NCBI RefSeq assembly: GCF_001655675.1
Contig: NZ_LYRP01000007.1
Location: 1 to 64,000, forward strand
From: Mangrovibacter phragmitis
GTDB taxonomy: Bacteria; Pseudomonadota; Gammaproteobacteria; Enterobacterales; Enterobacteriaceae
Direction: 5' to 3'
Length of the DNA stretch: 64,000 nt
The notes beneath the pieces are model-generated. The model saw only the letters and a program-made list of their open reading frames with translations. It did not search any database and was not told where the DNA came from. Positions 1-64,000 of the stretch are shown here, one piece after another. The position numbers and the translations under genes were made by a program. The stretch's first letter is position 1. Every line of letters starts with the position of its first letter.

Positions 1-211
1 GGACATTCGGCTTACCCCGGCGGCCTGTTCGGGTACCGCTCCGAGTCGGCTTCCTGCCTCCCGTCGCTCTGCCTGCGTCCTGCAGGCAGCCCCGGCCCGC
101 CAGGCACGCCTCAACGATTTAGAGGCCACACCCCACACCCGCCTGTCATATCTCAGCAAAAATCAAAGAAAACAGACAACGCATAAATCCAACAGCCACA
201 CCTGACAACAC

Positions 212-237
212 AAAAAACCCCGCTACTTGCAGCGAGG
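212..237 (-). terminator. Minus-strand intrinsic terminator in repeat copy A
   Basis: On the minus strand, CCTCGCT and AGCGGGG pair around loop GCAAGT and are followed by six T. One pair is a G-U wobble that would be a C-A mismatch if transcribed from the plus strand, so the structure works on the minus strand only. It would end transcripts coming from the LacI-type gene at 561-1511. Confidence 0.6.
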
Positions 238-251
238 CCTGTATCGCGTAA

Positions 252-386
252 GACCGGTGAACCGCAGAAAGGAAGACAAGGTTATTCCGCCCGGATGGCG
301 GAATAAGGCGAACCGAGGCATGGACGCCGAGTCGAGCCGGCCGCAGGCTGACTGCCCGGAGGTGAACGCAGTGCGCAGCACCGGTC
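252..386 (-). ncRNA. Conserved structured core of repeat copy A (candidate RNA)
   Basis: The segment opens with GACCGGTG and closes with CACCGGTC, an exact 8-bp inverted repeat. Inside is a perfect 10-bp hairpin, TTATTCCGCC/GGCGGAATAA at 282-306 with loop CGGAT, plus short helices AGCC/GGCT and ACTGC/GCAGT. It is nearly identical to 7154-7287 and 40361-40495, while flanking parts of the element diverge more. The pattern fits a folded RNA or a DNA cruciform site. Expression is not shown by sequence alone. Confidence 0.45.
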
Positions 387-407
387 GCCAGCGAAAACGG
401 GGATTGC

Positions 408-426
408 AAAGGGGGCGAGCCCCCTT
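408..426. other. G/C-rich hairpin in repeat copy A
   Basis: AAGGGGG and CCCCCTT pair around a short CGAG loop. The equivalent hairpin in one unit of copy B (7306-7329) has a different but still perfect stem, which argues that pairing is maintained. Confidence 0.6.
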
Positions 427-560
427 AGCCCGTTCACTGGCTGTGAAGCCACATTAGCCCCATCACTTCAGGTGAACGGAACTTTCACCACACTGGAAGT
501 GAATGGAAACAGCGACACATTACACTAAGCAAAGTGAACCGCCCCCCACCACACTTATTC

Positions 561-1511
561 TCAGCGCTTACGCATATCCGGAATAATCAGATCGCCACGG
601 AGTACACACCCACCAAGCATCTGCGTTTTTTCATCCAGCCAGGCCACAATTCTTGCTGCCATCGCATCCAACGAATATTCAATTGCCGGTATCGTCGGTA
701 TGCCCGGTAAATGCAGTGAACCTGCCAGGCTAAACACCATGACATCCTCAGGTACTGATTTATTAAACGCCTGTAATTGCGGAATCACTCGCTGGGCTTC
801 CAGCTCATTAGCAACCAGCAACGCATTGAAATTGAACGTACTGGCATTGTTAAGCAGTTCCTGCAATGCCACAGAAGACGAGGAAGAGCCCATAAACACC
901 AGGTTGCGATTAAACGGCAGGAAGTTTTTCTCCAGTGCCTGTTTATAACCGAACAACACCTGATCGGCAAACCCACTACTGAGCGGGTGAATCAATGCTA
1001 TCTGGTGACGCCCCTGACTTGCCAGGTAGTTGCAGGCAGTTTCCGCTGCAAAGGCATGATCAAACTGAATATTATTGGAATTCTCTTGCTCTATACAATC
1101 GACCAGAATGACGTTTTCTTGTTCAATATTGAGCACAAAACGCGCACCGATGATGAGTATGTCATCACACAGACCACTAGAAAGCTCATGTAGAGCACGT
1201 AACACTTCCGCTTTAGTATTCGCAAATCGCAACAGCAAATGTTTTTGGTGTTCGCTAAGCTGCTTTTCCAGTGCGTAAAGATAATCGGTTGTCTGATGAA
1301 TATTATCCTGTGCACAAATCACACCGATACAGCCAGTGGACTGACTGAGCAACGACTGTGCAATCACGTTGGGTCGGTAGTTCAGTTCATCAACCGCTTT
1401 TAGTACCGCCTGACGACTCTCTTCCTTTACACCGCGCGAACCACTCAACACCCGTGACACAGTGGCTTTGGACACCCCGGCCAGACGTGATACATCGTTG
1501 ATTGTAGACAT
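561..1511 (-). CDS. LacI/GalR-family repressor of the beta-glucoside PTS operon
   Basis: A DNA-binding repressor of 316 residues. The N-terminus (TINDVSRLAGVSKATVSRVL) is a standard LacI helix-turn-helix, followed by a hinge and a periplasmic-binding-protein-like effector domain. The start at 1511 is chosen because a GGGGAGA ribosome site precedes it; an upstream in-frame start at 1562 would add 17 residues before the helix-turn-helix. It is divergent from the PTS genes beginning at 1803, and two TGGAAA palindromes lie between them. It probably represses that operon until a phospho-sugar or sugar binds, as AscG and similar regulators do. The exact inducer is unknown. Confidence 0.88.
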   Translation of the reverse strand: MSTINDVSRLAGVSKATVSRVLSGSRGVKEESRQAVLKAVDELNYRPNVIAQSLLSQSTGCIGVICAQDNIHQTTDYLYALEKQLSEHQKHLLLRFANTKAEVLRALHELSSGLCDDILIIGARFVLNIEQENVILVDCIEQENSNNIQFDHAFAAETACNYLASQGRHQIALIHPLSSGFADQVLFGYKQALEKNFLPFNRNLVFMGSSSSSVALQELLNNASTFNFNALLVANELEAQRVIPQLQAFNKSVPEDVMVFSLAGSLHLPGIPTIPAIEYSLDAMAARIVAWLDEKTQMLGGCVLRGDLIIPDMRKR

Positions 1512-1607
1512 CGTTCTCCCCTGACAAGTCTCACATAATCCTTGTAATTGTGAATACGGCATAGCTCATCGTGCCGATTTTTCCAGTATATCTGTTTCCG
1601 TTTTTCA

Positions 1608-1624
1608 TGGAAACCGATTTTCCA
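1608..1624. promoter_or_regulatory. LacI-type operator 1
   Basis: TGGAAACCGATTTTCCA is a near-perfect inverted repeat in the divergent region between the repressor and the PTS genes. It shares its TGGAAACCG half with the site at 1733. Confidence 0.65.
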
Positions 1625-1732
1625 CACCAGTACTAAGCGCTGTAAAAATAAGCAATTCCGTGAGGTAAATCTGATTATTTACCCTATTAATTAGTAGAAA
1701 TTGATAAGCATCACACTTCTTAATCTCAAAAA

Positions 1733-1748
1733 TGGAAACCGGTTTCCA
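1733..1748. promoter_or_regulatory. LacI-type operator 2
   Basis: TGGAAACCGGTTTCCA is a perfect 16-bp palindrome about 55 bp before the EIIB start. With the site at 1608 it forms a pair about 125 bp apart, suitable for repressor looping. Assignment to the adjacent LacI-type protein is inferred. Confidence 0.7.
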
Positions 1749-1802
1749 CATGATATCCAATCATGAGCGCAACAACTTTTTATCTTTCGAGGATGGTCGT
1801 CA

Positions 1803-2117
1803 ATGTTCAAGATTATGCTGTGCTGCTCTGCCGGGATGTCCACCAGCCTTCTGGTGCGGAAAATGGTTGAAGTAGCCGAAGAAAGAAATCTGCAAGTCAA
1901 GATTGATGCATATGGTGTTTCCGAATTTGACACTCAGTTTCCACAATATCAGGTAGTGCTTCTCGGGCCACAAGTTAAATATATGTTAAAAACACTCTCT
2001 GATAAGGCCGCCACTCAAGGCATTCCTGTACAAGCCATCGATATGATGGATTACGGCATGCAGCGTGGCGATAAGGTACTCGATTTTGCTCTGTCGCTCA
2101 TCGACGCGACGCACTAA
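1803..2117 (+). CDS. PTS EIIB, lactose/cellobiose family
   Basis: A 104-residue cytoplasmic phosphocarrier that passes phosphate from EIIA to the incoming sugar. The signature CCSAGMSTS is at the N-terminus; Cys8 is the expected phosphorylation site. It is the first gene of a PTS operon, with EIIC starting 13 nt after it. Family members transport cellobiose, chitobiose or aryl-beta-glucosides. The neighbouring GH1 enzyme points to a beta-glucoside, but the precise sugar cannot be read from the sequence. Confidence 0.92.
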   Translation: MFKIMLCCSAGMSTSLLVRKMVEVAEERNLQVKIDAYGVSEFDTQFPQYQVVLLGPQVKYMLKTLSDKAATQGIPVQAIDMMDYGMQRGDKVLDFALSLIDATH

Positions 2118-2130
2118 GTAAGGTGAATTC

Positions 2131-3456
2131 ATGAGTTCGTTATATCAGTCTATGATTGCTTTTATTGAGCAATCCCTCACTCCTCTGGCGGGGAAACTCG
2201 GGCAGCAAAAATACGTTATCGCGATTCGTGATGGTTTTACTGCCGCGTTACCCTTTATGATAATCGGCTCGTTTATGCTGGTATTTATCTTTCCACCCTT
2301 TTCTGCTGATACCACTAATTCATTTGCCCGTGGCTGGTTGGATTTTTCCCAAACATATCGTGCACAACTGATGTTACCGTTTAACCTCAGTATGGGCGTG
2401 ATGACATTCTTTATTTCGGTTGGCATTGGTGCCAGCCTTGGACGTCAGTTCAACCTTGACCCGGTGATGTCTGGTCTGCTGGCATTCATGGCATTCTTGC
2501 TGGTCGCTGCACCGTATGCAGATGGTAAAATTTCCACTCAGTACTTGTCTGGCCAGGGCATTTTCACCGCCCTGGTCACCTCCATCTACTCAACGCGAGT
2601 CTATGCATGGTTAAAACAGAATAATGTGACTATTCGCCTGCCAAAAGAAGTACCAACCGGCGTGGCACGCTCATTTGAAATACTGATTCCGGTACTGGTA
2701 GTTATTGCCACATTGCACCCATTAAACTTGTTTATTGAAGCGCAAACCGGAATGATCATTCCGCAGGCGATTATGCACTTACTGGAACCACTGGTTTCCG
2801 CATCAGACTCCTTGCCTGCAATCCTGCTTTCCGTTTTACTCTGTCAAATCTTCTGGTTCGCGGGTATCCACGGCTCACTGATTGTTACAGGCATTATGAA
2901 CCCGTTCTGGATGGCTAACCTGTCTGCAAACCAGGCTGCACTGGCCGCAGGCGTGGCACTACCGCACGTCTACCTGCAGGGTTTCTGGGATCATTATCTG
3001 TTAATTGGCGGCGTGGGCTCCACTTTACCACTGGCTTTCCTGTTACTGCGCAGCCGTACCACACACCTGCGTACCATCGGCAAGATGGGTATCGTCCCCA
3101 GTTTCTTTAACATCAACGAACCTATCTTGTTCGGTGCCCCTATCATCATGAATCCGATGCTGTTTATCCCTTTTGTCTGCGTGCCGTTGGTTAACGCCGT
3201 GCTGGCGTATACAGCAACCCGACTGGGCTGGCTGGAACAGGTAGTTTCACTCACACCCTGGACCACGCCCGCACCAATCGGCGCGTCGTGGGCAGCTAAC
3301 TGGGCATTAAGCCCGGTGATTATGTGCCTTATCTGTATGGTGGTTTCTGCTCTGATTTACCTTCCATTTTTGCGCGCGTATGAGCGTTCTTTAATGAAAA
3401 CAGAAGAACAGAAAACGCAAGCGAGAGTAGGTGCTGCAGAAACTATCAGTAACTGA
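2131..3456 (+). CDS. PTS EIIC, lactose/cellobiose family permease
   Basis: A 441-residue inner-membrane permease that moves the sugar while EIIB phosphorylates it. It has many hydrophobic segments, the family motif around NINEPILFGAP, and an internal FWFAGIHG segment typical of cellobiose-type EIIC. The length is normal for the family. It lies between EIIB and the 6-phospho-beta-glucosidase in one operon with short spacers. The specificity is probably a beta-linked disaccharide or aryl-glucoside, inferred from the enzyme next to it. Confidence 0.92.
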   Translation: MSSLYQSMIAFIEQSLTPLAGKLGQQKYVIAIRDGFTAALPFMIIGSFMLVFIFPPFSADTTNSFARGWLDFSQTYRAQLMLPFNLSMGVMTFFISVGIGASLGRQFNLDPVMSGLLAFMAFLLVAAPYADGKISTQYLSGQGIFTALVTSIYSTRVYAWLKQNNVTIRLPKEVPTGVARSFEILIPVLVVIATLHPLNLFIEAQTGMIIPQAIMHLLEPLVSASDSLPAILLSVLLCQIFWFAGIHGSLIVTGIMNPFWMANLSANQAALAAGVALPHVYLQGFWDHYLLIGGVGSTLPLAFLLLRSRTTHLRTIGKMGIVPSFFNINEPILFGAPIIMNPMLFIPFVCVPLVNAVLAYTATRLGWLEQVVSLTPWTTPAPIGASWAANWALSPVIMCLICMVVSALIYLPFLRAYERSLMKTEEQKTQARVGAAETISN

Positions 3457-3474
3457 GACGCAGAGGTAAGAATA

Positions 3475-4863
3475 ATGAAATATGTATTCCCCGAAAATTT
3501 CTGGTGGGGCAGCGCCAGCTCCGCACTACAAAGTGAAGGCGAAGGTTATTACACCAGCAGAGGGGAGACCACATGGGATCACTGGTTTGCCCGCCAACCC
3601 CACCGGTTCCATCAGGAAATTGGCCCTCAGGATACATCCCAGTTTTACCGTTACTGGCAAGAGGATATTCAGTTACTGAAACAGCTTAATCACAACAGTT
3701 TTCGTACATCTTTAAGCTGGGCACGTCTTATCCCGGACGGCATTGGTGAGGTTAACCCTGAGGCAGTTACCTTCTATAACCAGGTTATTAACGAGTTAAT
3801 TGAACAGGGCATTACACCTTTTATTACTCTGTTCCACTTCGATATGCCGATGGCAATGCAGGAAATAGGCGGATGGGAAAACCGCGAAGTTGTCGATGCC
3901 TATGCCCGCTACGCCAAAATCTGCTTTGAGCTGTTCGGAGACCGGGTTCTGCACTGGTTTACCTTCAACGAGCCCATTGTGCCAGTGGAAGGGGGATATC
4001 TGTATGATTTCCATTATCCAAATGTCGTTGATTTTCGCCGTGCTGCAACAGTGGCATATCACACTGTACTGGCACATGCTAAAGCTGTTCAGGCATTCCG
4101 GGCAGGGCATTATGCGGGAGAAATCGGTATCGTTCTGAATCTCACGCCATCTTATCCACGCTCACAAAATCCGGAGGACCAAAAAGCAGCACATCATGCG
4201 GATTTACTGTTTAACCGCAGTTTTCTCGACCCGGTACTGCGAGGCAAATACCCTGCTGACCTGGTGGAGTTACTCAAAGACTACGACCAGTTACCAAAAT
4301 GCCAGGAGGAAGACAGCGGCACTATTGCTGAAGGAAAAATCGACCTGCTGGGTATTAACTACTATCAGCCACGCCGTGTGAAATACCGTGATAGCATCGT
4401 GAACCCCTTAATGCCATTTATGCCGGAATGGCTATTTGATAATTACGAAATGCCGGGAAGGAAAATGAATCCGTATCGTGGATGGGAAATCTATGAACCC
4501 GGCATTTACGATATCTTAGTTAATCTGCGCGATAATTATGGTAACCCGCGATGTTTTATTTCAGAAAATGGAATGGGTGTTGAAAACGAACAGCGTTTTA
4601 TTGAAAACGGGCAAATTAACGACCAATACCGCATCGACTTTATTTCCGGCCATCTTAAATGGTTACACAAAGGAATTAGCGAAGGTTGTAATTGTCTTGG
4701 TTACCATATGTGGACATTCATTGATAACTGGTCGTGGTGTAATGCATATAAAAACCGCTACGGTTTTGTACAACTGGATTTAGCTACACAAAAACGCACT
4801 ATCAAGAAAAGTGGAGAGTGGTTTGCCATTACCGCTTTTAATAATGGTTTCAATGAGGAGTAA
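3475..4863 (+). CDS. 6-phospho-beta-glucosidase, glycoside hydrolase family 1
   Basis: A cytoplasmic enzyme of 462 residues that splits phosphorylated beta-glucosides delivered by the PTS. The acid/base Glu166 is in FNEP and the nucleophile Glu364 is in ISENGMG. The segment NWSWCNAYKNRYGF holds the Ser, Lys and Tyr typical of GH1 enzymes that bind the 6-phosphate. It starts 18 nt after EIIC and ends just before EIIA. It resembles the BglA, AscB and ArbB group; I cannot decide among these, so no symbol is given. Confidence 0.92.
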   Translation: MKYVFPENFWWGSASSALQSEGEGYYTSRGETTWDHWFARQPHRFHQEIGPQDTSQFYRYWQEDIQLLKQLNHNSFRTSLSWARLIPDGIGEVNPEAVTFYNQVINELIEQGITPFITLFHFDMPMAMQEIGGWENREVVDAYARYAKICFELFGDRVLHWFTFNEPIVPVEGGYLYDFHYPNVVDFRRAATVAYHTVLAHAKAVQAFRAGHYAGEIGIVLNLTPSYPRSQNPEDQKAAHHADLLFNRSFLDPVLRGKYPADLVELLKDYDQLPKCQEEDSGTIAEGKIDLLGINYYQPRRVKYRDSIVNPLMPFMPEWLFDNYEMPGRKMNPYRGWEIYEPGIYDILVNLRDNYGNPRCFISENGMGVENEQRFIENGQINDQYRIDFISGHLKWLHKGISEGCNCLGYHMWTFIDNWSWCNAYKNRYGFVQLDLATQKRTIKKSGEWFAITAFNNGFNEE

Positions 4864-4869
4864 CTAATA

Positions 4870-5172
4870 ATGGTTGAATTGGAAGATGCAGTAATGGAAA
4901 TAATCACCAACGCAGGTCAGTCCAGAAGCTTATGTTTTGAAGCCCTGCATGCTGCGCGTACTGGTGATTTTGACGGGGCAAAAAAACTGTTACATGAGGC
5001 CGATGGTTATGCTCGCCGGGCGCATCATATGCAAACTAAATTGATAGAACAGGATGCAGGAGAAGCTCGCCAGCCGATGACATTAATTATGGTACATGCA
5101 CAGGATCATTTAATGAATTCGCTACTGGCCCGTGAATTATGCGAAGAGATTATTCACCTTTACCAGCGTTAA
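4870..5172 (+). CDS. PTS EIIA, lactose/cellobiose family
   Basis: A 100-residue helical phosphocarrier that takes phosphate from HPr and gives it to EIIB. The motif VHAQDHLM contains His76, the expected phosphorylation site. The start lies 6 nt after the glucosidase stop, which suggests translational coupling. Having EIIA after the hydrolase rather than beside EIIB is an unusual gene order relative to chbBCA. Confidence 0.92.
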   Translation: MVELEDAVMEIITNAGQSRSLCFEALHAARTGDFDGAKKLLHEADGYARRAHHMQTKLIEQDAGEARQPMTLIMVHAQDHLMNSLLARELCEEIIHLYQR

Positions 5173-5252
5173 CAGCCACAATATTTATCATGGAGAAATT
5201 ATTCCGGTAATTTTTTAATACTCTGTACCTCTGGATCTATTCCTGAATACTG

Positions 5253-5275
5253 ATGACAGATGAAAATTCTGTCAT
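5253..5275 (+). other. Intercistronic hairpin before the porin gene
   Basis: ATGACAG and CTGTCAT pair around a 9-nt loop within the 160-bp gap between EIIA and the porin. An outer CTGTAC/GTACAG pair is also possible. It may adjust porin expression relative to the PTS genes, but there is no T-tract and the role is a guess. Confidence 0.35.
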
Positions 5276-5332
5276 ACCAGTACAGGATGATTATTGCCAA
5301 AAAAAATAACTTAATATAATGAGATAGACAAA

Positions 5333-6709
5333 ATGAAAATGAAAAAACTCCCATTAATAATGGCAGTTATGGCTGCATTTTGCCCAATATCCGTACTCGC
5401 ACAAGAATTTACTCAGGAGCAAATTGACGCCATAGTAGCAAAGGCCGTTGATAAAGCACTGGCAGAACGGCAGGCAAAAATAGATGCAGCAACCGACAAA
5501 AAAGCCGATGTCATCACTGAGCCACAAAGTGCGGCCCAGTCGCCGGATATGGCGATTCCGTTTGGCGTGAAATTTACTGGTTATGCCCGCTATGGTGCGC
5601 ATTTTCAGTCTGGCGATCAGAAATACGTTGGTGTGGATGGCTCCTATAATGGTGCGTCGGCAATTGGGCGGCTTGGCAACGAAGGTAATGGCGGTGAATT
5701 CCAGCTTTCTAAAGCGTTTAAAGGCGATAACGGCGCAATCTGGGACGTTAACGTCATGTTTGACCATTGGGGTGACGAAGTTAACCTGAAAAAGGCTTAT
5801 GCTGGGGTAACAAACCTGCTGGACTCTAACCCGAACGCCTACTTCTGGGCTGGTCGGGATTTCCACCAGCGCCCTCAACAAGGTATCAATGACTATTTCT
5901 GGATGAACCACGACGGCCAGGGTGCCGGGGTGAAAAACTTTGATATTGGTGGTGTTCAGTTTGATGTCGCGGCCGTGGCGGCGGTGGAATCCTGTAGCCC
6001 GGAAGTGATGCAGGATGAGACTAACCCGTCTCGTATCACCTGCACCGGTGGCTCAGGTACTGGCGATAAAGGCAACTACGCCCTGACATCCAAAATCCAC
6101 GGTATGAAAGTCGGCCCACTTGATTTGGAACTGTATGCTAACTATGGGTTTGATTCCAAAGCAATTGATAGCAGTGAGCGAATGAAAGCCTGGCAAGGAG
6201 GTGTGGTGTTGAGCCATACCAATGACAGTGGAGTGAACAAAATTATCGCCCGTTACTCTGATCATTCAGATAACAGTGTATTCAACAAAACCAAAGATCT
6301 CACAACTGTCTATGCCAGCTTTGAGGGTCTGCATAAATTCTCGCAACGTGCGCAAGTTGAATACCTGCTGGCGTTCCACGATTACGATAACAAAGCAGAC
6401 AATACTGACAACCGTAAGAACTATGGTGCAATTATTCGTCCAATGTACTGGTGGAACGATGTTCATTCTACCTGGCTGGAAGCGGGTTATCAGCTTGTCA
6501 GGTATGATCAGGGCGGAGAGAATAAAGGCTGGAAGTTGACACTCTCACAAAATATTTCGATCGCGATGGGGCCGGAGTTCCGCCCGATGTTGCGCTTCTA
6601 CGTGACAGGGGGCCAGGTGGATAACCAACGTACTGCGCATGTTAGCGGTACAGATGACCAGACTCTCGATGATTTCAACGTTGGCGCAATGTGGGAAGCC
6701 TGGTTCTGA
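5333..6709 (+). CDS. LamB-type outer-membrane sugar porin
   Basis: A 458-residue precursor with a signal peptide ending near VLA-QE, then a polar helical stretch (about residues 25-65, with QIDAIVAKAVDKALAE) and a beta-barrel starting at FTGYARYGA. It ends in an aromatic residue (EAWF), as outer-membrane barrels do. The N-terminal extension before the barrel resembles the ScrY and BglH sugar porins. It is the last gene of the PTS operon and probably lets the beta-glucoside across the outer membrane. Confidence 0.88.
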   Translation: MKMKKLPLIMAVMAAFCPISVLAQEFTQEQIDAIVAKAVDKALAERQAKIDAATDKKADVITEPQSAAQSPDMAIPFGVKFTGYARYGAHFQSGDQKYVGVDGSYNGASAIGRLGNEGNGGEFQLSKAFKGDNGAIWDVNVMFDHWGDEVNLKKAYAGVTNLLDSNPNAYFWAGRDFHQRPQQGINDYFWMNHDGQGAGVKNFDIGGVQFDVAAVAAVESCSPEVMQDETNPSRITCTGGSGTGDKGNYALTSKIHGMKVGPLDLELYANYGFDSKAIDSSERMKAWQGGVVLSHTNDSGVNKIIARYSDHSDNSVFNKTKDLTTVYASFEGLHKFSQRAQVEYLLAFHDYDNKADNTDNRKNYGAIIRPMYWWNDVHSTWLEAGYQLVRYDQGGENKGWKLTLSQNISIAMGPEFRPMLRFYVTGGQVDNQRTAHVSGTDDQTLDDFNVGAMWEAWF

Positions 6710-6722
6710 TGCTTTGCACTGT

Positions 6723-6748
6723 CTCCCGCAGTTCACTGGCTGCGGGAG
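6723..6748 (+). terminator. Hairpin behind the porin gene
   Basis: CTCCCGCAG and CTGCGGGAG form a perfect 9-bp stem 14 nt behind the porin stop. No T-run follows, so termination would be weak or the hairpin may protect the mRNA end. Its loop, TTCACTGG, matches the TTCACTGGCTG motif found in the dispersed element. Confidence 0.4.
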
Positions 6749-6795
6749 TACCAGTCGTGGTGAACGAAACAGTCACCACACTGGTAACAGGTTCA
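6731..6795 (-). repeat. Degenerate right-end fragment of the dispersed element
   Basis: The segment has TTCACTGGCTG, then GTGAACGAAAC, then TCACCACACTGG, in the same order as the right end of copy A (about 431-508). It sits outside the left boundary of copy B, so copy B is bracketed by right-end sequence on both sides. Confidence 0.5.
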
Positions 6796-7114
6796 GTAAT
6801 CAGTACTCCGCCACAGTAAAATGCTCTGCCAGCACGGAGCAAATTGCGCGCCGAATCTATTACACTGCTTCCTCTCGCCAACTGCGCCCGGCGCCCGCAG
6901 GGGGCACTGGCCCCCTGCCCCCCCTTTTGTGGCCGGCAAAATCGCCGCTTCGCGGACATTCGGCTTACCCCGGCGGCCTGTTCAGGTACCGCTCCGGCCC
7001 GCCAGGCACGCCTCAACGATTTAGAGGCCACACCCCACACCCACCTGCATGCTCACAGCAAAAAACACACAAAGACATACCAGGCACAAATCCCCCAGCC
7101 ACACCAGACAACAC

Positions 7115-7140
7115 AAAAAGCCCCGCTACTTGCAGCGGGG
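7115..7140 (-). terminator. Minus-strand intrinsic terminator in repeat copy B
   Basis: On the minus strand, CCCCGCT and AGCGGGG pair perfectly around GCAAGT and are followed by C and five T. It would end read-through from ghxP about 500 nt behind the stop codon. Confidence 0.55.
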
Positions 7141-7153
7141 ACAGTTCGCGTAA

Positions 7154-7287
7154 GACCGGTGAACCGCAGAAAGGAAGACAAGGTTATTCCGCCCGGATGG
7201 CGGAATAAGGCGAACCGAGGCAGGACGCCGAGTCGAGCCGGCCGCAGGCTGACTGCCCGGAGGTGAACGCAGTGCGCAGCACCGGTC
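7154..7287 (-). ncRNA. Conserved structured core of repeat copy B (candidate RNA)
   Basis: The same 8-bp closing repeat GACCGGTG/CACCGGTC and 10-bp internal hairpin as in copy A, with a one-base deletion near 7222 relative to copies A and C. The paired segments are unchanged. Confidence 0.45.
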
Positions 7288-7305
7288 GCCCGCGAAAAAC
7301 CGGAT

Positions 7306-7329
7306 TGTTAAGGGGCGGGGCCCTTAACA
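7306..7329. other. Covarying hairpin variant in repeat copy B
   Basis: TGTTAAGGG and CCCTTAACA form a perfect 9-bp stem. The homologous hairpins at 408, 7492 and 40517 use AAGGGGG/CCCCCTT. Both arms have changed together, the mark of a selected base-paired structure. Confidence 0.6.
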
Positions 7330-7430
7330 CGTTCACTGGCTGTGAAGCCACATTGAGCGCATCACTTCAGGTGAACGGAACCTTCACATCAGTCCAGGTG
7401 AACGGAAACAGCCACACTGCAAGTGAACGA

Positions 7431-7641
7431 AAATAACCACCCCCGGTGAGCATACTATACTGCACCGGTTGCCCGCGAAAACGAGGATTGCAAAGGGGGC
7501 GAGCCCCCTTTAGCCCGTTCACTGGCTGTGCAGCCACATTAGCCACCCGACTTCAAGTGAACGGAAATAAGCACCCCCGGTGAGCGTACTACACTGCACC
7601 GGTCGCCCGCGAAAACGGGGATTGCAAAGGGGGCAAGCCCC
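7431..7641. repeat. Tandem 134-bp duplication of the element's right end
   Basis: The segment beginning AAATAACCACCCCCGGTGAG at 7431 returns at 7565 as AAATAAGCACCCCCGGTGAG. Each unit contains CACCGGT, CGCGAAAACG and the G/C hairpin (7492-7511 and 7627-7643). The second hairpin overlaps the ghxP stop codon. Confidence 0.75.
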
Positions 7642-8991
7642 TTAAATCGCCCATCCCCCGGCATAAAACACCACCAAAGCAACGGCAATCACCAGCGTAC
7701 CCACATTCAGCTTACGCCACTCACCAGACACAATACGGCCAATGACCAGCGCAGCAAAACCCAGCATAATTCCGGTCACAATGTTACAAGTCAGGACAAT
7801 AAACACCGCTGTGATAAGTCCTGCCATTGCATCTACAAAATCATCAAAATCAAGGCGGGACACATTACTCAGCATCAGCAGCCCCACATACATCAGTGCC
7901 GGTGCAGTAGCATAAGCAGGCACCAGGTAAGACAGTGGAGACAGGAACATAATCAACAGGAATAACAACCCAATCACCACAGCTGTCAGGCCGGTTTTCC
8001 CGCCAGCCGCTGTACCCGCAGCAGACTCAATATAGACAGCCGCAGGCGCGGCCCCCACCAGCCCGGAGAACACACTACTCACAGAATCACTGGTCAGTGC
8101 TTTACCGCCATCAATAATCTGCCCGTCTTTGTCCAGCAGATTTGCCTGCCCTGCCACAGCGCGAATAGTACCGGTGGCGTCGAATACAGCGGTCATAACC
8201 AAAGCCAGCACACTGGGTAAGACAACCGGGTTCAGCGCCCCCATGATATCCAGACTGCCAATCAGTGAATGCCCATGCTCATCCTTCAGAGAAGGCATTT
8301 GGAAGAAACCGTGAAAATGAACTGAAGGGTCGAAAATCAGCCCAACAACAGAAACCCCAATGATAGTTATCAGAATCCCGCCCGGCACTTTCAGTTTTTC
8401 CAGGCCAATTATCACTGCCAGACCAATCAGTGACATAATCACAGGGAAACTGGCAAAATCCCCCAGAGCAACCGGCAGACCATCCAGTGGGTTTTTAATC
8501 ACCAGCCCCACCCCATTGGCGGCAATCAATAACAGGAACAGACCAATCCCAATTCCGGTGCCTTGCGCAACGCCCGCTGGCAGGTTACGCAGGATCCAGC
8601 TACGAATGCCCGTAGCGGAAATAACGCTGAACAAAACCCCCATCAGAAATACCGCTCCCAATGCAACCGGGATACTGATGTGTTGACCCAGCACCAGACT
8701 GAATGCCGTAAAAGCAGTTAATGAGATAGCGCAACCAATAGCCAGTGGCAGGTTGGCCCACAGCCCCATAAGCAGGGAACCAAAACCCGCGACCAGGCAT
8801 GTTGCCACAAATACGGCTGTGGGTGGAAAACCTGCTTTACCGAGCATGCCTGGTACGACAATAACGGAGTAAACCATGGCGAGGAAGGTTGTCAGGCCAG
8901 CGATGACCTCCTGGCGCACGGTGCTGCCACGAGCTGAAATTTTGAACCAGGCGTCGAGAGAGCCCCCGGCACGCGGAGAAGGTGTAGACAT
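7642..8991 (-). CDS. ghxP: Guanine/hypoxanthine permease GhxP
   Basis: An inner-membrane purine:proton symporter of the NCS2/AzgA family, 449 residues, the same length as E. coli GhxP. The N-terminus [17 protein letters not shown] and C-terminus FYAGGWAI match the E. coli protein as I remember it. The start at 8991 is used because the 55 extra upstream residues are not part of the family. A PurR-like box lies about 105 bp upstream. The stop codon is inside the last hairpin of repeat copy B, yet the protein end is not altered. Confidence 0.95.
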
Positions 8992-9094
8992 ACTGAAAAT
9001 CCTCTGAGATTTCTTGGCTGGTTTTACTGCGAAGAGGCAACCCGGTAAACATAAACTTCCCGCAACTGACGTGAGGTAAAGCGAGGCACCACAA

Positions 9095-9110
9095 AAGCAA
9101 ACGTTTAACT
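9095..9110 (-). promoter_or_regulatory. PurR-like box upstream of ghxP
   Basis: AAGCAAACGTTTAACT matches the PurR consensus ACGCAAACGTTTGCGT at 12 of 16 positions, including the whole GCAAACGTTT centre. PurR control of ghxP is known in E. coli. The rest of the 334-bp gap (8992-9325) shows only the hairpin at 9264. Confidence 0.65.
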
Positions 9111-9263
9111 TCGCAAGCGAAAACACTGACTGTTTTTTAAGGCCTGCGATTATCAAGCCTTCTCACAGCCCTTTTCAACTTTACTGTGCAGCTTTTAGCG
9201 AAAAAAAACGTTCTGTTGACCAGAGATTAACCAGCTCATGCGCAATCGTTATCGTATATGCGC

Positions 9264-9288
9264 AATGCTGCAACAATATTGCAGCATT
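9264..9288 (-). terminator. Hairpin behind the GST gene
   Basis: AATGCTGCAA and TTGCAGCATT form a perfect 10-bp stem with loop CAATA, 38 nt behind the GST stop. No clear T-run follows on the minus strand, so terminator function is uncertain. Confidence 0.4.
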
Positions 9289-9325
9289 CAACCTGCCAGA
9301 GTGGTAAAAGGCACCACACTTGTCA

Positions 9326-9988
9326 TCAGGTGCTTAGGGCCAGAGGCCCGCCAACCTCGATAGCTTTCTGCCAGGCTACGCGTGATTCCACCGCGGTAAG
9401 CCAACGGCGAGTGTGAGGCAACTCTTCGGGAAGGCTCCGGGCAAGCATGGCAATCACCGGGAAGCTCATTTGAAAGTCCGCACAACTGATAGCGTCGCCA
9501 GCAAACCATTCATGAAGCCCCAGGTGTTTTTCAATGAAATTAACATGAATATCAATTCGACGATTAAGCCAGGTTTTTTGTACTGCCTCACCGAACATCG
9601 CGCCAATCGTGCGGAAGGTTTCTGGTACCGGGGGCTTATCCAGGTTACCAAATACCGTTTTCATTACCATCAGTGGCATCAGCGAGCTTTCAGCATAATG
9701 CAACCAAAATCGGTAATCGGCACGAGACTGGGTTGAGGCTGGTTTAAATCGACTTTCAATGTCATAGGTCTCCTGGAGATATTCCAGAATGGCCCCCGAC
9801 TCTGCGAGCACAAGGCCATTATCTTCCAGGACAGGTGAGCTTCCCAGAGGATGGACCCGTTTCAGTGCATCCGGCGCTAACAATGTACTTTCCCGTTTAT
9901 AACGCACCAACTCATAGGGTAAGCCTAACTCCTCCAGCATCCAGAGGACCCGGTGAGAACGTGAGTTAGTGAGATGATGCAGTTTCAT
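9326..9988 (-). CDS. Glutathione S-transferase family protein
   Basis: A 220-residue cytosolic GST. The thioredoxin-like N-terminal domain has the SRSHRVLWMLEELGLPYE start and the PLGSSPVLEDNGLVLAESGAI glutathione-binding region with the cis-proline and the ES motif. A helical C-terminal domain follows. It probably conjugates glutathione to an electrophile or reduces a peroxide. It lies next to soxRS, but I see no SoxS box, so membership of that regulon is only a possibility. Confidence 0.85.
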   Translation of the reverse strand: MKLHHLTNSRSHRVLWMLEELGLPYELVRYKRESTLLAPDALKRVHPLGSSPVLEDNGLVLAESGAILEYLQETYDIESRFKPASTQSRADYRFWLHYAESSLMPLMVMKTVFGNLDKPPVPETFRTIGAMFGEAVQKTWLNRRIDIHVNFIEKHLGLHEWFAGDAISCADFQMSFPVIAMLARSLPEELPHTRRWLTAVESRVAWQKAIEVGGPLALST

Positions 9989-10156
9989 ACTTGTCCCCTA
10001 AAAAGAACACACTGCTTTAACTATATTCAAAATAAGCAAATTTGCCGGGAGGCAATGCGCAAAACAAACCATACACTGACAATATCAAACTGAAAACTAT
10101 AAAGAAGTGTCGGCAAACTTATGAAAATATTTAGAGAATAAATACACAACAAAAAA

Positions 10157-10186
10157 TTGTGTGTTTTTCATACAATGAACTATAAT
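10157..10186 (+). promoter_or_regulatory. Sigma-70 promoter of the SraL-like sRNA
   Basis: TTGTGT at 10157 and a perfect TATAAT at 10181 are separated by 18 bp. No plus-strand gene follows before soxS; the transcript would run through 10192-10330 towards the soxR 3' end. Confidence 0.6.
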
Positions 10187-10191
10187 TACTG

Positions 10192-10330
10192 ATGTCGGGG
10201 TATACCGGTACCTGAAAGCACAGGCTGTAAGGGGCTCCGATGTCGGGGGAAACCCTCCTGCCCAATGCGGGATAGAGCGAAAGACAACCGGCAAAACGAA
10301 AGCGCCAGTAATGGCGCTTTCGTCGTTATT
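10192..10330 (+). ncRNA. sraL: Probable SraL (RyjA) small RNA
   Basis: In E. coli and Salmonella the roughly 140-nt sRNA SraL is encoded opposite the 3' end of soxR. Here the same place has a good promoter, a G/C-rich conserved-looking body with repeated GATGTCGGGG at about 10191 and 10239, and a strong hairpin at 10296-10323. The predicted length, about 140 nt, agrees. In Salmonella SraL targets the trigger factor mRNA. I assign it by position, size and structure, not by alignment. Confidence 0.65.
10296..10323. terminator. Terminator shared by soxR and the sRNA
   Basis: ACGAAAGCGCC and GGCGCTTTCGT form an 11-bp stem with loop AGTAAT. On the minus strand, behind soxR, it is followed by TTTTGCC. 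The plus strand also has T-rich sequence behind the stem. Confidence 0.7.
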
Positions 10331-10335
10331 GCCGC

Positions 10336-10794
10336 TTACTTATCTTCCAGCAGACGAGCACCGCTACCTTGCTCGCCCAGTTTATCGCCCGGGTTGCGCA
10401 ATGGACAGTCACTGCGCGACAAGCAGCCACAGCCAATACAACCATCCAGTTCATCCCTCAGTGCTTCCAGCGTTTTGATACGATGATCCAGTTCTTCCCG
10501 CCAGCCCGAGGAAAGCTGTTTCCACTCCGCGGGAGTCAGGCGGTGCCCTTCCGGTAAGACACTAAAAGCATCACCAATGGTTGCCAGGGGAATACCTATA
10601 CGTTGCGCAATCTTGATAATTGCCACATAACGCAGCACATCACGCGTATAACGCCGCTGATTACCACTATTTCGCGTACTTTTGATTAGGCCTTTAGTTT
10701 CATAAAAATGCAGCGCAGAAACCGCCACGCCACTACGTCGGGCAACCTCACCAGGCGTGAGGAGCGCTTTTATACGGGGAGATTTATTTTGCAT
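10336..10794 (-). CDS. soxR: Redox-sensing activator SoxR
   Basis: A MerR-family regulator of 152 residues that senses superoxide or redox-cycling drugs through a [2Fe-2S] cluster and activates soxS. The cluster ligands Cys119, Cys122, Cys124 and Cys130 are present in [12 protein letters not shown]. The N-terminal winged helix includes [21 protein letters not shown]. It is divergent from soxS, with the operator between them. Confidence 0.97.
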
Positions 10795-10801
10795 AATTCG
10801 C

Positions 10802-10832
10802 TTTACCTCAAGTTAACTTGAGGAATTATACT
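10802..10832 (+). promoter_or_regulatory. soxS promoter with SoxR operator
   Basis: The -35 TTTACC (10802) and -10 TATACT (10827) are 19 bp apart, the overlong spacing that SoxR corrects by twisting the DNA. Between them is the perfect 18-bp palindrome CCTCAAGTTAACTTGAGG (10806-10823), the known SoxR site. Confidence 0.93.
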
Positions 10833-10878
10833 CGCCCCAGATGAAACTTTCTAATTGAGAGCAACGCGAGGGAGTCTT

Positions 10879-11202
10879 ATGTCACATCAGGATATTATCC
10901 AGACGCTGGTTGAGTGGATTGATGAACATATTGATCAGCCTTTAAACATTGATGTTGTGGCGCAGAAATCAGGCTATTCGAAATGGTACTTACAGCGGAT
11001 GTTTCGGGGAGTAATGCACCAAACGCTGGGCGATTATATCCGCCAACGCAGGCTGGCAATGGCAGCGGAGGCGTTACGAACAACCGAACGCCCTATTTTC
11101 GACATCGCCATGGACTATGGCTATGTGTCGCAACAAACCTTCTCACGCATTTTTCGTCGCCAGTTTGACCGGACACCAACCGACTACCGGTTACAGGCCT
11201 GA
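10879..11202 (+). CDS. soxS: Superoxide response activator SoxS
   Basis: A one-domain AraC/XylS activator of 107 residues with two helix-turn-helix units (KSGYSKWYLQRMF and YGYVSQQTFSRIF). The length equals E. coli SoxS. The start at 10879 follows GGGAG; an in-frame start 24 nt upstream is less likely. The gene ends 9 nt before the convergent pdeC, with no clear terminator between them. Confidence 0.96.
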   Translation: MSHQDIIQTLVEWIDEHIDQPLNIDVVAQKSGYSKWYLQRMFRGVMHQTLGDYIRQRRLAMAAEALRTTERPIFDIAMDYGYVSQQTFSRIFRRQFDRTPTDYRLQA

Positions 11203-11211
11203 CTGGAAAAA

Positions 11212-12801
11212 TTAAAAGACCCAGTGTGGCTTGCCGGGAAAAACAGCTTTTCGGGCAAGCCAGGCTTCAAACTCATCAGAAGGCATTGCCCGGGCGAAAT
11301 ACCAGCCCTGGCAATACTGAACCCCGCGCTTAAGCAACCAGGCTACCTGCTCCATATTCTCAACACCTTCCGCTATCGTTTTGAGTTGCAGGCTGTGCGC
11401 CATTTCAATGATATGTTCCGCAATCAGGTGGCTGGTATTCGGCCCAATCAACGTATCAATGAAGGATTTATCGATTTTAAGAATATCTACGTTCAGGGAA
11501 TAGAGATTTTGCAGGTTAGAGTACCCGGTACCAAAATCATCAATCGCCACTTCAAATCCCGCAGCACGAAAGGCCTGAATAACCGGCGTTGTTTTCGCTA
11601 CATCAATAAAACCGCGCTCAGTCACTTCAATCTTGATTTGACCTGTTTTCACGCCAAACTGATGTGCTTTATCAGAAATCCAGTCAATCAAATACGGGGA
11701 GTGAAAATCCGTGGCAGACAGGTTGATGGAGATGTAAATATCCGGCGTTTTTGCCAGGTAATCACCCAAATCGTCAAAAACGTAATCTATGACATATTCA
11801 GTCAGGTGAGACATCAACCCTTCCCGCTCAGCGACAGGAATAAACACCGCAGGGCTCACCAGAGGACCAGAATAACCATGCCAACGCAGTAACGCCTCCG
11901 CCCCAACACAACGCCCAAGCTTTATATCGACAATTGGTTGATAATGCAGGTGAAATTGTTTTTTCTTCATGGCATTCATCAACAGACGACGGGGTGAATT
12001 CAGTTCCCGCTGCGCCCACGACCAGCCCATAAAGATCAGTAAACTTAAAATAACCCCCAGAGGTACAGTCACTGTCATTTGATGGGACCAGAAACCGTAA
12101 AACAGGGCATTTGAGGTGGAAACAATGACAGCAACTGGCCGTTTGGCATGACTTATGCTGTAAAAACGCTGGTTGGCACGAAACATCTTGCTGTCATGCC
12201 GGATTAGACCAGACAAGGCCTGTGCATCGACACCGGGGCTCAAAGAGAAAAAACGCATCGTTCGGGTATCGAAAATCCCCCACTGCATTGATTTGTCGTT
12301 GGTCATGACATTACCAAACGCCAGCGGGTTCACCACCGCAACATAATTCCCCTTCCGCATATAAACCATTTTGTGACCGGAAAAAAACGGCGTATCGCGG
12401 AAATAATAAATAGCGACATCTCCTTCACGAGAATAGTCCGGAGAGCCAAGGTAATAAGGGTGCGACGGGTGTAAAAAAGTAGAACACAGCAGATCATCGT
12501 TGTGCGCGTAAATCAGCTCCTCCACATCCATGGAGGTCCGCAGACTACTCAGCATACTTACCTGATGAGCAGGAGAACAAGGGATCCCACGGAAACGGCT
12601 GGCATCTTCACGAACATCGTTCACATGGCTAATCACACTTTCACTTTTTTCGAGAACCATCGAGGCAAATGCCTGCAAGTGCTGTTGCGTATCATTTTCA
12701 GCACGGATTCTCGCGAACCAGATTGCAAAGACAATTGGTAGCATGACTATCAGCAAAACGCCGATTATTCGCAACGTTTTCTTCCACGGCTGGAGAGTCA
12801 T
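11212..12801 (-). CDS. pdeC: Cyclic-di-GMP phosphodiesterase PdeC, CSS-motif type
   Basis: A 529-residue inner-membrane protein that degrades c-di-GMP. Two membrane segments flank a periplasmic CSS domain, followed by a cytoplasmic EAL domain with GAEALLRW, INLSATDFH, EVTERGF and DDFGTGYSN. The start at 12801 follows GAGG. In E. coli PdeC the periplasmic motif is Cys-Ser-Ser; here the second position set reads LLCSTF, so the last Ser is Thr. The redox-sensing cysteines are kept. The next gene encodes a GGEEF protein. Confidence 0.93.
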   Translation of the reverse strand: MTLQPWKKTLRIIGVLLIVMLPIVFAIWFARIRAENDTQQHLQAFASMVLEKSESVISHVNDVREDASRFRGIPCSPAHQVSMLSSLRTSMDVEELIYAHNDDLLCSTFLHPSHPYYLGSPDYSREGDVAIYYFRDTPFFSGHKMVYMRKGNYVAVVNPLAFGNVMTNDKSMQWGIFDTRTMRFFSLSPGVDAQALSGLIRHDSKMFRANQRFYSISHAKRPVAVIVSTSNALFYGFWSHQMTVTVPLGVILSLLIFMGWSWAQRELNSPRRLLMNAMKKKQFHLHYQPIVDIKLGRCVGAEALLRWHGYSGPLVSPAVFIPVAEREGLMSHLTEYVIDYVFDDLGDYLAKTPDIYISINLSATDFHSPYLIDWISDKAHQFGVKTGQIKIEVTERGFIDVAKTTPVIQAFRAAGFEVAIDDFGTGYSNLQNLYSLNVDILKIDKSFIDTLIGPNTSHLIAEHIIEMAHSLQLKTIAEGVENMEQVAWLLKRGVQYCQGWYFARAMPSDEFEAWLARKAVFPGKPHWVF

Positions 12802-13159
12802 AGATGCCTCATAAGCGCGGTTATAGCACCTGGTAATGAGAATCAGTAAAAATAGACGTTTACGTTGCATGAATCGTTAAAAATTAGCAATAGGGAATAC
12901 CTTTAATTTTCTTAAATTTCAGAGAAAAAGCCGTCACTCGTCATAAATTAACGTTATAAATAAAATGATCTGGCGTTTTGATAATCAATTGCAGGTATTG
13001 ACTGAGAAATACGCTAATGAAGAGGAAACCATGATAATGGAATGGTAGACATGATAAAAACGAACCCTAAGGGAAATAATAGTCAGAACACCACCAGAAA
13101 CAGATAAAAACAGCATTTTCATATCATACAATTAAGATAATTCTTAATTGTATGATGCC

Positions 13160-14575
13160 TTAGCTACCCATTGCGGGAGTATCTCCGGCGATAACAGACA
13201 TACCGCGGCCATTGCGTTTCGCACCATACAGCGCTTCATCCACTTGCTTTAATACTTCACTGACAGGCATGACCTCTCCAGAACGCAAAGAAATAATACC
13301 AGCACTGAAAGAAATACGCAGATCATAGTAGCCTGGCATTACCTGGCTGTTGGTGAGACGCTGGCGAAACTGCTCAATAAACCGCCAGGCTAACTGGCTA
13401 TCAGCAGCGGGTAAAATAGCCAAAAATTCTTCTCCACCAAGGCGACCGGCAACCATGCCAGGGAGAGGGTGTGCCTGTAATTCCCGACCAAAACAAGATA
13501 AAGCAATATCACCAACCGAGTGCCCCCAGCGGTCATTAATGCTTTTAAAATAATCCAAATCAAACATAACAACCGACATACCATTTTGAATCGCATGATG
13601 CCTGTTACGCAGCAGAATCTCATTAAGTTGCGCAAGAATACCAGCCCGGTTGAGGCACTGAGTGAGGTCATCGGTAATAGCTTTACGCGCCAGTCGCTGC
13701 TCTTCACGTTTACGAGCCGTAATATCAACACCAATATTTAAAATAGAATGATCCGGCAATAAAATATTTGACCATAAGGTGGTTAATACGCGCCCATTTT
13801 TATCAATCGGGTACCATTCCTGCATTTTTTCCCCAGGCACCGTTGTTACCGAAGCCCGTACCCGCTCACGAACTGCCAGGTCAGGATAAAAAAGAGCCAG
13901 TGGGTCCGGAAAATGATTTAATTCATCTTTGCTCCAGCCAAACAATCTTTGGCATTCTCCGTTCCATAATATACAACGATTTTCTGCACTAAATGAATTT
14001 ATTAATATTGGCGCATTAAAAAAAAGAGTTGTGTATTGCGCAACTATCTCTTGTTTATCGTTTGAAAAAAATGAGTTCACAGAATGCTTAATTAAGTATT
14101 CCTTTATTGCACTGGAGATAATCGCAGAAATATTTCGGAGTAATTTTTGTGAATAAAATCGATGGGAAAATGCGAGAAAAAAATAACCAGCAACATCACC
14201 TTGTTGATAACGAAGCTTACCTAAAACAGCAGACTCAAGGGCACACAAGTTACCCTCAGACTGGGAAAAAAAATGCTTACCCACACCATGTTCCCAGACC
14301 ACAGTATTCCACTTGTATGCCTGCAGGCGTCGGTCCGCAAGCATTTGGTAAACATCCTGCTCCCGGCAAGGACAGTAACCACTCACCCTGACACTAAGAG
14401 TTTGTGGCTGCTCAATAAGCGCCACCCAACCCAGGCGCGCATCAAGTGCACGGGTAAAGGCCCCAATCACTTGTTCAAGAGATGTACTTTCAAAAATAGC
14501 CGGAAGCACCCCGGCCAGAGCATTCAATACTGCATCAGGCATCTGTATATAGTGCTCAGTATTATCATTTTTCAT
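13160..14575 (-). CDS. PAS-GGEEF diguanylate cyclase
   Basis: A 471-residue protein without evident membrane segments. An N-terminal GAF-like region (about 1-165) is followed by a PAS domain (about 178-290) and a GGEEF domain (about 298-465). The active-site motif RLGGEEF is intact at 378-384, as is FDLDYFKSIND for metal binding. The inhibitory RxxD site expected just before GGEEF reads LPGM, so product inhibition through that site is not expected. It probably makes c-di-GMP in response to a small ligand or redox signal. Confidence 0.88.
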   Translation of the reverse strand: MKNDNTEHYIQMPDAVLNALAGVLPAIFESTSLEQVIGAFTRALDARLGWVALIEQPQTLSVRVSGYCPCREQDVYQMLADRRLQAYKWNTVVWEHGVGKHFFSQSEGNLCALESAVLGKLRYQQGDVAGYFFLAFSHRFYSQKLLRNISAIISSAIKEYLIKHSVNSFFSNDKQEIVAQYTTLFFNAPILINSFSAENRCILWNGECQRLFGWSKDELNHFPDPLALFYPDLAVRERVRASVTTVPGEKMQEWYPIDKNGRVLTTLWSNILLPDHSILNIGVDITARKREEQRLARKAITDDLTQCLNRAGILAQLNEILLRNRHHAIQNGMSVVMFDLDYFKSINDRWGHSVGDIALSCFGRELQAHPLPGMVAGRLGGEEFLAILPAADSQLAWRFIEQFRQRLTNSQVMPGYYDLRISFSAGIISLRSGEVMPVSEVLKQVDEALYGAKRNGRGMSVIAGDTPAMGS

Positions 14576-15069
14576 TTAGAATTATTCACATAACCATATG
14601 AATTCGAATATAATTTACTGAACAACGCTATCGCATTACACTATAAATACAGACTTAAAACAGCTTTGGATACAGTGTGATGCGCCCAAAAAATATAACG
14701 ATATTAACCAATATTTAGAAAGGTTCCGCAGGGTCTGAAAAAACCCACCATGATATAACACAGTGTAATAGGTCATAAAAAAGTATTAGTAATCAGTATA
14801 CTGGCATACAAGCGCAGTTAATAATCACTCCGGTCATAATAAGTCAGCCTGATACTGCTGTAAATAACACAGCACAGAGCTGACCATATAATGCTATTCT
14901 TAATTATCTGATTTTACTTATATAATTAGCGACAGCCAGGATTATTCCCAGCAGCTTTTCCATCCGCAACAAATCGGGCCAGTATTTTCCCTTTATAAAA
15001 TAATCACATAAAACATCGGTGTGTTTTATAAAAAAATTATCACCGTCAACTGGTGAATAAAACAACAAA
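14576..15069. other. AT-rich gap between the GGEEF gene and yjcB
   Basis: About 490 bases with no supported gene. It is rich in A and T, with only short interrupted frames. The one clear signal in the wider gap is the CRP site that begins at 15070. Confidence 0.6.
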
Positions 15070-15085
15070 TGTGATATAGTTCACA
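15070..15085 (+). promoter_or_regulatory. Perfect CRP site upstream of yjcB
   Basis: TGTGATATAGTTCACA has both TGTGA and TCACA half-sites at the standard 6-bp spacing. It lies about 108 bp before the yjcB start, so it probably makes yjcB responsive to cAMP. Confidence 0.7.
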
Positions 15086-15192
15086 AAAATAAGTTAAACA
15101 ACGCTTCATCACCTGCAATGTTACAGTGCTTTCTCAAGGCTGACGTCAGAGACCTGCCTCAGAAAGCCACCGAATTACTGAGGATTGTTTTC

Positions 15193-15474
15193 ATGGCTAC
15201 TCTAACAACGAGCGTAATGCTGATGCGCTGGCCACTGTTCAGCGCGGTACTGATGTTTATGGCCAGTACTCTTAATATTCGTTTTCGCCGTAATGAACGT
15301 TACGCACTGGCGTTTGTCAGCACCAGTTGTGGCCTGGCAGCATCTTGCTGGTTTGCAACGACCTTACTGGGGCTGTCATTGGTTGATTTGAGTATCTTCT
15401 GGGCGCATTTCAAAGATGTGATGGTTGATATTATGAGCCATACTCCCCCGGAATGGCCGGTCATGGTTAGCTAG
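15193..15474 (+). CDS. yjcB: YjcB family membrane protein
   Basis: A 93-residue protein of unknown function, the same length as E. coli YjcB. It has two hydrophobic segments (about 7-28 and 42-68), the conserved ASTLNIRFRRNE between them, and a PPEWPVM tail. The start at 15193 follows GAGG; a longer frame from 15118 lacks family support. It lies between the c-di-GMP genes and the accessory malIXY block. Confidence 0.88.
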   Translation: MATLTTSVMLMRWPLFSAVLMFMASTLNIRFRRNERYALAFVSTSCGLAASCWFATTLLGLSLVDLSIFWAHFKDVMVDIMSHTPPEWPVMVS

Positions 15475-15645
15475 GTTCAGCGGTAATCTTCCCTCATCTT
15501 CTGCAATAGCGGATCAAAGCGAATAAACAAAACGTTATCGAAAAACGTGATAATTTTTATCGATCTGGCAGAATAATACTGCCAGAGAGTGAACATCCTT
15601 GTTCTTATACTCAGGATGATACTTTTTATTTCACTTTCTGGTGAG

Positions 15646-16233
15646 TTAATACTCGCTGACAAACGCGTAATTGCTTTCCAGTACCCCGGCTATATATGCT
15701 TCAAAGCTCTCTGCCAGCACGATATAACTGTCAGGGTCATGCAGAAAACGCACCACCTGCCCACAAGTACCACCTGGGGCCGGGTGGAAATCAATATACA
15801 GGCGGGAAGTACCACCATTATTCAGGCAATGAGCAAAGCACAGCCGTTCACTCATCGCGACAGAGGTATCAATCCGGTTGTCTACATAAATGGCATCCGT
15901 TTGCCCAAGCCACTCACCATAAATGTCGCTAATTGAATCCCCAAAATGTTGCTCTTCCTGAATTTGCTCACAGGAAAGCAGGTAGTAGCCAAAATCCTCA
16001 CCGGCATCGGATGCCAGTAATAGCAAATTAACCATCTTCCCGTCATACTTTTTCCAGTATGTACCATCAACCTTACTTAACAGTTGCTGTAATTCAGGCG
16101 GACACAGTGGATAAAGCTTTACCAGTTGCGCAAGTGCCTGTTCTGTTGCACCACACAACACAGCCCACTGTTTCTGGTTTTCCTCACTCAGATGTAACCT
16201 GACTTTTTCGAGGTGGCGTTCAACCAACGTCAT
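15646..16233 (-). CDS. SMI1/KNR4 (SUKH) family protein
   Basis: A 195-residue soluble protein. The middle part (LYPLCPPELQQLLSKVDGTY..., then LLSCEQI and DFHPAPGGTCGQV) has the layout of SUKH domains, which include immunity proteins against contact-dependent toxins and proteins of other functions. The start at 16233 follows GGGAGAGG. No toxin gene is adjacent, so an immunity role is not supported here; it may be an orphan or a housekeeping member. Confidence 0.7.
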   Translation of the reverse strand: MTLVERHLEKVRLHLSEENQKQWAVLCGATEQALAQLVKLYPLCPPELQQLLSKVDGTYWKKYDGKMVNLLLLASDAGEDFGYYLLSCEQIQEEQHFGDSISDIYGEWLGQTDAIYVDNRIDTSVAMSERLCFAHCLNNGGTSRLYIDFHPAPGGTCGQVVRFLHDPDSYIVLAESFEAYIAGVLESNYAFVSEY

Positions 16234-16346
16234 ACCCTCTCCCTGATGCATAATTAACCAAGGCGCTATCTTGTGTTTTCCAGGTGAAGGCGTCAATCAG
16301 CCTGAAGCTATTTCTTCCAGATGCTCTTATTGTATTGTTTTACAGC

Positions 16347-17369
16347 CTACGCCGATTCGCGAATGATAAGTTTTGGCGGCAGGATCAGGCTGTATGTTTC
16401 ACTGTTACGCCGCCCAAACTGGCTGATTAACCGTCTGGCAGCCTGTCGCCCCATTTCACGCGCATTGAAATTGACAAAAGTAAGAGAAGGTTCAGTTAAT
16501 TCCGCTTCTTCAACATCGTCAAAACCAATCACGGAAACTTGCTGACCAATAAACTGATCTTTGCCAATTGACCGCCCCGCCCGGTGTACACCATAAACCG
16601 CACCCAGCGCAGTTGAAGAATGGTGACACAGCATCGCGGTCACTTGTGGCTGCGCTGACAGTAATTGCTCTACCGCCTGAGCGGCAGACGACTGGCTTTT
16701 CCCGCATTCCACCACCCACTCAGGCCTGAATGGTAAACCAAACTGCAAGAGTGTTGAGCAGTACCCACCAATACGTTCAGCCCGGCACAAAGAGTGGCTT
16801 GCCCCGCCAATGTAAGCAATTCTGCGGTGCCCCTGGCGGATAAGATGTTCAGTCGCGAGTTTCGCCGCAGACATATTATCCGGCCCGACATAATCAACCT
16901 GCTTATACACTGGCGCACGGGCAATACAGACCAGAGGTAAATCATACTGTTGCAGATTCTCAAGATTGAATGGCTGGCTTTCGTCAACAGGGCAAAACGC
17001 AATACCGCCAACGCCTTGCCGCGCCATGGTTAACAGACACTTCTCGAATTTTTCCTGGCTGTCACCACTCTGAGCCAGAAACAGCATAAAACCCTGCCGC
17101 TCTATCTCCTCACTGATACCAGAGGCCACTTCTGCGTAGTAAGGATCACTGATATCTTTCAGTATTAATCCAATGATTTCGCCCACCCCGGAACGCAGGT
17201 TAGCCGCAGCCCGGTTACGTATGTAACCCAGCTCTTCAACTGCACCATTCACTTTTTCTATCGTGTCAGTAGAAATCCGCCCTTTGTTGCCCAACACCAT
17301 CGACACAGTAGAAACCGATACACCGGCATGTTTAGCCACTTCTGTGATGGTCACCTTTTTTGCAGACAT
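16347..17369 (-). CDS. malI: Repressor MalI
   Basis: A LacI/GalR-family repressor of 340 residues. The helix-turn-helix is ITEVAKHAGVSVSTVSMVLG, and the core (for example PDNMSAAKLATEHLIRQGHRR and RAERIGGYCSTLLQFGLPF) matches MalI. It represses malXY from operators in the divergent region, where two AAAACGTTTTATC sites are found. It shares that region with malX. Confidence 0.93.
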   Translation of the reverse strand: MSAKKVTITEVAKHAGVSVSTVSMVLGNKGRISTDTIEKVNGAVEELGYIRNRAAANLRSGVGEIIGLILKDISDPYYAEVASGISEEIERQGFMLFLAQSGDSQEKFEKCLLTMARQGVGGIAFCPVDESQPFNLENLQQYDLPLVCIARAPVYKQVDYVGPDNMSAAKLATEHLIRQGHRRIAYIGGASHSLCRAERIGGYCSTLLQFGLPFRPEWVVECGKSQSSAAQAVEQLLSAQPQVTAMLCHHSSTALGAVYGVHRAGRSIGKDQFIGQQVSVIGFDDVEEAELTEPSLTFVNFNAREMGRQAARRLISQFGRRNSETYSLILPPKLIIRESA

Positions 17370-17386
17370 AGATTCACTTTCGGGAT

Positions 17387-17402
17387 GAGAAAACGTTTTA
17401 TC
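17387..17402. promoter_or_regulatory. MalI operator near malI
   Basis: GAGAAAACGTTTTATC is a near-perfect inverted repeat 18 bp before the malI start. E. coli has an equivalent operator for autoregulation. Confidence 0.75.
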
Positions 17403-17482
17403 AGAAAACTTTAACCCTGGAAGCCAGATTTTAAAAGCTCACCTTTTCAGTAAAACAAACTTGTTTAACACGATCACAGATA

Positions 17483-17506
17483 TTTTGATAAAACGTTTTA
17501 TCAAAA
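17483..17506. promoter_or_regulatory. MalI operator of malXY
   Basis: A perfect 24-bp palindrome centred on AAAACGTTTT, containing GATAAAACGTTTTATC, which is the known MalI target. It lies about 100 bp before malX and 81 bp from the centre of the malI-proximal site. Confidence 0.85.
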
Positions 17507-17605
17507 TTTTACCTCTGTATATTGTGCGGATAAAGACAAAAACCCCCTGCACATAACCAGTTGATGGCTTGTGCGCTAAAAGTTCTCAAACTCTGGAGAC
17601 GTGAT

Positions 17606-19177
17606 ATGTCGAATGCTAATAAATCGACCATTTGGGAGTTCCTGCAAAGCCTGGGCAAAACCTTCATGTTACCCGTGGCACTGCTGGCATTTTCCGGCAT
17701 CTTACTCGGGGTCGGTAGTTCATTTTCAAGCTCGGCGGTGAAGACAGCAATTCCTTTGCTGGATAATAACGGGTTGCAATACTTGTTCATGTGGATGACC
17801 AAAATTGGTCTGGTCGCCTTTATCTTTTTGCCGGTGATGTTTGCCGTTGCCATTCCACTGGGTTTAGCCCGCGAAGAGAAAGGCGTCGCAGGGTTTGCGG
17901 GGTTTGTTGGCTATGCAGCATTCAATCTCGCCATCAATTTTTTCTTAACTGTCGCGGGCGTGCTGGATAACCCAACCGCGCGCGCAGCTTATAGCGTAAA
18001 GAATATTATCGGTATTGAGTCTATTGATACCGGTATTCTTGGCGCAGTTATTGTGGGTGTCATTGTTGCCAGGCTCCACCAGCGTTATTACACGTTCAAA
18101 ATGCCGGATGCGCTGGCTTTCTTCGGCGGTGCGCGCTTTGTGCCAATCATTTCAGCCATTGTTCTGGGTGTGGTGGGCGTATTTATTCCCTATATCTGGC
18201 CTTACTTCGCTGCGGGGATTAACAGCATAGGACATATCATTGAAAAGGCCGGGGTCTTTGGCCCAATGCTGTTTGGCACTGGCGAGCGCTTGCTGCTTCC
18301 TGTTGGGCTTCATCATATTTTGGTGGCACTTATTCGTTTCACTGAAGCGGGCGGCACAATGGATGTCTGTGGGCAAACCGTCTCTGGTGCGCTCAATATC
18401 TTCTATTCTGAACTTTCCTGCCCCACTACCACGGCTTTCACGCCAGAAGTTACTGCGTTTCTGTCTCAAGGGAAAATGCCTGCTTTCCTGGGCGGCTTAC
18501 CTGGCACAGCCCTGGCAATGTACCATTGCGCACGCCCGGAAAACCGGTCAAAAATCAAAGCGCTGCTTATTTCTGGGGTTGTAGCCTGTGTTATTGGTGG
18601 CATTACCGAACCACTGGAATTCCTGTTCCTGTTTGTTGCGCCGGTTCTGTACTTGATTCACGCCATCCTGACGGGCATTGGTTTTATGCTGATGGGGATG
18701 CTGAATGTCACTATCGGCAATACCGATGGCAATCTGATCGACTTCCTGGTATTTGGCGTGCTGCAGGGCACGGCAACCAAATGGTATTTAGTGCCTTTGG
18801 TGGCAGGTATTTGGTTCGCGGTTTACTACGGCGTGTTTAAGTTCGCTATTACCCGGTTCAACCTGAAAACGCCTGGCCGGGAAGTGGATAACACAGCGGT
18901 TGATGAAGAGCTGCAGGCAGTATTTGTCAATGAATCAGGTAAAGGGGCAGCAGTCCTCGCCGCTCTGGGCGGGAAAGAAAACATCACTTCTCTGGACAAC
19001 TGCATAACGCGCCTGCGCCTGTCCGTTAACGATATGAACTTAGTAGACGACGCCAAACTGAAGGCGCTGGGTGCATTGGGCGTGGTGAAATTAGACAAAC
19101 ACAGTTTACAGGTGGTAATTGGCACACAAGTTCACCTGGTGAAAAACGAAATGCAGGCCATTATTTCCGCAAGCTAA
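17606..19177 (+). CDS. malX: Maltose/glucose PTS permease MalX (EIICB)
   Basis: A 523-residue fusion of a glucose-family EIIC membrane domain (to about 420) and a C-terminal EIIB domain with the phosphorylated Cys in NCITRLRLSV. Motifs GTGERLLLPVGLHHI and GITEPLEFLFLF are intact. No EIIA is encoded, so it presumably uses EIIA-Glc, as E. coli MalX does. The start at 17606 follows GGAG. It is followed by malY after a hairpin. Confidence 0.95.
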   Translation: MSNANKSTIWEFLQSLGKTFMLPVALLAFSGILLGVGSSFSSSAVKTAIPLLDNNGLQYLFMWMTKIGLVAFIFLPVMFAVAIPLGLAREEKGVAGFAGFVGYAAFNLAINFFLTVAGVLDNPTARAAYSVKNIIGIESIDTGILGAVIVGVIVARLHQRYYTFKMPDALAFFGGARFVPIISAIVLGVVGVFIPYIWPYFAAGINSIGHIIEKAGVFGPMLFGTGERLLLPVGLHHILVALIRFTEAGGTMDVCGQTVSGALNIFYSELSCPTTTAFTPEVTAFLSQGKMPAFLGGLPGTALAMYHCARPENRSKIKALLISGVVACVIGGITEPLEFLFLFVAPVLYLIHAILTGIGFMLMGMLNVTIGNTDGNLIDFLVFGVLQGTATKWYLVPLVAGIWFAVYYGVFKFAITRFNLKTPGREVDNTAVDEELQAVFVNESGKGAAVLAALGGKENITSLDNCITRLRLSVNDMNLVDDAKLKALGALGVVKLDKHSLQVVIGTQVHLVKNEMQAIISAS

Positions 19178-19198
19178 GAAAGGTTTGCATTAATGCCC

Positions 19199-19231
19199 AC
19201 CTTCGGCACGTTTCTTTCCTGTGCCGAAGGT
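19199..19231 (+). other. Hairpin between malX and malY
   Basis: ACCTTCGGCAC and GTGCCGAAGGT form a perfect 11-bp stem around an 11-nt pyrimidine-rich loop. No T-run follows. It may stabilise malX mRNA or reduce malY expression. Confidence 0.6.
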
Positions 19232-19252
19232 ACGTAACCCGGGGTGAAACGC

Positions 19253-20431
19253 ATGACGCAGAACACTGACTTTGATACACCGATTGACCGCACTGGCACT
19301 TATTGCACACAGTGGGATTATGTCCAGGACAGATTTGGCCTGCCCGGCCTGCTGCCCTTTACCATTTCAGATATGGACTTTGCCGTACCAGAGCCCGTGC
19401 TGGCCGCGCTTAAGCAGCGGCTCGCACACCCAGTTTTTGGCTACAGCCGCTGGAACCATGATGATTTTAAATCGGCCATCAGCCACTGGTGCCAGTCCCG
19501 TTTTGGCTGTGCCATCGATAAGCAACATGTGGTTTACGGGCCATCCGTTATCTACATGGTTTCTAAACTGATTGAGCAGTGGACTGAGCCTGGGCAGGGT
19601 GTTATTTTTCATACACCCGCTTACGATGCGTTCGACAAAATGATTACCGGCCAGGGAAGAGCGTGTATTCACAGCCCGCTGGTTAACAGGCAGGGCCGGT
19701 TTGAAATCGACTGGGGCGATTTAGAGCGCAAGCTGGCTGATGCCAGGAACACACTATTTTTATTATGCAGCCCGCACAACCCAACCGGGCGGGTGTGGAG
19801 CCGCGACGAACTACAAACACTCGCAGACCTTTGCGAACGGCACCATGTCAGGGTTATCTCTGATGAGATCCATATGGATCTCTGTTTTAAACCTCATACG
19901 CCGTATGTCGGTTTTGGGCCATCTAACCACTGGGCACTGGTAACTTCCGCATCCAAGTCGTTCAATATCCCGGCACTGAACGGTGCCTGGGCGTTGATTC
20001 CCTGCCCACAGGCCAGAGAGCAGTACCTGCATAAACTCAAAGACGTGGATGGCCTTTCATCACCCGCTATTTTAGCTGTGCTGGCAACCATGGCAGCTTA
20101 CCACGAAGGCGCTGCATGGCTTGATGCACTGAATAGCTATGTTCGGGCGAATCATGTGTATTTACAGGAAACACTGCACAAGGCATTCCCTGAAATAAGC
20201 TACCAGCTACCCGATGCAACTTATCTGGCGTGGCTGAACCTGAGGCCGTTGAAGCTCAATATGGCAGAGCTTAACCAGGCATTAATCGAACAGTTTCACG
20301 TAGCCATTATGTCGGGTGAGGTGTACGGGGAAGCAGGCCGGGGTTACTTGCGGCTCAACCTTGGGTGCCCACGCGCCAAAGTAGAGCAAGGTGTGGCGGC
20401 ATTAATCCAGGCGATTAAACTGCAACGGTAA
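19253..20431 (+). CDS. malY: Cystathionine beta-lyase / maltose regulon modulator MalY
   Basis: A PLP-dependent C-S lyase of 392 residues that also restrains MalT in E. coli. The PLP lysine is in SASKSFNIPAL, with upstream motifs SPHNPTGRVW and ISDEIHMDL. I use the ATG at 19253, with GGGG upstream; an in-frame GTG at 19244 is possible. With the complete mal regulon elsewhere in the window, MalY-MalT control is plausible. Confidence 0.94.
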   Translation: MTQNTDFDTPIDRTGTYCTQWDYVQDRFGLPGLLPFTISDMDFAVPEPVLAALKQRLAHPVFGYSRWNHDDFKSAISHWCQSRFGCAIDKQHVVYGPSVIYMVSKLIEQWTEPGQGVIFHTPAYDAFDKMITGQGRACIHSPLVNRQGRFEIDWGDLERKLADARNTLFLLCSPHNPTGRVWSRDELQTLADLCERHHVRVISDEIHMDLCFKPHTPYVGFGPSNHWALVTSASKSFNIPALNGAWALIPCPQAREQYLHKLKDVDGLSSPAILAVLATMAAYHEGAAWLDALNSYVRANHVYLQETLHKAFPEISYQLPDATYLAWLNLRPLKLNMAELNQALIEQFHVAIMSGEVYGEAGRGYLRLNLGCPRAKVEQGVAALIQAIKLQR

Positions 20432-20498
20432 GCATGTATTTTGCCGGGAAAAAGCCTGGAACTATGACCGTTTTGTGGCCTTCACACGAGAAGAAAAA

Positions 20499-20523
20499 CA
20501 AAAGCCCCAGTTTGGGGCTTTTG
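20499..20523. terminator. Bidirectional terminator between malY and ssb
   Basis: CAAAAGCCCC and GGGGCTTTTG form a 10-bp stem with loop AGTTT. A/T runs on both sides allow it to serve both convergent genes. Confidence 0.85.
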
Positions 20524-20538
20524 CGCAATACCGGGAAA

Positions 20539-21087
20539 TCAGAACGGAATATCGTCGTCGAAATCCATTGGTGGTTCGTTAGATGGTGCTGGCGCGCTCG
20601 GAGCCTGTTGTGGACGAGACTGCGCGCCACCACTGAATGCAGCGTTATTGCCTTGCGGCTGCTGCGGCTGACCCCAGCCACTTTGCCCGCCCTGGTTACC
20701 CTGGTTGCCACCCATTGGCGCGCCACCCTGGCCACCCTGACGACCACCCAGCATTTGCATGGTGCCGCCAACGTTAACCACGATTTCAGTAGTGTAACGT
20801 TCCTGGCCACTCTGATCCTGCCATTTACGGGTACGCAACTGGCCTTCAATATAAACCTGTGAACCTTTACGCAGATATTCACCTGCGACCTCAGCCAGCT
20901 TGCCGAACAACACAACGCGGTGCCATTCAGTCTGCTCTTTCATTTCACCGGTCTGCTTGTCACGCCAGGATTCGGAAGTAGCCAGCGTAATGTTGGCTAC
21001 TGCGCCACCATTTGGCATATAGCGTACTTCCGGGTCCTGGCCCAGGTTACCGACGAGAATCACCTTGTTTACGCCTCTGCTGGCCAT
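20539..21087 (-). CDS. ssb: Single-stranded DNA-binding protein
   Basis: A 182-residue SSB. The OB fold at the N-terminus ([19 protein letters not shown]) is followed by a Gly/Gln/Pro-rich linker and the acidic tip MDFDDDIPF, which recruits partner proteins. Both ends match E. coli SSB. It is divergent from uvrA, with a LexA box between the two genes. Confidence 0.97.
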
Positions 21088-21215
21088 GATAGTCTCTCCT
21101 GAAAAACGGTTAGCGATAGTTTAAACGCGGCATTCTAACACGCCAGTTAAGCAGATTATAGTTGCGATAATGCTTCCAGGATATCGTTGTACGTTACATG
21201 CTTTACATAGAAACA

Positions 21216-21231
21216 CTGGATATTCATTCAG
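21216..21231. promoter_or_regulatory. LexA box between ssb and uvrA
   Basis: CTGGATATTCATTCAG fits the CTG-N10-CAG LexA pattern and closely resembles the known uvrA SOS box. It probably controls uvrA, and ssb in part. Confidence 0.85.
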
Positions 21232-21346
21232 GTTTTATTGTGTCATAATTAGCCGTTTCGGATCGCCGGCTTTTCGTCTTGCTGGTTTTTAGTTGTAAAA
21301 ACAAGGGCGAGAACCGGGATGACTGCATTTACTCCGGGGAAGGTGA

Positions 21347-24172
21347 ATGGACAAGATAGAAATTCGGGGCGCCCGCACCCACAATCTGAAAAACATCAAT
21401 CTGGTTATTCCGCGTGACAAACTGATTGTTGTGACGGGGCTGTCTGGGTCGGGTAAATCATCACTGGCATTTGATACACTGTATGCAGAAGGGCAGCGCC
21501 GCTACGTTGAGTCGCTTTCAGCCTATGCGCGCCAGTTTCTCTCACTGATGGAAAAACCGGATGTTGACCATATTGAAGGACTCTCCCCGGCGATTTCTAT
21601 TGAACAGAAATCCACATCGCATAACCCACGTTCCACCGTTGGTACTATCACTGAAATTCACGATTACCTGCGTTTATTGTTTGCCCGTGTAGGTGAGCCA
21701 CGCTGCCCGGATCATGATGTCCCGCTGGCGGCACAAACAGTGAGCCAGATGGTTGATAATGTGCTGGCGCAACCTGAAGGCAAACGCCTGATGCTGCTGG
21801 CGCCCATCATTAAAGAACGTAAGGGTGAGCACAGCAAAACGCTGGAAAACCTGGCAAGCCAGGGCTATATCCGTGCACGTATTGATGGCGAAGTTTGCGA
21901 TCTGTCCGATCCGCCCAAACTGGAATTGCAGAAAAAACACACCATCGAAGTGGTCGTGGACCGGTTTAAAGTACGCGAAGATCTGGCACAACGCCTTGCG
22001 GAATCATTTGAAACCGCACTGGAATTATCCGGTGGTACGGCTGTTGTTGCCGACATGGACGACACCAAAGCAGAAGAGCTTCTGTTTTCTGCGAACTTCG
22101 CCTGCCCGATTTGCGGGTACAGCATGAGCGAACTGGAACCTCGCCTGTTTTCCTTCAACAACCCGGCAGGTGCCTGCCCCACCTGCGACGGGCTGGGTGT
22201 ACAACAATTTTTCGACCCCGAGCGGGTTATCCAGAATGGTGAGCTGTCACTGGCTGGCGGCGCGATCCGTGGCTGGGATCGCCGTAATTTTTACTATTTC
22301 CAGATGCTGCGCTCGTTAGCAGACCACTACGAGTTTGATATCGAAGCGCCCTGGGACAGTCTGGGTGCCAATGTTCAGAAAGTGGTGCTGTATGGTTCCG
22401 GTAAAGAAACCATTGAATTCAAATATATTAACGATCGGGGCGATACCTCAATACGCCGGCACCCGTTTGAAGGGGTGCTGCACAACATGGAACGCCGCTA
22501 CAAAGAAACGGAATCCAATGCGGTGCGTGAGGAACTGGCGAAATTTATCAGTAACCGCCCCTGCACCAGTTGTGGAGGCACCCGGCTGCGCCGCGAAGCC
22601 CGCCATGTATTTGTGGAAAACACACCACTGCCGACGATTTCTGATATGAGCATCGGCCACGCTATGGATTTTTTCAGCAACCTGAAATTGTCCGGGCAAC
22701 GGGCCAAAATAGCTGAAAAAGTATTGAAAGAAATTGGCGACCGCCTGCAATTTTTGGTGAATGTCGGGCTGAATTACTTAACGCTGTCCCGCTCTGCGGA
22801 GACGCTTTCCGGTGGGGAAGCACAACGTATTCGTCTGGCAAGCCAGATTGGTGCTGGTCTGGTTGGGGTGATGTACGTGCTGGATGAACCCTCTATTGGG
22901 TTACACCAGCGTGATAACGAACGCCTGCTGAAAACCCTGATTCACCTGCGTGACCTGGGTAATACAGTGATTGTGGTGGAGCACGATGAAGACGCCATTC
23001 GTGCGGCCGACCACATTATTGATATTGGACCCGGAGCCGGAGTTCACGGTGGGAATGTGGTTGCCGAAGGCCCGCTGGCAGATATCCTGGCGGTGCCTGA
23101 ATCACTGACCGGACAGTACCTGAGTGGTGTGCGCGAAATTAGCGTGCCGAAAAAACGCGTCCCGGCAGACCCGAATAAAGTGTTAAAACTGAGTGGCGCC
23201 CGGGGCAATAACCTGAAAGATGTCACTCTGACTCTGCCCGTCGGGTTATTTACCTGCATTACCGGCGTATCAGGTTCAGGTAAATCGACACTGATTAACG
23301 ACACCCTGTTCCCGATTGCCCAGAAGTTACTGAATGGTGGCTCCAGCATAGAGCCTGCGCCTTATCGGGAGGTTCAGGGTATTGAGCATTTCGATAAAGT
23401 CATTGATATTGACCAGAGCCCCATTGGCCGTACCCCACGTTCTAACCCGGCAACCTATACCGGCATTTTCACCCCGGTGCGTGAGCTGTTTGCCGGTGTG
23501 CCGGAATCCCGCTCCCGTGGTTACAACCCCGGCCGTTTTAGTTTCAACGTGCGTGGTGGCCGCTGTGAAGCCTGCCAGGGTGATGGCGTGCTGAAAGTGG
23601 AAATGCACTTTTTGCCGGATATCTATGTGCCCTGCGATCAATGCAAAGGGAAGCGCTATAACCGCGAAACTCTGGAAATTAAATACAAGGGTAAAAATAT
23701 TCACGAAGTGCTGGATATGACCATTGAAGAAGCCCGCGAATTTTTTGATGCCGTTCCGGCGCTGGCCCGCAAACTCCAGACATTAATGGATGTGGGGTTG
23801 TCCTATATTCGCCTTGGTCAATCAGCAACAACGCTTTCTGGTGGCGAAGCACAACGTGTGAAACTGGCCCGGGAGTTGTCCAAACGCGGCACAGGCCAGA
23901 CACTGTACATTCTTGATGAACCCACAACCGGCCTGCATTTTGCCGATATTCAGCAGTTGCTTGAGGTGTTGCACCAGTTACGTGACCAGGGCAACACCAT
24001 CGTGGTGATTGAGCATAATCTGGACGTGATTAAAACAGCCGACTGGATTGTTGACCTTGGGCCGGAAGGCGGCAGTGGCGGCGGGGAAATCCTGATTTCC
24101 GGCACACCAGAAACCGTTGCCGAATGTGAGGCTTCCCATACTGCGCGCTTCCTGAAACCCATGCTCAAATAA
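21347..24172 (+). CDS. uvrA: Excinuclease ABC subunit A
   Basis: The damage-recognition ATPase of nucleotide excision repair, 941 residues. It carries two ABC modules: [10 protein letters not shown] near the N-terminus and [10 protein letters not shown] near 645, each with an LSGGEAQR signature. Zinc-binding Cys pairs are present in [12 protein letters not shown] and in [18 protein letters not shown]. The length and ends match E. coli UvrA. A LexA box precedes it. It is convergent with yjbR. Confidence 0.98.
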
Positions 24173-24179
24173 GCCGGGT

Positions 24180-24533
24180 TTAACGGGAATATTGCTGCCG
24201 CAGGGATGCTGGCAGCAATTCCAGCGCCTGTTGCCAGGCATCATCTACCAGGTAATAAATTTGTGAGTCTGGCAGGCTGCCATCCAGCCACAGTGTGCTC
24301 CAGTGCGCTTTGTTCAGCAGCTCGCTGGGGAAAACATCTTCATGAGACTGGCGTAACAGCTCGGCCAGTGCCGGACTGGTTTTTAACGAAATTGCCGGGC
24401 GGCCATCCACGTCGTGCAACATAGCGAACATCACATCCGCCAGTTTAATTTGTGTGGCAGCCCACTCACGGTGTGCCGACTGCGTTACACCCGGTTTATT
24501 CATGCAAAACATCAATAACTGTGACTGATTCAT
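24180..24533 (-). CDS. yjbR: YjbR, MmcQ/YjbR family protein
   Basis: A 117-residue protein with the CyaY-like fold of the MmcQ/YjbR family; its function is unknown. The motifs SLKTSPALAELLRQ and LNKAHWSTLWLDGSLPDSQI are characteristic. The start at 24533 follows AGGAG and lies 5 nt behind the yjbQ stop, so the two are probably co-translated. Confidence 0.92.
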   Translation of the reverse strand: MNQSQLLMFCMNKPGVTQSAHREWAATQIKLADVMFAMLHDVDGRPAISLKTSPALAELLRQSHEDVFPSELLNKAHWSTLWLDGSLPDSQIYYLVDDAWQQALELLPASLRQQYSR

Positions 24534-24538
24534 GGTCT

Positions 24539-24955
24539 TTACTCTCCTTGCAGCGTCACGACAATTCGCCGCGCGCCACCGTGGATTCGGTGTTCCCCTA
24601 ACCAAATCCCTTGCCATGTCCCCAGCAACACACGCCCGCGCTGTACGGGCAAAGCTAACGATACGCCAAGCAAAGAAGATTTGATGTGCGAGGGCATATC
24701 ATCTGCCCCCTCGTAGTCGTGCTCATAATCACCCTGGTCCGGAACTGCACGTAAAAAATGCCGTTCCATATCGCCCCGCACCGTGGGATCACAATTTTCA
24801 TTCAGCGTAAGTGAAGCAGAAGTATGCTGCAGCAATAAGTGCAACAGACCCGTATTCACCTGGCTGATGGCAGGAATATTGCCGAGAATTTCCTCCGTGA
24901 CCAGGTGAAAGCCACGAGGTTTAGCGCTGAGTGTCAGAATCTGTTGATGCCACAT
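24539..24955 (-). CDS. yjbQ: YjbQ, UPF0047 family protein
   Basis: A 138-residue protein of the YjbQ/UPF0047 family. The conserved His and Asn region [18 protein letters not shown] is intact, as is the HRIHGGARR motif. E. coli YjbQ has weak thiamin phosphate synthase activity in vitro; the physiological role is unclear. It pairs with yjbR. Confidence 0.92.
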
Positions 24956-24976
24956 AGTGTTGGTTCCTGGTTAACA

Positions 24977-25009
24977 AAAAGCACACGCAGGAAATTATGC
25001 CTGCGTGTT
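24977..25009 (-). terminator. Terminator behind aphA
   Basis: On the minus strand, ACACGCAGG and CCTGCGTGT pair around an 8-nt loop and are followed by GCTTTTTG. It separates aphA from yjbQ. Confidence 0.75.
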
Positions 25010-25089
25010 TAAGTGTGCAGCATTTTGCTAAAAGGTAAACCCTGTGGCATCACAAGCGGCACAACCGGGTCGCGCCGCCGCTCTGGCTC

Positions 25090-25800
25090 TCAGTATTCGG
25101 AATTAACAATCACTTCTTCGCCAAATTTTCCGGCAGAAGGTAATGGGCGATAGGTGGAGTTGGAGGCACGCAACACGCGAATACCACGGATACCGGCATC
25201 TCGCGCCGCAGTGATATCGCCATCAGAATCGCCGTAGAAAATGCGGATCTTTTTATCCACCAGCCAGTTTGTTTTCGTGTTCTGGCCTGGGTTATCACCT
25301 GCAAAAATCACCGGGTTCATGTTACTGGCGGGAATATGGAAATCGTCCTGCAAGGTTTTAGAGACCGTTTCTGTTTTTGTCTGGCTGCGCCCGGTAATAA
25401 ACCAGATGCTGTCACCCCGCCGGACGTGCATATCAATCAAGGCGCGGGCCACTTCTTTAGGGATACTGAATTCATCCCAGCCATTATTCATTTTTTCCCA
25501 GAATGCCGGGTTTTTCAGGTAGGCATTGCTGTCCGGGGAGAACATTTTTTTGCCGCGGTAAAAGCCCGGGCTTGAGAACAGCACAGTGTCATCAATGTCA
25601 AACCCGACAGCTATTGGCGGGCGGCCAAGCAGGCTATTTTCAATTTGCGCCACAGATACCCAGTGAACCGGTGCCTGTGCGGCCAGTTGTGCAACGTTAA
25701 TACCACTGTAAAGGGGTGGTGTGGATTCTTTGGCAACTGCGGTATGAGACAGGGCCAGGCCCAGGAAGAGTGCGCCTAATGCGCGGGTCAGTTTATGCAT
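25090..25800 (-). CDS. aphA: Class B acid phosphatase AphA
   Basis: A periplasmic phosphatase/phosphotransferase of the HAD superfamily, 236 residues including a signal peptide ending near AVA-KE. The catalytic aspartates 68 and 70 are in [12 protein letters not shown]; later motifs [15 protein letters not shown] and [12 protein letters not shown] are intact. The start at 25800 gives the normal signal peptide; the upstream in-frame extension is not family-like. Confidence 0.95.
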
Positions 25801-25966
25801 GTTATCCCTGTGTATCACGGTGTTAGTTAATCTCGTTTTGCTCATCGCGTGAATCGAGGAAAACCTTAACGTTAAGCCGGCCATGAGGGAAGGTTTTTTT
25901 AGGCAGAAATAAGCAGAAAGTGTGATACCTGCCGGAATATTGCCACCCCGACAGGTAAGTAAGCAC

Positions 25967-27160
25967 TCACATTACAGCAGCAAAGGCTTCGGCAACGCGG
26001 TTAACGTTACGGGAGTTAAGCCCGGCCACACACATACGCCCGCTGGCTATCAGGTAAACCCCAAATTCATCACGCAGGCGGTCAACCTGAGCGGCACTCA
26101 GCCCGGTATATGTAAACATACCCCGCTGTTTCAGGAAGTAGCTGAAATCGTGGTTTGGCAGCGCCTGTTTCAGTGTTGCTACCAGTGCCTCACGCATGCT
26201 CAGAATGCGAACCCGCATTTCTTCCACCTGGGCCAGCCAGTCGGCTTTCAGCGCCGGATCATTCAGTACCAGCGATACCACTTGCGCGCCGAAATTCGGC
26301 GGACTGGAGTAGTTACGGCGCACCGTAGCTTTCAGTTGCCCTAACACCCGGCTGGCGGTATCGGCGTCTTCGCATACCACTGACAGACCACCAACACGCT
26401 CGCCATACAGCGAGAAAATCTTGGAGAACGAGTTACTGACCAGTGCCGGAATGCCTGCGTTAGCAATGGCGCGGATAGCATAAGCGTCGTCATCCATACC
26501 CGCACCAAACCCCTGATAGGCGATATCCAGGAACGGAATGAGCTGGCGAGCTTTGAGTACTTTCACCACGGCATCCCATTCATCCGGCACTAAATCAGAG
26601 CCAGTCGGGTTATGGCAGCAAGGGTGTAACAACACGATGCTTTTTTCAGGCAACCCGGCGAGGGTGTCCAGCAGAGCCTGTGTGCGAACCCCTTTGGTTT
26701 CGTCATCAAACCAGGGGTAAGTACTCACTTCGAAACCTGCACCCGCGAAAATGGCAACGTGGTTTTCCCATGTTGGGTCGCTCACCCACACGCCTGATTC
26801 AGGGAAATAGCGTTTCAGGAAATCGGCCCCAACTTTCAGTGCCCCTGAGCCGCCTAATGTCTGAATAGTTGCAATTCGCCCGTCGCGCAGCGCCGGGTGG
26901 TCTGCACCAAAGAGTAAAGGGGCAATGGCATTGCGATAGCCACCCAAACCTTCCATAGGCAGGTAAACAGATGCGCCATGAGGCGCGGCATTCAGACGAG
27001 CTTCGGCTTGCGCCACTGCGCGCAGTTGCGGAATAGTACCGTCTTCATCGTAATAGAGACCGATACTCAGGTTCACTTTATCCTGGCGGGGATCGTCTTT
27101 GAAACGTTCCATCAGCGACAGAATTGGATCGCCTGCGTAGGCGTCAACGTTCTGAAACAC
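25967..27160 (-). CDS. tyrB: Aromatic amino acid aminotransferase TyrB
   Basis: A PLP enzyme of 397 residues that makes tyrosine, phenylalanine and leucine from their keto acids. The PLP lysine is in [17 protein letters not shown], and the substrate-binding Arg is in the C-terminal GRMCVAGLN region. Translation begins at a GTG ([13 protein letters not shown]), with AGGAG upstream; GTG is also used in E. coli. I could not find a convincing TyrR box in the 228-bp upstream gap. Confidence 0.95.
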
Positions 27161-27361
27161 GCGGGGGTTCTCCTGATATCCATTAAGTAGGGATGCCGCA
27201 AACTAAAACTGTGTTATCCCAGGCTTATTACAGGTAACAACACAGTGTTTAACGGAAATAACACAATAAACCGGAAGTAGTGGGAAAGCGAGAGTAAAGC
27301 GGCGTGGATTAACGGTGGAACAACGATTTCAGGCGGTGTAACAATTTCAGGTTATATAACA

Positions 27362-27380
27362 CCGGGCGGTAACCGCCCGG
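27362..27380. other. Hairpin behind alr
   Basis: CCGGGCGGT and ACCGCCCGG form a G/C-rich inverted repeat just behind the alr stop. No strong T-run follows. Confidence 0.45.
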
Positions 27381-27388
27381 GCAATTGA

Positions 27389-28468
27389 TCAGTCAAGGTA
27401 GTGCATAGCGACACGAGATGTCAGGCGGGTAATAAGTTCGTAAGCACTCACTTTCGTTACTTCCGCGATGCGCTCGACGGGCAACCCTTCACCCCACATT
27501 ACCACGCTGTCGCCGGGGTGTTCCTGGGCATCTGGCCCCAGATCAACACAAATCATATCCATAGCGACCCGGCCAACCAGTGGCACTTCACGGCCATTCA
27601 CCAGCACAGGTGTGCCTGATGGCGCACTGCGTGGATAACCGTCTCCATACCCCATCGCCACCACGCCCAGGCGCGTATCGCGCTGGCTCACCCAGGTGCC
27701 GCCATAGCCAACCGGTTCACCGGCTTTGTGGTCACGTACCGCAATCAGGCTGGATGTCAGGCTCATCGCTGGCTGGAAGCCAAAATCTGCCCCCCAGGGT
27801 TTGTGGTCCAGCGGCGAAACACCATAGAGAATAATCCCCGGGCGTACCCAGTCAAAATGTGACTGAGGCCAGAGCAAAATACCACCTGAAGCTGCAATTG
27901 ATTTCAGGCCTGCTTTCCCTTCGACAAAATGGTTAAAAATGGCCAGTTGCTGTTCGGTTGCCCCCACTTCCGGTTCATCGGCACGGGCAAAATGGCTGAC
28001 AATGTTCACTGGCTGGCGCACATTTTTGCACTGGCTCAGGCGGGCATAAAACGCTTCTGCTTTTTCCGGGCGAACCCCCAGGCGGTGCATGCCGGTATCA
28101 AGCTTCATCCACACTGTAACTGGCTGGCTCAGTTGTGCCTGCTCGAGGGCTTCAAGTTGTTCTTCGCTGTGCACCGCAGTATGAAACTGCTGGCTGGCGA
28201 TAACCGGCAGGTCACTGGCGTTAAAAAAACCTTCCAGCAGTAAAACAGGTTGAGTGATGCCCCCTTCGCGCAGGCGGATGGCCTCTTCCAGGCGGGCAAC
28301 GCCGAACGCATCGGCATCTGGCAGGGTACGGGCAGTTTCTAACAAACCATGCCCATAAGCGTTTGCTTTCACAACTGCCACCAGGCGGCTGGACGGAGCC
28401 AGTTCACGCAGGCGTTGCAGGTTATGTCGCAGAGCGCGGCGGTTAATCACAACAGTTGCCGCTTGCAT
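27389..28468 (-). CDS. alr: Biosynthetic alanine racemase
   Basis: A PLP enzyme of 359 residues that makes D-alanine for peptidoglycan. The PLP Lys34 lies in [10 protein letters not shown], and the catalytic Tyr is in MGYGDGYPR. The length equals E. coli Alr. It follows dnaB on the same strand with a 14-nt gap, so the two are probably co-transcribed. Confidence 0.96.
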
Positions 28469-28482
28469 GTTTATTCCTTCAA

Positions 28483-29898
28483 TTATTCTTCGTCGTATTG
28501 CGGGCCTGCATAGTTATCGAAGCGCGACCATTGCCCGTTAAAGGTCAGACGCACAGTCCCGATAGGGCCGTTACGTTGCTTACCGATAATAATTTCCGCG
28601 ATGCCTTTTAGATCACTGTTTTCGTGATACACCTCATCGCGGTAGATAAACATAATTAAGTCGGCATCCTGTTCAATGGAGCCGGATTCACGCAAGTCTG
28701 AGTTTACCGGGCGTTTATCTGCACGCTGTTCCAGTGAACGGTTAAGCTGTGACAGCGCCACCACTGGCACCTGCAGCTCTTTTGCCAGCGCTTTCAAAGA
28801 ACGGGAGATTTCAGCGATTTCCAGAGTACGGTTGTCTGACAAAGACGGCACGCGCATGAGCTGGAGGTAGTCGATCATAATCAGGCTTAAGCCATCGTGT
28901 TCACGGAAAATTCGCCGGGCACGAGAGCGAACCTCTGTCGGTGTCAGGCCGGAAGAGTCATCAATGTACATATTGCGCTTCTCCAGCAAAATCCCCATGG
29001 TACCGGAGATACGCGCCCAGTCTTCATCATCCAACTGGCCGGTACGGATACGTGTCTGGTCGACGCGAGATAAAGACGCCAGCATACGCATCATTATCTG
29101 TTCCGCGGGCATTTCCAGGCTGAAAATCAGCACCGGTTTATCCTGCAACATGGCGGCGTTTTCACACAGGTTCATGGCGAATGTGGTTTTCCCCATGGAG
29201 GGACGCGCCGCGACAATAATCAAGTCTGACCGTTGCAGGCCCGCGGTTTTCTTGTTGAGGTCCTGGTAACCGGTATCAACCCCGGTCACACCATCGTGCG
29301 GTTGCTGGTAAAGCGTTTCAATACGCGCAACTGTCGCTTCCAGGATCTGGTCAACAGATTTGGGGCCTTCATCTTTGTTGGCGCGGTTTTCTGCTATCTG
29401 GAAAACCCGTGACTCCGCCAGGTCGAGCAAATCTTCACTGGTGCGCCCTTGTGGGTCAAACCCGGCATCGGCTATTTCGTTGGCAACGGCTATCATTTCA
29501 CGCACAACAGCACGTTCACGGACGATATCTGCATAAGCGCTGATATTCGCTGCACTTGGTGTATTTTTTGATAACTCAGCCAGGTATGCAAAACCGCCAA
29601 CACTTTCCAGTTGTCCCTGGCGCTCCAGCGATTCCGACAGCGTTATCAGGTCAATGGGGTTGCCAGTTTCCTGCAGACGGTGCATTTCAGTAAAAATAAG
29701 CCGGTGCTGCCGGGTATAAAAATCGTCCGAGACTACGCGCTCGGCAACATCGTCCCAGCGTTCATTATCCAGCATTAACCCGCCCAACACTGACTGCTCC
29801 GCTTCAAGAGAGTGCGGAGGAACTTTCAGCCCGGCTACTTGTGGATCGCGCTGTTCACGCGGTTCAGCGGGTTTGTTGAAGGGTTTATTTCCTGCCAT
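28483..29898 (-). CDS. dnaB: Replicative DNA helicase DnaB
   Basis: The hexameric 5'-3' helicase of the replication fork, 471 residues, the same length as E. coli DnaB. The N-terminal domain is followed by the RecA-like domain with Walker [11 protein letters not shown], Walker [11 protein letters not shown], and the arginine finger region near QRNGPIG. The start at 29898 (MAGNKPFNK) matches E. coli; 14 upstream in-frame residues are excluded. No intein is present. Confidence 0.98.
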
Positions 29899-30032
29899 AG
29901 TGAAAGGGTTTACCAAAAATTGAACGGGGAAACGTGGCATTATACCTGAAAACCGTCAGTTTGCAGGCAGTGGAATGCACTTACCTGTATCAGTAAACCA
30001 CTGATACCCACACAGGAGGCAGCGAAACAGTT

Positions 30033-31016
30033 ATGGCAACGCGTATTGAATTTACCAAACATGGTGGCCCCGACGTGTTACACGCCGTGGACTGGACACC
30101 CCCTGAACCCGGTGACAACGAAGTTCAGGTTGAAAATAAAGCCATAGGTATCAATTACATTGATACTTATATTCGTAGTGGGTTATATCCCCCGCCATCG
30201 TTACCCTGTGGGTTGGGAACGGAAGCAGCAGGCATCGTCACCAAAACGGGTAAAAATGTCACCCATTTTCGCCCTGGTGACCGGGTAGTTTACGCCCAAA
30301 GTGCGTTAGGTGCTTACAGCAGCGTACACAATGTACCTGAACATAACCTGGCACAGCTTCCCCCGGCGATTTCCTTTGAGCAGGCAGCCGCTTCTTTTCT
30401 CAAAGGGCTGACAGTGTTCTACCTGTTGCGTAAAACCTATGAAATCAAACCCGGTGAAATGTTCTTGTTTCACGCAGCAGCCGGTGGTGTTGGGCTGATT
30501 GCCTGCCAGTGGGCTAAGGCGCTGGGGGCAAAACTGATTGGTACTGTTGGTTCAGCACAGAAAGCTGAGCGGGCTATGCAGGCCGGAGCCTGGGCCACCA
30601 TCAACTACCGTGAAGAGGATATTGCCGGGAGGGTTCGGACTCTCACCGGCGGGAAAAAATTGCCGGTTGTGTATGACTCGGTTGGCAAAGACACCTGGGA
30701 ATCTTCGCTTGATTGCCTGCAACGCCGTGGGTTGATGGTCAGTTTCGGTAATGCTTCCGGCCCGGTAACGGGCGTGAACATTGGGATCCTCAACCAGAAG
30801 GGCTCACTGTATGTAACCCGCCCATCACTCACCGGCTATATCACGAACCGCGCAGAATTGCAGGAAGCGAGCAGTGAACTGTTTTCCCTGATTGCCAGCG
30901 GTGTGATTAAAGTCCAGGTGGAGGAAGCGCAGAAATTTGCTCTGGCAGATGCTGCCCATGCGCATAAGGTTTTGGAAAGCCGCCAGACTCAGGGCTCAAG
31001 CCTGTTAATTCCCTGA
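30033..31016 (+). CDS. qorA: Quinone oxidoreductase QorA
   Basis: An NADPH-dependent zeta-crystallin-type quinone reductase of the MDR family, 327 residues. The nucleotide-binding motif is AAAGGVGLIACQWAKALGA, and there are no structural zinc cysteines. It is divergent from dnaB, as in E. coli, with GGAGG before the start. Confidence 0.95.
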   Translation: MATRIEFTKHGGPDVLHAVDWTPPEPGDNEVQVENKAIGINYIDTYIRSGLYPPPSLPCGLGTEAAGIVTKTGKNVTHFRPGDRVVYAQSALGAYSSVHNVPEHNLAQLPPAISFEQAAASFLKGLTVFYLLRKTYEIKPGEMFLFHAAAGGVGLIACQWAKALGAKLIGTVGSAQKAERAMQAGAWATINYREEDIAGRVRTLTGGKKLPVVYDSVGKDTWESSLDCLQRRGLMVSFGNASGPVTGVNIGILNQKGSLYVTRPSLTGYITNRAELQEASSELFSLIASGVIKVQVEEAQKFALADAAHAHKVLESRQTQGSSLLIP

Positions 31017-31045
31017 CGGAGAAAATGGAATAATACAAATGATTA

Positions 31046-31074
31046 GGGCTTCCCGCAGGAAGCCCTTCATTTTT
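31046..31074 (+). terminator. qorA terminator
   Basis: GGGCTTCC and GGAAGCCC form an 8-bp stem with loop CGCA, followed by TTCATTTTT. Confidence 0.88.
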
Positions 31075-31228
31075 ATAGTTCGCGCTGAATTTGTAGGGTA
31101 CAGCTGCGATGAATTTGGTAGATAGCGAAAACATAGTGACAGATTTAATAAGCAAATCATATGTTGTTAACAGGAAAGTTGTAAAAAAGTTCCAGGGTTG
31201 TGATCAGCCGCTCAAACAACCTGTCATA

Positions 31229-31474
31229 TCAACGCATATCACGGCGATAATGTGAGCGTGATTGGGTATTGTTGCCATTATTTATAGCCCGGATAACCCA
31301 CACAGCGACAATAGCCAGTAGTAACCAGGGCAACATTTTGAGCATTAACACCAGCAGCCCGCCAAAAAACATCACGCCCACAGCCACCAGCAGCGCAACA
31401 AAAACCCCCACCAGCGACACACCAGTCACCAGCAGCATAATAAAAAATCCCAGCACAAATAATAGTTCCAGCAT
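31229..31474 (-). CDS. pspG: Phage shock protein G
   Basis: An 81-residue inner-membrane protein of the Psp stress response. Hydrophobic segments cover most of the first 65 residues (MLELLFVLGFF and LLVLMLKMLPWLLLAIVAVW), followed by a basic tail. The start at 31474 matches E. coli PspG. A sigma-54 promoter lies just upstream, consistent with PspF control. Confidence 0.93.
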   Translation of the reverse strand: MLELLFVLGFFIMLLVTGVSLVGVFVALLVAVGVMFFGGLLVLMLKMLPWLLLAIVAVWVIRAINNGNNTQSRSHYRRDMR

Positions 31475-31505
31475 CGTCAGTACCTCCAGGTAATAATCAG
31501 AGGTA

Positions 31506-31523
31506 TTACAAGAACCATGCCAG
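31506..31523 (-). promoter_or_regulatory. Sigma-54 promoter of pspG
   Basis: On the minus strand TGGCAT-GGTTC-TTGT fits the -24 GG and -12 elements at the correct spacing; the -12 box has GT in place of GC. It lies about 32 nt before the pspG start. Confidence 0.65.
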
Positions 31524-31546
31524 AATATAATTACATGATTTTGAAA

Positions 31547-31576
31547 CAAAAAACCCCAGCACACAGGCCGGGGCAT
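31547..31576 (-). terminator. dusA terminator
   Basis: On the minus strand CCCCGGC and GCTGGGG pair, with one G-U, around CTGTGT and are followed by six T. It lies between dusA and the pspG promoter. Confidence 0.8.
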
Positions 31577-31603
31577 AGCGAATTTAACGATTATTGCGTC
31601 AAT

Positions 31604-32587
31604 TTAATCAACACGAGCCACTTTGCTCAGCGCGGTTTCCAGAACCTGAATATCTGCGCCAGGTTTATGGGCATTTTCACTTAGATAACGCCGCCACTGG
31701 CGGGCGCCGGGCACGCTCTGGAATAAACCCAGCATATGGCGGGTAATATGGCCCAGGTAAGCACCCTGGCTCAGTTCCCGTTCAATATACGGGTACATGG
31801 CTCGCACAACATCAGCCGGGGACGGGCTGCCTGCGGTGTCGCCAAAAATTTCGCGGTCAACAGACGCCAGTAAACCCGGATTTTGGTAGGCTTCACGCCC
31901 CACCATAACACCATCCATATGTTCCAGATGCTGTTTCGCCTCTGCCAGCGTTTTCACGCCGCCATTAATCGACATTGTCAGGTGTGGGAAATCACGCTTC
32001 AGTTGCCATACTCGTGGGTAATCAAGGGGCGGAATTTCGCGGTTCTCTTTCGGGCTCAAACCAGACAACCAGGCTTTACGGGCATGGATAATAAACATGT
32101 CACACCCGCCCTGTTGGGAAACAGTTTGCACAAAGTCACACAGGAATTCATAGCTGTCCTGGTCATCAATGCCAATACGGGTTTTCACTGTAACCGGAAT
32201 CGACACTACATCGCGCATTGCTTTAACGCAATCCGCCACCAGTTGCGCTTCCCCCATCAGGCACGCACCAAAGCGCCCGTTTTGCACCCGGTCAGACGGG
32301 CAGCCAACATTAAGGTTTACTTCATCATAACCACGTTGCTCAGCCAGTTTCGCACACTGTGCCAGGGCCGCCGGGTCACTCCCTCCGAGTTGTAACGCAA
32401 CCGGGTGCTCTTCTTCGTTGTAAGCCAGGTAGTCGCCTTTGCCGTGAATAATCGCCCCGGTTGTCACCATTTCGGTGTACAGCAGCGTATGGCGTGACAG
32501 CTGGCGCAAGAAATAGCGGCAATGGCGGTCAGTCCAGTCCAGCATGGGGGCAATGGAGAAACGCGACGCTGAATACGCTGAGCACAT
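31604..32587 (-). CDS. dusA: tRNA-dihydrouridine synthase A
   Basis: An FMN enzyme of 327 residues that reduces uridines 20/20a in tRNA. The N-terminal [17 protein letters not shown] and the [19 protein letters not shown] motif are diagnostic; Cys109 is the expected general acid. In E. coli it lies next to zur; here about 5.5 kb of accessory genes separate them. Confidence 0.96.
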
Positions 32588-32852
32588 AGAAACAACCTTT
32601 ATGAAAAGTAGCGGTAAATAACAGTAACCCCACCAACCTGCACACCGGAGCAGGCTGGCGTAAAAATGGGCTACGGATTATACAGTCCAGGCCACAGCGG
32701 GGCAACGTGGAGGGAGCAGGCGATGCCGGCACCGCCGGTAGCACCCCGGCCAGGTGCCGCATTTTGCCGCGATACTCACCCACCCGGTTTATACTTTGGC
32801 TATGCACAACCACAGCTGTGTGCACAGATATGCGCTAACAAGGAGAATTTTT

Positions 32853-33260
32853 ATGCGTCACCGTCATACACTCTGGATAAACGCACTACTCGCCATTAGC
32901 CTGGCGTCACTTCCTGCTGCAGTTCTCGCCAATAATGGCAACGGGCAAGCCAAACACAGCCAGGGAAATAACCACGGCAGCAATAAACAGGATAAAGATA
33001 TCGACTGGAGTGATTTCCGCCTGAAAGCAAAGCATATGGGATACACCGGGTATAAACCTCTGCCACCGGGGATTGCCAAAAAACTGGTACGTGGGCAGCC
33101 ATTACCACCGGGGATTGCCAAAAAAACGGTTCCCGGAAATTTAGAGCGTTTGTTGCCCTATTACCCTGGCCGGGAATGGCGCATTGTAGGAAATGATTTA
33201 GTGTCTGTTGTGATAAGCACAGCCATTGTTGCAGAAATTATTCATGATGCGTTTGACTGA
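32853..33260 (+). CDS. CigR-like exported protein
   Basis: A 135-residue precursor with a signal peptide ending near VLA-NN, a Gly/Asn/His-rich stretch, then a direct repeat of LPPGIAKK separated by LVRGQP, and a C-terminal hydrophobic segment (DLVSVVISTAIVAEII). The LPPGIAK repeat and the hydrophobic end resemble Salmonella CigR, an anti-virulence regulator, and the YpeB/RcnB-like exported proteins. The start at 32853 follows AAGGAG. The function here is unknown. Confidence 0.75.
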   Translation: MRHRHTLWINALLAISLASLPAAVLANNGNGQAKHSQGNNHGSNKQDKDIDWSDFRLKAKHMGYTGYKPLPPGIAKKLVRGQPLPPGIAKKTVPGNLERLLPYYPGREWRIVGNDLVSVVISTAIVAEIIHDAFD

Positions 33261-33423
33261 CCCTGTTCCGAACGGTGCAGACAACCTGCGTGGCTGCATG
33301 TGGCACGGTAATGCTTCATTTTTTCTACTGCTTATAGCTCAGCCTGCAGGCACATCGGTCTATACGAAACATTCCGATACTTTTTTCTAATGAAATCGCT
33401 TCACATTTTTCATTTCGCCATTT

Positions 33424-33440
33424 ATGTTATGTTATAACAT
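33424..33440 (+). promoter_or_regulatory. Zur box of the zinc ABC operon
   Basis: ATGTTATGTTATAACAT matches the E. coli Zur consensus ATGTTATAWTATAACAT at 16 of 17 positions. It lies 20 bp before the small membrane ORF that opens the operon. It implies repression when zinc is sufficient; zur itself is at 38083. Confidence 0.88.
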
Positions 33441-33460
33441 TATTTACGGGCGTTTTTACG

Positions 33461-33583
33461 ATGTACTCTTCTGCAAACCACCACTCCTTGTTAACGCTGT
33501 CCTCACTACTGCGTATTGTGTGCGCACTGGTGCTGCTGGCCGGATTGTGGTGCGCCATTGACTGGGCTAACGCACTAGCATGA
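33461..33583 (+). CDS. 40-residue membrane ORF leading the zinc operon
   Basis: A short frame with an ATG 20 bp behind the Zur box. It encodes a polar N-terminus with adjacent His residues (MYSSANHHS), then one hydrophobic segment (about residues 16-33, RIVCALVLLAGLWCAIDW). Its TGA overlaps the ATG of the ABC ATPase gene (ATGA), a typical sign of translational coupling. The ribosome site is weak (GGGCG). I recognise no family. It may be a small transporter subunit or a leader peptide. Confidence 0.6.
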   Translation: MYSSANHHSLLTLSSLLRIVCALVLLAGLWCAIDWANALA

Positions 33584-34233
33584 TACACCTTGAGAATTTA
33601 GCCACAGGCTACCGCCGCCAGCGTATTAGCCCTCCTTTTAATGGCACCTTCCATACCGGTAGCCTGACCGCCATTGTAGGCGCAAACGGCACCGGGAAAT
33701 CCACTTTACTAAAGACACTGGCCGGTATTTTGCCACCGGTTTCCGGCCAGGTGAGCTTCCCGGAAGGCCGGCCACGGATTGCCTGGTTACCTCAACAAGC
33801 TGAACTGGACCATCAATTTCCAATGACCGTGTTTGATGTAGTGTCTATGGGCTGCTGGCCTGCATTGCGCTTCTGGCAACGTTTCTCTCGCCAGCATATG
33901 GCACAGGTCTGGCAGGCTATTGAGCAGGTTGGCCTGGTCGATATGGCGAAAAACACCATCAACACACTTTCTGGCGGGCAGTTCCAGCGCATGCTGTTTG
34001 CCCGGTTACTGCTACAACAGGCACCACTGGTTTTACTGGATGAGCCATTTACGGGTATCGACCAGAAAACTGCGGAGTTACTGGTCAGCGTAATGCAACA
34101 GATGCATCACAACGGGCAGACACTGATTGTTGTTCTCCATGACAGCAGCCTGGTAAGGCGCTGTTTTCCGGACACACTGCGCCTTGAAAACCAGCATTAC
34201 CAATGGGGGAACACCCTGGAAGTGATGGCGTAA
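33580..34233 (+). CDS. Zinc/manganese-type ABC transporter ATPase
   Basis: A 217-residue ATPase that powers metal import. Walker A GANGTGKST is at 34-42, the signature LSGGQ at 130-134, and Walker B VLLDEP at 151-156. It resembles ZnuC-, AztA- and MntA-type ATPases but lacks the long C-terminal extension of E. coli ZnuC. The start overlaps the stop of the small ORF. The Zur box upstream argues for zinc. Confidence 0.88.
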   Translation: MIHLENLATGYRRQRISPPFNGTFHTGSLTAIVGANGTGKSTLLKTLAGILPPVSGQVSFPEGRPRIAWLPQQAELDHQFPMTVFDVVSMGCWPALRFWQRFSRQHMAQVWQAIEQVGLVDMAKNTINTLSGGQFQRMLFARLLLQQAPLVLLDEPFTGIDQKTAELLVSVMQQMHHNGQTLIVVLHDSSLVRRCFPDTLRLENQHYQWGNTLEVMA

Positions 34234-34255
34234 ATGCTGTCCGGGGTTAACTGAT

Positions 34256-35134
34256 ATGTTTTATCACACCGTTATCGATCCTTTTATTCAGTTCGGTTTT
34301 ATGCGCCGGGCGCTGGTCGCCTGCCTGGCGCTGTCACTGAGCATTACTGTACCAGGCGTATTTTTACTGCTGCGCCGTATGAGCCTCGCGGGAGATGCGC
34401 TTTCCCATGCCATTTTACCTGGGGTTTCAATTGGTTATTTGATGTACGGCATGTCACTGGTAGCCATGGGGTTTGGTGGGTTTATCGCCGGGCTGTTAGT
34501 TGCACTGGCTTCCGGCTGGGTGAGCAACCTGACACCATTACGGGAAGATGCCAGTTTTGCCGGGTTTTACCTGGGTTCACTGGCGCTTGGTGTAACCCTG
34601 GTGTCATTACATGGCTCCAGCGTCGATTTGCTGCATATGCTGTTTGGCTCCATTCTCGCGGTAGACAGACAGGCGCTATTTTTCGTGGGCTATATCGCGA
34701 CGTTTACCTTGCTGTGTATTGCCTTGCTCTACCGTTTACTGGTGATGGAAGCATTTGATAAAGCATTCCTGACAGTGAATGCCCGCCGGGCTCCGGGCAT
34801 CATCAATGCGCTGTTTATGACACTGGTGGTGCTGAACCTGGTCGCGGGGTTTCAAATCCTCGGTACGCTGATGACTGTCGGCCTGATGATGTTGCCTGCC
34901 ATTTCAGCCCGCTGTTGGGTGAACCGACTTCCGGCTTTACTCACTGTCTCGGCAATATTAACCGCGCTGTCTGCTTTCACTGGGCTGGTGCTCTCGTTCA
35001 ATGCAGGGATACCCGCAGGCCCGGCTATTGTGCTCACTGCCGCACTTTTCTTTATGGTCTCAATTCTCTTTGGGGCTCACAACGGGCTAATTCCCGTCTT
35101 TGGCAAGCGAACCACTCAGAAGGAAACGTCATGA
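34256..35134 (+). CDS. Zinc/manganese-type ABC transporter permease
   Basis: A 292-residue inner-membrane permease of the ABC-3 family (ZnuB-, MntB- and AztB-like) with about eight hydrophobic segments. RRMSLAGDALSHAILPG near the N-terminus is the family's ATPase-contact signature. It begins 22 nt after the ATPase gene, and its stop overlaps the start of the binding-protein gene (ATGA). Confidence 0.9.
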   Translation: MFYHTVIDPFIQFGFMRRALVACLALSLSITVPGVFLLLRRMSLAGDALSHAILPGVSIGYLMYGMSLVAMGFGGFIAGLLVALASGWVSNLTPLREDASFAGFYLGSLALGVTLVSLHGSSVDLLHMLFGSILAVDRQALFFVGYIATFTLLCIALLYRLLVMEAFDKAFLTVNARRAPGIINALFMTLVVLNLVAGFQILGTLMTVGLMMLPAISARCWVNRLPALLTVSAILTALSAFTGLVLSFNAGIPAGPAIVLTAALFFMVSILFGAHNGLIPVFGKRTTQKETS

Positions 35135-36009
35135 AATACATTAAGCCTTTATCTCTGGCTGTGCTGTTGTGCAGCCCGGCCGCCGTTTTTGCCGCCACGC
35201 TGAACACTGTCGCCAGTTTCTCTGTGCTGGGTGATATTGTGAAAGAAGTCGGTGGCGCACATGTGCATGTCACTTCACTGGTGGGCCCGAATGGTGACCC
35301 ACACACCTTTGAGCCAAAACCGGCAGACAGCCAGACCCTGCACAATGCTGATGTCGTTTTTGTCAGTGGTCTGGGCATGGAGGGCTGGATGAACCGCCTG
35401 ATAGACGCATCAGGTTATAAAGGCGAAGTGGTCACGGCTTCACAAGGTGTGAACTCACGCCAGATGCAGGAAGATGGCAAAACTGTGACAGACCCTCATG
35501 CCTGGAACAGTGCGGCCAATGGCGCAATTTACGCACGTAACGTAATGAATGCGTTAATTAAAGCAGACCCGCAAGACGCCGATTATTTCCGCCAGCACGG
35601 CACTGCCTATATTGAGCAACTGAACAAACTGGATGCCTGGGCGAAAAAAACCTTTGCCGCTATTCCACAAAGTCGCCGCCATGTCATCACCAGCCATGAT
35701 GCTTTTGGGTATTTTGGTGCAGAATATGGCGTGAAGTTTCTCGCACCAGTAGGCTTTTCCACTGAAGCCGAAGCCAGCGCCAGCGATGTTGCCGGGCTGA
35801 TTAACCAAATCAAGCAGGAGCATATCCACACCTACTTTATCGAAAACCAGACAGACCCGCGCCTGGTCGAGCAAATTGCCGCAGCCAGTGGGGCCAAACC
35901 AGGCGGTGAATTGTACCCGGAGGCGTTAACCACCAAAGACGGTGTTGCCCCGACTTATGTCGCGGCGTTTAAACACAATGTGGAAACTATCGCCGCCAGC
36001 ATGAAATAA
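35131..36009 (+). CDS. Zinc-type ABC transporter substrate-binding protein
   Basis: A periplasmic metal-binding protein of 292 residues with a signal peptide ending near VFA-AT. Likely metal ligands are His58 (NGDPHTFEP), His123 (TDPHAW) and His189 (SHDAFGYF), with a C-terminal acidic residue near GELYPEAL. It lacks the His-rich loop of ZnuA. The start at 35131 follows AAGGAAA and overlaps the permease stop; the longer upstream frame lies in the permease gene. Three His ligands and the Zur box favour zinc over manganese. Confidence 0.9.
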   Translation: MKYIKPLSLAVLLCSPAAVFAATLNTVASFSVLGDIVKEVGGAHVHVTSLVGPNGDPHTFEPKPADSQTLHNADVVFVSGLGMEGWMNRLIDASGYKGEVVTASQGVNSRQMQEDGKTVTDPHAWNSAANGAIYARNVMNALIKADPQDADYFRQHGTAYIEQLNKLDAWAKKTFAAIPQSRRHVITSHDAFGYFGAEYGVKFLAPVGFSTEAEASASDVAGLINQIKQEHIHTYFIENQTDPRLVEQIAAASGAKPGGELYPEALTTKDGVAPTYVAAFKHNVETIAASMK

Positions 36010-36020
36010 CGGGCAAAGTA

Positions 36021-36053
36021 CCCCCCGGCGAGCGACTGCCGCCGGGGGGTTTA
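36021..36053. terminator. Terminator between the zinc operon and the barrel gene
   Basis: CCCCCCGGCG and CGCCGGGGGG form a 10-bp stem with a 9-nt loop, followed by TTTA. It lies between two convergent genes. Confidence 0.7.
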
Positions 36054-37313
36054 TCAGAAGGTGAAAGTCAGTTGCGCACCCGCGCCCCAGGTTTCTTTTT
36101 CTCCCACCAGGCCATTAAGATCCAGGTGAACCCGGTTAAAGGGCGCAAAACCCAGGCCTGCTGTCACCGCATTGTTATCATTGCCTTTGATATCTGCCTG
36201 ATAACCGGCACGCACCGCCAGCCAGCTGAGTGGGCGAACTTCTGCCCCGGCCCTCAGGTATTGCGAGTTTTTTTCACTTTTAAAACCTTTGGTTTCAGTC
36301 AGGTCACCATCGGCAGTCAGTGTCAGTAACTCGTTGCTCCACGCAACCCCCGCAGTTACCAGTGGTGAAATTTGGAAGGTATCTTTGTAGCCGTTGATTT
36401 CTTTGGTATCGATATTGCGTGGAACCAGGTTTTGCCCACTCAGGCCAACTGTCCAGTGTTCACCAAAATCTGCTGCGACCCCCGCATCCACGTTAAACCC
36501 GGTGTCGGTATTGCGGTATTTACTGTCACGCAGGTCGTCACTTTTATAGTTGTAGATAGAAACGGAGTAGTTATATAGCCAGGTTTTTTGCAGCTTTGGT
36601 GTCACGCCAACGGATACCGGAACACCGCCAATATCAAACTGTTTTGCCAACGCAATCCCGTAATCAGAGACAATCGCTGCCCGGCCAAATCCGGTTGATT
36701 TCAGGTTGTCCTGAACCGCACTGGGATCCAGCGCAGCAGCGGCTGCGGCAGCAGTACTGTTCTCAATTGTTTGTAAGAAAGTGACATCGTTGGGGTCAAT
36801 ATAGGAACTCACCCGCGCACGCGCCCAGGCTTTCGTCACAAACGCCATCGAGATAGTGCTGCCAGGAATACTGACCGCCAGGCCTGCCGCTGCTTTGGCA
36901 CTGGCTGTTTTACCATCCAGATAATTCAGTTCATCAGCGAGGTCACCTGCAGCAGCCTGGATGCGGGGTAACTGCTGAAGATAATTGGAAAAATTGATGT
37001 TACCCAACTCATCTTTCCAGGTATTCACCGTATCACTGATATGATCAATTTCATTGCGCAAATTGTCTTTATCAGAGACTTCCACTCCCACTGATGGCAA
37101 CACCACCGAGACATTGTCATCCTCATGGGCTTTCGCCAGCAACGCTGGGTTAATCAGCACGCCACTACCATAACTGGCAGAGGCAACCCCTGTTCCCCCC
37201 ATCCCATCACTCCGCGATTCGGCCCAGGTATTTGCCGCCAGCGCCGGGTGAGCAATCAAAAATGTGGCAGCCATGGTCGCCACTGAAACTTTGCTTATTC
37301 TGTTCACAGGCAT
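36054..37313 (-). CDS. TraF-like outer-membrane barrel protein
   Basis: A 419-residue exported protein with a signal peptide ending near ALA-AN. The N-terminal GMGGTGVASASYGSGVLINPAL and the C-terminal beta-strand pattern ending in QLTFTF fit the family annotated as conjugal transfer protein TraF (F plasmid TraF_2 type) and FadL-like barrels. No conjugation genes are nearby, so the name should not be read as a role. The start at 37313 gives a good signal peptide. Confidence 0.7.
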   Translation of the reverse strand: MPVNRISKVSVATMAATFLIAHPALAANTWAESRSDGMGGTGVASASYGSGVLINPALLAKAHEDDNVSVVLPSVGVEVSDKDNLRNEIDHISDTVNTWKDELGNINFSNYLQQLPRIQAAAGDLADELNYLDGKTASAKAAAGLAVSIPGSTISMAFVTKAWARARVSSYIDPNDVTFLQTIENSTAAAAAAALDPSAVQDNLKSTGFGRAAIVSDYGIALAKQFDIGGVPVSVGVTPKLQKTWLYNYSVSIYNYKSDDLRDSKYRNTDTGFNVDAGVAADFGEHWTVGLSGQNLVPRNIDTKEINGYKDTFQISPLVTAGVAWSNELLTLTADGDLTETKGFKSEKNSQYLRAGAEVRPLSWLAVRAGYQADIKGNDNNAVTAGLGFAPFNRVHLDLNGLVGEKETWGAGAQLTFTF

Positions 37314-37477
37314 TCCGTCCAGGTATTGTGAATAATTTTCGACCACCCCCTTTATCACCCAGGTAGCCGCAAGCTATTGCTGTGAATAACGACGAAAAAA
37401 GCAGTTTATTGCAGTGTTTAAACAAACGTATCCATCCTGGATAAATTGTTATTTTGTGACCCATCTATATGTATAGT

Positions 37478-37975
37478 TCAGTGTTTTGATTTCTGTGAAG
37501 GTTTTCCATCGTGAGAACCAAACACCTGCTCAGGTGGATTGAGCCAGCGATCTGTGCGGGTCGCTGCGTAATCGGGGTTAAGAGGGTAATAAATTCGGTT
37601 TTCTGCTTTGTTAGCTTCCCCCACAACCAGTAAACACACGAGTGCCTGAGTGTTATTAATAAAGGTGTGGCAGATACCCGTTCCGGCAGGGAAGCCAACC
37701 GCATCGCCTGGTTGAAGTCGGTATAACTGACCATTAATCCAGGCATCTGGTGTACCTTCAATCACGTAGATAAATTCCTCTTCCGCACTTTCAGCGTGGG
37801 GGTAAGAGGTTCGCCTTCCCGGCAGTAAACGTTCATGGTGGATCCCCAAACGGGTTAACCCCAGCATTCTCCCTAACGGTACTCCCAATGAAAAATGCTC
37901 CGGGCTGTCCGGGTAACCCGGAGAATCAGAGGATTCAACTGACTCCCAGTGGCAAATCATAGCTGGACGCTCCAT
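37478..37975 (-). CDS. Cupin-domain protein
   Basis: A 165-residue protein with a single cupin. The first motif is RLLPGRRTSYPHAESAEEEF, followed by YVIEGTPDAWINGQLYRLQPGDAVGFPAGTGICHTF, giving likely metal ligands His, Glu and His. The start at 37975 follows AGGAG with 7-nt spacing. It is divergent from zur. The substrate is unknown. Confidence 0.8.
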   Translation of the reverse strand: MERPAMICHWESVESSDSPGYPDSPEHFSLGVPLGRMLGLTRLGIHHERLLPGRRTSYPHAESAEEEFIYVIEGTPDAWINGQLYRLQPGDAVGFPAGTGICHTFINNTQALVCLLVVGEANKAENRIYYPLNPDYAATRTDRWLNPPEQVFGSHDGKPSQKSKH

Positions 37976-38082
37976 TTTTTTACTCCTGAATAGTGATGTA
38001 ATGGTTGCCATGCGGCACAGATATCGGCGTTTTTAACGGTTCATGGTACAGTAGCTTATTTACGACCATGTTGAGGGCCGGG

Positions 38083-38595
38083 ATGGATAAGTCTGGGACA
38101 CAAAACCTGTTAGCTCGGGCAGAAAAGCTTTGCCAGCAGCGCAATGTACGCCTGACACCACAGCGCCTTGAAGTGCTGCGCCTGATGAGTGAGCAGGACG
38201 GGTCGATAAGCGCATATGACTTGCTGGACTTATTGCGTATCGCAGAGCCTCAGGCCAAGCCTCCCACAGTTTACCGTGCTCTGGATTTTTTGCTGGAGCA
38301 GGGGTTTGTGCATAAAGTTGAATCCACCAACAGCTATGTGCTGTGCCACTTGTTTGACCAGCCTACTCATACTTCCGCCATGTTTATTTGTGACCGTTGC
38401 GGTTCAGTGAAAGAAGAGTGTGCAGAAGGGGTGGAAGATATCATGCACGGTCTGGCGGCCAGTATGGGGTTTGCATTGCGCCACAATGTTATTGAAGCCC
38501 ATGGCTTATGCTCACAATGTGTAGAAGTGGAAAGTTGCCGCCATCCGGAAAGTTGTGGTCATGATCACTCTGAAACTGGCAAGAAAAAACGCTAA
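38083..38595 (+). CDS. zur: Zinc uptake regulator Zur
   Basis: A Fur-family zinc-responsive repressor of 170 residues. The winged helix (RNVRLTPQRLEVLRLM) and metal-binding Cys pairs CDRC and CSQC with downstream CxxPESC and HDH match E. coli Zur. The start at 38083 gives the E. coli-like N-terminus; an in-frame extension to 38005 is excluded. The zinc ABC operon at 33461 with its Zur box is a likely local target. Confidence 0.96.
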   Translation: MDKSGTQNLLARAEKLCQQRNVRLTPQRLEVLRLMSEQDGSISAYDLLDLLRIAEPQAKPPTVYRALDFLLEQGFVHKVESTNSYVLCHLFDQPTHTSAMFICDRCGSVKEECAEGVEDIMHGLAASMGFALRHNVIEAHGLCSQCVEVESCRHPESCGHDHSETGKKKR

Positions 38596-38605
38596 CTACT
38601 GTGTG

Positions 38606-38635
38606 GTTACAGAGGGCCGGGTAGCCCTCTGTAAC
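38606..38635. terminator. Hairpin between zur and yjbJ
   Basis: GTTACAGAGGGC and GCCCTCTGTAAC form a 12-bp stem with loop CGGGTA between the two convergent genes. T-runs are weak. Confidence 0.55.
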
Positions 38636-38652
38636 TATGAATCAAAGAGGGA

Positions 38653-38862
38653 TTACCACCGGTAGTCGTCACGTTTTTCCCAGGCGGCCACTTCTTCTTC
38701 GGCCCGTTCTTTCGCGTAACCATAACGTTCCTGAATCCGGCCTACCAGTTGGTCACGTTTTCCTTCAATAACGTCTAAATCGTCATCGGTCAGCTTGCCC
38801 CACTCTTCTTTCACCTTACCTTTGATGATTTTCCAGTCTCCACTGATTTCCGTCATATTCAT
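38653..38862 (-). CDS. yjbJ: CsbD-family stress protein YjbJ
   Basis: A 69-residue hydrophilic protein. GDWKIIKGKVKEEWGKLTDDD and KRDQLVGRIQERYGY are the CsbD-family hallmark. In E. coli it is abundant in stationary phase and under osmotic stress; its mechanism is unknown. GAGG precedes the start. The 265-bp gap upstream to ohrR shows no other gene. Confidence 0.94.
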   Translation of the reverse strand: MNMTEISGDWKIIKGKVKEEWGKLTDDDLDVIEGKRDQLVGRIQERYGYAKERAEEEVAAWEKRDDYRW

Positions 38863-39127
38863 CGCAGCGTCCTCACGGTTGGTTAATTGAAACAGTGCCG
38901 TTTACTGACAGCTTGTTTGGCTTACTTCATGATAAATTGTAGTTCATCAAATTAAGTTTCATTCTTTTTTAAGAATGTTTAACTAACAAACTCGAGAATG
39001 CCACCTGCAAATTCCGCTCACCTTCACACTACTGTTGATAACGTGTAAAACCCACCAGGGAAAATGATTTTCCCCCTAAAATAAGTTGCGGTAACATTGC
39101 CGTTATCCTCCGTAAAGGCCTCCGCTT

Positions 39128-39565
39128 ATGCCACCAGAAAATTTGCTCCTCGATAACCAACTGTGTTTTTCCCTCTACTCGGCAAACCTGGCACTGAATA
39201 AAATTTACCGTAATGTGCTTAAGCCTCTGGAGATAACCTATCCACAATATCTGGTGTTATTGATCCTCTGGGAAGCAGACCAACAAACGGTTTCTGCCAT
39301 TGGTGAGCGTCTTTATCTGGATTCGGCAACACTTACTCCGTTACTGAAACGGATGGAAGCGGCAGGCCTGGTTACCCGCCAACGCTCCACACAAGATGAA
39401 CGCCAGGTGATTGTCAGCCTGTCAGATAAAGGCCGGGGCTTGCAGCAACAGGCCGAAGCCATTCCCCAACATATTCTGTGCGCCTCGGCCTGCGACCAGG
39501 CTGAACTCATCACGCTGAAACAACAGCTCGATACCTTACGCAACCAGTTGATCAAAAACGCCTGA
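39128..39565 (+). CDS. ohrR: OhrR-type MarR regulator
   Basis: A 145-residue MarR-family repressor that senses organic hydroperoxides. The N-terminal LDNQLCFSLYSANLALNKIY is the OhrR signature with the reactive Cys13. Cys118 and Cys122 near the C-terminus suggest the two-Cys (disulfide) mechanism of Xanthomonas OhrR. No ohr peroxidase gene is adjacent in this window; the usual partner must be elsewhere or absent. Confidence 0.82.
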   Translation: MPPENLLLDNQLCFSLYSANLALNKIYRNVLKPLEITYPQYLVLLILWEADQQTVSAIGERLYLDSATLTPLLKRMEAAGLVTRQRSTQDERQVIVSLSDKGRGLQQQAEAIPQHILCASACDQAELITLKQQLDTLRNQLIKNA

Positions 39566-39661
39566 CGGTGTTAAAGGCAAGAAACACGAAAAACATGTCC
39601 CGGCGCTCTGCCATGATAAGGGTTATCTTTTAGTTACCCTGTTCAATTCCGGAGAAAAATG

Positions 39662-39949
39662 ATGAGTGCTTATGTAATTTTCGTGCGCAAAACCACACAT
39701 GATGAACAAGAAATGCAAACCTACGCAAAACTGGCCGGTGAAGCACGCGGCGATCATCCCATTACTCCGCTGGCTTTTTACGGTGATATCACCACCCTGG
39801 AAGGCGATGATGCAGAAGGTGCGGTTATTCTGTCATTCCCGGATATTGAAGCCGCAAAAGCCTGGTACTACAGCGATGCATACCAGGAAGCCAAAAAACA
39901 CCGCAATTTGGGTGCCGACTACCAGGTGTTATTGATTCAGGGGGTTTGA
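39662..39949 (+). CDS. DUF1330 family protein
   Basis: A 95-residue dimeric alpha/beta-barrel-type protein. The pattern AYVIFVRKTTHDEQEMQTY, then SFPDIEAAKAWYYSDAYQEA and a C-terminal RNLGADYQVLLIQGV is characteristic of DUF1330. The second of two adjacent ATGs (39662) is better spaced from GGAG. Its function is unknown; it follows ohrR by about 95 bp. Confidence 0.8.
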   Translation: MSAYVIFVRKTTHDEQEMQTYAKLAGEARGDHPITPLAFYGDITTLEGDDAEGAVILSFPDIEAAKAWYYSDAYQEAKKHRNLGADYQVLLIQGV

Positions 39950-40321
39950 TTAGCAGGTTGTTCCGCTCAGGGAACAGCACATGTACCATCCCGAGGTAAC
40001 CTTTTGTAGTAGAGCCAGCCATACCTGGTAGGTTACATATTCTGCCACTGTAAAATGCTCTGCCAGCACAGAGCAAATTGCGCGCCGTGTCAGCCACACT
40101 GCTTTTTCTCACCTGCTGCGCCCGGCGCCCGCAGGGGGCACTGGCCCCACCCCCTTTTGTGGCCGGCAAAATCGCCGCTACGCGGACATTCGGCTTACCC
40201 CGGCCCGCCAGGCACGCCTCAACGATTTAGAGGCCACCCAAACCCACCCGTTTGTAAGCCAGCAGCAAAAAATAAATAAAGACATACCGGGTACAAATCC
40301 TCCAGCCACACCAGACAACAC

Positions 40322-40347
40322 AAAAAGCCCCGCCACTTGCAGCGAGG
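40322..40347 (-). terminator. Minus-strand intrinsic terminator in repeat copy C
   Basis: On the minus strand CCTCGCT and GGCGGGG pair with two G-U wobbles around GCAAGT and are followed by C and five T. It would end dinF read-through transcripts. Confidence 0.55.
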
Positions 40348-40360
40348 CCGGTTCGCGTAA

Positions 40361-40495
40361 GACCGGTGAACCGCAGAAAGGAAGACAAGGTTATTCCGCC
40401 CGGATGGCGGAATAAGGCGAACCGAGGCATGGATGCCGAGTCGAGCCGGCCGCAGGCTGACTGCCCGGAGGTGAACGCAGTGCGCAGCACCGGTC
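40361..40495 (-). ncRNA. Conserved structured core of repeat copy C (candidate RNA)
   Basis: It has the same GACCGGTG/CACCGGTC closing repeat and 10-bp internal hairpin as copy A, with the same 135-nt length. Only scattered differences are seen, for example GGATGCC for GGACGCC. Confidence 0.45.
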
Positions 40496-40516
40496 GCCCG
40501 CGAAAAAGGGGATTGC

Positions 40517-40536
40517 AAAGGGGGCGAGCCCCCTTT
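40517..40536. other. G/C-rich hairpin in repeat copy C
   Basis: AAAGGGGG and CCCCCTTT pair around CGAG, the same as in copies A and B. Confidence 0.55.
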
Positions 40537-40652
40537 AGCCCGTTCACTGGCTGTGGAGCCGCATTAGCCCCATCACTGGAAGTGAACGGAAACAACAACG
40601 CATGACACTATGCAAAGTGAACAGAAGTAACCACACTTAAAGCGCCCCCCCT

Positions 40653-41978
40653 TCACTTCACCTCAAACCACGTTCCATCCCGCCAGTGCCGCCGCCAGCA
40701 CCACCCCAGGGTCACCCCGCGCAGCACCAAAAACACCACCAAAGAAAACCACAACCCATGATTCCCAAACCCAGGCAGTGTCAGCAGACACACACCAAAA
40801 CCGGCCGCTGAAAGCGCCATACTGTTACGCATTTCAGCTCCCCGGGTTGCGCCAACAAACATTCCGTCCAGCAAATAGCACCACACCCCTGCAACCGGCA
40901 ACAGTACCTGCCAGAACAAGTACTTATCTGCCAGCTGGTGTAATTCCGGCAACGAAGTGAGCAGACCAATAATTTGTGGCCCGGCAAGGGCATAAACCAG
41001 AGAAAATCCCAGGGCTACCACACCAGCCTGGCGGCAGGCTGCTCCCCATACAGCCAACAATTGCCCTTTGCTGTGGGCACCAAAAGCCTGGCCGGAATGC
41101 GCTTCTACCGCATAAGCAAAACCATCCAGTGCATAAGCGGTAAAAGCCAGCAACGTCATCAACAATGCATTTACAGCCACAATGTCACCGCCCAGCCTGG
41201 CGCCCAGCACAGTGATGGAAGCAAAGCAGCCCTGAACCAGTAAAGAACGCAACATGATGTCACGGTTTAACGCCATTAAACGCCGAATATTGCCGAACCA
41301 TGCCGTTTTCAGGCCCACCAGGGGAATACCCCGCATCACCAGAACCCGCCAGACCATCACCAGCCCCAGCAACAGCGTGACATACTCAGATACAGTGGTT
41401 GCCAGCGCGGCCCCTTGCACATTCATACCCAGCCCCATCACCAGCCAGATATCCAGCGCGATGTTCAGCACATTGCCCACCACCAGCAAAATAACCGGAG
41501 CTCGGGCATATTGCACCCCCAGTAACCAGCCCAATAAAACCAGGTTAGCCAGTGAAGCGGGAGCACCAAGCAAGCGAACCGCTAAAAACACCTGTGCCTG
41601 GAACAATACAGCCTCACTGCCGCCTGTCACGGTAAGCGCAAGGTGAATTAATGGCGCACGAAACACCACAATGGCAACACCGGCCACCAGCGCCAGCAAC
41701 AAAGGCTGCATCAGTGCCCGCAGCAACCCCTGGTCATCTCTTGCGCCATAAGCCTGAGCTGTTAACCCGGTAGTACTCATCCGCAAAAACAACAGCAACA
41801 TAAACAGGAAACTGGTTACCGTTGCACCAATTGCCACACCACCGAGGTAATCCGGGCTGTCCAGGTGCCCAATCACCGCTGTATCAACCAGGCCCAATAA
41901 CGGTACGGTGATATTGGACACAATCATGGGGATTGCCAGGCGCCACAACGCCCGGTCAGTTCGGGAAAAGAATTGCAT
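40653..41978 (-). CDS. dinF: MATE-family transporter DinF
   Basis: A 441-residue MATE efflux protein with about twelve membrane segments. LRMSTTGLTAQAYGA and the NRDIMLRSLL and HSGQAFGA regions match E. coli DinF. The start is ATG 41978, with GGGG upstream; an in-frame GTG at 41981 precedes it. It follows lexA on the same strand, and in E. coli the two form an SOS operon. A terminator hairpin lies between them here. Confidence 0.94.
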   Translation of the reverse strand: MQFFSRTDRALWRLAIPMIVSNITVPLLGLVDTAVIGHLDSPDYLGGVAIGATVTSFLFMLLLFLRMSTTGLTAQAYGARDDQGLLRALMQPLLLALVAGVAIVVFRAPLIHLALTVTGGSEAVLFQAQVFLAVRLLGAPASLANLVLLGWLLGVQYARAPVILLVVGNVLNIALDIWLVMGLGMNVQGAALATTVSEYVTLLLGLVMVWRVLVMRGIPLVGLKTAWFGNIRRLMALNRDIMLRSLLVQGCFASITVLGARLGGDIVAVNALLMTLLAFTAYALDGFAYAVEAHSGQAFGAHSKGQLLAVWGAACRQAGVVALGFSLVYALAGPQIIGLLTSLPELHQLADKYLFWQVLLPVAGVWCYLLDGMFVGATRGAEMRNSMALSAAGFGVCLLTLPGFGNHGLWFSLVVFLVLRGVTLGWCWRRHWRDGTWFEVK

Positions 41979-42014
41979 CACTTACCCCAGATAACATTTG
42001 GGAAAGAAACCCAC

Positions 42015-42050
42015 AAAAAAGCCGTGGCACAGGCTGGCTGTGACACGGCT
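42015..42050 (-). terminator. Terminator between lexA and dinF
   Basis: On the minus strand AGCCGTG and CACGGCT pair around a long loop that can itself pair (CACAGCC/GGCTGTG in part), followed by six T. It should reduce lexA transcription into dinF. Confidence 0.7.
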
Positions 42051-42078
42051 GTAAAAGCATAGCAGATTAAGGATTCGC

Positions 42079-42693
42079 TCAGAGCCATTCGCCGTTGCGA
42101 ATAACGCCCACTGCCAGGCCCTCGATAGTAAAGTTTTGCTCACGTAAATCGACAACAATCGGGGTGAACTCGTTGTTTTCCGGGAGCAGCTGCACAGTAT
42201 TGCCCTGCTGTTTCAGCCTCTTAACCGTTACTTCGTCGTCGATACGGGCCACCACTACCTGGCCGTTGCGCACATCCTGCGTTTTATGTACCGCAAGTAA
42301 ATCGCCATCCATAATACCGATGTCTTTCATTGACATACCGCTAACGCGCAGTAAGAAATCCGCATGCGGTTTAAACAGGGAAGGATCGACCTGATAGTGA
42401 CCTTCAATGTGCTGCTGAGCCAGTAAAGGCTCACCGGCGGCAACCCGGCCAACCAGTGGCAGACCGTCGTCATTAGTTTCTTCCAGAAGCAGGCGAATAC
42501 CACGGGAAGCGCCAGAAACAATTTCGATAACCCCTTTGCGGGCAAGCGCTTTCAGGTGTTCTTCTGCCGCATTGGGTGAACGAAAGCCAAGGCGTTGTGC
42601 AATTTCCGCACGGGTTGGAGGCATCCCCGTCTGATTAATGTGATCCCGGATGAGATCATAGACCTCCTGCTGTCTGGTAGTAAGTGCTTTCAT
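42079..42693 (-). CDS. lexA: SOS repressor LexA
   Basis: A 204-residue repressor that cleaves itself when RecA filaments form. The winged helix covers [13 protein letters not shown]; the cleavage site is Ala86-Gly87 in VGRVAAGEP, with catalytic Ser121 (SGMSMKD) and Lys158 (TVKRL). It is two residues longer than E. coli LexA. The start at 42693 is used; the longer frame runs back through the SOS boxes. Confidence 0.98.
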
Positions 42694-42705
42694 TCCTTCT
42701 GCCCC

Positions 42706-42742
42706 CTGGGTGTATATACAGTTATGCTGTGAGTATATACAG
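42706..42742 (-). promoter_or_regulatory. Two LexA boxes of lexA
   Basis: CTGGGTGTATATACAG (42706-42721) and CTGTGAGTATATACAG (42727-42742) are both CTG-N10-CAG boxes, 5 bp apart. They match the E. coli lexA autoregulatory pair. Confidence 0.95.
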
Positions 42743-42861
42743 TTAATGGTGATTTTGAAACCACAATTGAGCAAAAAACCAGGGACTTATCCCACAAAAT
42801 AGCCAGAGGTAACCAGACGAAGCCTTAAATACCCGTTTTGGAGCATTTTTTCCGGAAAAAC

Positions 42862-43230
42862 TCAGAAAAAATGAGACCAGAGCACGCTTCCCCAGGTAAA
42901 CAGGGCGAGTATAATTGCGAACAACACTGCAGCGGACCCCATGTCTTTAGCCCTGCCAGAGAGTTCGTGAAAATCTGTTCCCACCCGGTCAACTATTGCC
43001 TCAATAGCACTGTTGAGGATTTCGATTATCATAACCAGAGTGACGGAACCGATGAGTAACACGCGGGCAATGGCACCGACATCAAGCCAACAGGCAATAA
43101 AGATAGCCAGCACAGTAGTGACCCCTTCCTGGCGAAAAGCGGCTTCATTGTTCCATGCAGCACGAATACCTTTCCAGGAATAGCCAGCTGCTTTAATGAT
43201 TCGGGTGAGTCCAGTGGTGTTACTTGCCAT
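42862..43230 (-). CDS. dgkA: Diacylglycerol kinase
   Basis: A 122-residue inner-membrane enzyme that phosphorylates diacylglycerol. Three membrane segments are present, with the catalytic motif EILNSAIEAIVDRVGTDFHE. The length equals E. coli DgkA. It is divergent from plsB and upstream of lexA. Confidence 0.96.
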   Translation of the reverse strand: MASNTTGLTRIIKAAGYSWKGIRAAWNNEAAFRQEGVTTVLAIFIACWLDVGAIARVLLIGSVTLVMIIEILNSAIEAIVDRVGTDFHELSGRAKDMGSAAVLFAIILALFTWGSVLWSHFF

Positions 43231-43359
43231 GAAGGAACCTTTTTAGCTTAGTGGCGTCAATGCCTGTAGCGTCGCGCAGGCAACTTCCTCAGAAATCCAC
43301 GCGGGTTTCTGTTATTCTTGCGACGCATTGCGTTTTTAACCAGAGGCTTTACAACGTTT

Positions 43360-45798
43360 ATGTCCGGTTGGCCACGAATTTACTACAAATTGCTGAATTT
43401 ACCACTAAGTATGCTGGTAAAAAGCAAATCTATTCCGGCGGATCCTTGCGCCGAATTGGGTTTAGATACCTCTCGCCCTATTATGTACGTGCTGCCTTAT
43501 AATTCAAAGGCAGACCTGTTGACATTACGGGCGCAATGTCTGGCACATGATTTGCCCGACCCGCTGACCCCCCTTGAAGTAGACGGAGCTTGTTTGCCAC
43601 GCTATGTCTTTATTCATGGCGGGCCGCGTGTATTTACCTATTACGCGCCGAAAGAAGAATCCATCAAGCTGTTTCATGATTACCTGGACTTGCACCGCAG
43701 CAATCCGAATCTGGATGTCCAGATGGTGCCGGTTTCAGTGATGTTTGGCCGCTCACCTGGCCGTGAAAAAGGCGAAGAAAACCCGCCACTGCGCTTGCTT
43801 AACGGCATCCAGAAGTTCTTTGCCGTATTATGGCTGGGCCGCGACAGCTTCGTACGCTTTTCTCCGCCAGTTTCTCTGCGCTGGATGGCGACAGAGCATG
43901 GCACAGACAAAACTATCGCTCAGAAGCTGGCGCGGGTTGCACGTATGCACTTTGCCCGCCTGCGCCTGGCCGCAGTAGGCCCACGCTTACCCGCGCGCCA
44001 GGATCTGTTCAATAAATTATTGTCTTCAAAAGCCATTGCCAAAGCGGTAGAAGATGAAGCGCGCAGCAAGAAAATCTCTCACGAAAGAGCGCAGCAAAAT
44101 GCTGTTGCCCTGATGGAAGAAGTTGCCGCTAACTTCTCCTATGAAGCCATCCGCATGACTGACCGTGTGCTGGGCTTTACCTGGAACCGCTTATATCAGG
44201 GTATTAACGTTCATAATGCTGAGCGAGTACGCCAGTTAGCCCATGAAGGCCATGAACTGGTGTATGTTCCCTGCCACCGCAGCCATATGGATTATCTGTT
44301 GCTGTCTTACGTGCTTTATCACCAGGGGCTGGTGCCACCGCACATTGCAGCAGGTATTAACCTGAACTTCTGGCCTGCCGGGCCGATTTTCCGCCGTCTG
44401 GGTGCATTCTTTATTCGCCGTACGTTTAAAGGCAATAAACTCTACTCAACCGTGTTCCGTGAATACCTGGGTGAATTGTTCAGCCGTGGGTATTCGGTGG
44501 AGTATTTTGTTGAAGGGGGGCGTTCGCGCACCGGTCGCCTGCTTGATCCGAAAACTGGCACACTGTCTATGACGATTCAGGCCATGCTGCGTGGCGGTAC
44601 CCGCCCGATTACGCTGGTGCCGATTTACATTGGTTATGAGCATGTCATGGAAGTGGGCACCTACGCGAAAGAGTTGCGTGGCGCCACTAAAGAAAAAGAG
44701 AGCCTTATCCAGATGATGCGCGGCCTGAGCAAGCTGCGTAACCTGGGCCAGGGGTATGTCAACTTTGGCGAGCCAATTCCACTGACCAACTGGCTGAACC
44801 AGCATGTTCCGGAATGGCGTGATGCGATAGACCCTATCGAAGCGATACGCCCGCCGTGGTTAACCCCCAGCGTGAACGAAATTGCTCATACACTGATGGT
44901 GCGCATTAACAATGCTGGTGCGGCTAACGCCATGAACCTGTGTTGCACGGCTTTACTGGCCTCTCGCCAGCGTTCACTTACCCGTGAGCAACTGACTGAG
45001 CAGTTAGAATGTTACATGAGCCTGCTGCGCAATGTGCCTTATTCACCGGATGCTACCGTTCCTGCGTCATCTGCCAGCGAGCTTATCGATCACGCCTTGC
45101 AGATGAATAAGTTCGAAGTAGAAAAAGACACGATTGGCGATATTATCGTTCTGCCCCGTGAGCAGGCCGTGTTAATGACCTACTATCGCAATAACATTGT
45201 GCATATGCTGGTGATGCCGTCTTTACTGGCCTCAATTATTACGCAACACCGTAATATCACACGCGAAGATCTGCTGAGCCGGGTAGAAGTCCTGTTCCCG
45301 ATGCTTAAAGCAGAGTTGTTCCTGCACTGGGATAAAGAAGCGTTAAGTTCTGTAGTGGATGCGCTGCTCAATGAGCTGGTGCAGCAGAACCTGATTCTGG
45401 AAGACAGCGGCCGTTTCCGCCTGAACCCGGCACGCTCCCGGACTCTGCAACTGCTGGCAGCAGGGGTGCGCGAAACGATTCAACGTTATGCAATCACCTT
45501 CTGGCTGCTGAGCGCCAACCCAACGATTAACCGCGGGACTCTGGAGAAAGAGAGCCGGACTGTTGCACAGCGTTTGTCCGTACTGCACGGTATCAACGCC
45601 CCTGAGTTCTTCGACAAAGCGGTGTTCTCTTCCCTGGTGCTGACACTGCGCGATGAAGGCTATATCAGCGATACCGGTGATGCAGAGCCAACAGAAACCA
45701 TGAAGGTTTACCAGTTGCTGGCCGAGCTGATCACCTCGGATATCCGCCTGACGATTGAAAGTGCTGCATCACAAGGCGAAGACGCACCCGCTCAATAA
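43360..45798 (+). CDS. plsB: Glycerol-3-phosphate acyltransferase PlsB
   Basis: The inner-membrane enzyme that starts phospholipid synthesis, 812 residues. The acyltransferase motifs [28 protein letters not shown] and [12 protein letters not shown] are intact. The start at 43360 ([13 protein letters not shown]) matches the E. coli protein; an in-frame ATG 42 nt upstream is possible. Confidence 0.96.
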
Positions 45799-45824
45799 CC
45801 GTTGAATGAGTGCGAAGCAAGGTG

Positions 45825-45860
45825 AAAAAATGGCGGGAATAAAAATCCCCGCCATTTTTT
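45825..45860. terminator. Bidirectional terminator between plsB and ubiA
   Basis: AAAAAATGGCGGG and CCCGCCATTTTTT form a 13-bp stem, with A and T runs built into both arms. Confidence 0.92.
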
Positions 45861-45924
45861 ATGCCCGATAATTTTATGCCCGGTAAACAGTGCCATTACT
45901 CAGGGCCGTTGCTCAGGGGCCTGA

Positions 45925-46806
45925 TCAGGATAAAGGCGGCAGATAATGGACAAACAGCCCTAAAAATAACACCAGCCCCACATAGTTATTATTCATAAAG
46001 GCTTTAAAACAGGCATCCCGGTCACGCCCGGCAATGAGTTTTTGCTGGTATGAAAACAGCCCCGCCGCAAGCAACAGCGACCAGTAAAACGCCCCGCTCA
46101 GGTGATTAAGCCAACCTACCAGCACCAACAGCGCCAGAACCGCCACCTGTAAGATGCCAATAATCAGTTTGTCGTAGCGCCCAAACAGAATCGCGGTGGA
46201 TTTCACGCCTATCTTCAGGTCGTCATCCCGGTCTACCATGGCATATTGCGTGTCATAAGCGACAGCCCAGAGGATATTGGCTAAAAAAAGTAACCAGCAA
46301 CTGAGCGGCAACTGCTCACTAACAGCCGAGAACGCCATGGGAATTGACCAGCCAAACGCGGCCCCTAACACCACCTGGGGTAAATGAGTGTAGCGTTTCA
46401 TAAACGGGTATATCCAGGCCAGCGCCAGCCCGGCGACTGACAGCAGAATCGTCATGGTATTCAGGGTGAGAACCAGCAAGAAAGACAGCAATACCAGTAC
46501 ACCAAACAGCGTGATAGCTTCTCGCTCTGTGACATCGCCACTGGGTAATGGGCGGCGTGCCGTGCGCTTGACATGGCCGTCAAATTTGCGGTCGGCAAAA
46601 TCATTCACCACACAACCTGCGGCACGCATTAACCAGACACCGGCAATGAACACCAGAAGAATAGTTACCGGCGGAATGCCCGGTGTTGCGAGCCACAGCG
46701 CCCATAAAGTAGGCCAGAGTAACAGTAACGCGCCAATCGGTTTGTCAGTACGCATGAGCCGGTGAAATGCCAGCAGTTTATTCTTCTGCGTCAGACTCCA
46801 CTCCAT
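45925..46806 (-). CDS. ubiA: 4-hydroxybenzoate octaprenyltransferase UbiA
   Basis: An integral membrane prenyltransferase of ubiquinone synthesis, 293 residues. The two Asp-rich motifs, [15 protein letters not shown] and [13 protein letters not shown], bind the Mg-diphosphate. Its start overlaps the 3' end of ubiC by 16 nt. Confidence 0.96.
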
Positions 46807-47318
46807 TTTTCATCCTCTTGATACAACGGTGATGCAGGTAAAAACAGTTCGGTAAGCAGTAATGGTTTGCCCGACAAACGGAGGCGGGAACGGCGCCCCC
46901 ATAAGGTTTCACTGCGCCCCGTGTGAATAAAATCGCGTGTCAGGGCCGATGCGGTAAACAAGTACCGGCCAAGCGGGGTAGTGCCCAGGCGCTGTAGCGC
47001 CAGTTCAGGGCCATTCAGGGTGGACAGTGGTACCACTGTGCGCCCCACCAGCCAGGGCGTATCATCGCCCAGCAAAATAATTTCCCGTAACCAGTATTGT
47101 GATTCACGGGGTAACCAGTTGACGTCTTCGCCCACCTGTTCCGCCGTCACAAAGCCTTCGGATAGCAGCGTCACACTAACCTTGCTGCAACAGCGTTCAA
47201 AACGCTTTGTCATTGAGTCTTCCAACAATAGCCAGTCACGCAGCCAGGCTGACAGGTTATCCGGCAGGGTGTCGGAGAAAGACAGCGCCCGTAATTGCGC
47301 CAACGCAGGGTGCATCAT
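46791..47318 (-). CDS. ubiC: Chorismate pyruvate-lyase UbiC
   Basis: The first committed enzyme of ubiquinone synthesis; it converts chorismate to 4-hydroxybenzoate. About 175 residues from the first of two adjacent ATGs (47318, 47315). [15 protein letters not shown] and [23 protein letters not shown] match E. coli UbiC. The tail after LPASPLY is about ten residues longer, because its frame runs into ubiA. Confidence 0.94.
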
Positions 47319-47501
47319 GCCCAACAGTCTCCAGAACAGAACAGTGGACATTGTAACGCAGAACACGAAAAGGGTGTGGCAGGAAAATAGCAGAAACCAA
47401 CAGCCATGTAACAAAAAGCCAACGGCCGCAGGCACGTCTGCCGGTGGAAAAAAGGTGCGCAGACGCGCACCAAGGCTTACAAGATCAGCAATGTGGGGTG
47501 A

Positions 47502-48416
47502 TTACCCCTTGCCTTTTACACTACTGATAAAGGTTTTACGTGCGCTGGTAGATCCAAGACGCTCAGCCTCATCAAGTAATTTCAATGCCTTATCTACATC
47601 ACCTTTGGCCACTGCCTGCTTAATGGCATGGTTAAAATAGGCCTCAGTGTCATTCAGCATAGGTTCCGCTTTTGGTGCCGGTGCGGATGCAGCAACAGGC
47701 GCAGCAGCTGTGGCTGTATTTCCGACGGTGACCGTTGGGGTACTGGCTGAAGAGCCAAAAATAGGCCCAACCAGGATACTGGCACCAGACGTCGTTTTCA
47801 CTTTCAGTTTGAGCGTACCTTCTGCAGCGTGCTGCGCTACCGGGTCTGGAATATCCGGAACGGCGTTACCCGTGCCTTTTGCATAGGCCTTGGCAGGAGC
47901 AATCAATGTGGTTGTACGTTGTAAATCCTGCGGAGTGGTGAAGATCAGTAAGTAAATCTTCTGCTGCCCCAGAGCGGGAGTCAGTTTCAGGGTACCTTCC
48001 AGCCGGTCAGCGGCCATTACCCCTGGTTGTTGGTAAGTGAAGAAATTCGCCGGGAACCAGGCTGAAGGGTTCATGTTCTGGTCCAGCACCAGCACATTCG
48101 GGGCATAGACCCGGTTCTGTGCCACTTCGCTGGTGAGCGTAATCGAGAGTTCACCAATATTAGCAGGAACACTGTAAGCCGCTACCGGCCCGGTAATTCC
48201 TGGGTTACTAAGCCTCTGGCCCTGGGTTGCCAGATTAGCCTGCACATTTTGCCCGGCATTTAACGGCTGCCAGGTAAGCTGTTGGAGAGACTGAGCGCTG
48301 AAAGTGGGTGCCCCGGCGAGGTTTTGCGGCACCAGGTCCACTTCAGCGAAGGAGGTTGCGGGTACAGCGGCGAGCAGCCCTGCACTCAGGCAAAGAGCAA
48401 CGAGACGTTTTTTCAT
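47502..48416 (-). CDS. malM: Maltose operon periplasmic protein MalM
   Basis: A 304-residue periplasmic protein of the mal regulon with unclear function. The signal peptide ends near SFA-EV. LVPQNLAGAPTFSAQSLQQL, and the conserved C-terminus KLLDEAERLGSTSARKTF, match MalM. It is the last gene of malK-lamB-malM. Confidence 0.94.
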   Translation of the reverse strand: MKKRLVALCLSAGLLAAVPATSFAEVDLVPQNLAGAPTFSAQSLQQLTWQPLNAGQNVQANLATQGQRLSNPGITGPVAAYSVPANIGELSITLTSEVAQNRVYAPNVLVLDQNMNPSAWFPANFFTYQQPGVMAADRLEGTLKLTPALGQQKIYLLIFTTPQDLQRTTTLIAPAKAYAKGTGNAVPDIPDPVAQHAAEGTLKLKVKTTSGASILVGPIFGSSASTPTVTVGNTATAAAPVAASAPAPKAEPMLNDTEAYFNHAIKQAVAKGDVDKALKLLDEAERLGSTSARKTFISSVKGKG

Positions 48417-48497
48417 TGTTATGACCTCGGTAGCAACGGGATACGGTGGCCAGGCAATAGCGCGTATCCGTATTCAGAATATATTTGGACTAGTGAA

Positions 48498-48517
48498 AGA
48501 GGGGGTTGCCCCCCTCT
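48498..48517 (-). other. Hairpin between lamB and malM
   Basis: On the minus strand AGAGGGGG and CCCCCTCT pair around GCAA, followed by TTCAC. It may protect the abundant lamB mRNA and attenuate malM. Confidence 0.6.
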
Positions 48518-48543
48518 GCTTTAACACGTTACTGACTTCAGGC

Positions 48544-49857
<1,314 letters not shown>

Positions 49858-50967
49858 TTAAACACCTGGCTCCTGATGCAACCGACGGCAGGCTGTGCCA
49901 TCTTCCTTGAATAAGTGGCAGCGCTCTGGCGGCAAGCCAATGGCGAATGTCGCGCCCTCTTGCACCAGCACCACGTCGTTCTGGCGGTAAACCAGGTTTT
50001 GGCGCAGCGCCGGAATCTGAATATGGATTTGTGTTTCATGCCCCAGTTGTTCCACCACCTGCACTTCCCCTTCGAGAGTGACATCGGCGATTTCACTGGG
50101 CAGTAAATGTTCAGGCCGGATCCCCAACGACATGTTGGCTCCCACCTGAACGCCCGTGCTTTCCACCGGCAGCCATACTTGCTGGCGGTTAGGCAGCTCA
50201 ACCTGCACTTGTTCCAGTGCGGTTGCGGTGACTTTAACGGGCAGGAAGTTCATTTTGGGGGAGCCAATAAAACCGGCTACAAAGCGGTCTGCCGGGTAGT
50301 GATACAGTTCAAGAGGCTTACCGACCTGCGCGATACGGCCAGCATCCAGCACCACGATTTTATCGGCGAGGGTCATTGCCTCTACCTGGTCGTGGGTGAC
50401 GTAAATCATGGTGCGCTTCAGGCGCTTGTGCAGGCGGGAGATCTCAATACGCATTTGCACACGCAATGCCGCATCAAGGTTAGAAAGGGGTTCATCCAGC
50501 AGGAATACACGAGGCTCTGCAACCAGTGTACGGCCAATCGCCACACGCTGACGCTGCCCACCGGAGAGCGCTTTCGGGCGGCGGTCCAGTAAATGCGCCA
50601 GTTGCAGTACTTCTGCAACCTGGTTAACACGCTGGTTAATCAGATCTTTTTTGGCACCAGCCAGTTTCAGGCCGAAAGACATGTTTTCCGCCACCGACAA
50701 GTGCGGATAAAGCGCATAAGACTGAAATACCATGCCCACACCACGTTCAGCGGGAGGGACATCATTCATACGTTTTTCGCCAATGAACAAATCACCGCTG
50801 GTGATGGTTTCCAGACCCGCAATCATGCGTAATAACGTTGACTTACCACAGCCAGACGGGCCAACAAATACGACAAATTCGCCGTCGTTGACTGTTAAGT
50901 TGATGTCTTTCGACACCACCACGTCTCCCCAGGCTTTGGTTACGTTCTGTAACTGCACGTTTGCCAT
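49858..50967 (-). CDS. malK: Maltose ABC transporter ATPase MalK
   Basis: The ATPase of the MalFGK2 importer, 369 residues, which also sequesters MalT when idle. Walker [12 protein letters not shown], signature [13 protein letters not shown] and Walker [13 protein letters not shown] are intact, followed by the regulatory domain. The start at 50967 (MANVQLQN) is supported by homology. It is divergent from malE. Confidence 0.97.
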
Positions 50968-52533
<1,566 letters not shown>

Positions 52534-52545
52534 ACCATCAGTCAC

Positions 52546-52571
52546 CACCTTCTCCCCTACGGGAGAAGGTG
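52546..52571 (+). other. Hairpin between malE and malF
   Basis: CACCTTCTCCC and GGGAGAAGGTG form a perfect 11-bp stem with loop CTAC. In E. coli a REP element in this place stabilises malE mRNA so that MalE exceeds MalF; this hairpin probably does the same. Confidence 0.7.
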
Positions 52572-52609
52572 CCTGATACCCCGCAGTTCCCGTAGTAGAG
52601 GAAGACCCC

Positions 52610-54154
52610 ATGGATGTGATGAAAAAGAGCCACTGGTGGCAAAGCGACAGTCTGAAATGGTCTGTTATCGCCTTGCTTGGGTTACTGGTCGGTTATCTTG
52701 TGGTAGTGATGTACGCCCAGGGGGAGTACCTGTTTGCCATAATGACCCTGATTATCAGTAGCCTGGGTTTATATATTTTCGCTAACCGCCGTACCTATGC
52801 CTGGCGCTATGTGTATCCGGGGCTGGCCGGGATGGGGTTATTTGTACTTTTCCCACTGGTTTGCACCATTGCCATTGCGTTCACCAACTACAGCAGCACC
52901 AACCAGTTAACTTTTGAACGGGCGCAACAAGTGTTGATGGACCGCCAGTACCAGGCGGGCAAGAGTGTCCGGTTTGCGCTCTACCCTGCAGGCAACAAAT
53001 GGCAGCTGGCCCTGACCGATACTGCGGAAGGGAAAAACTACCTCTCTGAACCCATTACGCTAAGCGGTAAGCAACATATAACGCTGTCCCCGGTTGATGC
53101 CCTGCCGGCAACAAACCGCGCCAACCTGCGTGTGATTACCCAGAACCGCCAGGCACTTGGCGAAATCACCGCCGATATTCCCGGCAACCCGGGGCTGGTG
53201 ATGAGCTCCTTACATGAATTTTCTGGTACGCGCCCGTTATATACACTGGGCAAAGATAACAGCCTGACCAACAACCAAACCGGTGTGATGTATCGTCCGA
53301 ATGATAAAAGCGGTTTTTACCAGGCTGTGGACGCCAAAGGCAACTGGGCCAGTGAACAACTCAGCCCGGGCTATACCGTAACCATTGGCTGGCATAACTT
53401 CACGCGTGTATTTACCGATGAAGGCATTAAAAAACCCTTCTTCGCCATTTTTATCTGGACCATTGTTTTCTCTGCCCTCACCGTTTTTCTGACGGTTGCA
53501 GTTGGTATGGTGCTGGCCTGCCTGGTGCAGTGGGAATCCCTGAAAGGGAAGGCGATTTACCGGGTACTGCTCATTTTGCCTTATGCGGTCCCGTCATTTA
53601 TTTCAATTTTGATTTTCAAGGGGTTGTTCAACCAAAGCTTCGGTGAAATCAACATAATGCTGAGCGCGCTGTTTGGCATCAAGCCAGCCTGGTTCACCGA
53701 CCCGACCACCGCCCGCAGCATGATTATTATCGTTAACACCTGGCTGGGTTACCCGTACATGATGATCCTGTGCATGGGGCTGCTGAAAGCTATCCCGGAA
53801 GATTTATATGAAGCGTCAGCCATGGATGGAGCGGGTCCGTTCCAGAACTTCTTCCGCATAACTCTGCCTTTGCTGATTAAGCCACTGACGCCACTGATGA
53901 TTGCCAGTTTTGCATTTAACTTTAACAACTTTGTTCTGATTCAGTTGTTAACCAACGGCGGCCCGGACCGGATCGGCACGACCACACCGGCAGGTTATAC
54001 CGACTTACTGGTGAGCTACACCTACCGTATCGCCTTTGAAGGTGGCGGCGGACAGGACTTCGGCCTGGCGGCAGCTATCGCCACGATTATATTCCTGCTG
54101 GTTGGCGCACTGGCTGTGGTGAATCTGAAAGCCACCCGCATGAAATTTGATTAA
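52610..54154 (+). CDS. malF: Maltose ABC transporter permease MalF
   Basis: An inner-membrane permease of 514 residues, the same length as E. coli MalF, with the large periplasmic P2 loop (about residues 93-275) and the EAA motif EASAMDGAGPFQNFFRITLP for MalK contact. It is followed by malG after 12 nt. Confidence 0.97.
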   Translation: MDVMKKSHWWQSDSLKWSVIALLGLLVGYLVVVMYAQGEYLFAIMTLIISSLGLYIFANRRTYAWRYVYPGLAGMGLFVLFPLVCTIAIAFTNYSSTNQLTFERAQQVLMDRQYQAGKSVRFALYPAGNKWQLALTDTAEGKNYLSEPITLSGKQHITLSPVDALPATNRANLRVITQNRQALGEITADIPGNPGLVMSSLHEFSGTRPLYTLGKDNSLTNNQTGVMYRPNDKSGFYQAVDAKGNWASEQLSPGYTVTIGWHNFTRVFTDEGIKKPFFAIFIWTIVFSALTVFLTVAVGMVLACLVQWESLKGKAIYRVLLILPYAVPSFISILIFKGLFNQSFGEINIMLSALFGIKPAWFTDPTTARSMIIIVNTWLGYPYMMILCMGLLKAIPEDLYEASAMDGAGPFQNFFRITLPLLIKPLTPLMIASFAFNFNNFVLIQLLTNGGPDRIGTTTPAGYTDLLVSYTYRIAFEGGGGQDFGLAAAIATIIFLLVGALAVVNLKATRMKFD

Positions 54155-54166
54155 GGAGGAATCATC

Positions 54167-55057
54167 ATGGCTATGGTGCAACCCAAATCGCAAAAATTAC
54201 GTTTGCTGACCACTCACTTACTGTTGCTGCTGTTTATTGCGGCCATTATGTTCCCGTTATTAATGGTGGTGGCGATATCACTACGCCCCGGTAACTTTGC
54301 AACTGGCAGCCTGATTCCTGACCAAATTTCATGGGAGCACTGGAAACTGGCGCTGGGATTTAGTGTGGAACATGCCGACGGGCGCGTCACCCCGCCCCCG
54401 TTCCCGGTGCTGTTGTGGCTGTGGAACTCAGTCAAAATCGCGGGTATTACCGCGATGGGTATTGTGGCGCTCTCCACCACCTGCGCTTACGCCTTTGCGC
54501 GGATGCGTTTTCCAGGAAAAGCTACACTGCTGAAAGGGATGCTGATATTCCAGATGTTCCCGGCGGTACTGTCACTGGTCGCGTTATATGCGTTGTTTGA
54601 CCGTCTGGGTCAGTACATTCCGTTTATTGGCCTGAATACCCATGGCGGGGTGATTTTTGCCTACCTCGGCGGTATTGCACTGCACGTCTGGACGATTAAA
54701 GGCTATTTCGAAACGATCGATAGCTCGCTGGAAGAAGCGGCAGCGCTGGATGGCGCCAGCCCGTGGCAGGCATTCCGCCTGGTGTTGCTACCGCTATCGG
54801 TACCCATTCTGGCAGTGGTCTTTATTCTGTCGTTCATTGCCGCAATTACAGAAGTGCCCGTAGCTTCACTGCTGTTACGCGATGTGAACAGCTACACCCT
54901 GGCCGTCGGTATGCAGCAATACCTGAACCCGCAGAACTACTTGTGGGGCGACTTTGCCGCGGCCGCAGTGTTGTCCGCCATACCGATTACTGTTGTGTTC
55001 CTGCTGGCTCAGCGCTGGCTGGTTAATGGCCTCACCGCTGGCGGTGTTAAAGGCTAA
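54167..55057 (+). CDS. malG: Maltose ABC transporter permease MalG
   Basis: The second permease subunit, 296 residues, the same length as E. coli MalG, with six membrane segments and the EAA motif [28 protein letters not shown] precedes the start. Confidence 0.97.
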
Positions 55058-55148
55058 CCTTGTTCCACCCCCGCGCGAACCTGCCTGTACGCGCGGGATG
55101 TAATGCCACTGTAAACCCTCATTATTAAGCCTACTTGTCTCTGTCTTT

Positions 55149-55176
55149 GGCGGCCTGAAGAGCCGCCACTTTTTTT
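55149..55176. terminator. malG terminator
   Basis: GGCGGC and GCCGCC form a stem with a 7-nt loop, followed by AC and seven T. Confidence 0.85.
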
Positions 55177-55191
55177 GTGCGTCACGCACAT

Positions 55192-55605
55192 TTATTCACG
55201 GCGCAGCCTGCTACTGTTGCATAACCACAGCGTGATAACCAACAGCAGGATAGCGGCAGAGTAGATAAGGACATCTATTGGTGATTTATGGTCGATGATT
55301 ATCAGGCGCACAATCGCCGTAATACCGATATAGACAAAGTAGCGTAACGGGAAGTGAAAACCAGACTGAAAATACTTAACAATCAGAGCGATAAATTCGA
55401 AGTAAAGAAAGTAAACCACCAGGCCTTCAATCAGCAGATACTTACTGGCCTGCTCATTAGGGGTGAACAGCACATCAGCAAGATGCAGAGTTTCTTTACC
55501 GAGAAAAATGACCAGTATTAACCCAAGGCAGGTCAGCCCCAGGTTGAGAATGGTTTGCAAAATTGTCGAAATTAATTCGACACGGGCACGCGCTAATGAC
55601 GTCAT
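55192..55605 (-). CDS. psiE: Phosphate-starvation-inducible membrane protein PsiE
   Basis: A 137-residue inner-membrane protein with four hydrophobic segments. [20 protein letters not shown] and [20 protein letters not shown] match PsiE. The start at 55605 gives the E. coli-like N-terminus. In E. coli it is controlled by PhoB and CRP; I did not identify a pho box. xylE, next to it in E. coli, is absent. Confidence 0.94.
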
Positions 55606-55747
55606 AACAGACTCCACTTTATTGCGGTCTCTTGCCTGTTATACGGCAAAAATGTGATCCAGATCCATATTTTTTTCTTTAGCATAGTGTGCTATCCATG
55701 CGTGAATCTGTTCATGCGGAGTGATACCGATACAAGCGGAGGTCCTT

Positions 55748-56401
55748 ATGATTCGCATTGCCTGTTTACATACGGCACCCGGTAATGAAACGTTATTTGA
55801 ACAGGCCGCTCAGGATACAGGCCTGCCCGCTGGGTGTTTAAAACACACTGTGATGCCGCAACTGTTGCGCACGGCGGAAGCCAGTGGCGGGCTAACCTCA
55901 GCGCTGGAAGATGATGTAATACGGGTGCTTCTGGCGCTCAGCCATCACGCCGATGCTGTATTGCTGACCTGCTCAACGCTTGGCCCGGCGGTGGACAAAC
56001 TTAACCAGCGTTCACCTGTCAGCATTCCGGTGCTGCGCGTTGACCGGGCACTGGCACAGGCGGCAATGGCACAAGGTAAACGCACAGTGGTCCTGTGTGC
56101 TACTCAAACAACGGTTGAACCCACCCGGGTGCTATTTGAACTGTCACGCCAGCAACCTGAACAGGAGCTGGAGACCCGGCTGATTCCCGGGGCATGGGAT
56201 GCTTTTTTGCAGGGTGACCAAATCCTGTACCACGAGCGGATTATTGCAGCCGTACAACGGGCACTGACAGAGGGTGCTGAATGTGTTGCCCTGGCGCAGG
56301 CCTCCATGAGCAGTGTCAGTAAATATTTGCCAGCCTGCTCCCCGGTACTGACCAGCCCACACCTGGCGTTGGAGCAGTTAAAAACACTGCTCCTGGCGTA
56401 G
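55748..56401 (+). CDS. Asp/Glu/hydantoin racemase-like protein
   Basis: A 217-residue protein of the aspartate/glutamate racemase superfamily. The first catalytic Cys is present (Cys75 in LLTCSTLGP). At the second-Cys position the sequence reads VALAQASM (about 180-187), with no Cys, so a standard two-base racemase reaction is doubtful; one-Cys members include decarboxylases and isomerases. The start at 55748 follows GGAGG. It replaces xylE beside psiE. Confidence 0.75.
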   Translation: MIRIACLHTAPGNETLFEQAAQDTGLPAGCLKHTVMPQLLRTAEASGGLTSALEDDVIRVLLALSHHADAVLLTCSTLGPAVDKLNQRSPVSIPVLRVDRALAQAAMAQGKRTVVLCATQTTVEPTRVLFELSRQQPEQELETRLIPGAWDAFLQGDQILYHERIIAAVQRALTEGAECVALAQASMSSVSKYLPACSPVLTSPHLALEQLKTLLLA

Positions 56402-56445
56402 CACAGCTTTGCCCCTTTGCCAGTCTGTATTACCTTATGGTAACT

Positions 56446-57006
56446 ATGAAAACATTCACATTTCGCATAGCGCAGGAAGACGATGTCTTCCTGCTTCATC
56501 AGCTTGGCACCGAGAGTTATCAGCACCACTTTGCTCACTTGTGGAATAACCCACATGAGATGCAGGACTTCATGCGCAAATCGTTTGATCCTGCCGCAAT
56601 TCGTGAGCGGATGAGCACACCCGGTAACCAGTGGCTGGTTGCCGAAGCAGGCAAACCTGTTGGTTTTGCAGAACTGACCTGGCATGAACAATTAGCGCAC
56701 CCTTCGCCTCAGGGTGCATTTCTGAACAAAATCTATTTGCTGCCGGGGCTTACCGGGCAAGGACTGGGGCAGGCTTTTTTTGACGAGATAATCACCCGGG
56801 CAATGGCGCATGGTGAAACGTCACTGTGGCTGGAGGTTCTGGCAGAAAACCATGGAGCCCGGCGCTTTTACATGCGCCAGGGGATGCATGTTATGAAGAA
56901 GCTGGTGTTTCAAAGTGCAACGCAAACCAGTGATATTTTACTGATGGCAATGTCACTTCCCCGGCCCGGCACTACACCGGGGAAGCCTCAGGTTAACGGA
57001 AGTTAA
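56446..57006 (+). CDS. GNAT-family N-acetyltransferase
   Basis: A 186-residue acetyltransferase. The acetyl-CoA motif is [20 protein letters not shown] and a later strand is [20 protein letters not shown]. The substrate is unknown. The start is uncertain: ATG 56446, or 56437 in frame, neither with a clear ribosome site. Its last codons overlap the end of yjbH on the other strand by 14 nt, and a hairpin lies within the coding end. Confidence 0.82.
56956..56985. terminator. Hairpin at the convergent end of the GNAT gene and yjbH
   Basis: CTTCCCCGG and CCGGGGAAG form a 9-bp stem with a 12-nt loop. It lies inside the last codons of the GNAT gene and just behind the yjbH stop. No T-run follows. 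Confidence 0.45.
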
Positions 57007-59083
57007 CGTTGCGGTCGCTGGTCATACTGTAGAGGTCAAATTTACGGCCCAGCATCTGCCCGCCATCACGCGTGAGCGGCGACCAACTGACTTGTGCACG
57101 GCTGCGTGTCGGATAGGCGCTGAACAGATCCATCGGGACTGAGATATACACCCCTTTGGTGAAATCGCCTTCACCGTATTCTTGTGGCGACACATTAGTG
57201 ATAGTGGCGTAAGTTCCCACCACAATCCCGCTGTCGAAGTGTTTTGCCACTTCGAATGTAGCCCCTTTGTCACCGGCCAGATACTGCCCTACACTCAGTT
57301 TCATCAACACATCCGGCGCAAATGATGGATTCCAGTATGCAGTCAGATGGCCGGTTTTCACGCTGTAATTAGTAAATTTCATCATGTCTGTCGGGCTGGT
57401 CCAGTCACGCTGTTTTACATAGTTAGCATTCACCCCTATCGCCCAGTCGCTGTCCAGGGGGCGCCACAGTACTTCTGTCCCGACACCGCCAAACATGGTT
57501 TCCAGGTAGCCACCGTACACCTGGCCATAAAAACCATTACCCAGATACTGGAAATAGTTGGCCTGCAGGTTATTGATGTAGTAATTATTTTCCACATATT
57601 CACGTACACGGGTACGTACACGCGGCAACACAGAGTCACTACTGGTGTAATTAAATTTGCTGTAGTTGTTAGCCAGGTTCACAAACAGGCTACCAGTGGT
57701 TAATAAATGGTCGGTCAGCCAGTAATCCGCTGTTCCCATTACCCCTAACTGGTACATGTAGAAGTTTTCCGGGCCACCGACAGACTGGTTCAGCACCGGG
57801 TCGAGCGAGTAATTAAAGCGGCTTTTCTCAATATACCAGCCTTGCTCAGTATTCTCTGGAATATCCGGATTTTCCCGTTTTTGCAGTAACGGCGTTTCCT
57901 GCCCCAGGGGTTCGCCTTCCAGGTGGCGCTTCAGGCTGGCGACATCAGTTTCGGTGGTGACCTGCGGTAAATTCACGCTATTTTCCGTAACCTTAATAGT
58001 ACGAATATCCGCCGGAAGATCATTCATGATGATGCGATTCGCACGCACCACACCTTCGTCTCCGTCGCGGTATTTCTCCTGGTCACCCGAGACATACAGG
58101 GTATCACCTTTGATTTGGATTTTCGGGTCGATATACCCGGCATTGTATTTCAGTTGGGTTAACTGGTTAGCCACTACGGTATGTTGCAGCACGGCATCCT
58201 GCGGTTGCGGTTCATATGCCGGGCGACGGCTGTCTGTCCAGTAATGGCGCAAATCATTAAAGTTGGTATGCAGTGTAAAACCGAACATGAACGTGTTGCC
58301 GCGCTCATAACTCAGACTGGCATCAGCCCAGTTCGATAAACGGTAAACAGCGCCGACGTTAAATTTACTTTTTTGCTCGATTACCCCGGCGTATTCATCA
58401 CTGTAGTTGTTGCCTTCATATTCCAGTTTCAGGCGCAGTGGCTGCCACGGGGTTTGGTATTCTACACCACCAAATAACGCGCTTGGGCCATGGAACATAT
58501 TCCCCGCACTGAGCGAGCCTGCTGAGTGGTAGCTGGTGTCACGGTAGCAATAACTGCCACTGACACTGCAGAACGGATTTTTAATATTGCCGCTGGTGCC
58601 CAGGTAGCCCCAGCCAATGCCGAGCGAGAAATCGAACGGCCCCCAGGCTTTACTGGCAACCAGATATTCACTGTCAAACAACCCGGTACCGCCAATATCT
58701 CGCAGGCCAATAGCTACTTGCGGCAACCAATAGCCTTCTTCCCACAAACGCAATTTCATATCGAAGGATTTATCTTTGTAGGTTTGGTTGCCCGAAAACG
58801 CCTCTACGTTACTGTATTTACGGGTACGCACGTCGGTATAACGTAGCGTGGTTTCCAGCCAGGGGAATAACTGTATGGAGCCAGAATAAAAGCGGTACTG
58901 GTCGTTATCATGGTAATTAAAGCTGAAGGCGCCTTCGCGGGCCATCCGGGCAGTGGGGGTTTGCAGTAAGCCCACACCACCAAAGTCTGATTGTGTTGTG
59001 TTGTCTGGTGGGACATAAGTTTCAGCATGACAGGCCGCTGCTACGGCCATCGCCATCAGACTGTATAAATATTTTTTTTTCAT
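56993..59083 (-). CDS. yjbH: YjbH, outer-membrane exopolysaccharide protein
   Basis: A 696-residue exported protein with a signal peptide (ending ACHA-ET) and a long series of beta strands; the family forms paired outer-membrane barrels that help secrete polysaccharide. [18 protein letters not shown] near the N-terminus is characteristic. ATG 59083 is the start (a TTG precedes it in frame), overlapping the yjbG stop as TGATG. In E. coli yjbEFGH is induced through the Rcs system. Confidence 0.92.
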
Positions 59084-59838
59084 CAATCTGGTATCCGATG
59101 GGTCAGGGAGGTCAGGATGCGTTTATTCAACTCGTCCCACGACGATGAGAACAAATGCGAACCAAAGCCGACAAAAATAAGGCTGCCCGGAGAGGGTTCA
59201 ATATGGCGCTTATTCCAGTACGCCACCGGCACTTTCTCAGTGCTGCCATCCGGGTAAATCACCCAGGCATAGCTCCGTTCTGCGCCACTGAGCAGGCTTT
59301 GATCATCCAGGTAATCCGCTACAGATTTTCCTGATGTAAACGCTACTGTTTCGGGTTTGCTGACCAGGCCCAGTATGGTTACGGTATTGGGTTGTGCGGG
59401 TAGCCAGAGCTGGTACTGCCCTTCGAGTGGTACATTCTGCTGGCTGTGTAACCGTAACCAGTCCGGGTCGAGACGTACCAGTTGGCGCCCTGTTACTTTC
59501 ACCAGAGCCAGCTGTGCCCGCAAAGCCTGAATAGCCGCCCCACTGTCACCACCTTCATCCCGGGCAAGTGCATCCAGGTCTGCCAGTAATTGCCGGTGTT
59601 CTTGTTGCATTTTGATGCTGGCGCCCTGATAGCTGATCACTGCTCCCCGCCACCAGTCACTGTGCACTTCTGGTGCCGTGACGGCATCGACCAGACGGGC
59701 GACATTATTCAGTTGTACTGGTGTGCTGTTGCCGGGCATATTCACAGTGACTGTGCCTGCAGCCCAGCTGGAAGCCGGGCCAGCGGCAAACCCCATCATG
59801 ATGGAACATAGAATCAGTGCGGTTTTTGTCAAATTCAT
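59083..59838 (-). CDS. yjbG: YjbG, exopolysaccharide periplasmic protein
   Basis: A 251-residue exported protein with a signal peptide ending near SWA-AG. It has the capsule-biosynthesis GfcC-like layout, with [22 protein letters not shown] and [18 protein letters not shown]. It overlaps yjbF upstream (TAATG) and yjbH downstream (TGATG), so the three are translationally coupled. Confidence 0.9.
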
Positions 59839-60476
59839 TATTGTGCCGCCTTTAACAAGATCTGGGTGACCGGGTAATAATCGCCACCTAAATACTGACG
59901 GGACTGGATAATTAATCCTGAGGAAGAGACCCAGTAGCGGTTCTGCCAATGTGTATCATCTGTGGTGACATCTTCATCAAGTACGCGTAACGTCAGAGTT
60001 TGACCGGCAATTTTCAGGGTATCGGTGCCATCCCAGTGGAATGTTGAACGGGCGATGGCATAGCGTACCTGCTGGTGTTCAGTCCAGCCCATGCGCCGTG
60101 TCCACTGTGCACCATCCTGCAGTGTTGCCACATTTGCCAGTGGGTCTACGCTCAGGTTATCCACTTCGAGGAGGTTATCCGTCAGGCCCAGTGTTTTCAC
60201 CAGACGCCCGTGTTGTTCCACCATCACAGCGCCATCCTGAGTCGCCCATTTTTGCTGGCCTTGTTCATCCCAGGCCAGAACGACAAAGATACGAGGCCCG
60301 CCATTTAAAGAAACGTACTGGCTGGCATAAGGCATGTTTTGAATTTCATCGTCAGTGAGTTTGACGCCGTTATCGCCCCACAGACTGTCCCACAGCGATA
60401 CCCCAAGCCCTTTTGTGGTTGCTGAACACGCCTGAAGAAGCAGGCAAATCATAATTATTAGCAGTCGTTTCACCAC
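59838..60476 (-). CDS. yjbF: YjbF, exopolysaccharide lipoprotein
   Basis: A 212-residue lipoprotein of the GfcB/YjbF family. The lipobox LLLQAC places the lipidated Cys at residue 18. Translation starts at one of two adjacent GTG codons (60476 or 60473), with GGGG upstream. It is homologous to GfcB of group 4 capsule loci. It is coupled to yjbG. Confidence 0.88.
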   Translation of the reverse strand: MVKRLLIIMICLLLQACSATTKGLGVSLWDSLWGDNGVKLTDDEIQNMPYASQYVSLNGGPRIFVVLAWDEQGQQKWATQDGAVMVEQHGRLVKTLGLTDNLLEVDNLSVDPLANVATLQDGAQWTRRMGWTEHQQVRYAIARSTFHWDGTDTLKIAGQTLTLRVLDEDVTTDDTHWQNRYWVSSSGLIIQSRQYLGGDYYPVTQILLKAAQ

Positions 60477-60493
60477 AGATCCCCGGGGTCAAA

Positions 60494-60517
60494 ATAACCA
60501 CACCGGAGTGTGGTTAT
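60494..60517 (-). other. Hairpin between yjbE and yjbF
   Basis: ATAACCACAC and GTGTGGTTAT form a perfect 10-bp stem with a 4-nt loop; on the minus strand it is followed by TTTGACC. It may act as a partial terminator that lets yjbE be made in excess. Confidence 0.6.
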
Positions 60518-60535
60518 GATTAAAACACTCGCTAA

Positions 60536-60871
60536 TTAACGAGTGGCCGTACTGGTCGTCGTTGTTGTAGTGGTCCCGGTATTTGCACCGTTACCACCAC
60601 CGGTTGCGGCTAATGCCATGCCCATTGCGGAACCCATTGTGCTGGCACCGGTTGCTGCTGAACTACCAACAGAAACTGAACTGGCGGCAGCGCCAGCAGC
60701 ATGACCGAAACCAACCTGGCTCAAACCGGCTGCCGGGCCAGAAGCCTGGCCAAAACTAACCGGAGTCGCACTGGTTGCTGCACCGCCCTGGCTAAAACCA
60801 GGTGCTGCACTGGCAGAGCCAGCCGCAGCAAGGGCAAATATGGCAAATGCGCCATAGACGAGTTTCTTCAT
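60536..60871 (-). CDS. yjbE: YjbE, exported small protein of the yjb operon
   Basis: A 111-residue Gly/Ala/Ser-rich exported protein with signal peptide ending SASA-AP. It is about 30 residues longer than E. coli YjbE (80) because of an extra low-complexity stretch built on FGQA/FGHA-type repeats. The end, [13 protein letters not shown] followed by a Thr run, matches E. coli. It is the first gene of the operon. Confidence 0.9.
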
Positions 60872-61192
60872 AACAATTTCCCTTCACTAAATGAATGGAG
60901 ATTTACCTGAAAACTTTTCAGGCGCGATCGAGTATACACAACAACCCGGTGTGATTTGGCTCACAGCGAATATCCCAATGGGTTTTCAGAAAAGATGAAG
61001 ATATAAAGAATTCCAGTGCAAGGATTAATTGTTAGATGATTTAAAATCAAATAGTTACATTTACATAATCAAATTAAATAATCCGTTTTGTCTGAAAAGA
61101 AAGGCTGAGGGTAATAATAACTCAAACGATTTTCAGAATAACCTTACTCACAGTTATTGGTTGAGTGTATTTTTTCACAGATTTATCTTATA
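60872..61192. other. Gap between yjbE and pgi
   Basis: An AT-rich gap of about 320 bases that must hold the yjbE promoter. I found no convincing RcsB box and no small gene. Confidence 0.5.
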
Positions 61193-61221
61193 AAAAATGC
61201 CGGTATAAAACCGGCATTTTT
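61193..61221 (-). terminator. pgi terminator
   Basis: AAAAATGCCGG and CCGGCATTTTT form an 11-bp stem with a 7-nt loop and A/T runs in both arms. Confidence 0.9.
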
Positions 61222-61245
61222 AAATATATAGCGAAACTTAATAAA

Positions 61246-62895
61246 TTAAGCGCGCCAGGATTTATAACGGTTAATTAGGCCATTAGTGGAACTGTCGTGG
61301 CTTTCCACCGTACTCTGGTCACCCAGTTCCGGCAAAATGCGGTTAGCCAACTGTTTACCCAGTTCAACACCCCACTGGTCAAACGTGAAGATGTTGAGAA
61401 TAGCGCCCTGAGTGAAGATTTTGTGTTCATACAGCGCAATCAAAGCGCCAAGGCTGAACGGAGTAATCTCACGCAACAGGATAGAGTTGGTTGGGCGGTT
61501 GCCCTGGAAGACTTTAAACGGTACCACATGTTGCAGTGTGGCCGGGTCTTTACCCTGGTCACGGAACTCTTGTTCCACTACATCACGAGATTTACCGAAC
61601 GCCAGCGCTTCTGTTTGGGCAAAGAAGTTGGACAACAGTTTCTGGTGGTGGTCGCTCAGCGGGTTGTGAGTGATTGCCGGTGCAATAAAGTCACACGGAA
61701 CCAGTTTAGTGCCCTGGTGAATCAGTTGGTAGAACGCATGCTGGCCGTTGGTGCCCGGCTCACCCCAGATAATTGGCCCGGTCTGGTAATCCACTGCGTT
61801 GCCGTTACGGTCAACATATTTGCCGTTGGATTCCATATTACCTTGCTGGAAATAGGCCGCGAAACGGTGCATATACTGGTCATATGGCAGAATAGCTTCG
61901 GTTTCAGCGCCGAAGAAATTGTTATACCAGATGCCAATCAGTGCGAGGATAACCGGCAGGTTCTGCTCAAGCGGGGTGCTGGCGAAATGTTTGTCCATTT
62001 CGTGTGCACCACTTTGTAACTGAATAAAGTTATCGAAGCCCACAGACAGAATAATGGACAGGCCAATCGCAGACCACAAAGAGTAACGGCCGCCGACCCA
62101 GTCCCAGAATTCGAACATATTGGCAGTATCAATACCAAATTCGCTTACCGCTTTGCCATTAGTCGACAGCGCAGCAAAGTGTTTGGCAACGTGTTTTTCA
62201 TCACCAGCTGTTTTCAGGAACCAGTCACGGGCACTGTGCGCGTTAGTCATGGTTTCCTGAGTGGTGAAGGTTTTAGACGCCACCAGGAACAGGGTGGTTT
62301 CCGGGCTAACGTTTTTCAGCACTTCCGCAATATGGGTGCCATCTACGTTAGACACAAAATGCATATTCAGGTGGTTTTTGTACGGGCGCAGAGCTTCTGT
62401 CACCATGAATGGGCCAAGGTCAGAACCGCCGATACCAATGTTAACTACATCAGTAATCGGTTTACCGGTGTAACCTTTCCATTCGCCGCTAATGATGGCT
62501 TCAGAGAAGTGTTTCATTTTCTCAAGCACAGCATTCACTTCCGGCATCACATCTTTGCCATCCACCAGGATTGGCGTGTTGCTACGATTGCGCAACGCAA
62601 CATGCAGAACGGCACGGTCTTCAGTACGGTTAATTTTCTCGCCGGAGAACATAGACTTAATAGCAGAAGCCAGGTCGGTTTCTTTTGCGAGATCCAATAG
62701 TTTATCAAGCGTTTCCTGCGTGATGCGGTTTTTGGAATAATCCACCAGCATCAAATCGTTAAAGGTAGCGGAAAAACGAGAAAAACGGTCGCTTTCTTTG
62801 GCAAAGAGTTCACTGATAGTGACTTCTTTCATGTCGGCGAAGTGTTTCTCAAGCGCCTGCCAGGCTGCGGTTTGCGTTGGATTGATATTTTTCAT
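61246..62895 (-). CDS. pgi: Glucose-6-phosphate isomerase
   Basis: The glycolytic isomerase, 549 residues, the same length as E. coli Pgi. Motifs [23 protein letters not shown] and [14 protein letters not shown] are intact. The start at 62895 (MKNINPTQ) matches E. coli; 28 upstream in-frame residues are excluded. Confidence 0.98.
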
Positions 62896-63157
62896 AGCAA
62901 CACTCTTTTGATTTGAGAATTGTGACTGAACACGATTGTAGCGCTTGTATGCCGCATTTGTGATGATTTTCTGTGTCATGGCGCGATGTTACCCATAACA
63001 TTTGATGTATTTCAGTTTCCTGGCGGTTTCAGTCAAGCGTTTTAGCCCCGTATTGCACATTCTGGAGCTAAAAAGTGGGGAGAAAGAATCAGAGAAACGC
63101 CAGCCTGCAAGGAAAAAAACAAAAAGCTGGCTCAAAAATGTTACCTGTATCTGACTG

Positions 63158-63943
63158 TCAGGTGCTGCTTTCACTTCTGTCACAACGTGAAATGATGTGC
63201 TGACTGAGCTGGCTGGCGACCACCAACAATGCCTGCCGGGTGTGTTCAATATCTTCTACCGGGTGGTGCACCGTGCGGGTATTCAGTGTCATATAGGGCA
63301 CGGTTATCACAGCCAGCAAATCCCCCCGGGCACCAAATATCGGCGCACTAATGTTCGTAACCCCGGAAATTTGCGGGCTTTCCCCCTGGTAATAGCCTTG
63401 TTCAAGGGTGGTCGCTATCTGGCTGCGGGCATAGGCCACCTGTTCATCTGTGGCGTCGTCCAGCGCAATCATACGCTGGCGCTCCCTCTCTTCACTGTAA
63501 CTCAACAGCACAATCCCTGAACCAGAAGCGCAGATATCCAGATGGGCACCGGTCCGCAGGCTGAAACCCATTTTATACGGGCTTTCCTGGCGCGCGATAA
63601 CCACCAGTTGACCATTACTGTACTGGCTAAGGTGGCAAGACTGGTTTACCTGCAGGCACAGTTGCTCCATCAGGCTGCCAGCCCGTTTGAGCAGTATGGC
63701 AACCGGTGGGTGCTGGTTAGACAGGGTAAACATTTTGAGTGTCAGAACGTAACCTGACACATCTTCTTTATAATCAATGTAATGCTGTTCCTGCAGCACT
63801 GAGAGCATGCGGAAAATTTCATTGATGCTGCGGTTCAGCCGTTCTGCAATTTGCTTTTTGGTTAATGGCTCATCTTGCGCAGCCAGTAACTCAAGGATAG
63901 CCAGCCCTTTTTCAAGGGCGGGAGCACGGTACTCAGTCGTCAT
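63158..63943 (-). CDS. IclR-family transcriptional regulator
   Basis: A 261-residue regulator. The N-terminal winged helix (ALEKGLAILELLAAQDEPLTKKQIAERLNRSINEIFRML) is followed by an IclR effector domain with GAHLDICASGSG and GVTNISAPIFG. Its target is unknown and probably lies beyond the window; pgi is downstream on the same strand. In E. coli lysC occupies this side of pgi. Confidence 0.88.
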   Translation of the reverse strand: MTTEYRAPALEKGLAILELLAAQDEPLTKKQIAERLNRSINEIFRMLSVLQEQHYIDYKEDVSGYVLTLKMFTLSNQHPPVAILLKRAGSLMEQLCLQVNQSCHLSQYSNGQLVVIARQESPYKMGFSLRTGAHLDICASGSGIVLLSYSEERERQRMIALDDATDEQVAYARSQIATTLEQGYYQGESPQISGVTNISAPIFGARGDLLAVITVPYMTLNTRTVHHPVEDIEHTRQALLVVASQLSQHIISRCDRSESST

Positions 63944-64000
63944 AATCGTGGGGCCACAGGCGAAAAATCGTTAACAGGAACAGACTTTAACCTGGTGGCA

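What the first reader, a model, noticed from the sequence alone, without database searches (positions are those of the whole stretch)
252..386. 135-nt core closed by an exact inverted repeat looks like a folded RNA
All three copies (252-386, 7154-7287, 40361-40495) begin GACCGGTG and end CACCGGTC, enclose a perfect 10-bp hairpin and several short helices, and are better conserved than the rest of the element. On the minus strand the core lies between the upstream gene's stop codon and a terminator, as in a 3'UTR-derived small RNA.
Basis: partly seen in the sequence, partly recalled or inferred. Interest (0 to 1): 0.75.

Follow-up and report, generated by a model that had tools for sequence, protein, structure and literature searches.

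The report
GGA-hairpin repeat, relative of TRIP1
This 135-base core is one arm of a widespread family of palindromic intergenic repeats in gut-type bacteria, related to the E. coli TRIP1 repeats, whose two conserved GGA-loop hairpins look like docking sites for the RNA-binding regulator CsrA, although no transcript or binding has been shown.

Summary
The core has 31 copies in this Mangrovibacter-type genome, 25 in tandem arrays, and is better conserved than the rest of the element. Diverged relatives give strong covariation: 21 of 30 pairs change on both sides; 0 of 500 shuffles reach the score. The folded strand is +. It holds a hairpin pair related to Rfam TwoAYGGAY (RF01731, CsrB's clan), below the cut-off here, above it in relatives. 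A model built here finds it in 59 of 198 family genomes and inside E. coli TRIP1c. The element is two such arms pointing outward. Loops keep GGA in 24 and 23 of 24 aligned cores while stems change, as expected of CsrA sites. Against a pure RNA reading, G-U pairs are as rare as A-C (24 and 23 of 3165), whereas RNase P and CsrB have 12% and 9% G-U: the stems may be kept at DNA level. The proposed minus-strand 3'UTR sRNA is not supported: its terminator is confined to part of the genus, and the structure belongs to the + strand.

The parts
   Evidence: R1 145.2 bits
282..306 (+). copy 1, hairpin P2 (10 bp, loop CGGAT)
   Evidence: covariation
307..338 (+). copy 1, hairpin P3 with two tandem G-A steps, loop ATGGAC
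   Evidence: RF01731 match 283-340, 32.6 bits, cut-off 43
371..381 (+). copy 1, small hairpin P4 GTGC-GCA-GCAC
252..256 (+). copy 1, 5' side of closing helix P1 (partner 382-386)
1..125 (-). copy 1, left arm: diverged module on the opposite strand, cut by the contig end
   Evidence: R1 25.9 bits, E 2.5e-4
215..240 (-). copy 1, minus-strand terminator-like site in the centre of the element
   Evidence: consensus match; present in M. plantisponsor L042, not in M. yixingensis L041
408..426 (.). copy 1, G-rich hairpin AAAGGGGGC..GCCCCCTT outside the core
   Evidence: sequence; similar hairpins in relatives
430..479 (.). copy 1, element end: inverted repeat CCGTTCAC...GTGAACGG
   Evidence: sequence; same ends in relatives
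7148..7294 (+). copy 2, right-arm module (P2 7184-7208, P3 7209-7239)
   Evidence: R1 146.1 bits; RF01731 27.3 bits
6933..7027 (-). copy 2, degenerate left arm
   Evidence: R1 18.6 bits, E 0.31, weak
7121..7140 (-). copy 2, minus-strand terminator-like site
7445..7641 (+). two truncated element ends repeated after copy 2
   Evidence: direct repeats; blast matches 7462-7566 and 7579-7641
40355..40502 (+). copy 3, right-arm module (P2 40391-40415, P3 40416-40447)
   Evidence: R1 146.5 bits; RF01731 33.1 bits
40061..40600 (.). copy 3, approximate extent of the whole element
   Evidence: windowed identity over 31 copies falls after about 40600; the left edge lies at or before 40061, where the scan began; blast of the stretch begins at about 40046-40060
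40326..40349 (-). copy 3, minus-strand terminator-like site

Best explanation
The core is the right arm of a Mangrovibacter member of a family of two-armed palindromic intergenic repeats of Enterobacterales that includes the E. coli TRIP1 repeats. Each arm carries a TwoAYGGAY-like pair of hairpins with GGA in the loop. Shown here: the repeat family, the two outward arms, the covarying + strand structure, the near-invariant GGA loops and the relation to RF01731 and TRIP1. Inferred: when read-through or local transcription makes the + strand of an arm, the two hairpins dock CsrA, so that the copies act as dispersed CsrA-binding sites, either as decoys or as marks at the 3' ends of neighbouring transcripts. 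Confidence in the identity part is about 0.9. The figure below is for the whole statement, CsrA binding included.
For: Covariation: 21 of 30 pairs with both-side changes, score 0.343 against 0.131 shuffled and 0.01-0.07 slid, in a MAFFT alignment of 24 cores not fitted to the structure. The same holds on 111 distinct sequences fitted to the model (0.531 against 0.137). RF01731 matches at E<=1 in the whole own genome are 31 (all 122 first-look candidates scored), and they are exactly the 31 cores. Over the cut-off: L045, 49.2 bits, and 15 of 198 family genomes. Clan CL00106 also holds CsrB. The two tandem G-A steps that a paper gives as characteristic of TwoAYGGAY (PMC4333381, passage) are present here. 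GGA is in the P2 loop of 24 of 24 and the P3 loop of 23 of 24 aligned cores, and of 110 and 100 of 111 model matches (the model's own consensus has GGA, so these lean that way). Typical loops are CAGGGATG, CATGGATG and CAGGACG, while many stem pairs take three or four types. The published CsrA consensus is ruACArGGAugu with GGA in a loop (PMC5694010, passage). Host CsrB and one csrA are present. Core divergence within and between species is 1.9-3.6%, against 12-21% just outside it. TRIP1c of K-12 holds an R1 match of 78.8 bits.
Against: G-U is as rare as A-C in the stems (24 and 23 of 3165 cells). Folded by one and the same procedure, the element alignment has 1.6% G-U and 0.3% A-C, RNase P 12.2% and 0.7%, CsrB 8.8% and 1.3%; RNA-level selection is therefore not shown. 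No promoter-like site was found in the three window copies. Orientation of the right-arm GGA strand relative to neighbouring genes is mixed in this genome. At the yohP-dusC site it is opposite in two E. coli records (K-12 minus by R1; STEC411 plus by a weak RF01731 match, 27.7 bits, E 0.7). None of the 31 own cores reaches the RF01731 cut-off. The P2 loop of the window copies is CGGAT, not AYGGAY. No binding or expression data were available.
Confidence: 0.42

Rival explanations
1. DNA-level palindrome. The arms are kept as Watson-Crick inverted repeats because the element acts, or is copied and repaired, as a DNA hairpin or cruciform (a MITE-like dispersed repeat). RNA structure is a by-product, and the GGA loops are a recognition feature of an unknown protein acting on single-stranded DNA.
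For: G-U no commoner than A-C and five- to eight-fold rarer than in two RNAs of the same and related genomes. The small hairpin P4 has a GNA three-base loop in 91 of 99 three-base loops; GNA loops are recalled, from no call, as unusually stable in DNA. Two outward arms and inverted-repeat ends. Many copies, varying between genomes. TRIP1 is reported to mediate rearrangements (PMC10888264, abstract and passages).
Against: GGA is near-invariant in loops whose other bases vary, and this matches the CsrA consensus. Core positions outside the stems are also conserved within the genus. No linked Y1 transposase: 7 of 17 element-bearing genomes examined have none. In the small samples where G-U and A-C differ, G-U leads: own-genome P1 helix 9 of 31 with G-U or U-G against 1 of 31 with A-C, alignment A1 under RNAalifold 10 against 2 cells (RNAalifold favours G-U).
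Confidence: 0.35
2. 3'-end element: the arms act as bidirectional transcription barriers or mRNA-stabilising hairpins between convergent genes, without a specific protein partner.
For: By my ORF or 9 of 14 sites with both flanks seen lie between convergent genes, 4 between same-direction genes and none clearly between divergent genes. The Klebsiella variicola copy is also convergent. There are stable hairpins on either strand and a minus-strand terminator-like site in the window copies. The antisense of P2 itself scores as terminator-like in the window copies and in L041, L042 and L045.
Against: A barrier needs neither near-invariant GGA loops nor tandem G-A steps. The terminator in the centre is not conserved. 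Avoidance of promoters would give the same location bias.
Confidence: 0.13
3. One reading: a minus-strand sRNA cut from the 3'UTR of the neighbouring gene and ending at the terminator at about 212.
For: In the three window copies a gene on the minus strand ends before the core and a minus-strand terminator-like site follows it. The site is kept in M. plantisponsor L042.
Against: The minus strand turns the tandem G-A steps into pyrimidine mismatches and folds less well in 61 of 64 relatives. The terminator is absent in two M. yixingensis elements. At one site the gene that runs into the element is on the other strand (L224).
Confidence: 0.07

Closest known systems
TRIP1 repeats of Escherichia coli (Rudd 1999, not read, known to me through Li et al. 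2024, PMC10888264)
   Same: GC-rich intergenic repeats downstream of genes, predicted to fold. Model R1 hits lie inside TRIP1c of K-12 (78.8 bits) and in the putP-efeU repeat of strain D10 (72.7 bits), with the same order of P2, P3, P4.
   Different: No match by blastn of window 230-520 to 5,426 E. coli genomes. No R1 match at E<=0.001 at the K-12 putP locus (L118), where TRIP1b is described as a partial form. TRIP1 is 146-273 bp with up to five copies. Here the element is about 550 bp, two-armed, 31 copies, mostly in tandem arrays. CsrA occurs 0 times in the text of Li et al..
TwoAYGGAY RNA, Rfam RF01731 (Weinberg 2010; proposed as CsrA-binding by Gardner and Eldai 2015)
   Same: Two adjacent GGA-loop hairpins, the second with two tandem G-A steps. 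In the own genome the model finds the 31 cores and nothing else at E<=1.
   Different: Below the family cut-off in the own genome (best 33.5 bits, cut-off 43). The first loop is CGGAT. The passages read do not describe the family as an interspersed repeat; Rfam types it as cis-regulatory.
CsrB/RsmB (RF00018)
   Same: Hairpins with CAGGATG-like loops; same Rfam clan.
   Different: A single gene of about 350 bases with more GGA motifs (6.0 against 3.4 per 100 bases) and 9% G-U pairs. The own genome has a separate CsrB.

Membership tests
TwoAYGGAY RF01731 | score at or above the gathering cut-off (43 bits) | tested here: not met
   0 of 31 own cores reach it; relatives do, for example L045 49.2 bits, L156 45.3 bits, and 15 of 198 family genomes
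TwoAYGGAY RF01731 | two adjacent hairpins with AYGGAY terminal loops | tested here: inconclusive
   copy 1: P3 loop ATGGAC fits, P2 loop CGGAT lacks the A
TwoAYGGAY RF01731 | two tandem G-A steps in one stem | tested here: met
   columns 70-71/94-95 and 75-76/89-90 of A1; feature named in PMC4333381
TRIP1 repeats | sequence similarity detectable by blastn to TRIP1 | tested here: not met
   window 230-520 has no match in E. coli genomes at E<=1e-5
TRIP1 repeats | homologous by a sequence-and-structure profile | tested here: met
   R1, built from no named E. coli record, hits TRIP1c at 78.8 bits, E 3e-18
TRIP1 repeats | intergenic location next to gene 3' ends | tested here: met
   13 of 14 sites by my ORF calls, one ambiguous; K. 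variicola
CsrB/CsrC/Rsm sRNA (CsrA sponge) | match to the CsrB model | tested here: not met
   the only CsrB match at E<=0.001 in the own genome is at C49:20961-21308 (103 of 138 candidates scored)
CsrB/CsrC/Rsm sRNA (CsrA sponge) | binds and sequesters CsrA | not testable with these tools
   needs binding or CLIP data
CsrB/CsrC/Rsm sRNA (CsrA sponge) | own promoter and terminator on the GGA strand | tested here: not met
   no promoter-like site and no + strand terminator-like site in the three window copies; consensus scans only
REP/RAYT-mobilised palindromes | a Y1 transposase (RAYT) in genomes that carry the repeat | tested here: not met
   7 of 17 element-bearing genomes have no PF01797 match at E<=0.001

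The most novel reading that the evidence does not exclude
A dispersed family of palindromic repeats, present in nearly all E. coli as TRIP1 and in about 30% of the genomes sampled from the host's family, is a genome-wide set of CsrA-binding hairpins: a repeat-encoded arm of the Csr system that grows and shrinks by tandem duplication, linking repeat copy number to global carbon-storage control. Equally bold: the Rfam family TwoAYGGAY is not an ordinary RNA gene but the hairpin module of this mobile palindrome.
Probability: 0.3. Interest if true: 0.8.

Novelty: new variant of a known kind. Interest (0 to 1): 0.58.

Why it matters
Three things that stand apart in the papers and databases searched are joined here: an unexplained E. 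coli repeat (TRIP1), an unexplained Rfam family (TwoAYGGAY) and a conspicuous high-copy repeat of Mangrovibacter. If the GGA hairpins bind CsrA, interspersed repeats, usually treated as inert, would carry a regulator's binding sites across many genera, and this can be checked in existing E. coli CLIP-seq data. If they do not, the family is a strong example of covariation that mimics an RNA but is kept in DNA, a caution for covariation-based RNA discovery: the stems covary strongly with hardly any G-U.

Tried and rejected
Rfam at gathering threshold found only sraL and STnc430 in the window. Viral contigs (exact 21-mer) and phages (blastn): no match. Plasmids: 1, 3 and 11 records for three queries; the two looked at carry chromosomal-type genes. 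A link to RAYT or IS200-type transposases was tested and not found. AaHKsRNA22 (RF02902) appeared as a weak match in one relative and did not appear in the eight further loci scanned next. A hairpin-extension script meant to compare G-U with A-C gave 42 against 39 for CsrB itself and 14 against 11 for the element; I judged that it runs past the real stems and set it aside, and used RNAalifold on alignments instead. In that comparison the antisense of A1 folds with more G-U (33 cells) but a poorer energy. An empty site was looked for between Mangrovibacter species; I saw none: the sites that could be matched were occupied, several with differing copy numbers, so recent transposition is not shown. 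Concerted evolution as the reason for core conservation: core identity within the own genome (97.3%) is about that between species (own against the other two 96.4-97.5%; 11 and 9 copies of those), so it is not needed.

Rows dropped or capped: A2 was reduced from 136 to 111 distinct rows, and the fold comparison to 64 of 102 long rows below 0.9 similarity. One search was given 79 of the loci then held. A3 used 10 and A4 used 18 of the loci returned. In some searches only 15 and 21 candidates per genome were scored, 150 of 1016. The E. coli query includes flanking intergenic bases, so its count is an upper bound for the repeat. Gene context rests on my own codon-usage ORF script. Site L219 would be divergent if a 72-aa ORF is real, and L222 is convergent only if an overlapping 278-aa ORF is not.

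Full report
WHAT IS THERE. The window is the start of contig C7 of a 4.94-Mb genome. An exact 21-base match in the named-genome collection occurs in 12 stretches, all of Mangrovibacter plantisponsor and M. yixingensis, so the host is a Mangrovibacter or very close to one. The own genome has 31 full cores on five contigs. 25 of 31 lie within 1.3 kb of another, with 411-1197 bases between starts, mostly 660-690. In 20-base windows over the 31 copies the core is 0.93-1.00 identical and the rest of the element 0.44-0.94. Core identity is 97.3% within the genome and 96.4% to M. yixingensis, against 83.5% and 81.4% for the next 110 bases. Something therefore holds the core constant.

ARCHITECTURE. 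The left half of the element, read on the opposite strand, is a diverged copy of the right half. nhmmer and the covariance model both find the module on the other strand beside the main one, in the own genome (13 left arms at E<=0.001 and one at 0.31) and in other genera. The element is thus two arms pointing outward from a variable centre. In copy 1 and in relatives a G-rich hairpin follows the right arm, and the right end, in some relatives both ends, shows an inverted repeat CCGTTCAC...GTGAACGG.

STRUCTURE. Relatives with 69-78% identity over most or all of the core exist in other genera. On a MAFFT alignment of 24 cores (A1) the structure P1-P4 has 87% of cells paired, 21 of 30 pairs with changes on both sides and covariation 0.343, against 0.131 in shuffles (0 of 500 as high) and 0.014-0.069 when slid. 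On 111 distinct matches of model R1 it is 0.531 against 0.137 (that alignment is fitted to the structure). In their place is the small hairpin P4, whose GTGC/GCAC form is replaced by CCGC/GCGG in eight of 24 sequences. P3 contains two tandem G-A steps that are Watson-Crick pairs in some genera. The + strand folds better than the - strand in 61 of 64 (RNA parameters) and 58 of 64 (DNA parameters) non-redundant relatives.

RELATION TO KNOWN FAMILIES. The + strand matches Rfam RF01731, TwoAYGGAY, over model positions 49-109 of 168. In copy 1 the score is 32.6 bits, below the cut-off of 43. In the whole own genome all 31 matches at E<=1 are the 31 cores, and no other place matches. Relatives exceed the cut-off: L045 at 49.2 bits, 15 of 198 genomes of the family, and a relative in another family of the order, L156 at 45.3 bits. 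CsrB is in the same Rfam clan, CL00106. Gardner and Eldai (PMC4333381; the one passage that names the family) proposed from motif matches that TwoAYGGAY binds CsrA and mention its two tandem G-A steps. Weinberg 2010 (PMC2864571, one table row) lists it as probably an RNA and probably not cis-regulatory. Model R1 finds the module in 59 of 198 family genomes (48 of 154 genera) and 15 of 148 genomes across the order. Both sets include genomes used to build the model, and few candidates per genome were scored. With an element of an unnamed relative (G029) as query, 5188 of 5426 E. coli genomes have a match. With the E. coli yohP-dusC intergenic stretch it is 5375 of 5426, but that query includes flanking bases. 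In K-12 the R1 match at 2229222-2229369 lies inside TRIP1c, 2229122-2229394, as given by Li et al. 2024 (PMC10888264, abstract and passages). The K-12 putP locus gave no R1 match at E<=0.001; Li et al. describe TRIP1b there as a partial form. Li et al. report TRIP1 in 96% of E. coli genomes and a role in rearrangements. CsrA is not mentioned in their text (0 occurrences). None of my searches found a paper that joins TRIP1 with CsrA or TwoAYGGAY (four of five terms, no paper, listings only; PMC open-licence papers only).

THE LOOPS. GGA is in the P2 loop of 24 of 24 and the P3 loop of 23 of 24 aligned cores, and in 110 and 100 of 111 model matches, a count that leans towards the model's own consensus. 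The bases on either side of GGA vary, while many stem pairs take three or four types. The CsrA consensus quoted by Potts 2017 (PMC5694010, passage), ruACArGGAugu with GGA in the loop of a stem, reads almost like the P3 loops ACAGGGATGT and ACAGGACGT. CsrB hairpins of the same and related genomes have loops such as CAGGATG. One csrA and one CsrB are in the own genome. This is the reason for the CsrA reading. It is inference: no binding was tested.

THE COUNTER-EVIDENCE. In an RNA, G-U pairs should be far commoner than A-C. Here they are equal over the fixed structure: 24 and 23 of 3165 cells (P1 6 and 1, P2 4 and 9, P3 13 and 13, P4 1 and 0). Folded by one and the same procedure, RNase P of the same and related genomes has 12.2% G-U and 0.7% A-C, CsrB 8.8% and 1.3%, and the element alignment A1 1.6% and 0.3% (10 and 2 cells). 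The stems thus look kept as Watson-Crick palindromes, as selection on a DNA hairpin or correction between the arms of a palindrome would give. The P4 loop is GNA in 91 of 99 three-base loops; I recall GNA as a stable loop in DNA, from no call. Within the own genome the P1 helix shows a G-U or U-G in 9 of 31 and an A-C in 1 of 31, a small sign the other way among closely related copies. DNA upkeep and RNA use can both be true.

CONTEXT. By my ORF calls, 8 or 9 of 14 sites with both flanks visible lie between convergent genes, 4 between same-direction genes and none clearly between divergent ones; one site (L219) is ambiguous. One site lies between rcsB and a convergent 845-aa ORF; rcsB is by family match, and I take the ORF for rcsC from the gene order, which no call tested. 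The K. variicola copy is between convergent genes. The right-arm GGA strand is not fixed relative to the neighbouring gene: it is antisense to the gene that runs into it at L215, L216 and L221, sense at L224, and opposite in two E. coli records at the same site (the former match is weak). This speaks against a strict cis role. Sites are shared between Mangrovibacter species while copy number differs at several, so growth seems to have been by tandem duplication at old sites.

THE MINUS-STRAND IDEA. The terminator-like sites are there in all three window copies and in one M. plantisponsor element. The centre of the element is not conserved between genera and lacks the site in M. yixingensis L041, by eye in L034, and in L048 and L045 of other genera. 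The features that covary belong to the + strand. I give this reading 0.07.

VERDICT. A real, conserved, folded module, correctly spotted. It is one arm of a TRIP1-like palindromic repeat carrying TwoAYGGAY-like GGA hairpins. By the Rfam cut-off the own copies are not filed as TwoAYGGAY; they are related to it. CsrA docking is the best single mechanism (0.42 for the full statement), and a DNA-level palindrome is a close rival (0.35).

Noticed in passing
window 10194-10326: sraL sRNA (RF01408, 87.8 bits) on the + strand.
   Followed up: no
window 61068-61228: STnc430 sRNA (RF02053, 49.3 bits, just over its cut-off of 47) on the + strand.
   Followed up: no
window 7445-7641: Two extra truncated element ends repeated head to tail after copy 2, 134 bases apart.
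   Followed up: partly
window 1 (contig C7 start) and contig C6 start: Both contigs begin inside the element, on opposite strands, so the assembly probably breaks at a repeat array there.
   Followed up: partly
L217 2584-4463: Three tandem copies lie between rcsB and a convergent 845-aa ORF that may be rcsC.
   Followed up: partly
L149, L151, L155, L156: Small genomes of another family of the order (label f8) keep the same P2-P3-P4 layout with more AT-rich stems and GGA loops.
   Followed up: partly
L086 1611-2069, L106 1614-1760: The centre between the arms holds simple repeats (AAACTTC and TTTGTC units) in some genera.
   Followed up: no
L056 2261-2439: A C4 antisense RNA (over its cut-off) with c4-a1b1 and isrK matches just below theirs lies near two elements of opposite orientation in G030, which suggests a prophage region.
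   Followed up: no
window 282-306 and relatives: The antisense of hairpin P2 followed by CCTTGTCTTC scores as terminator-like in several copies.
   Followed up: no
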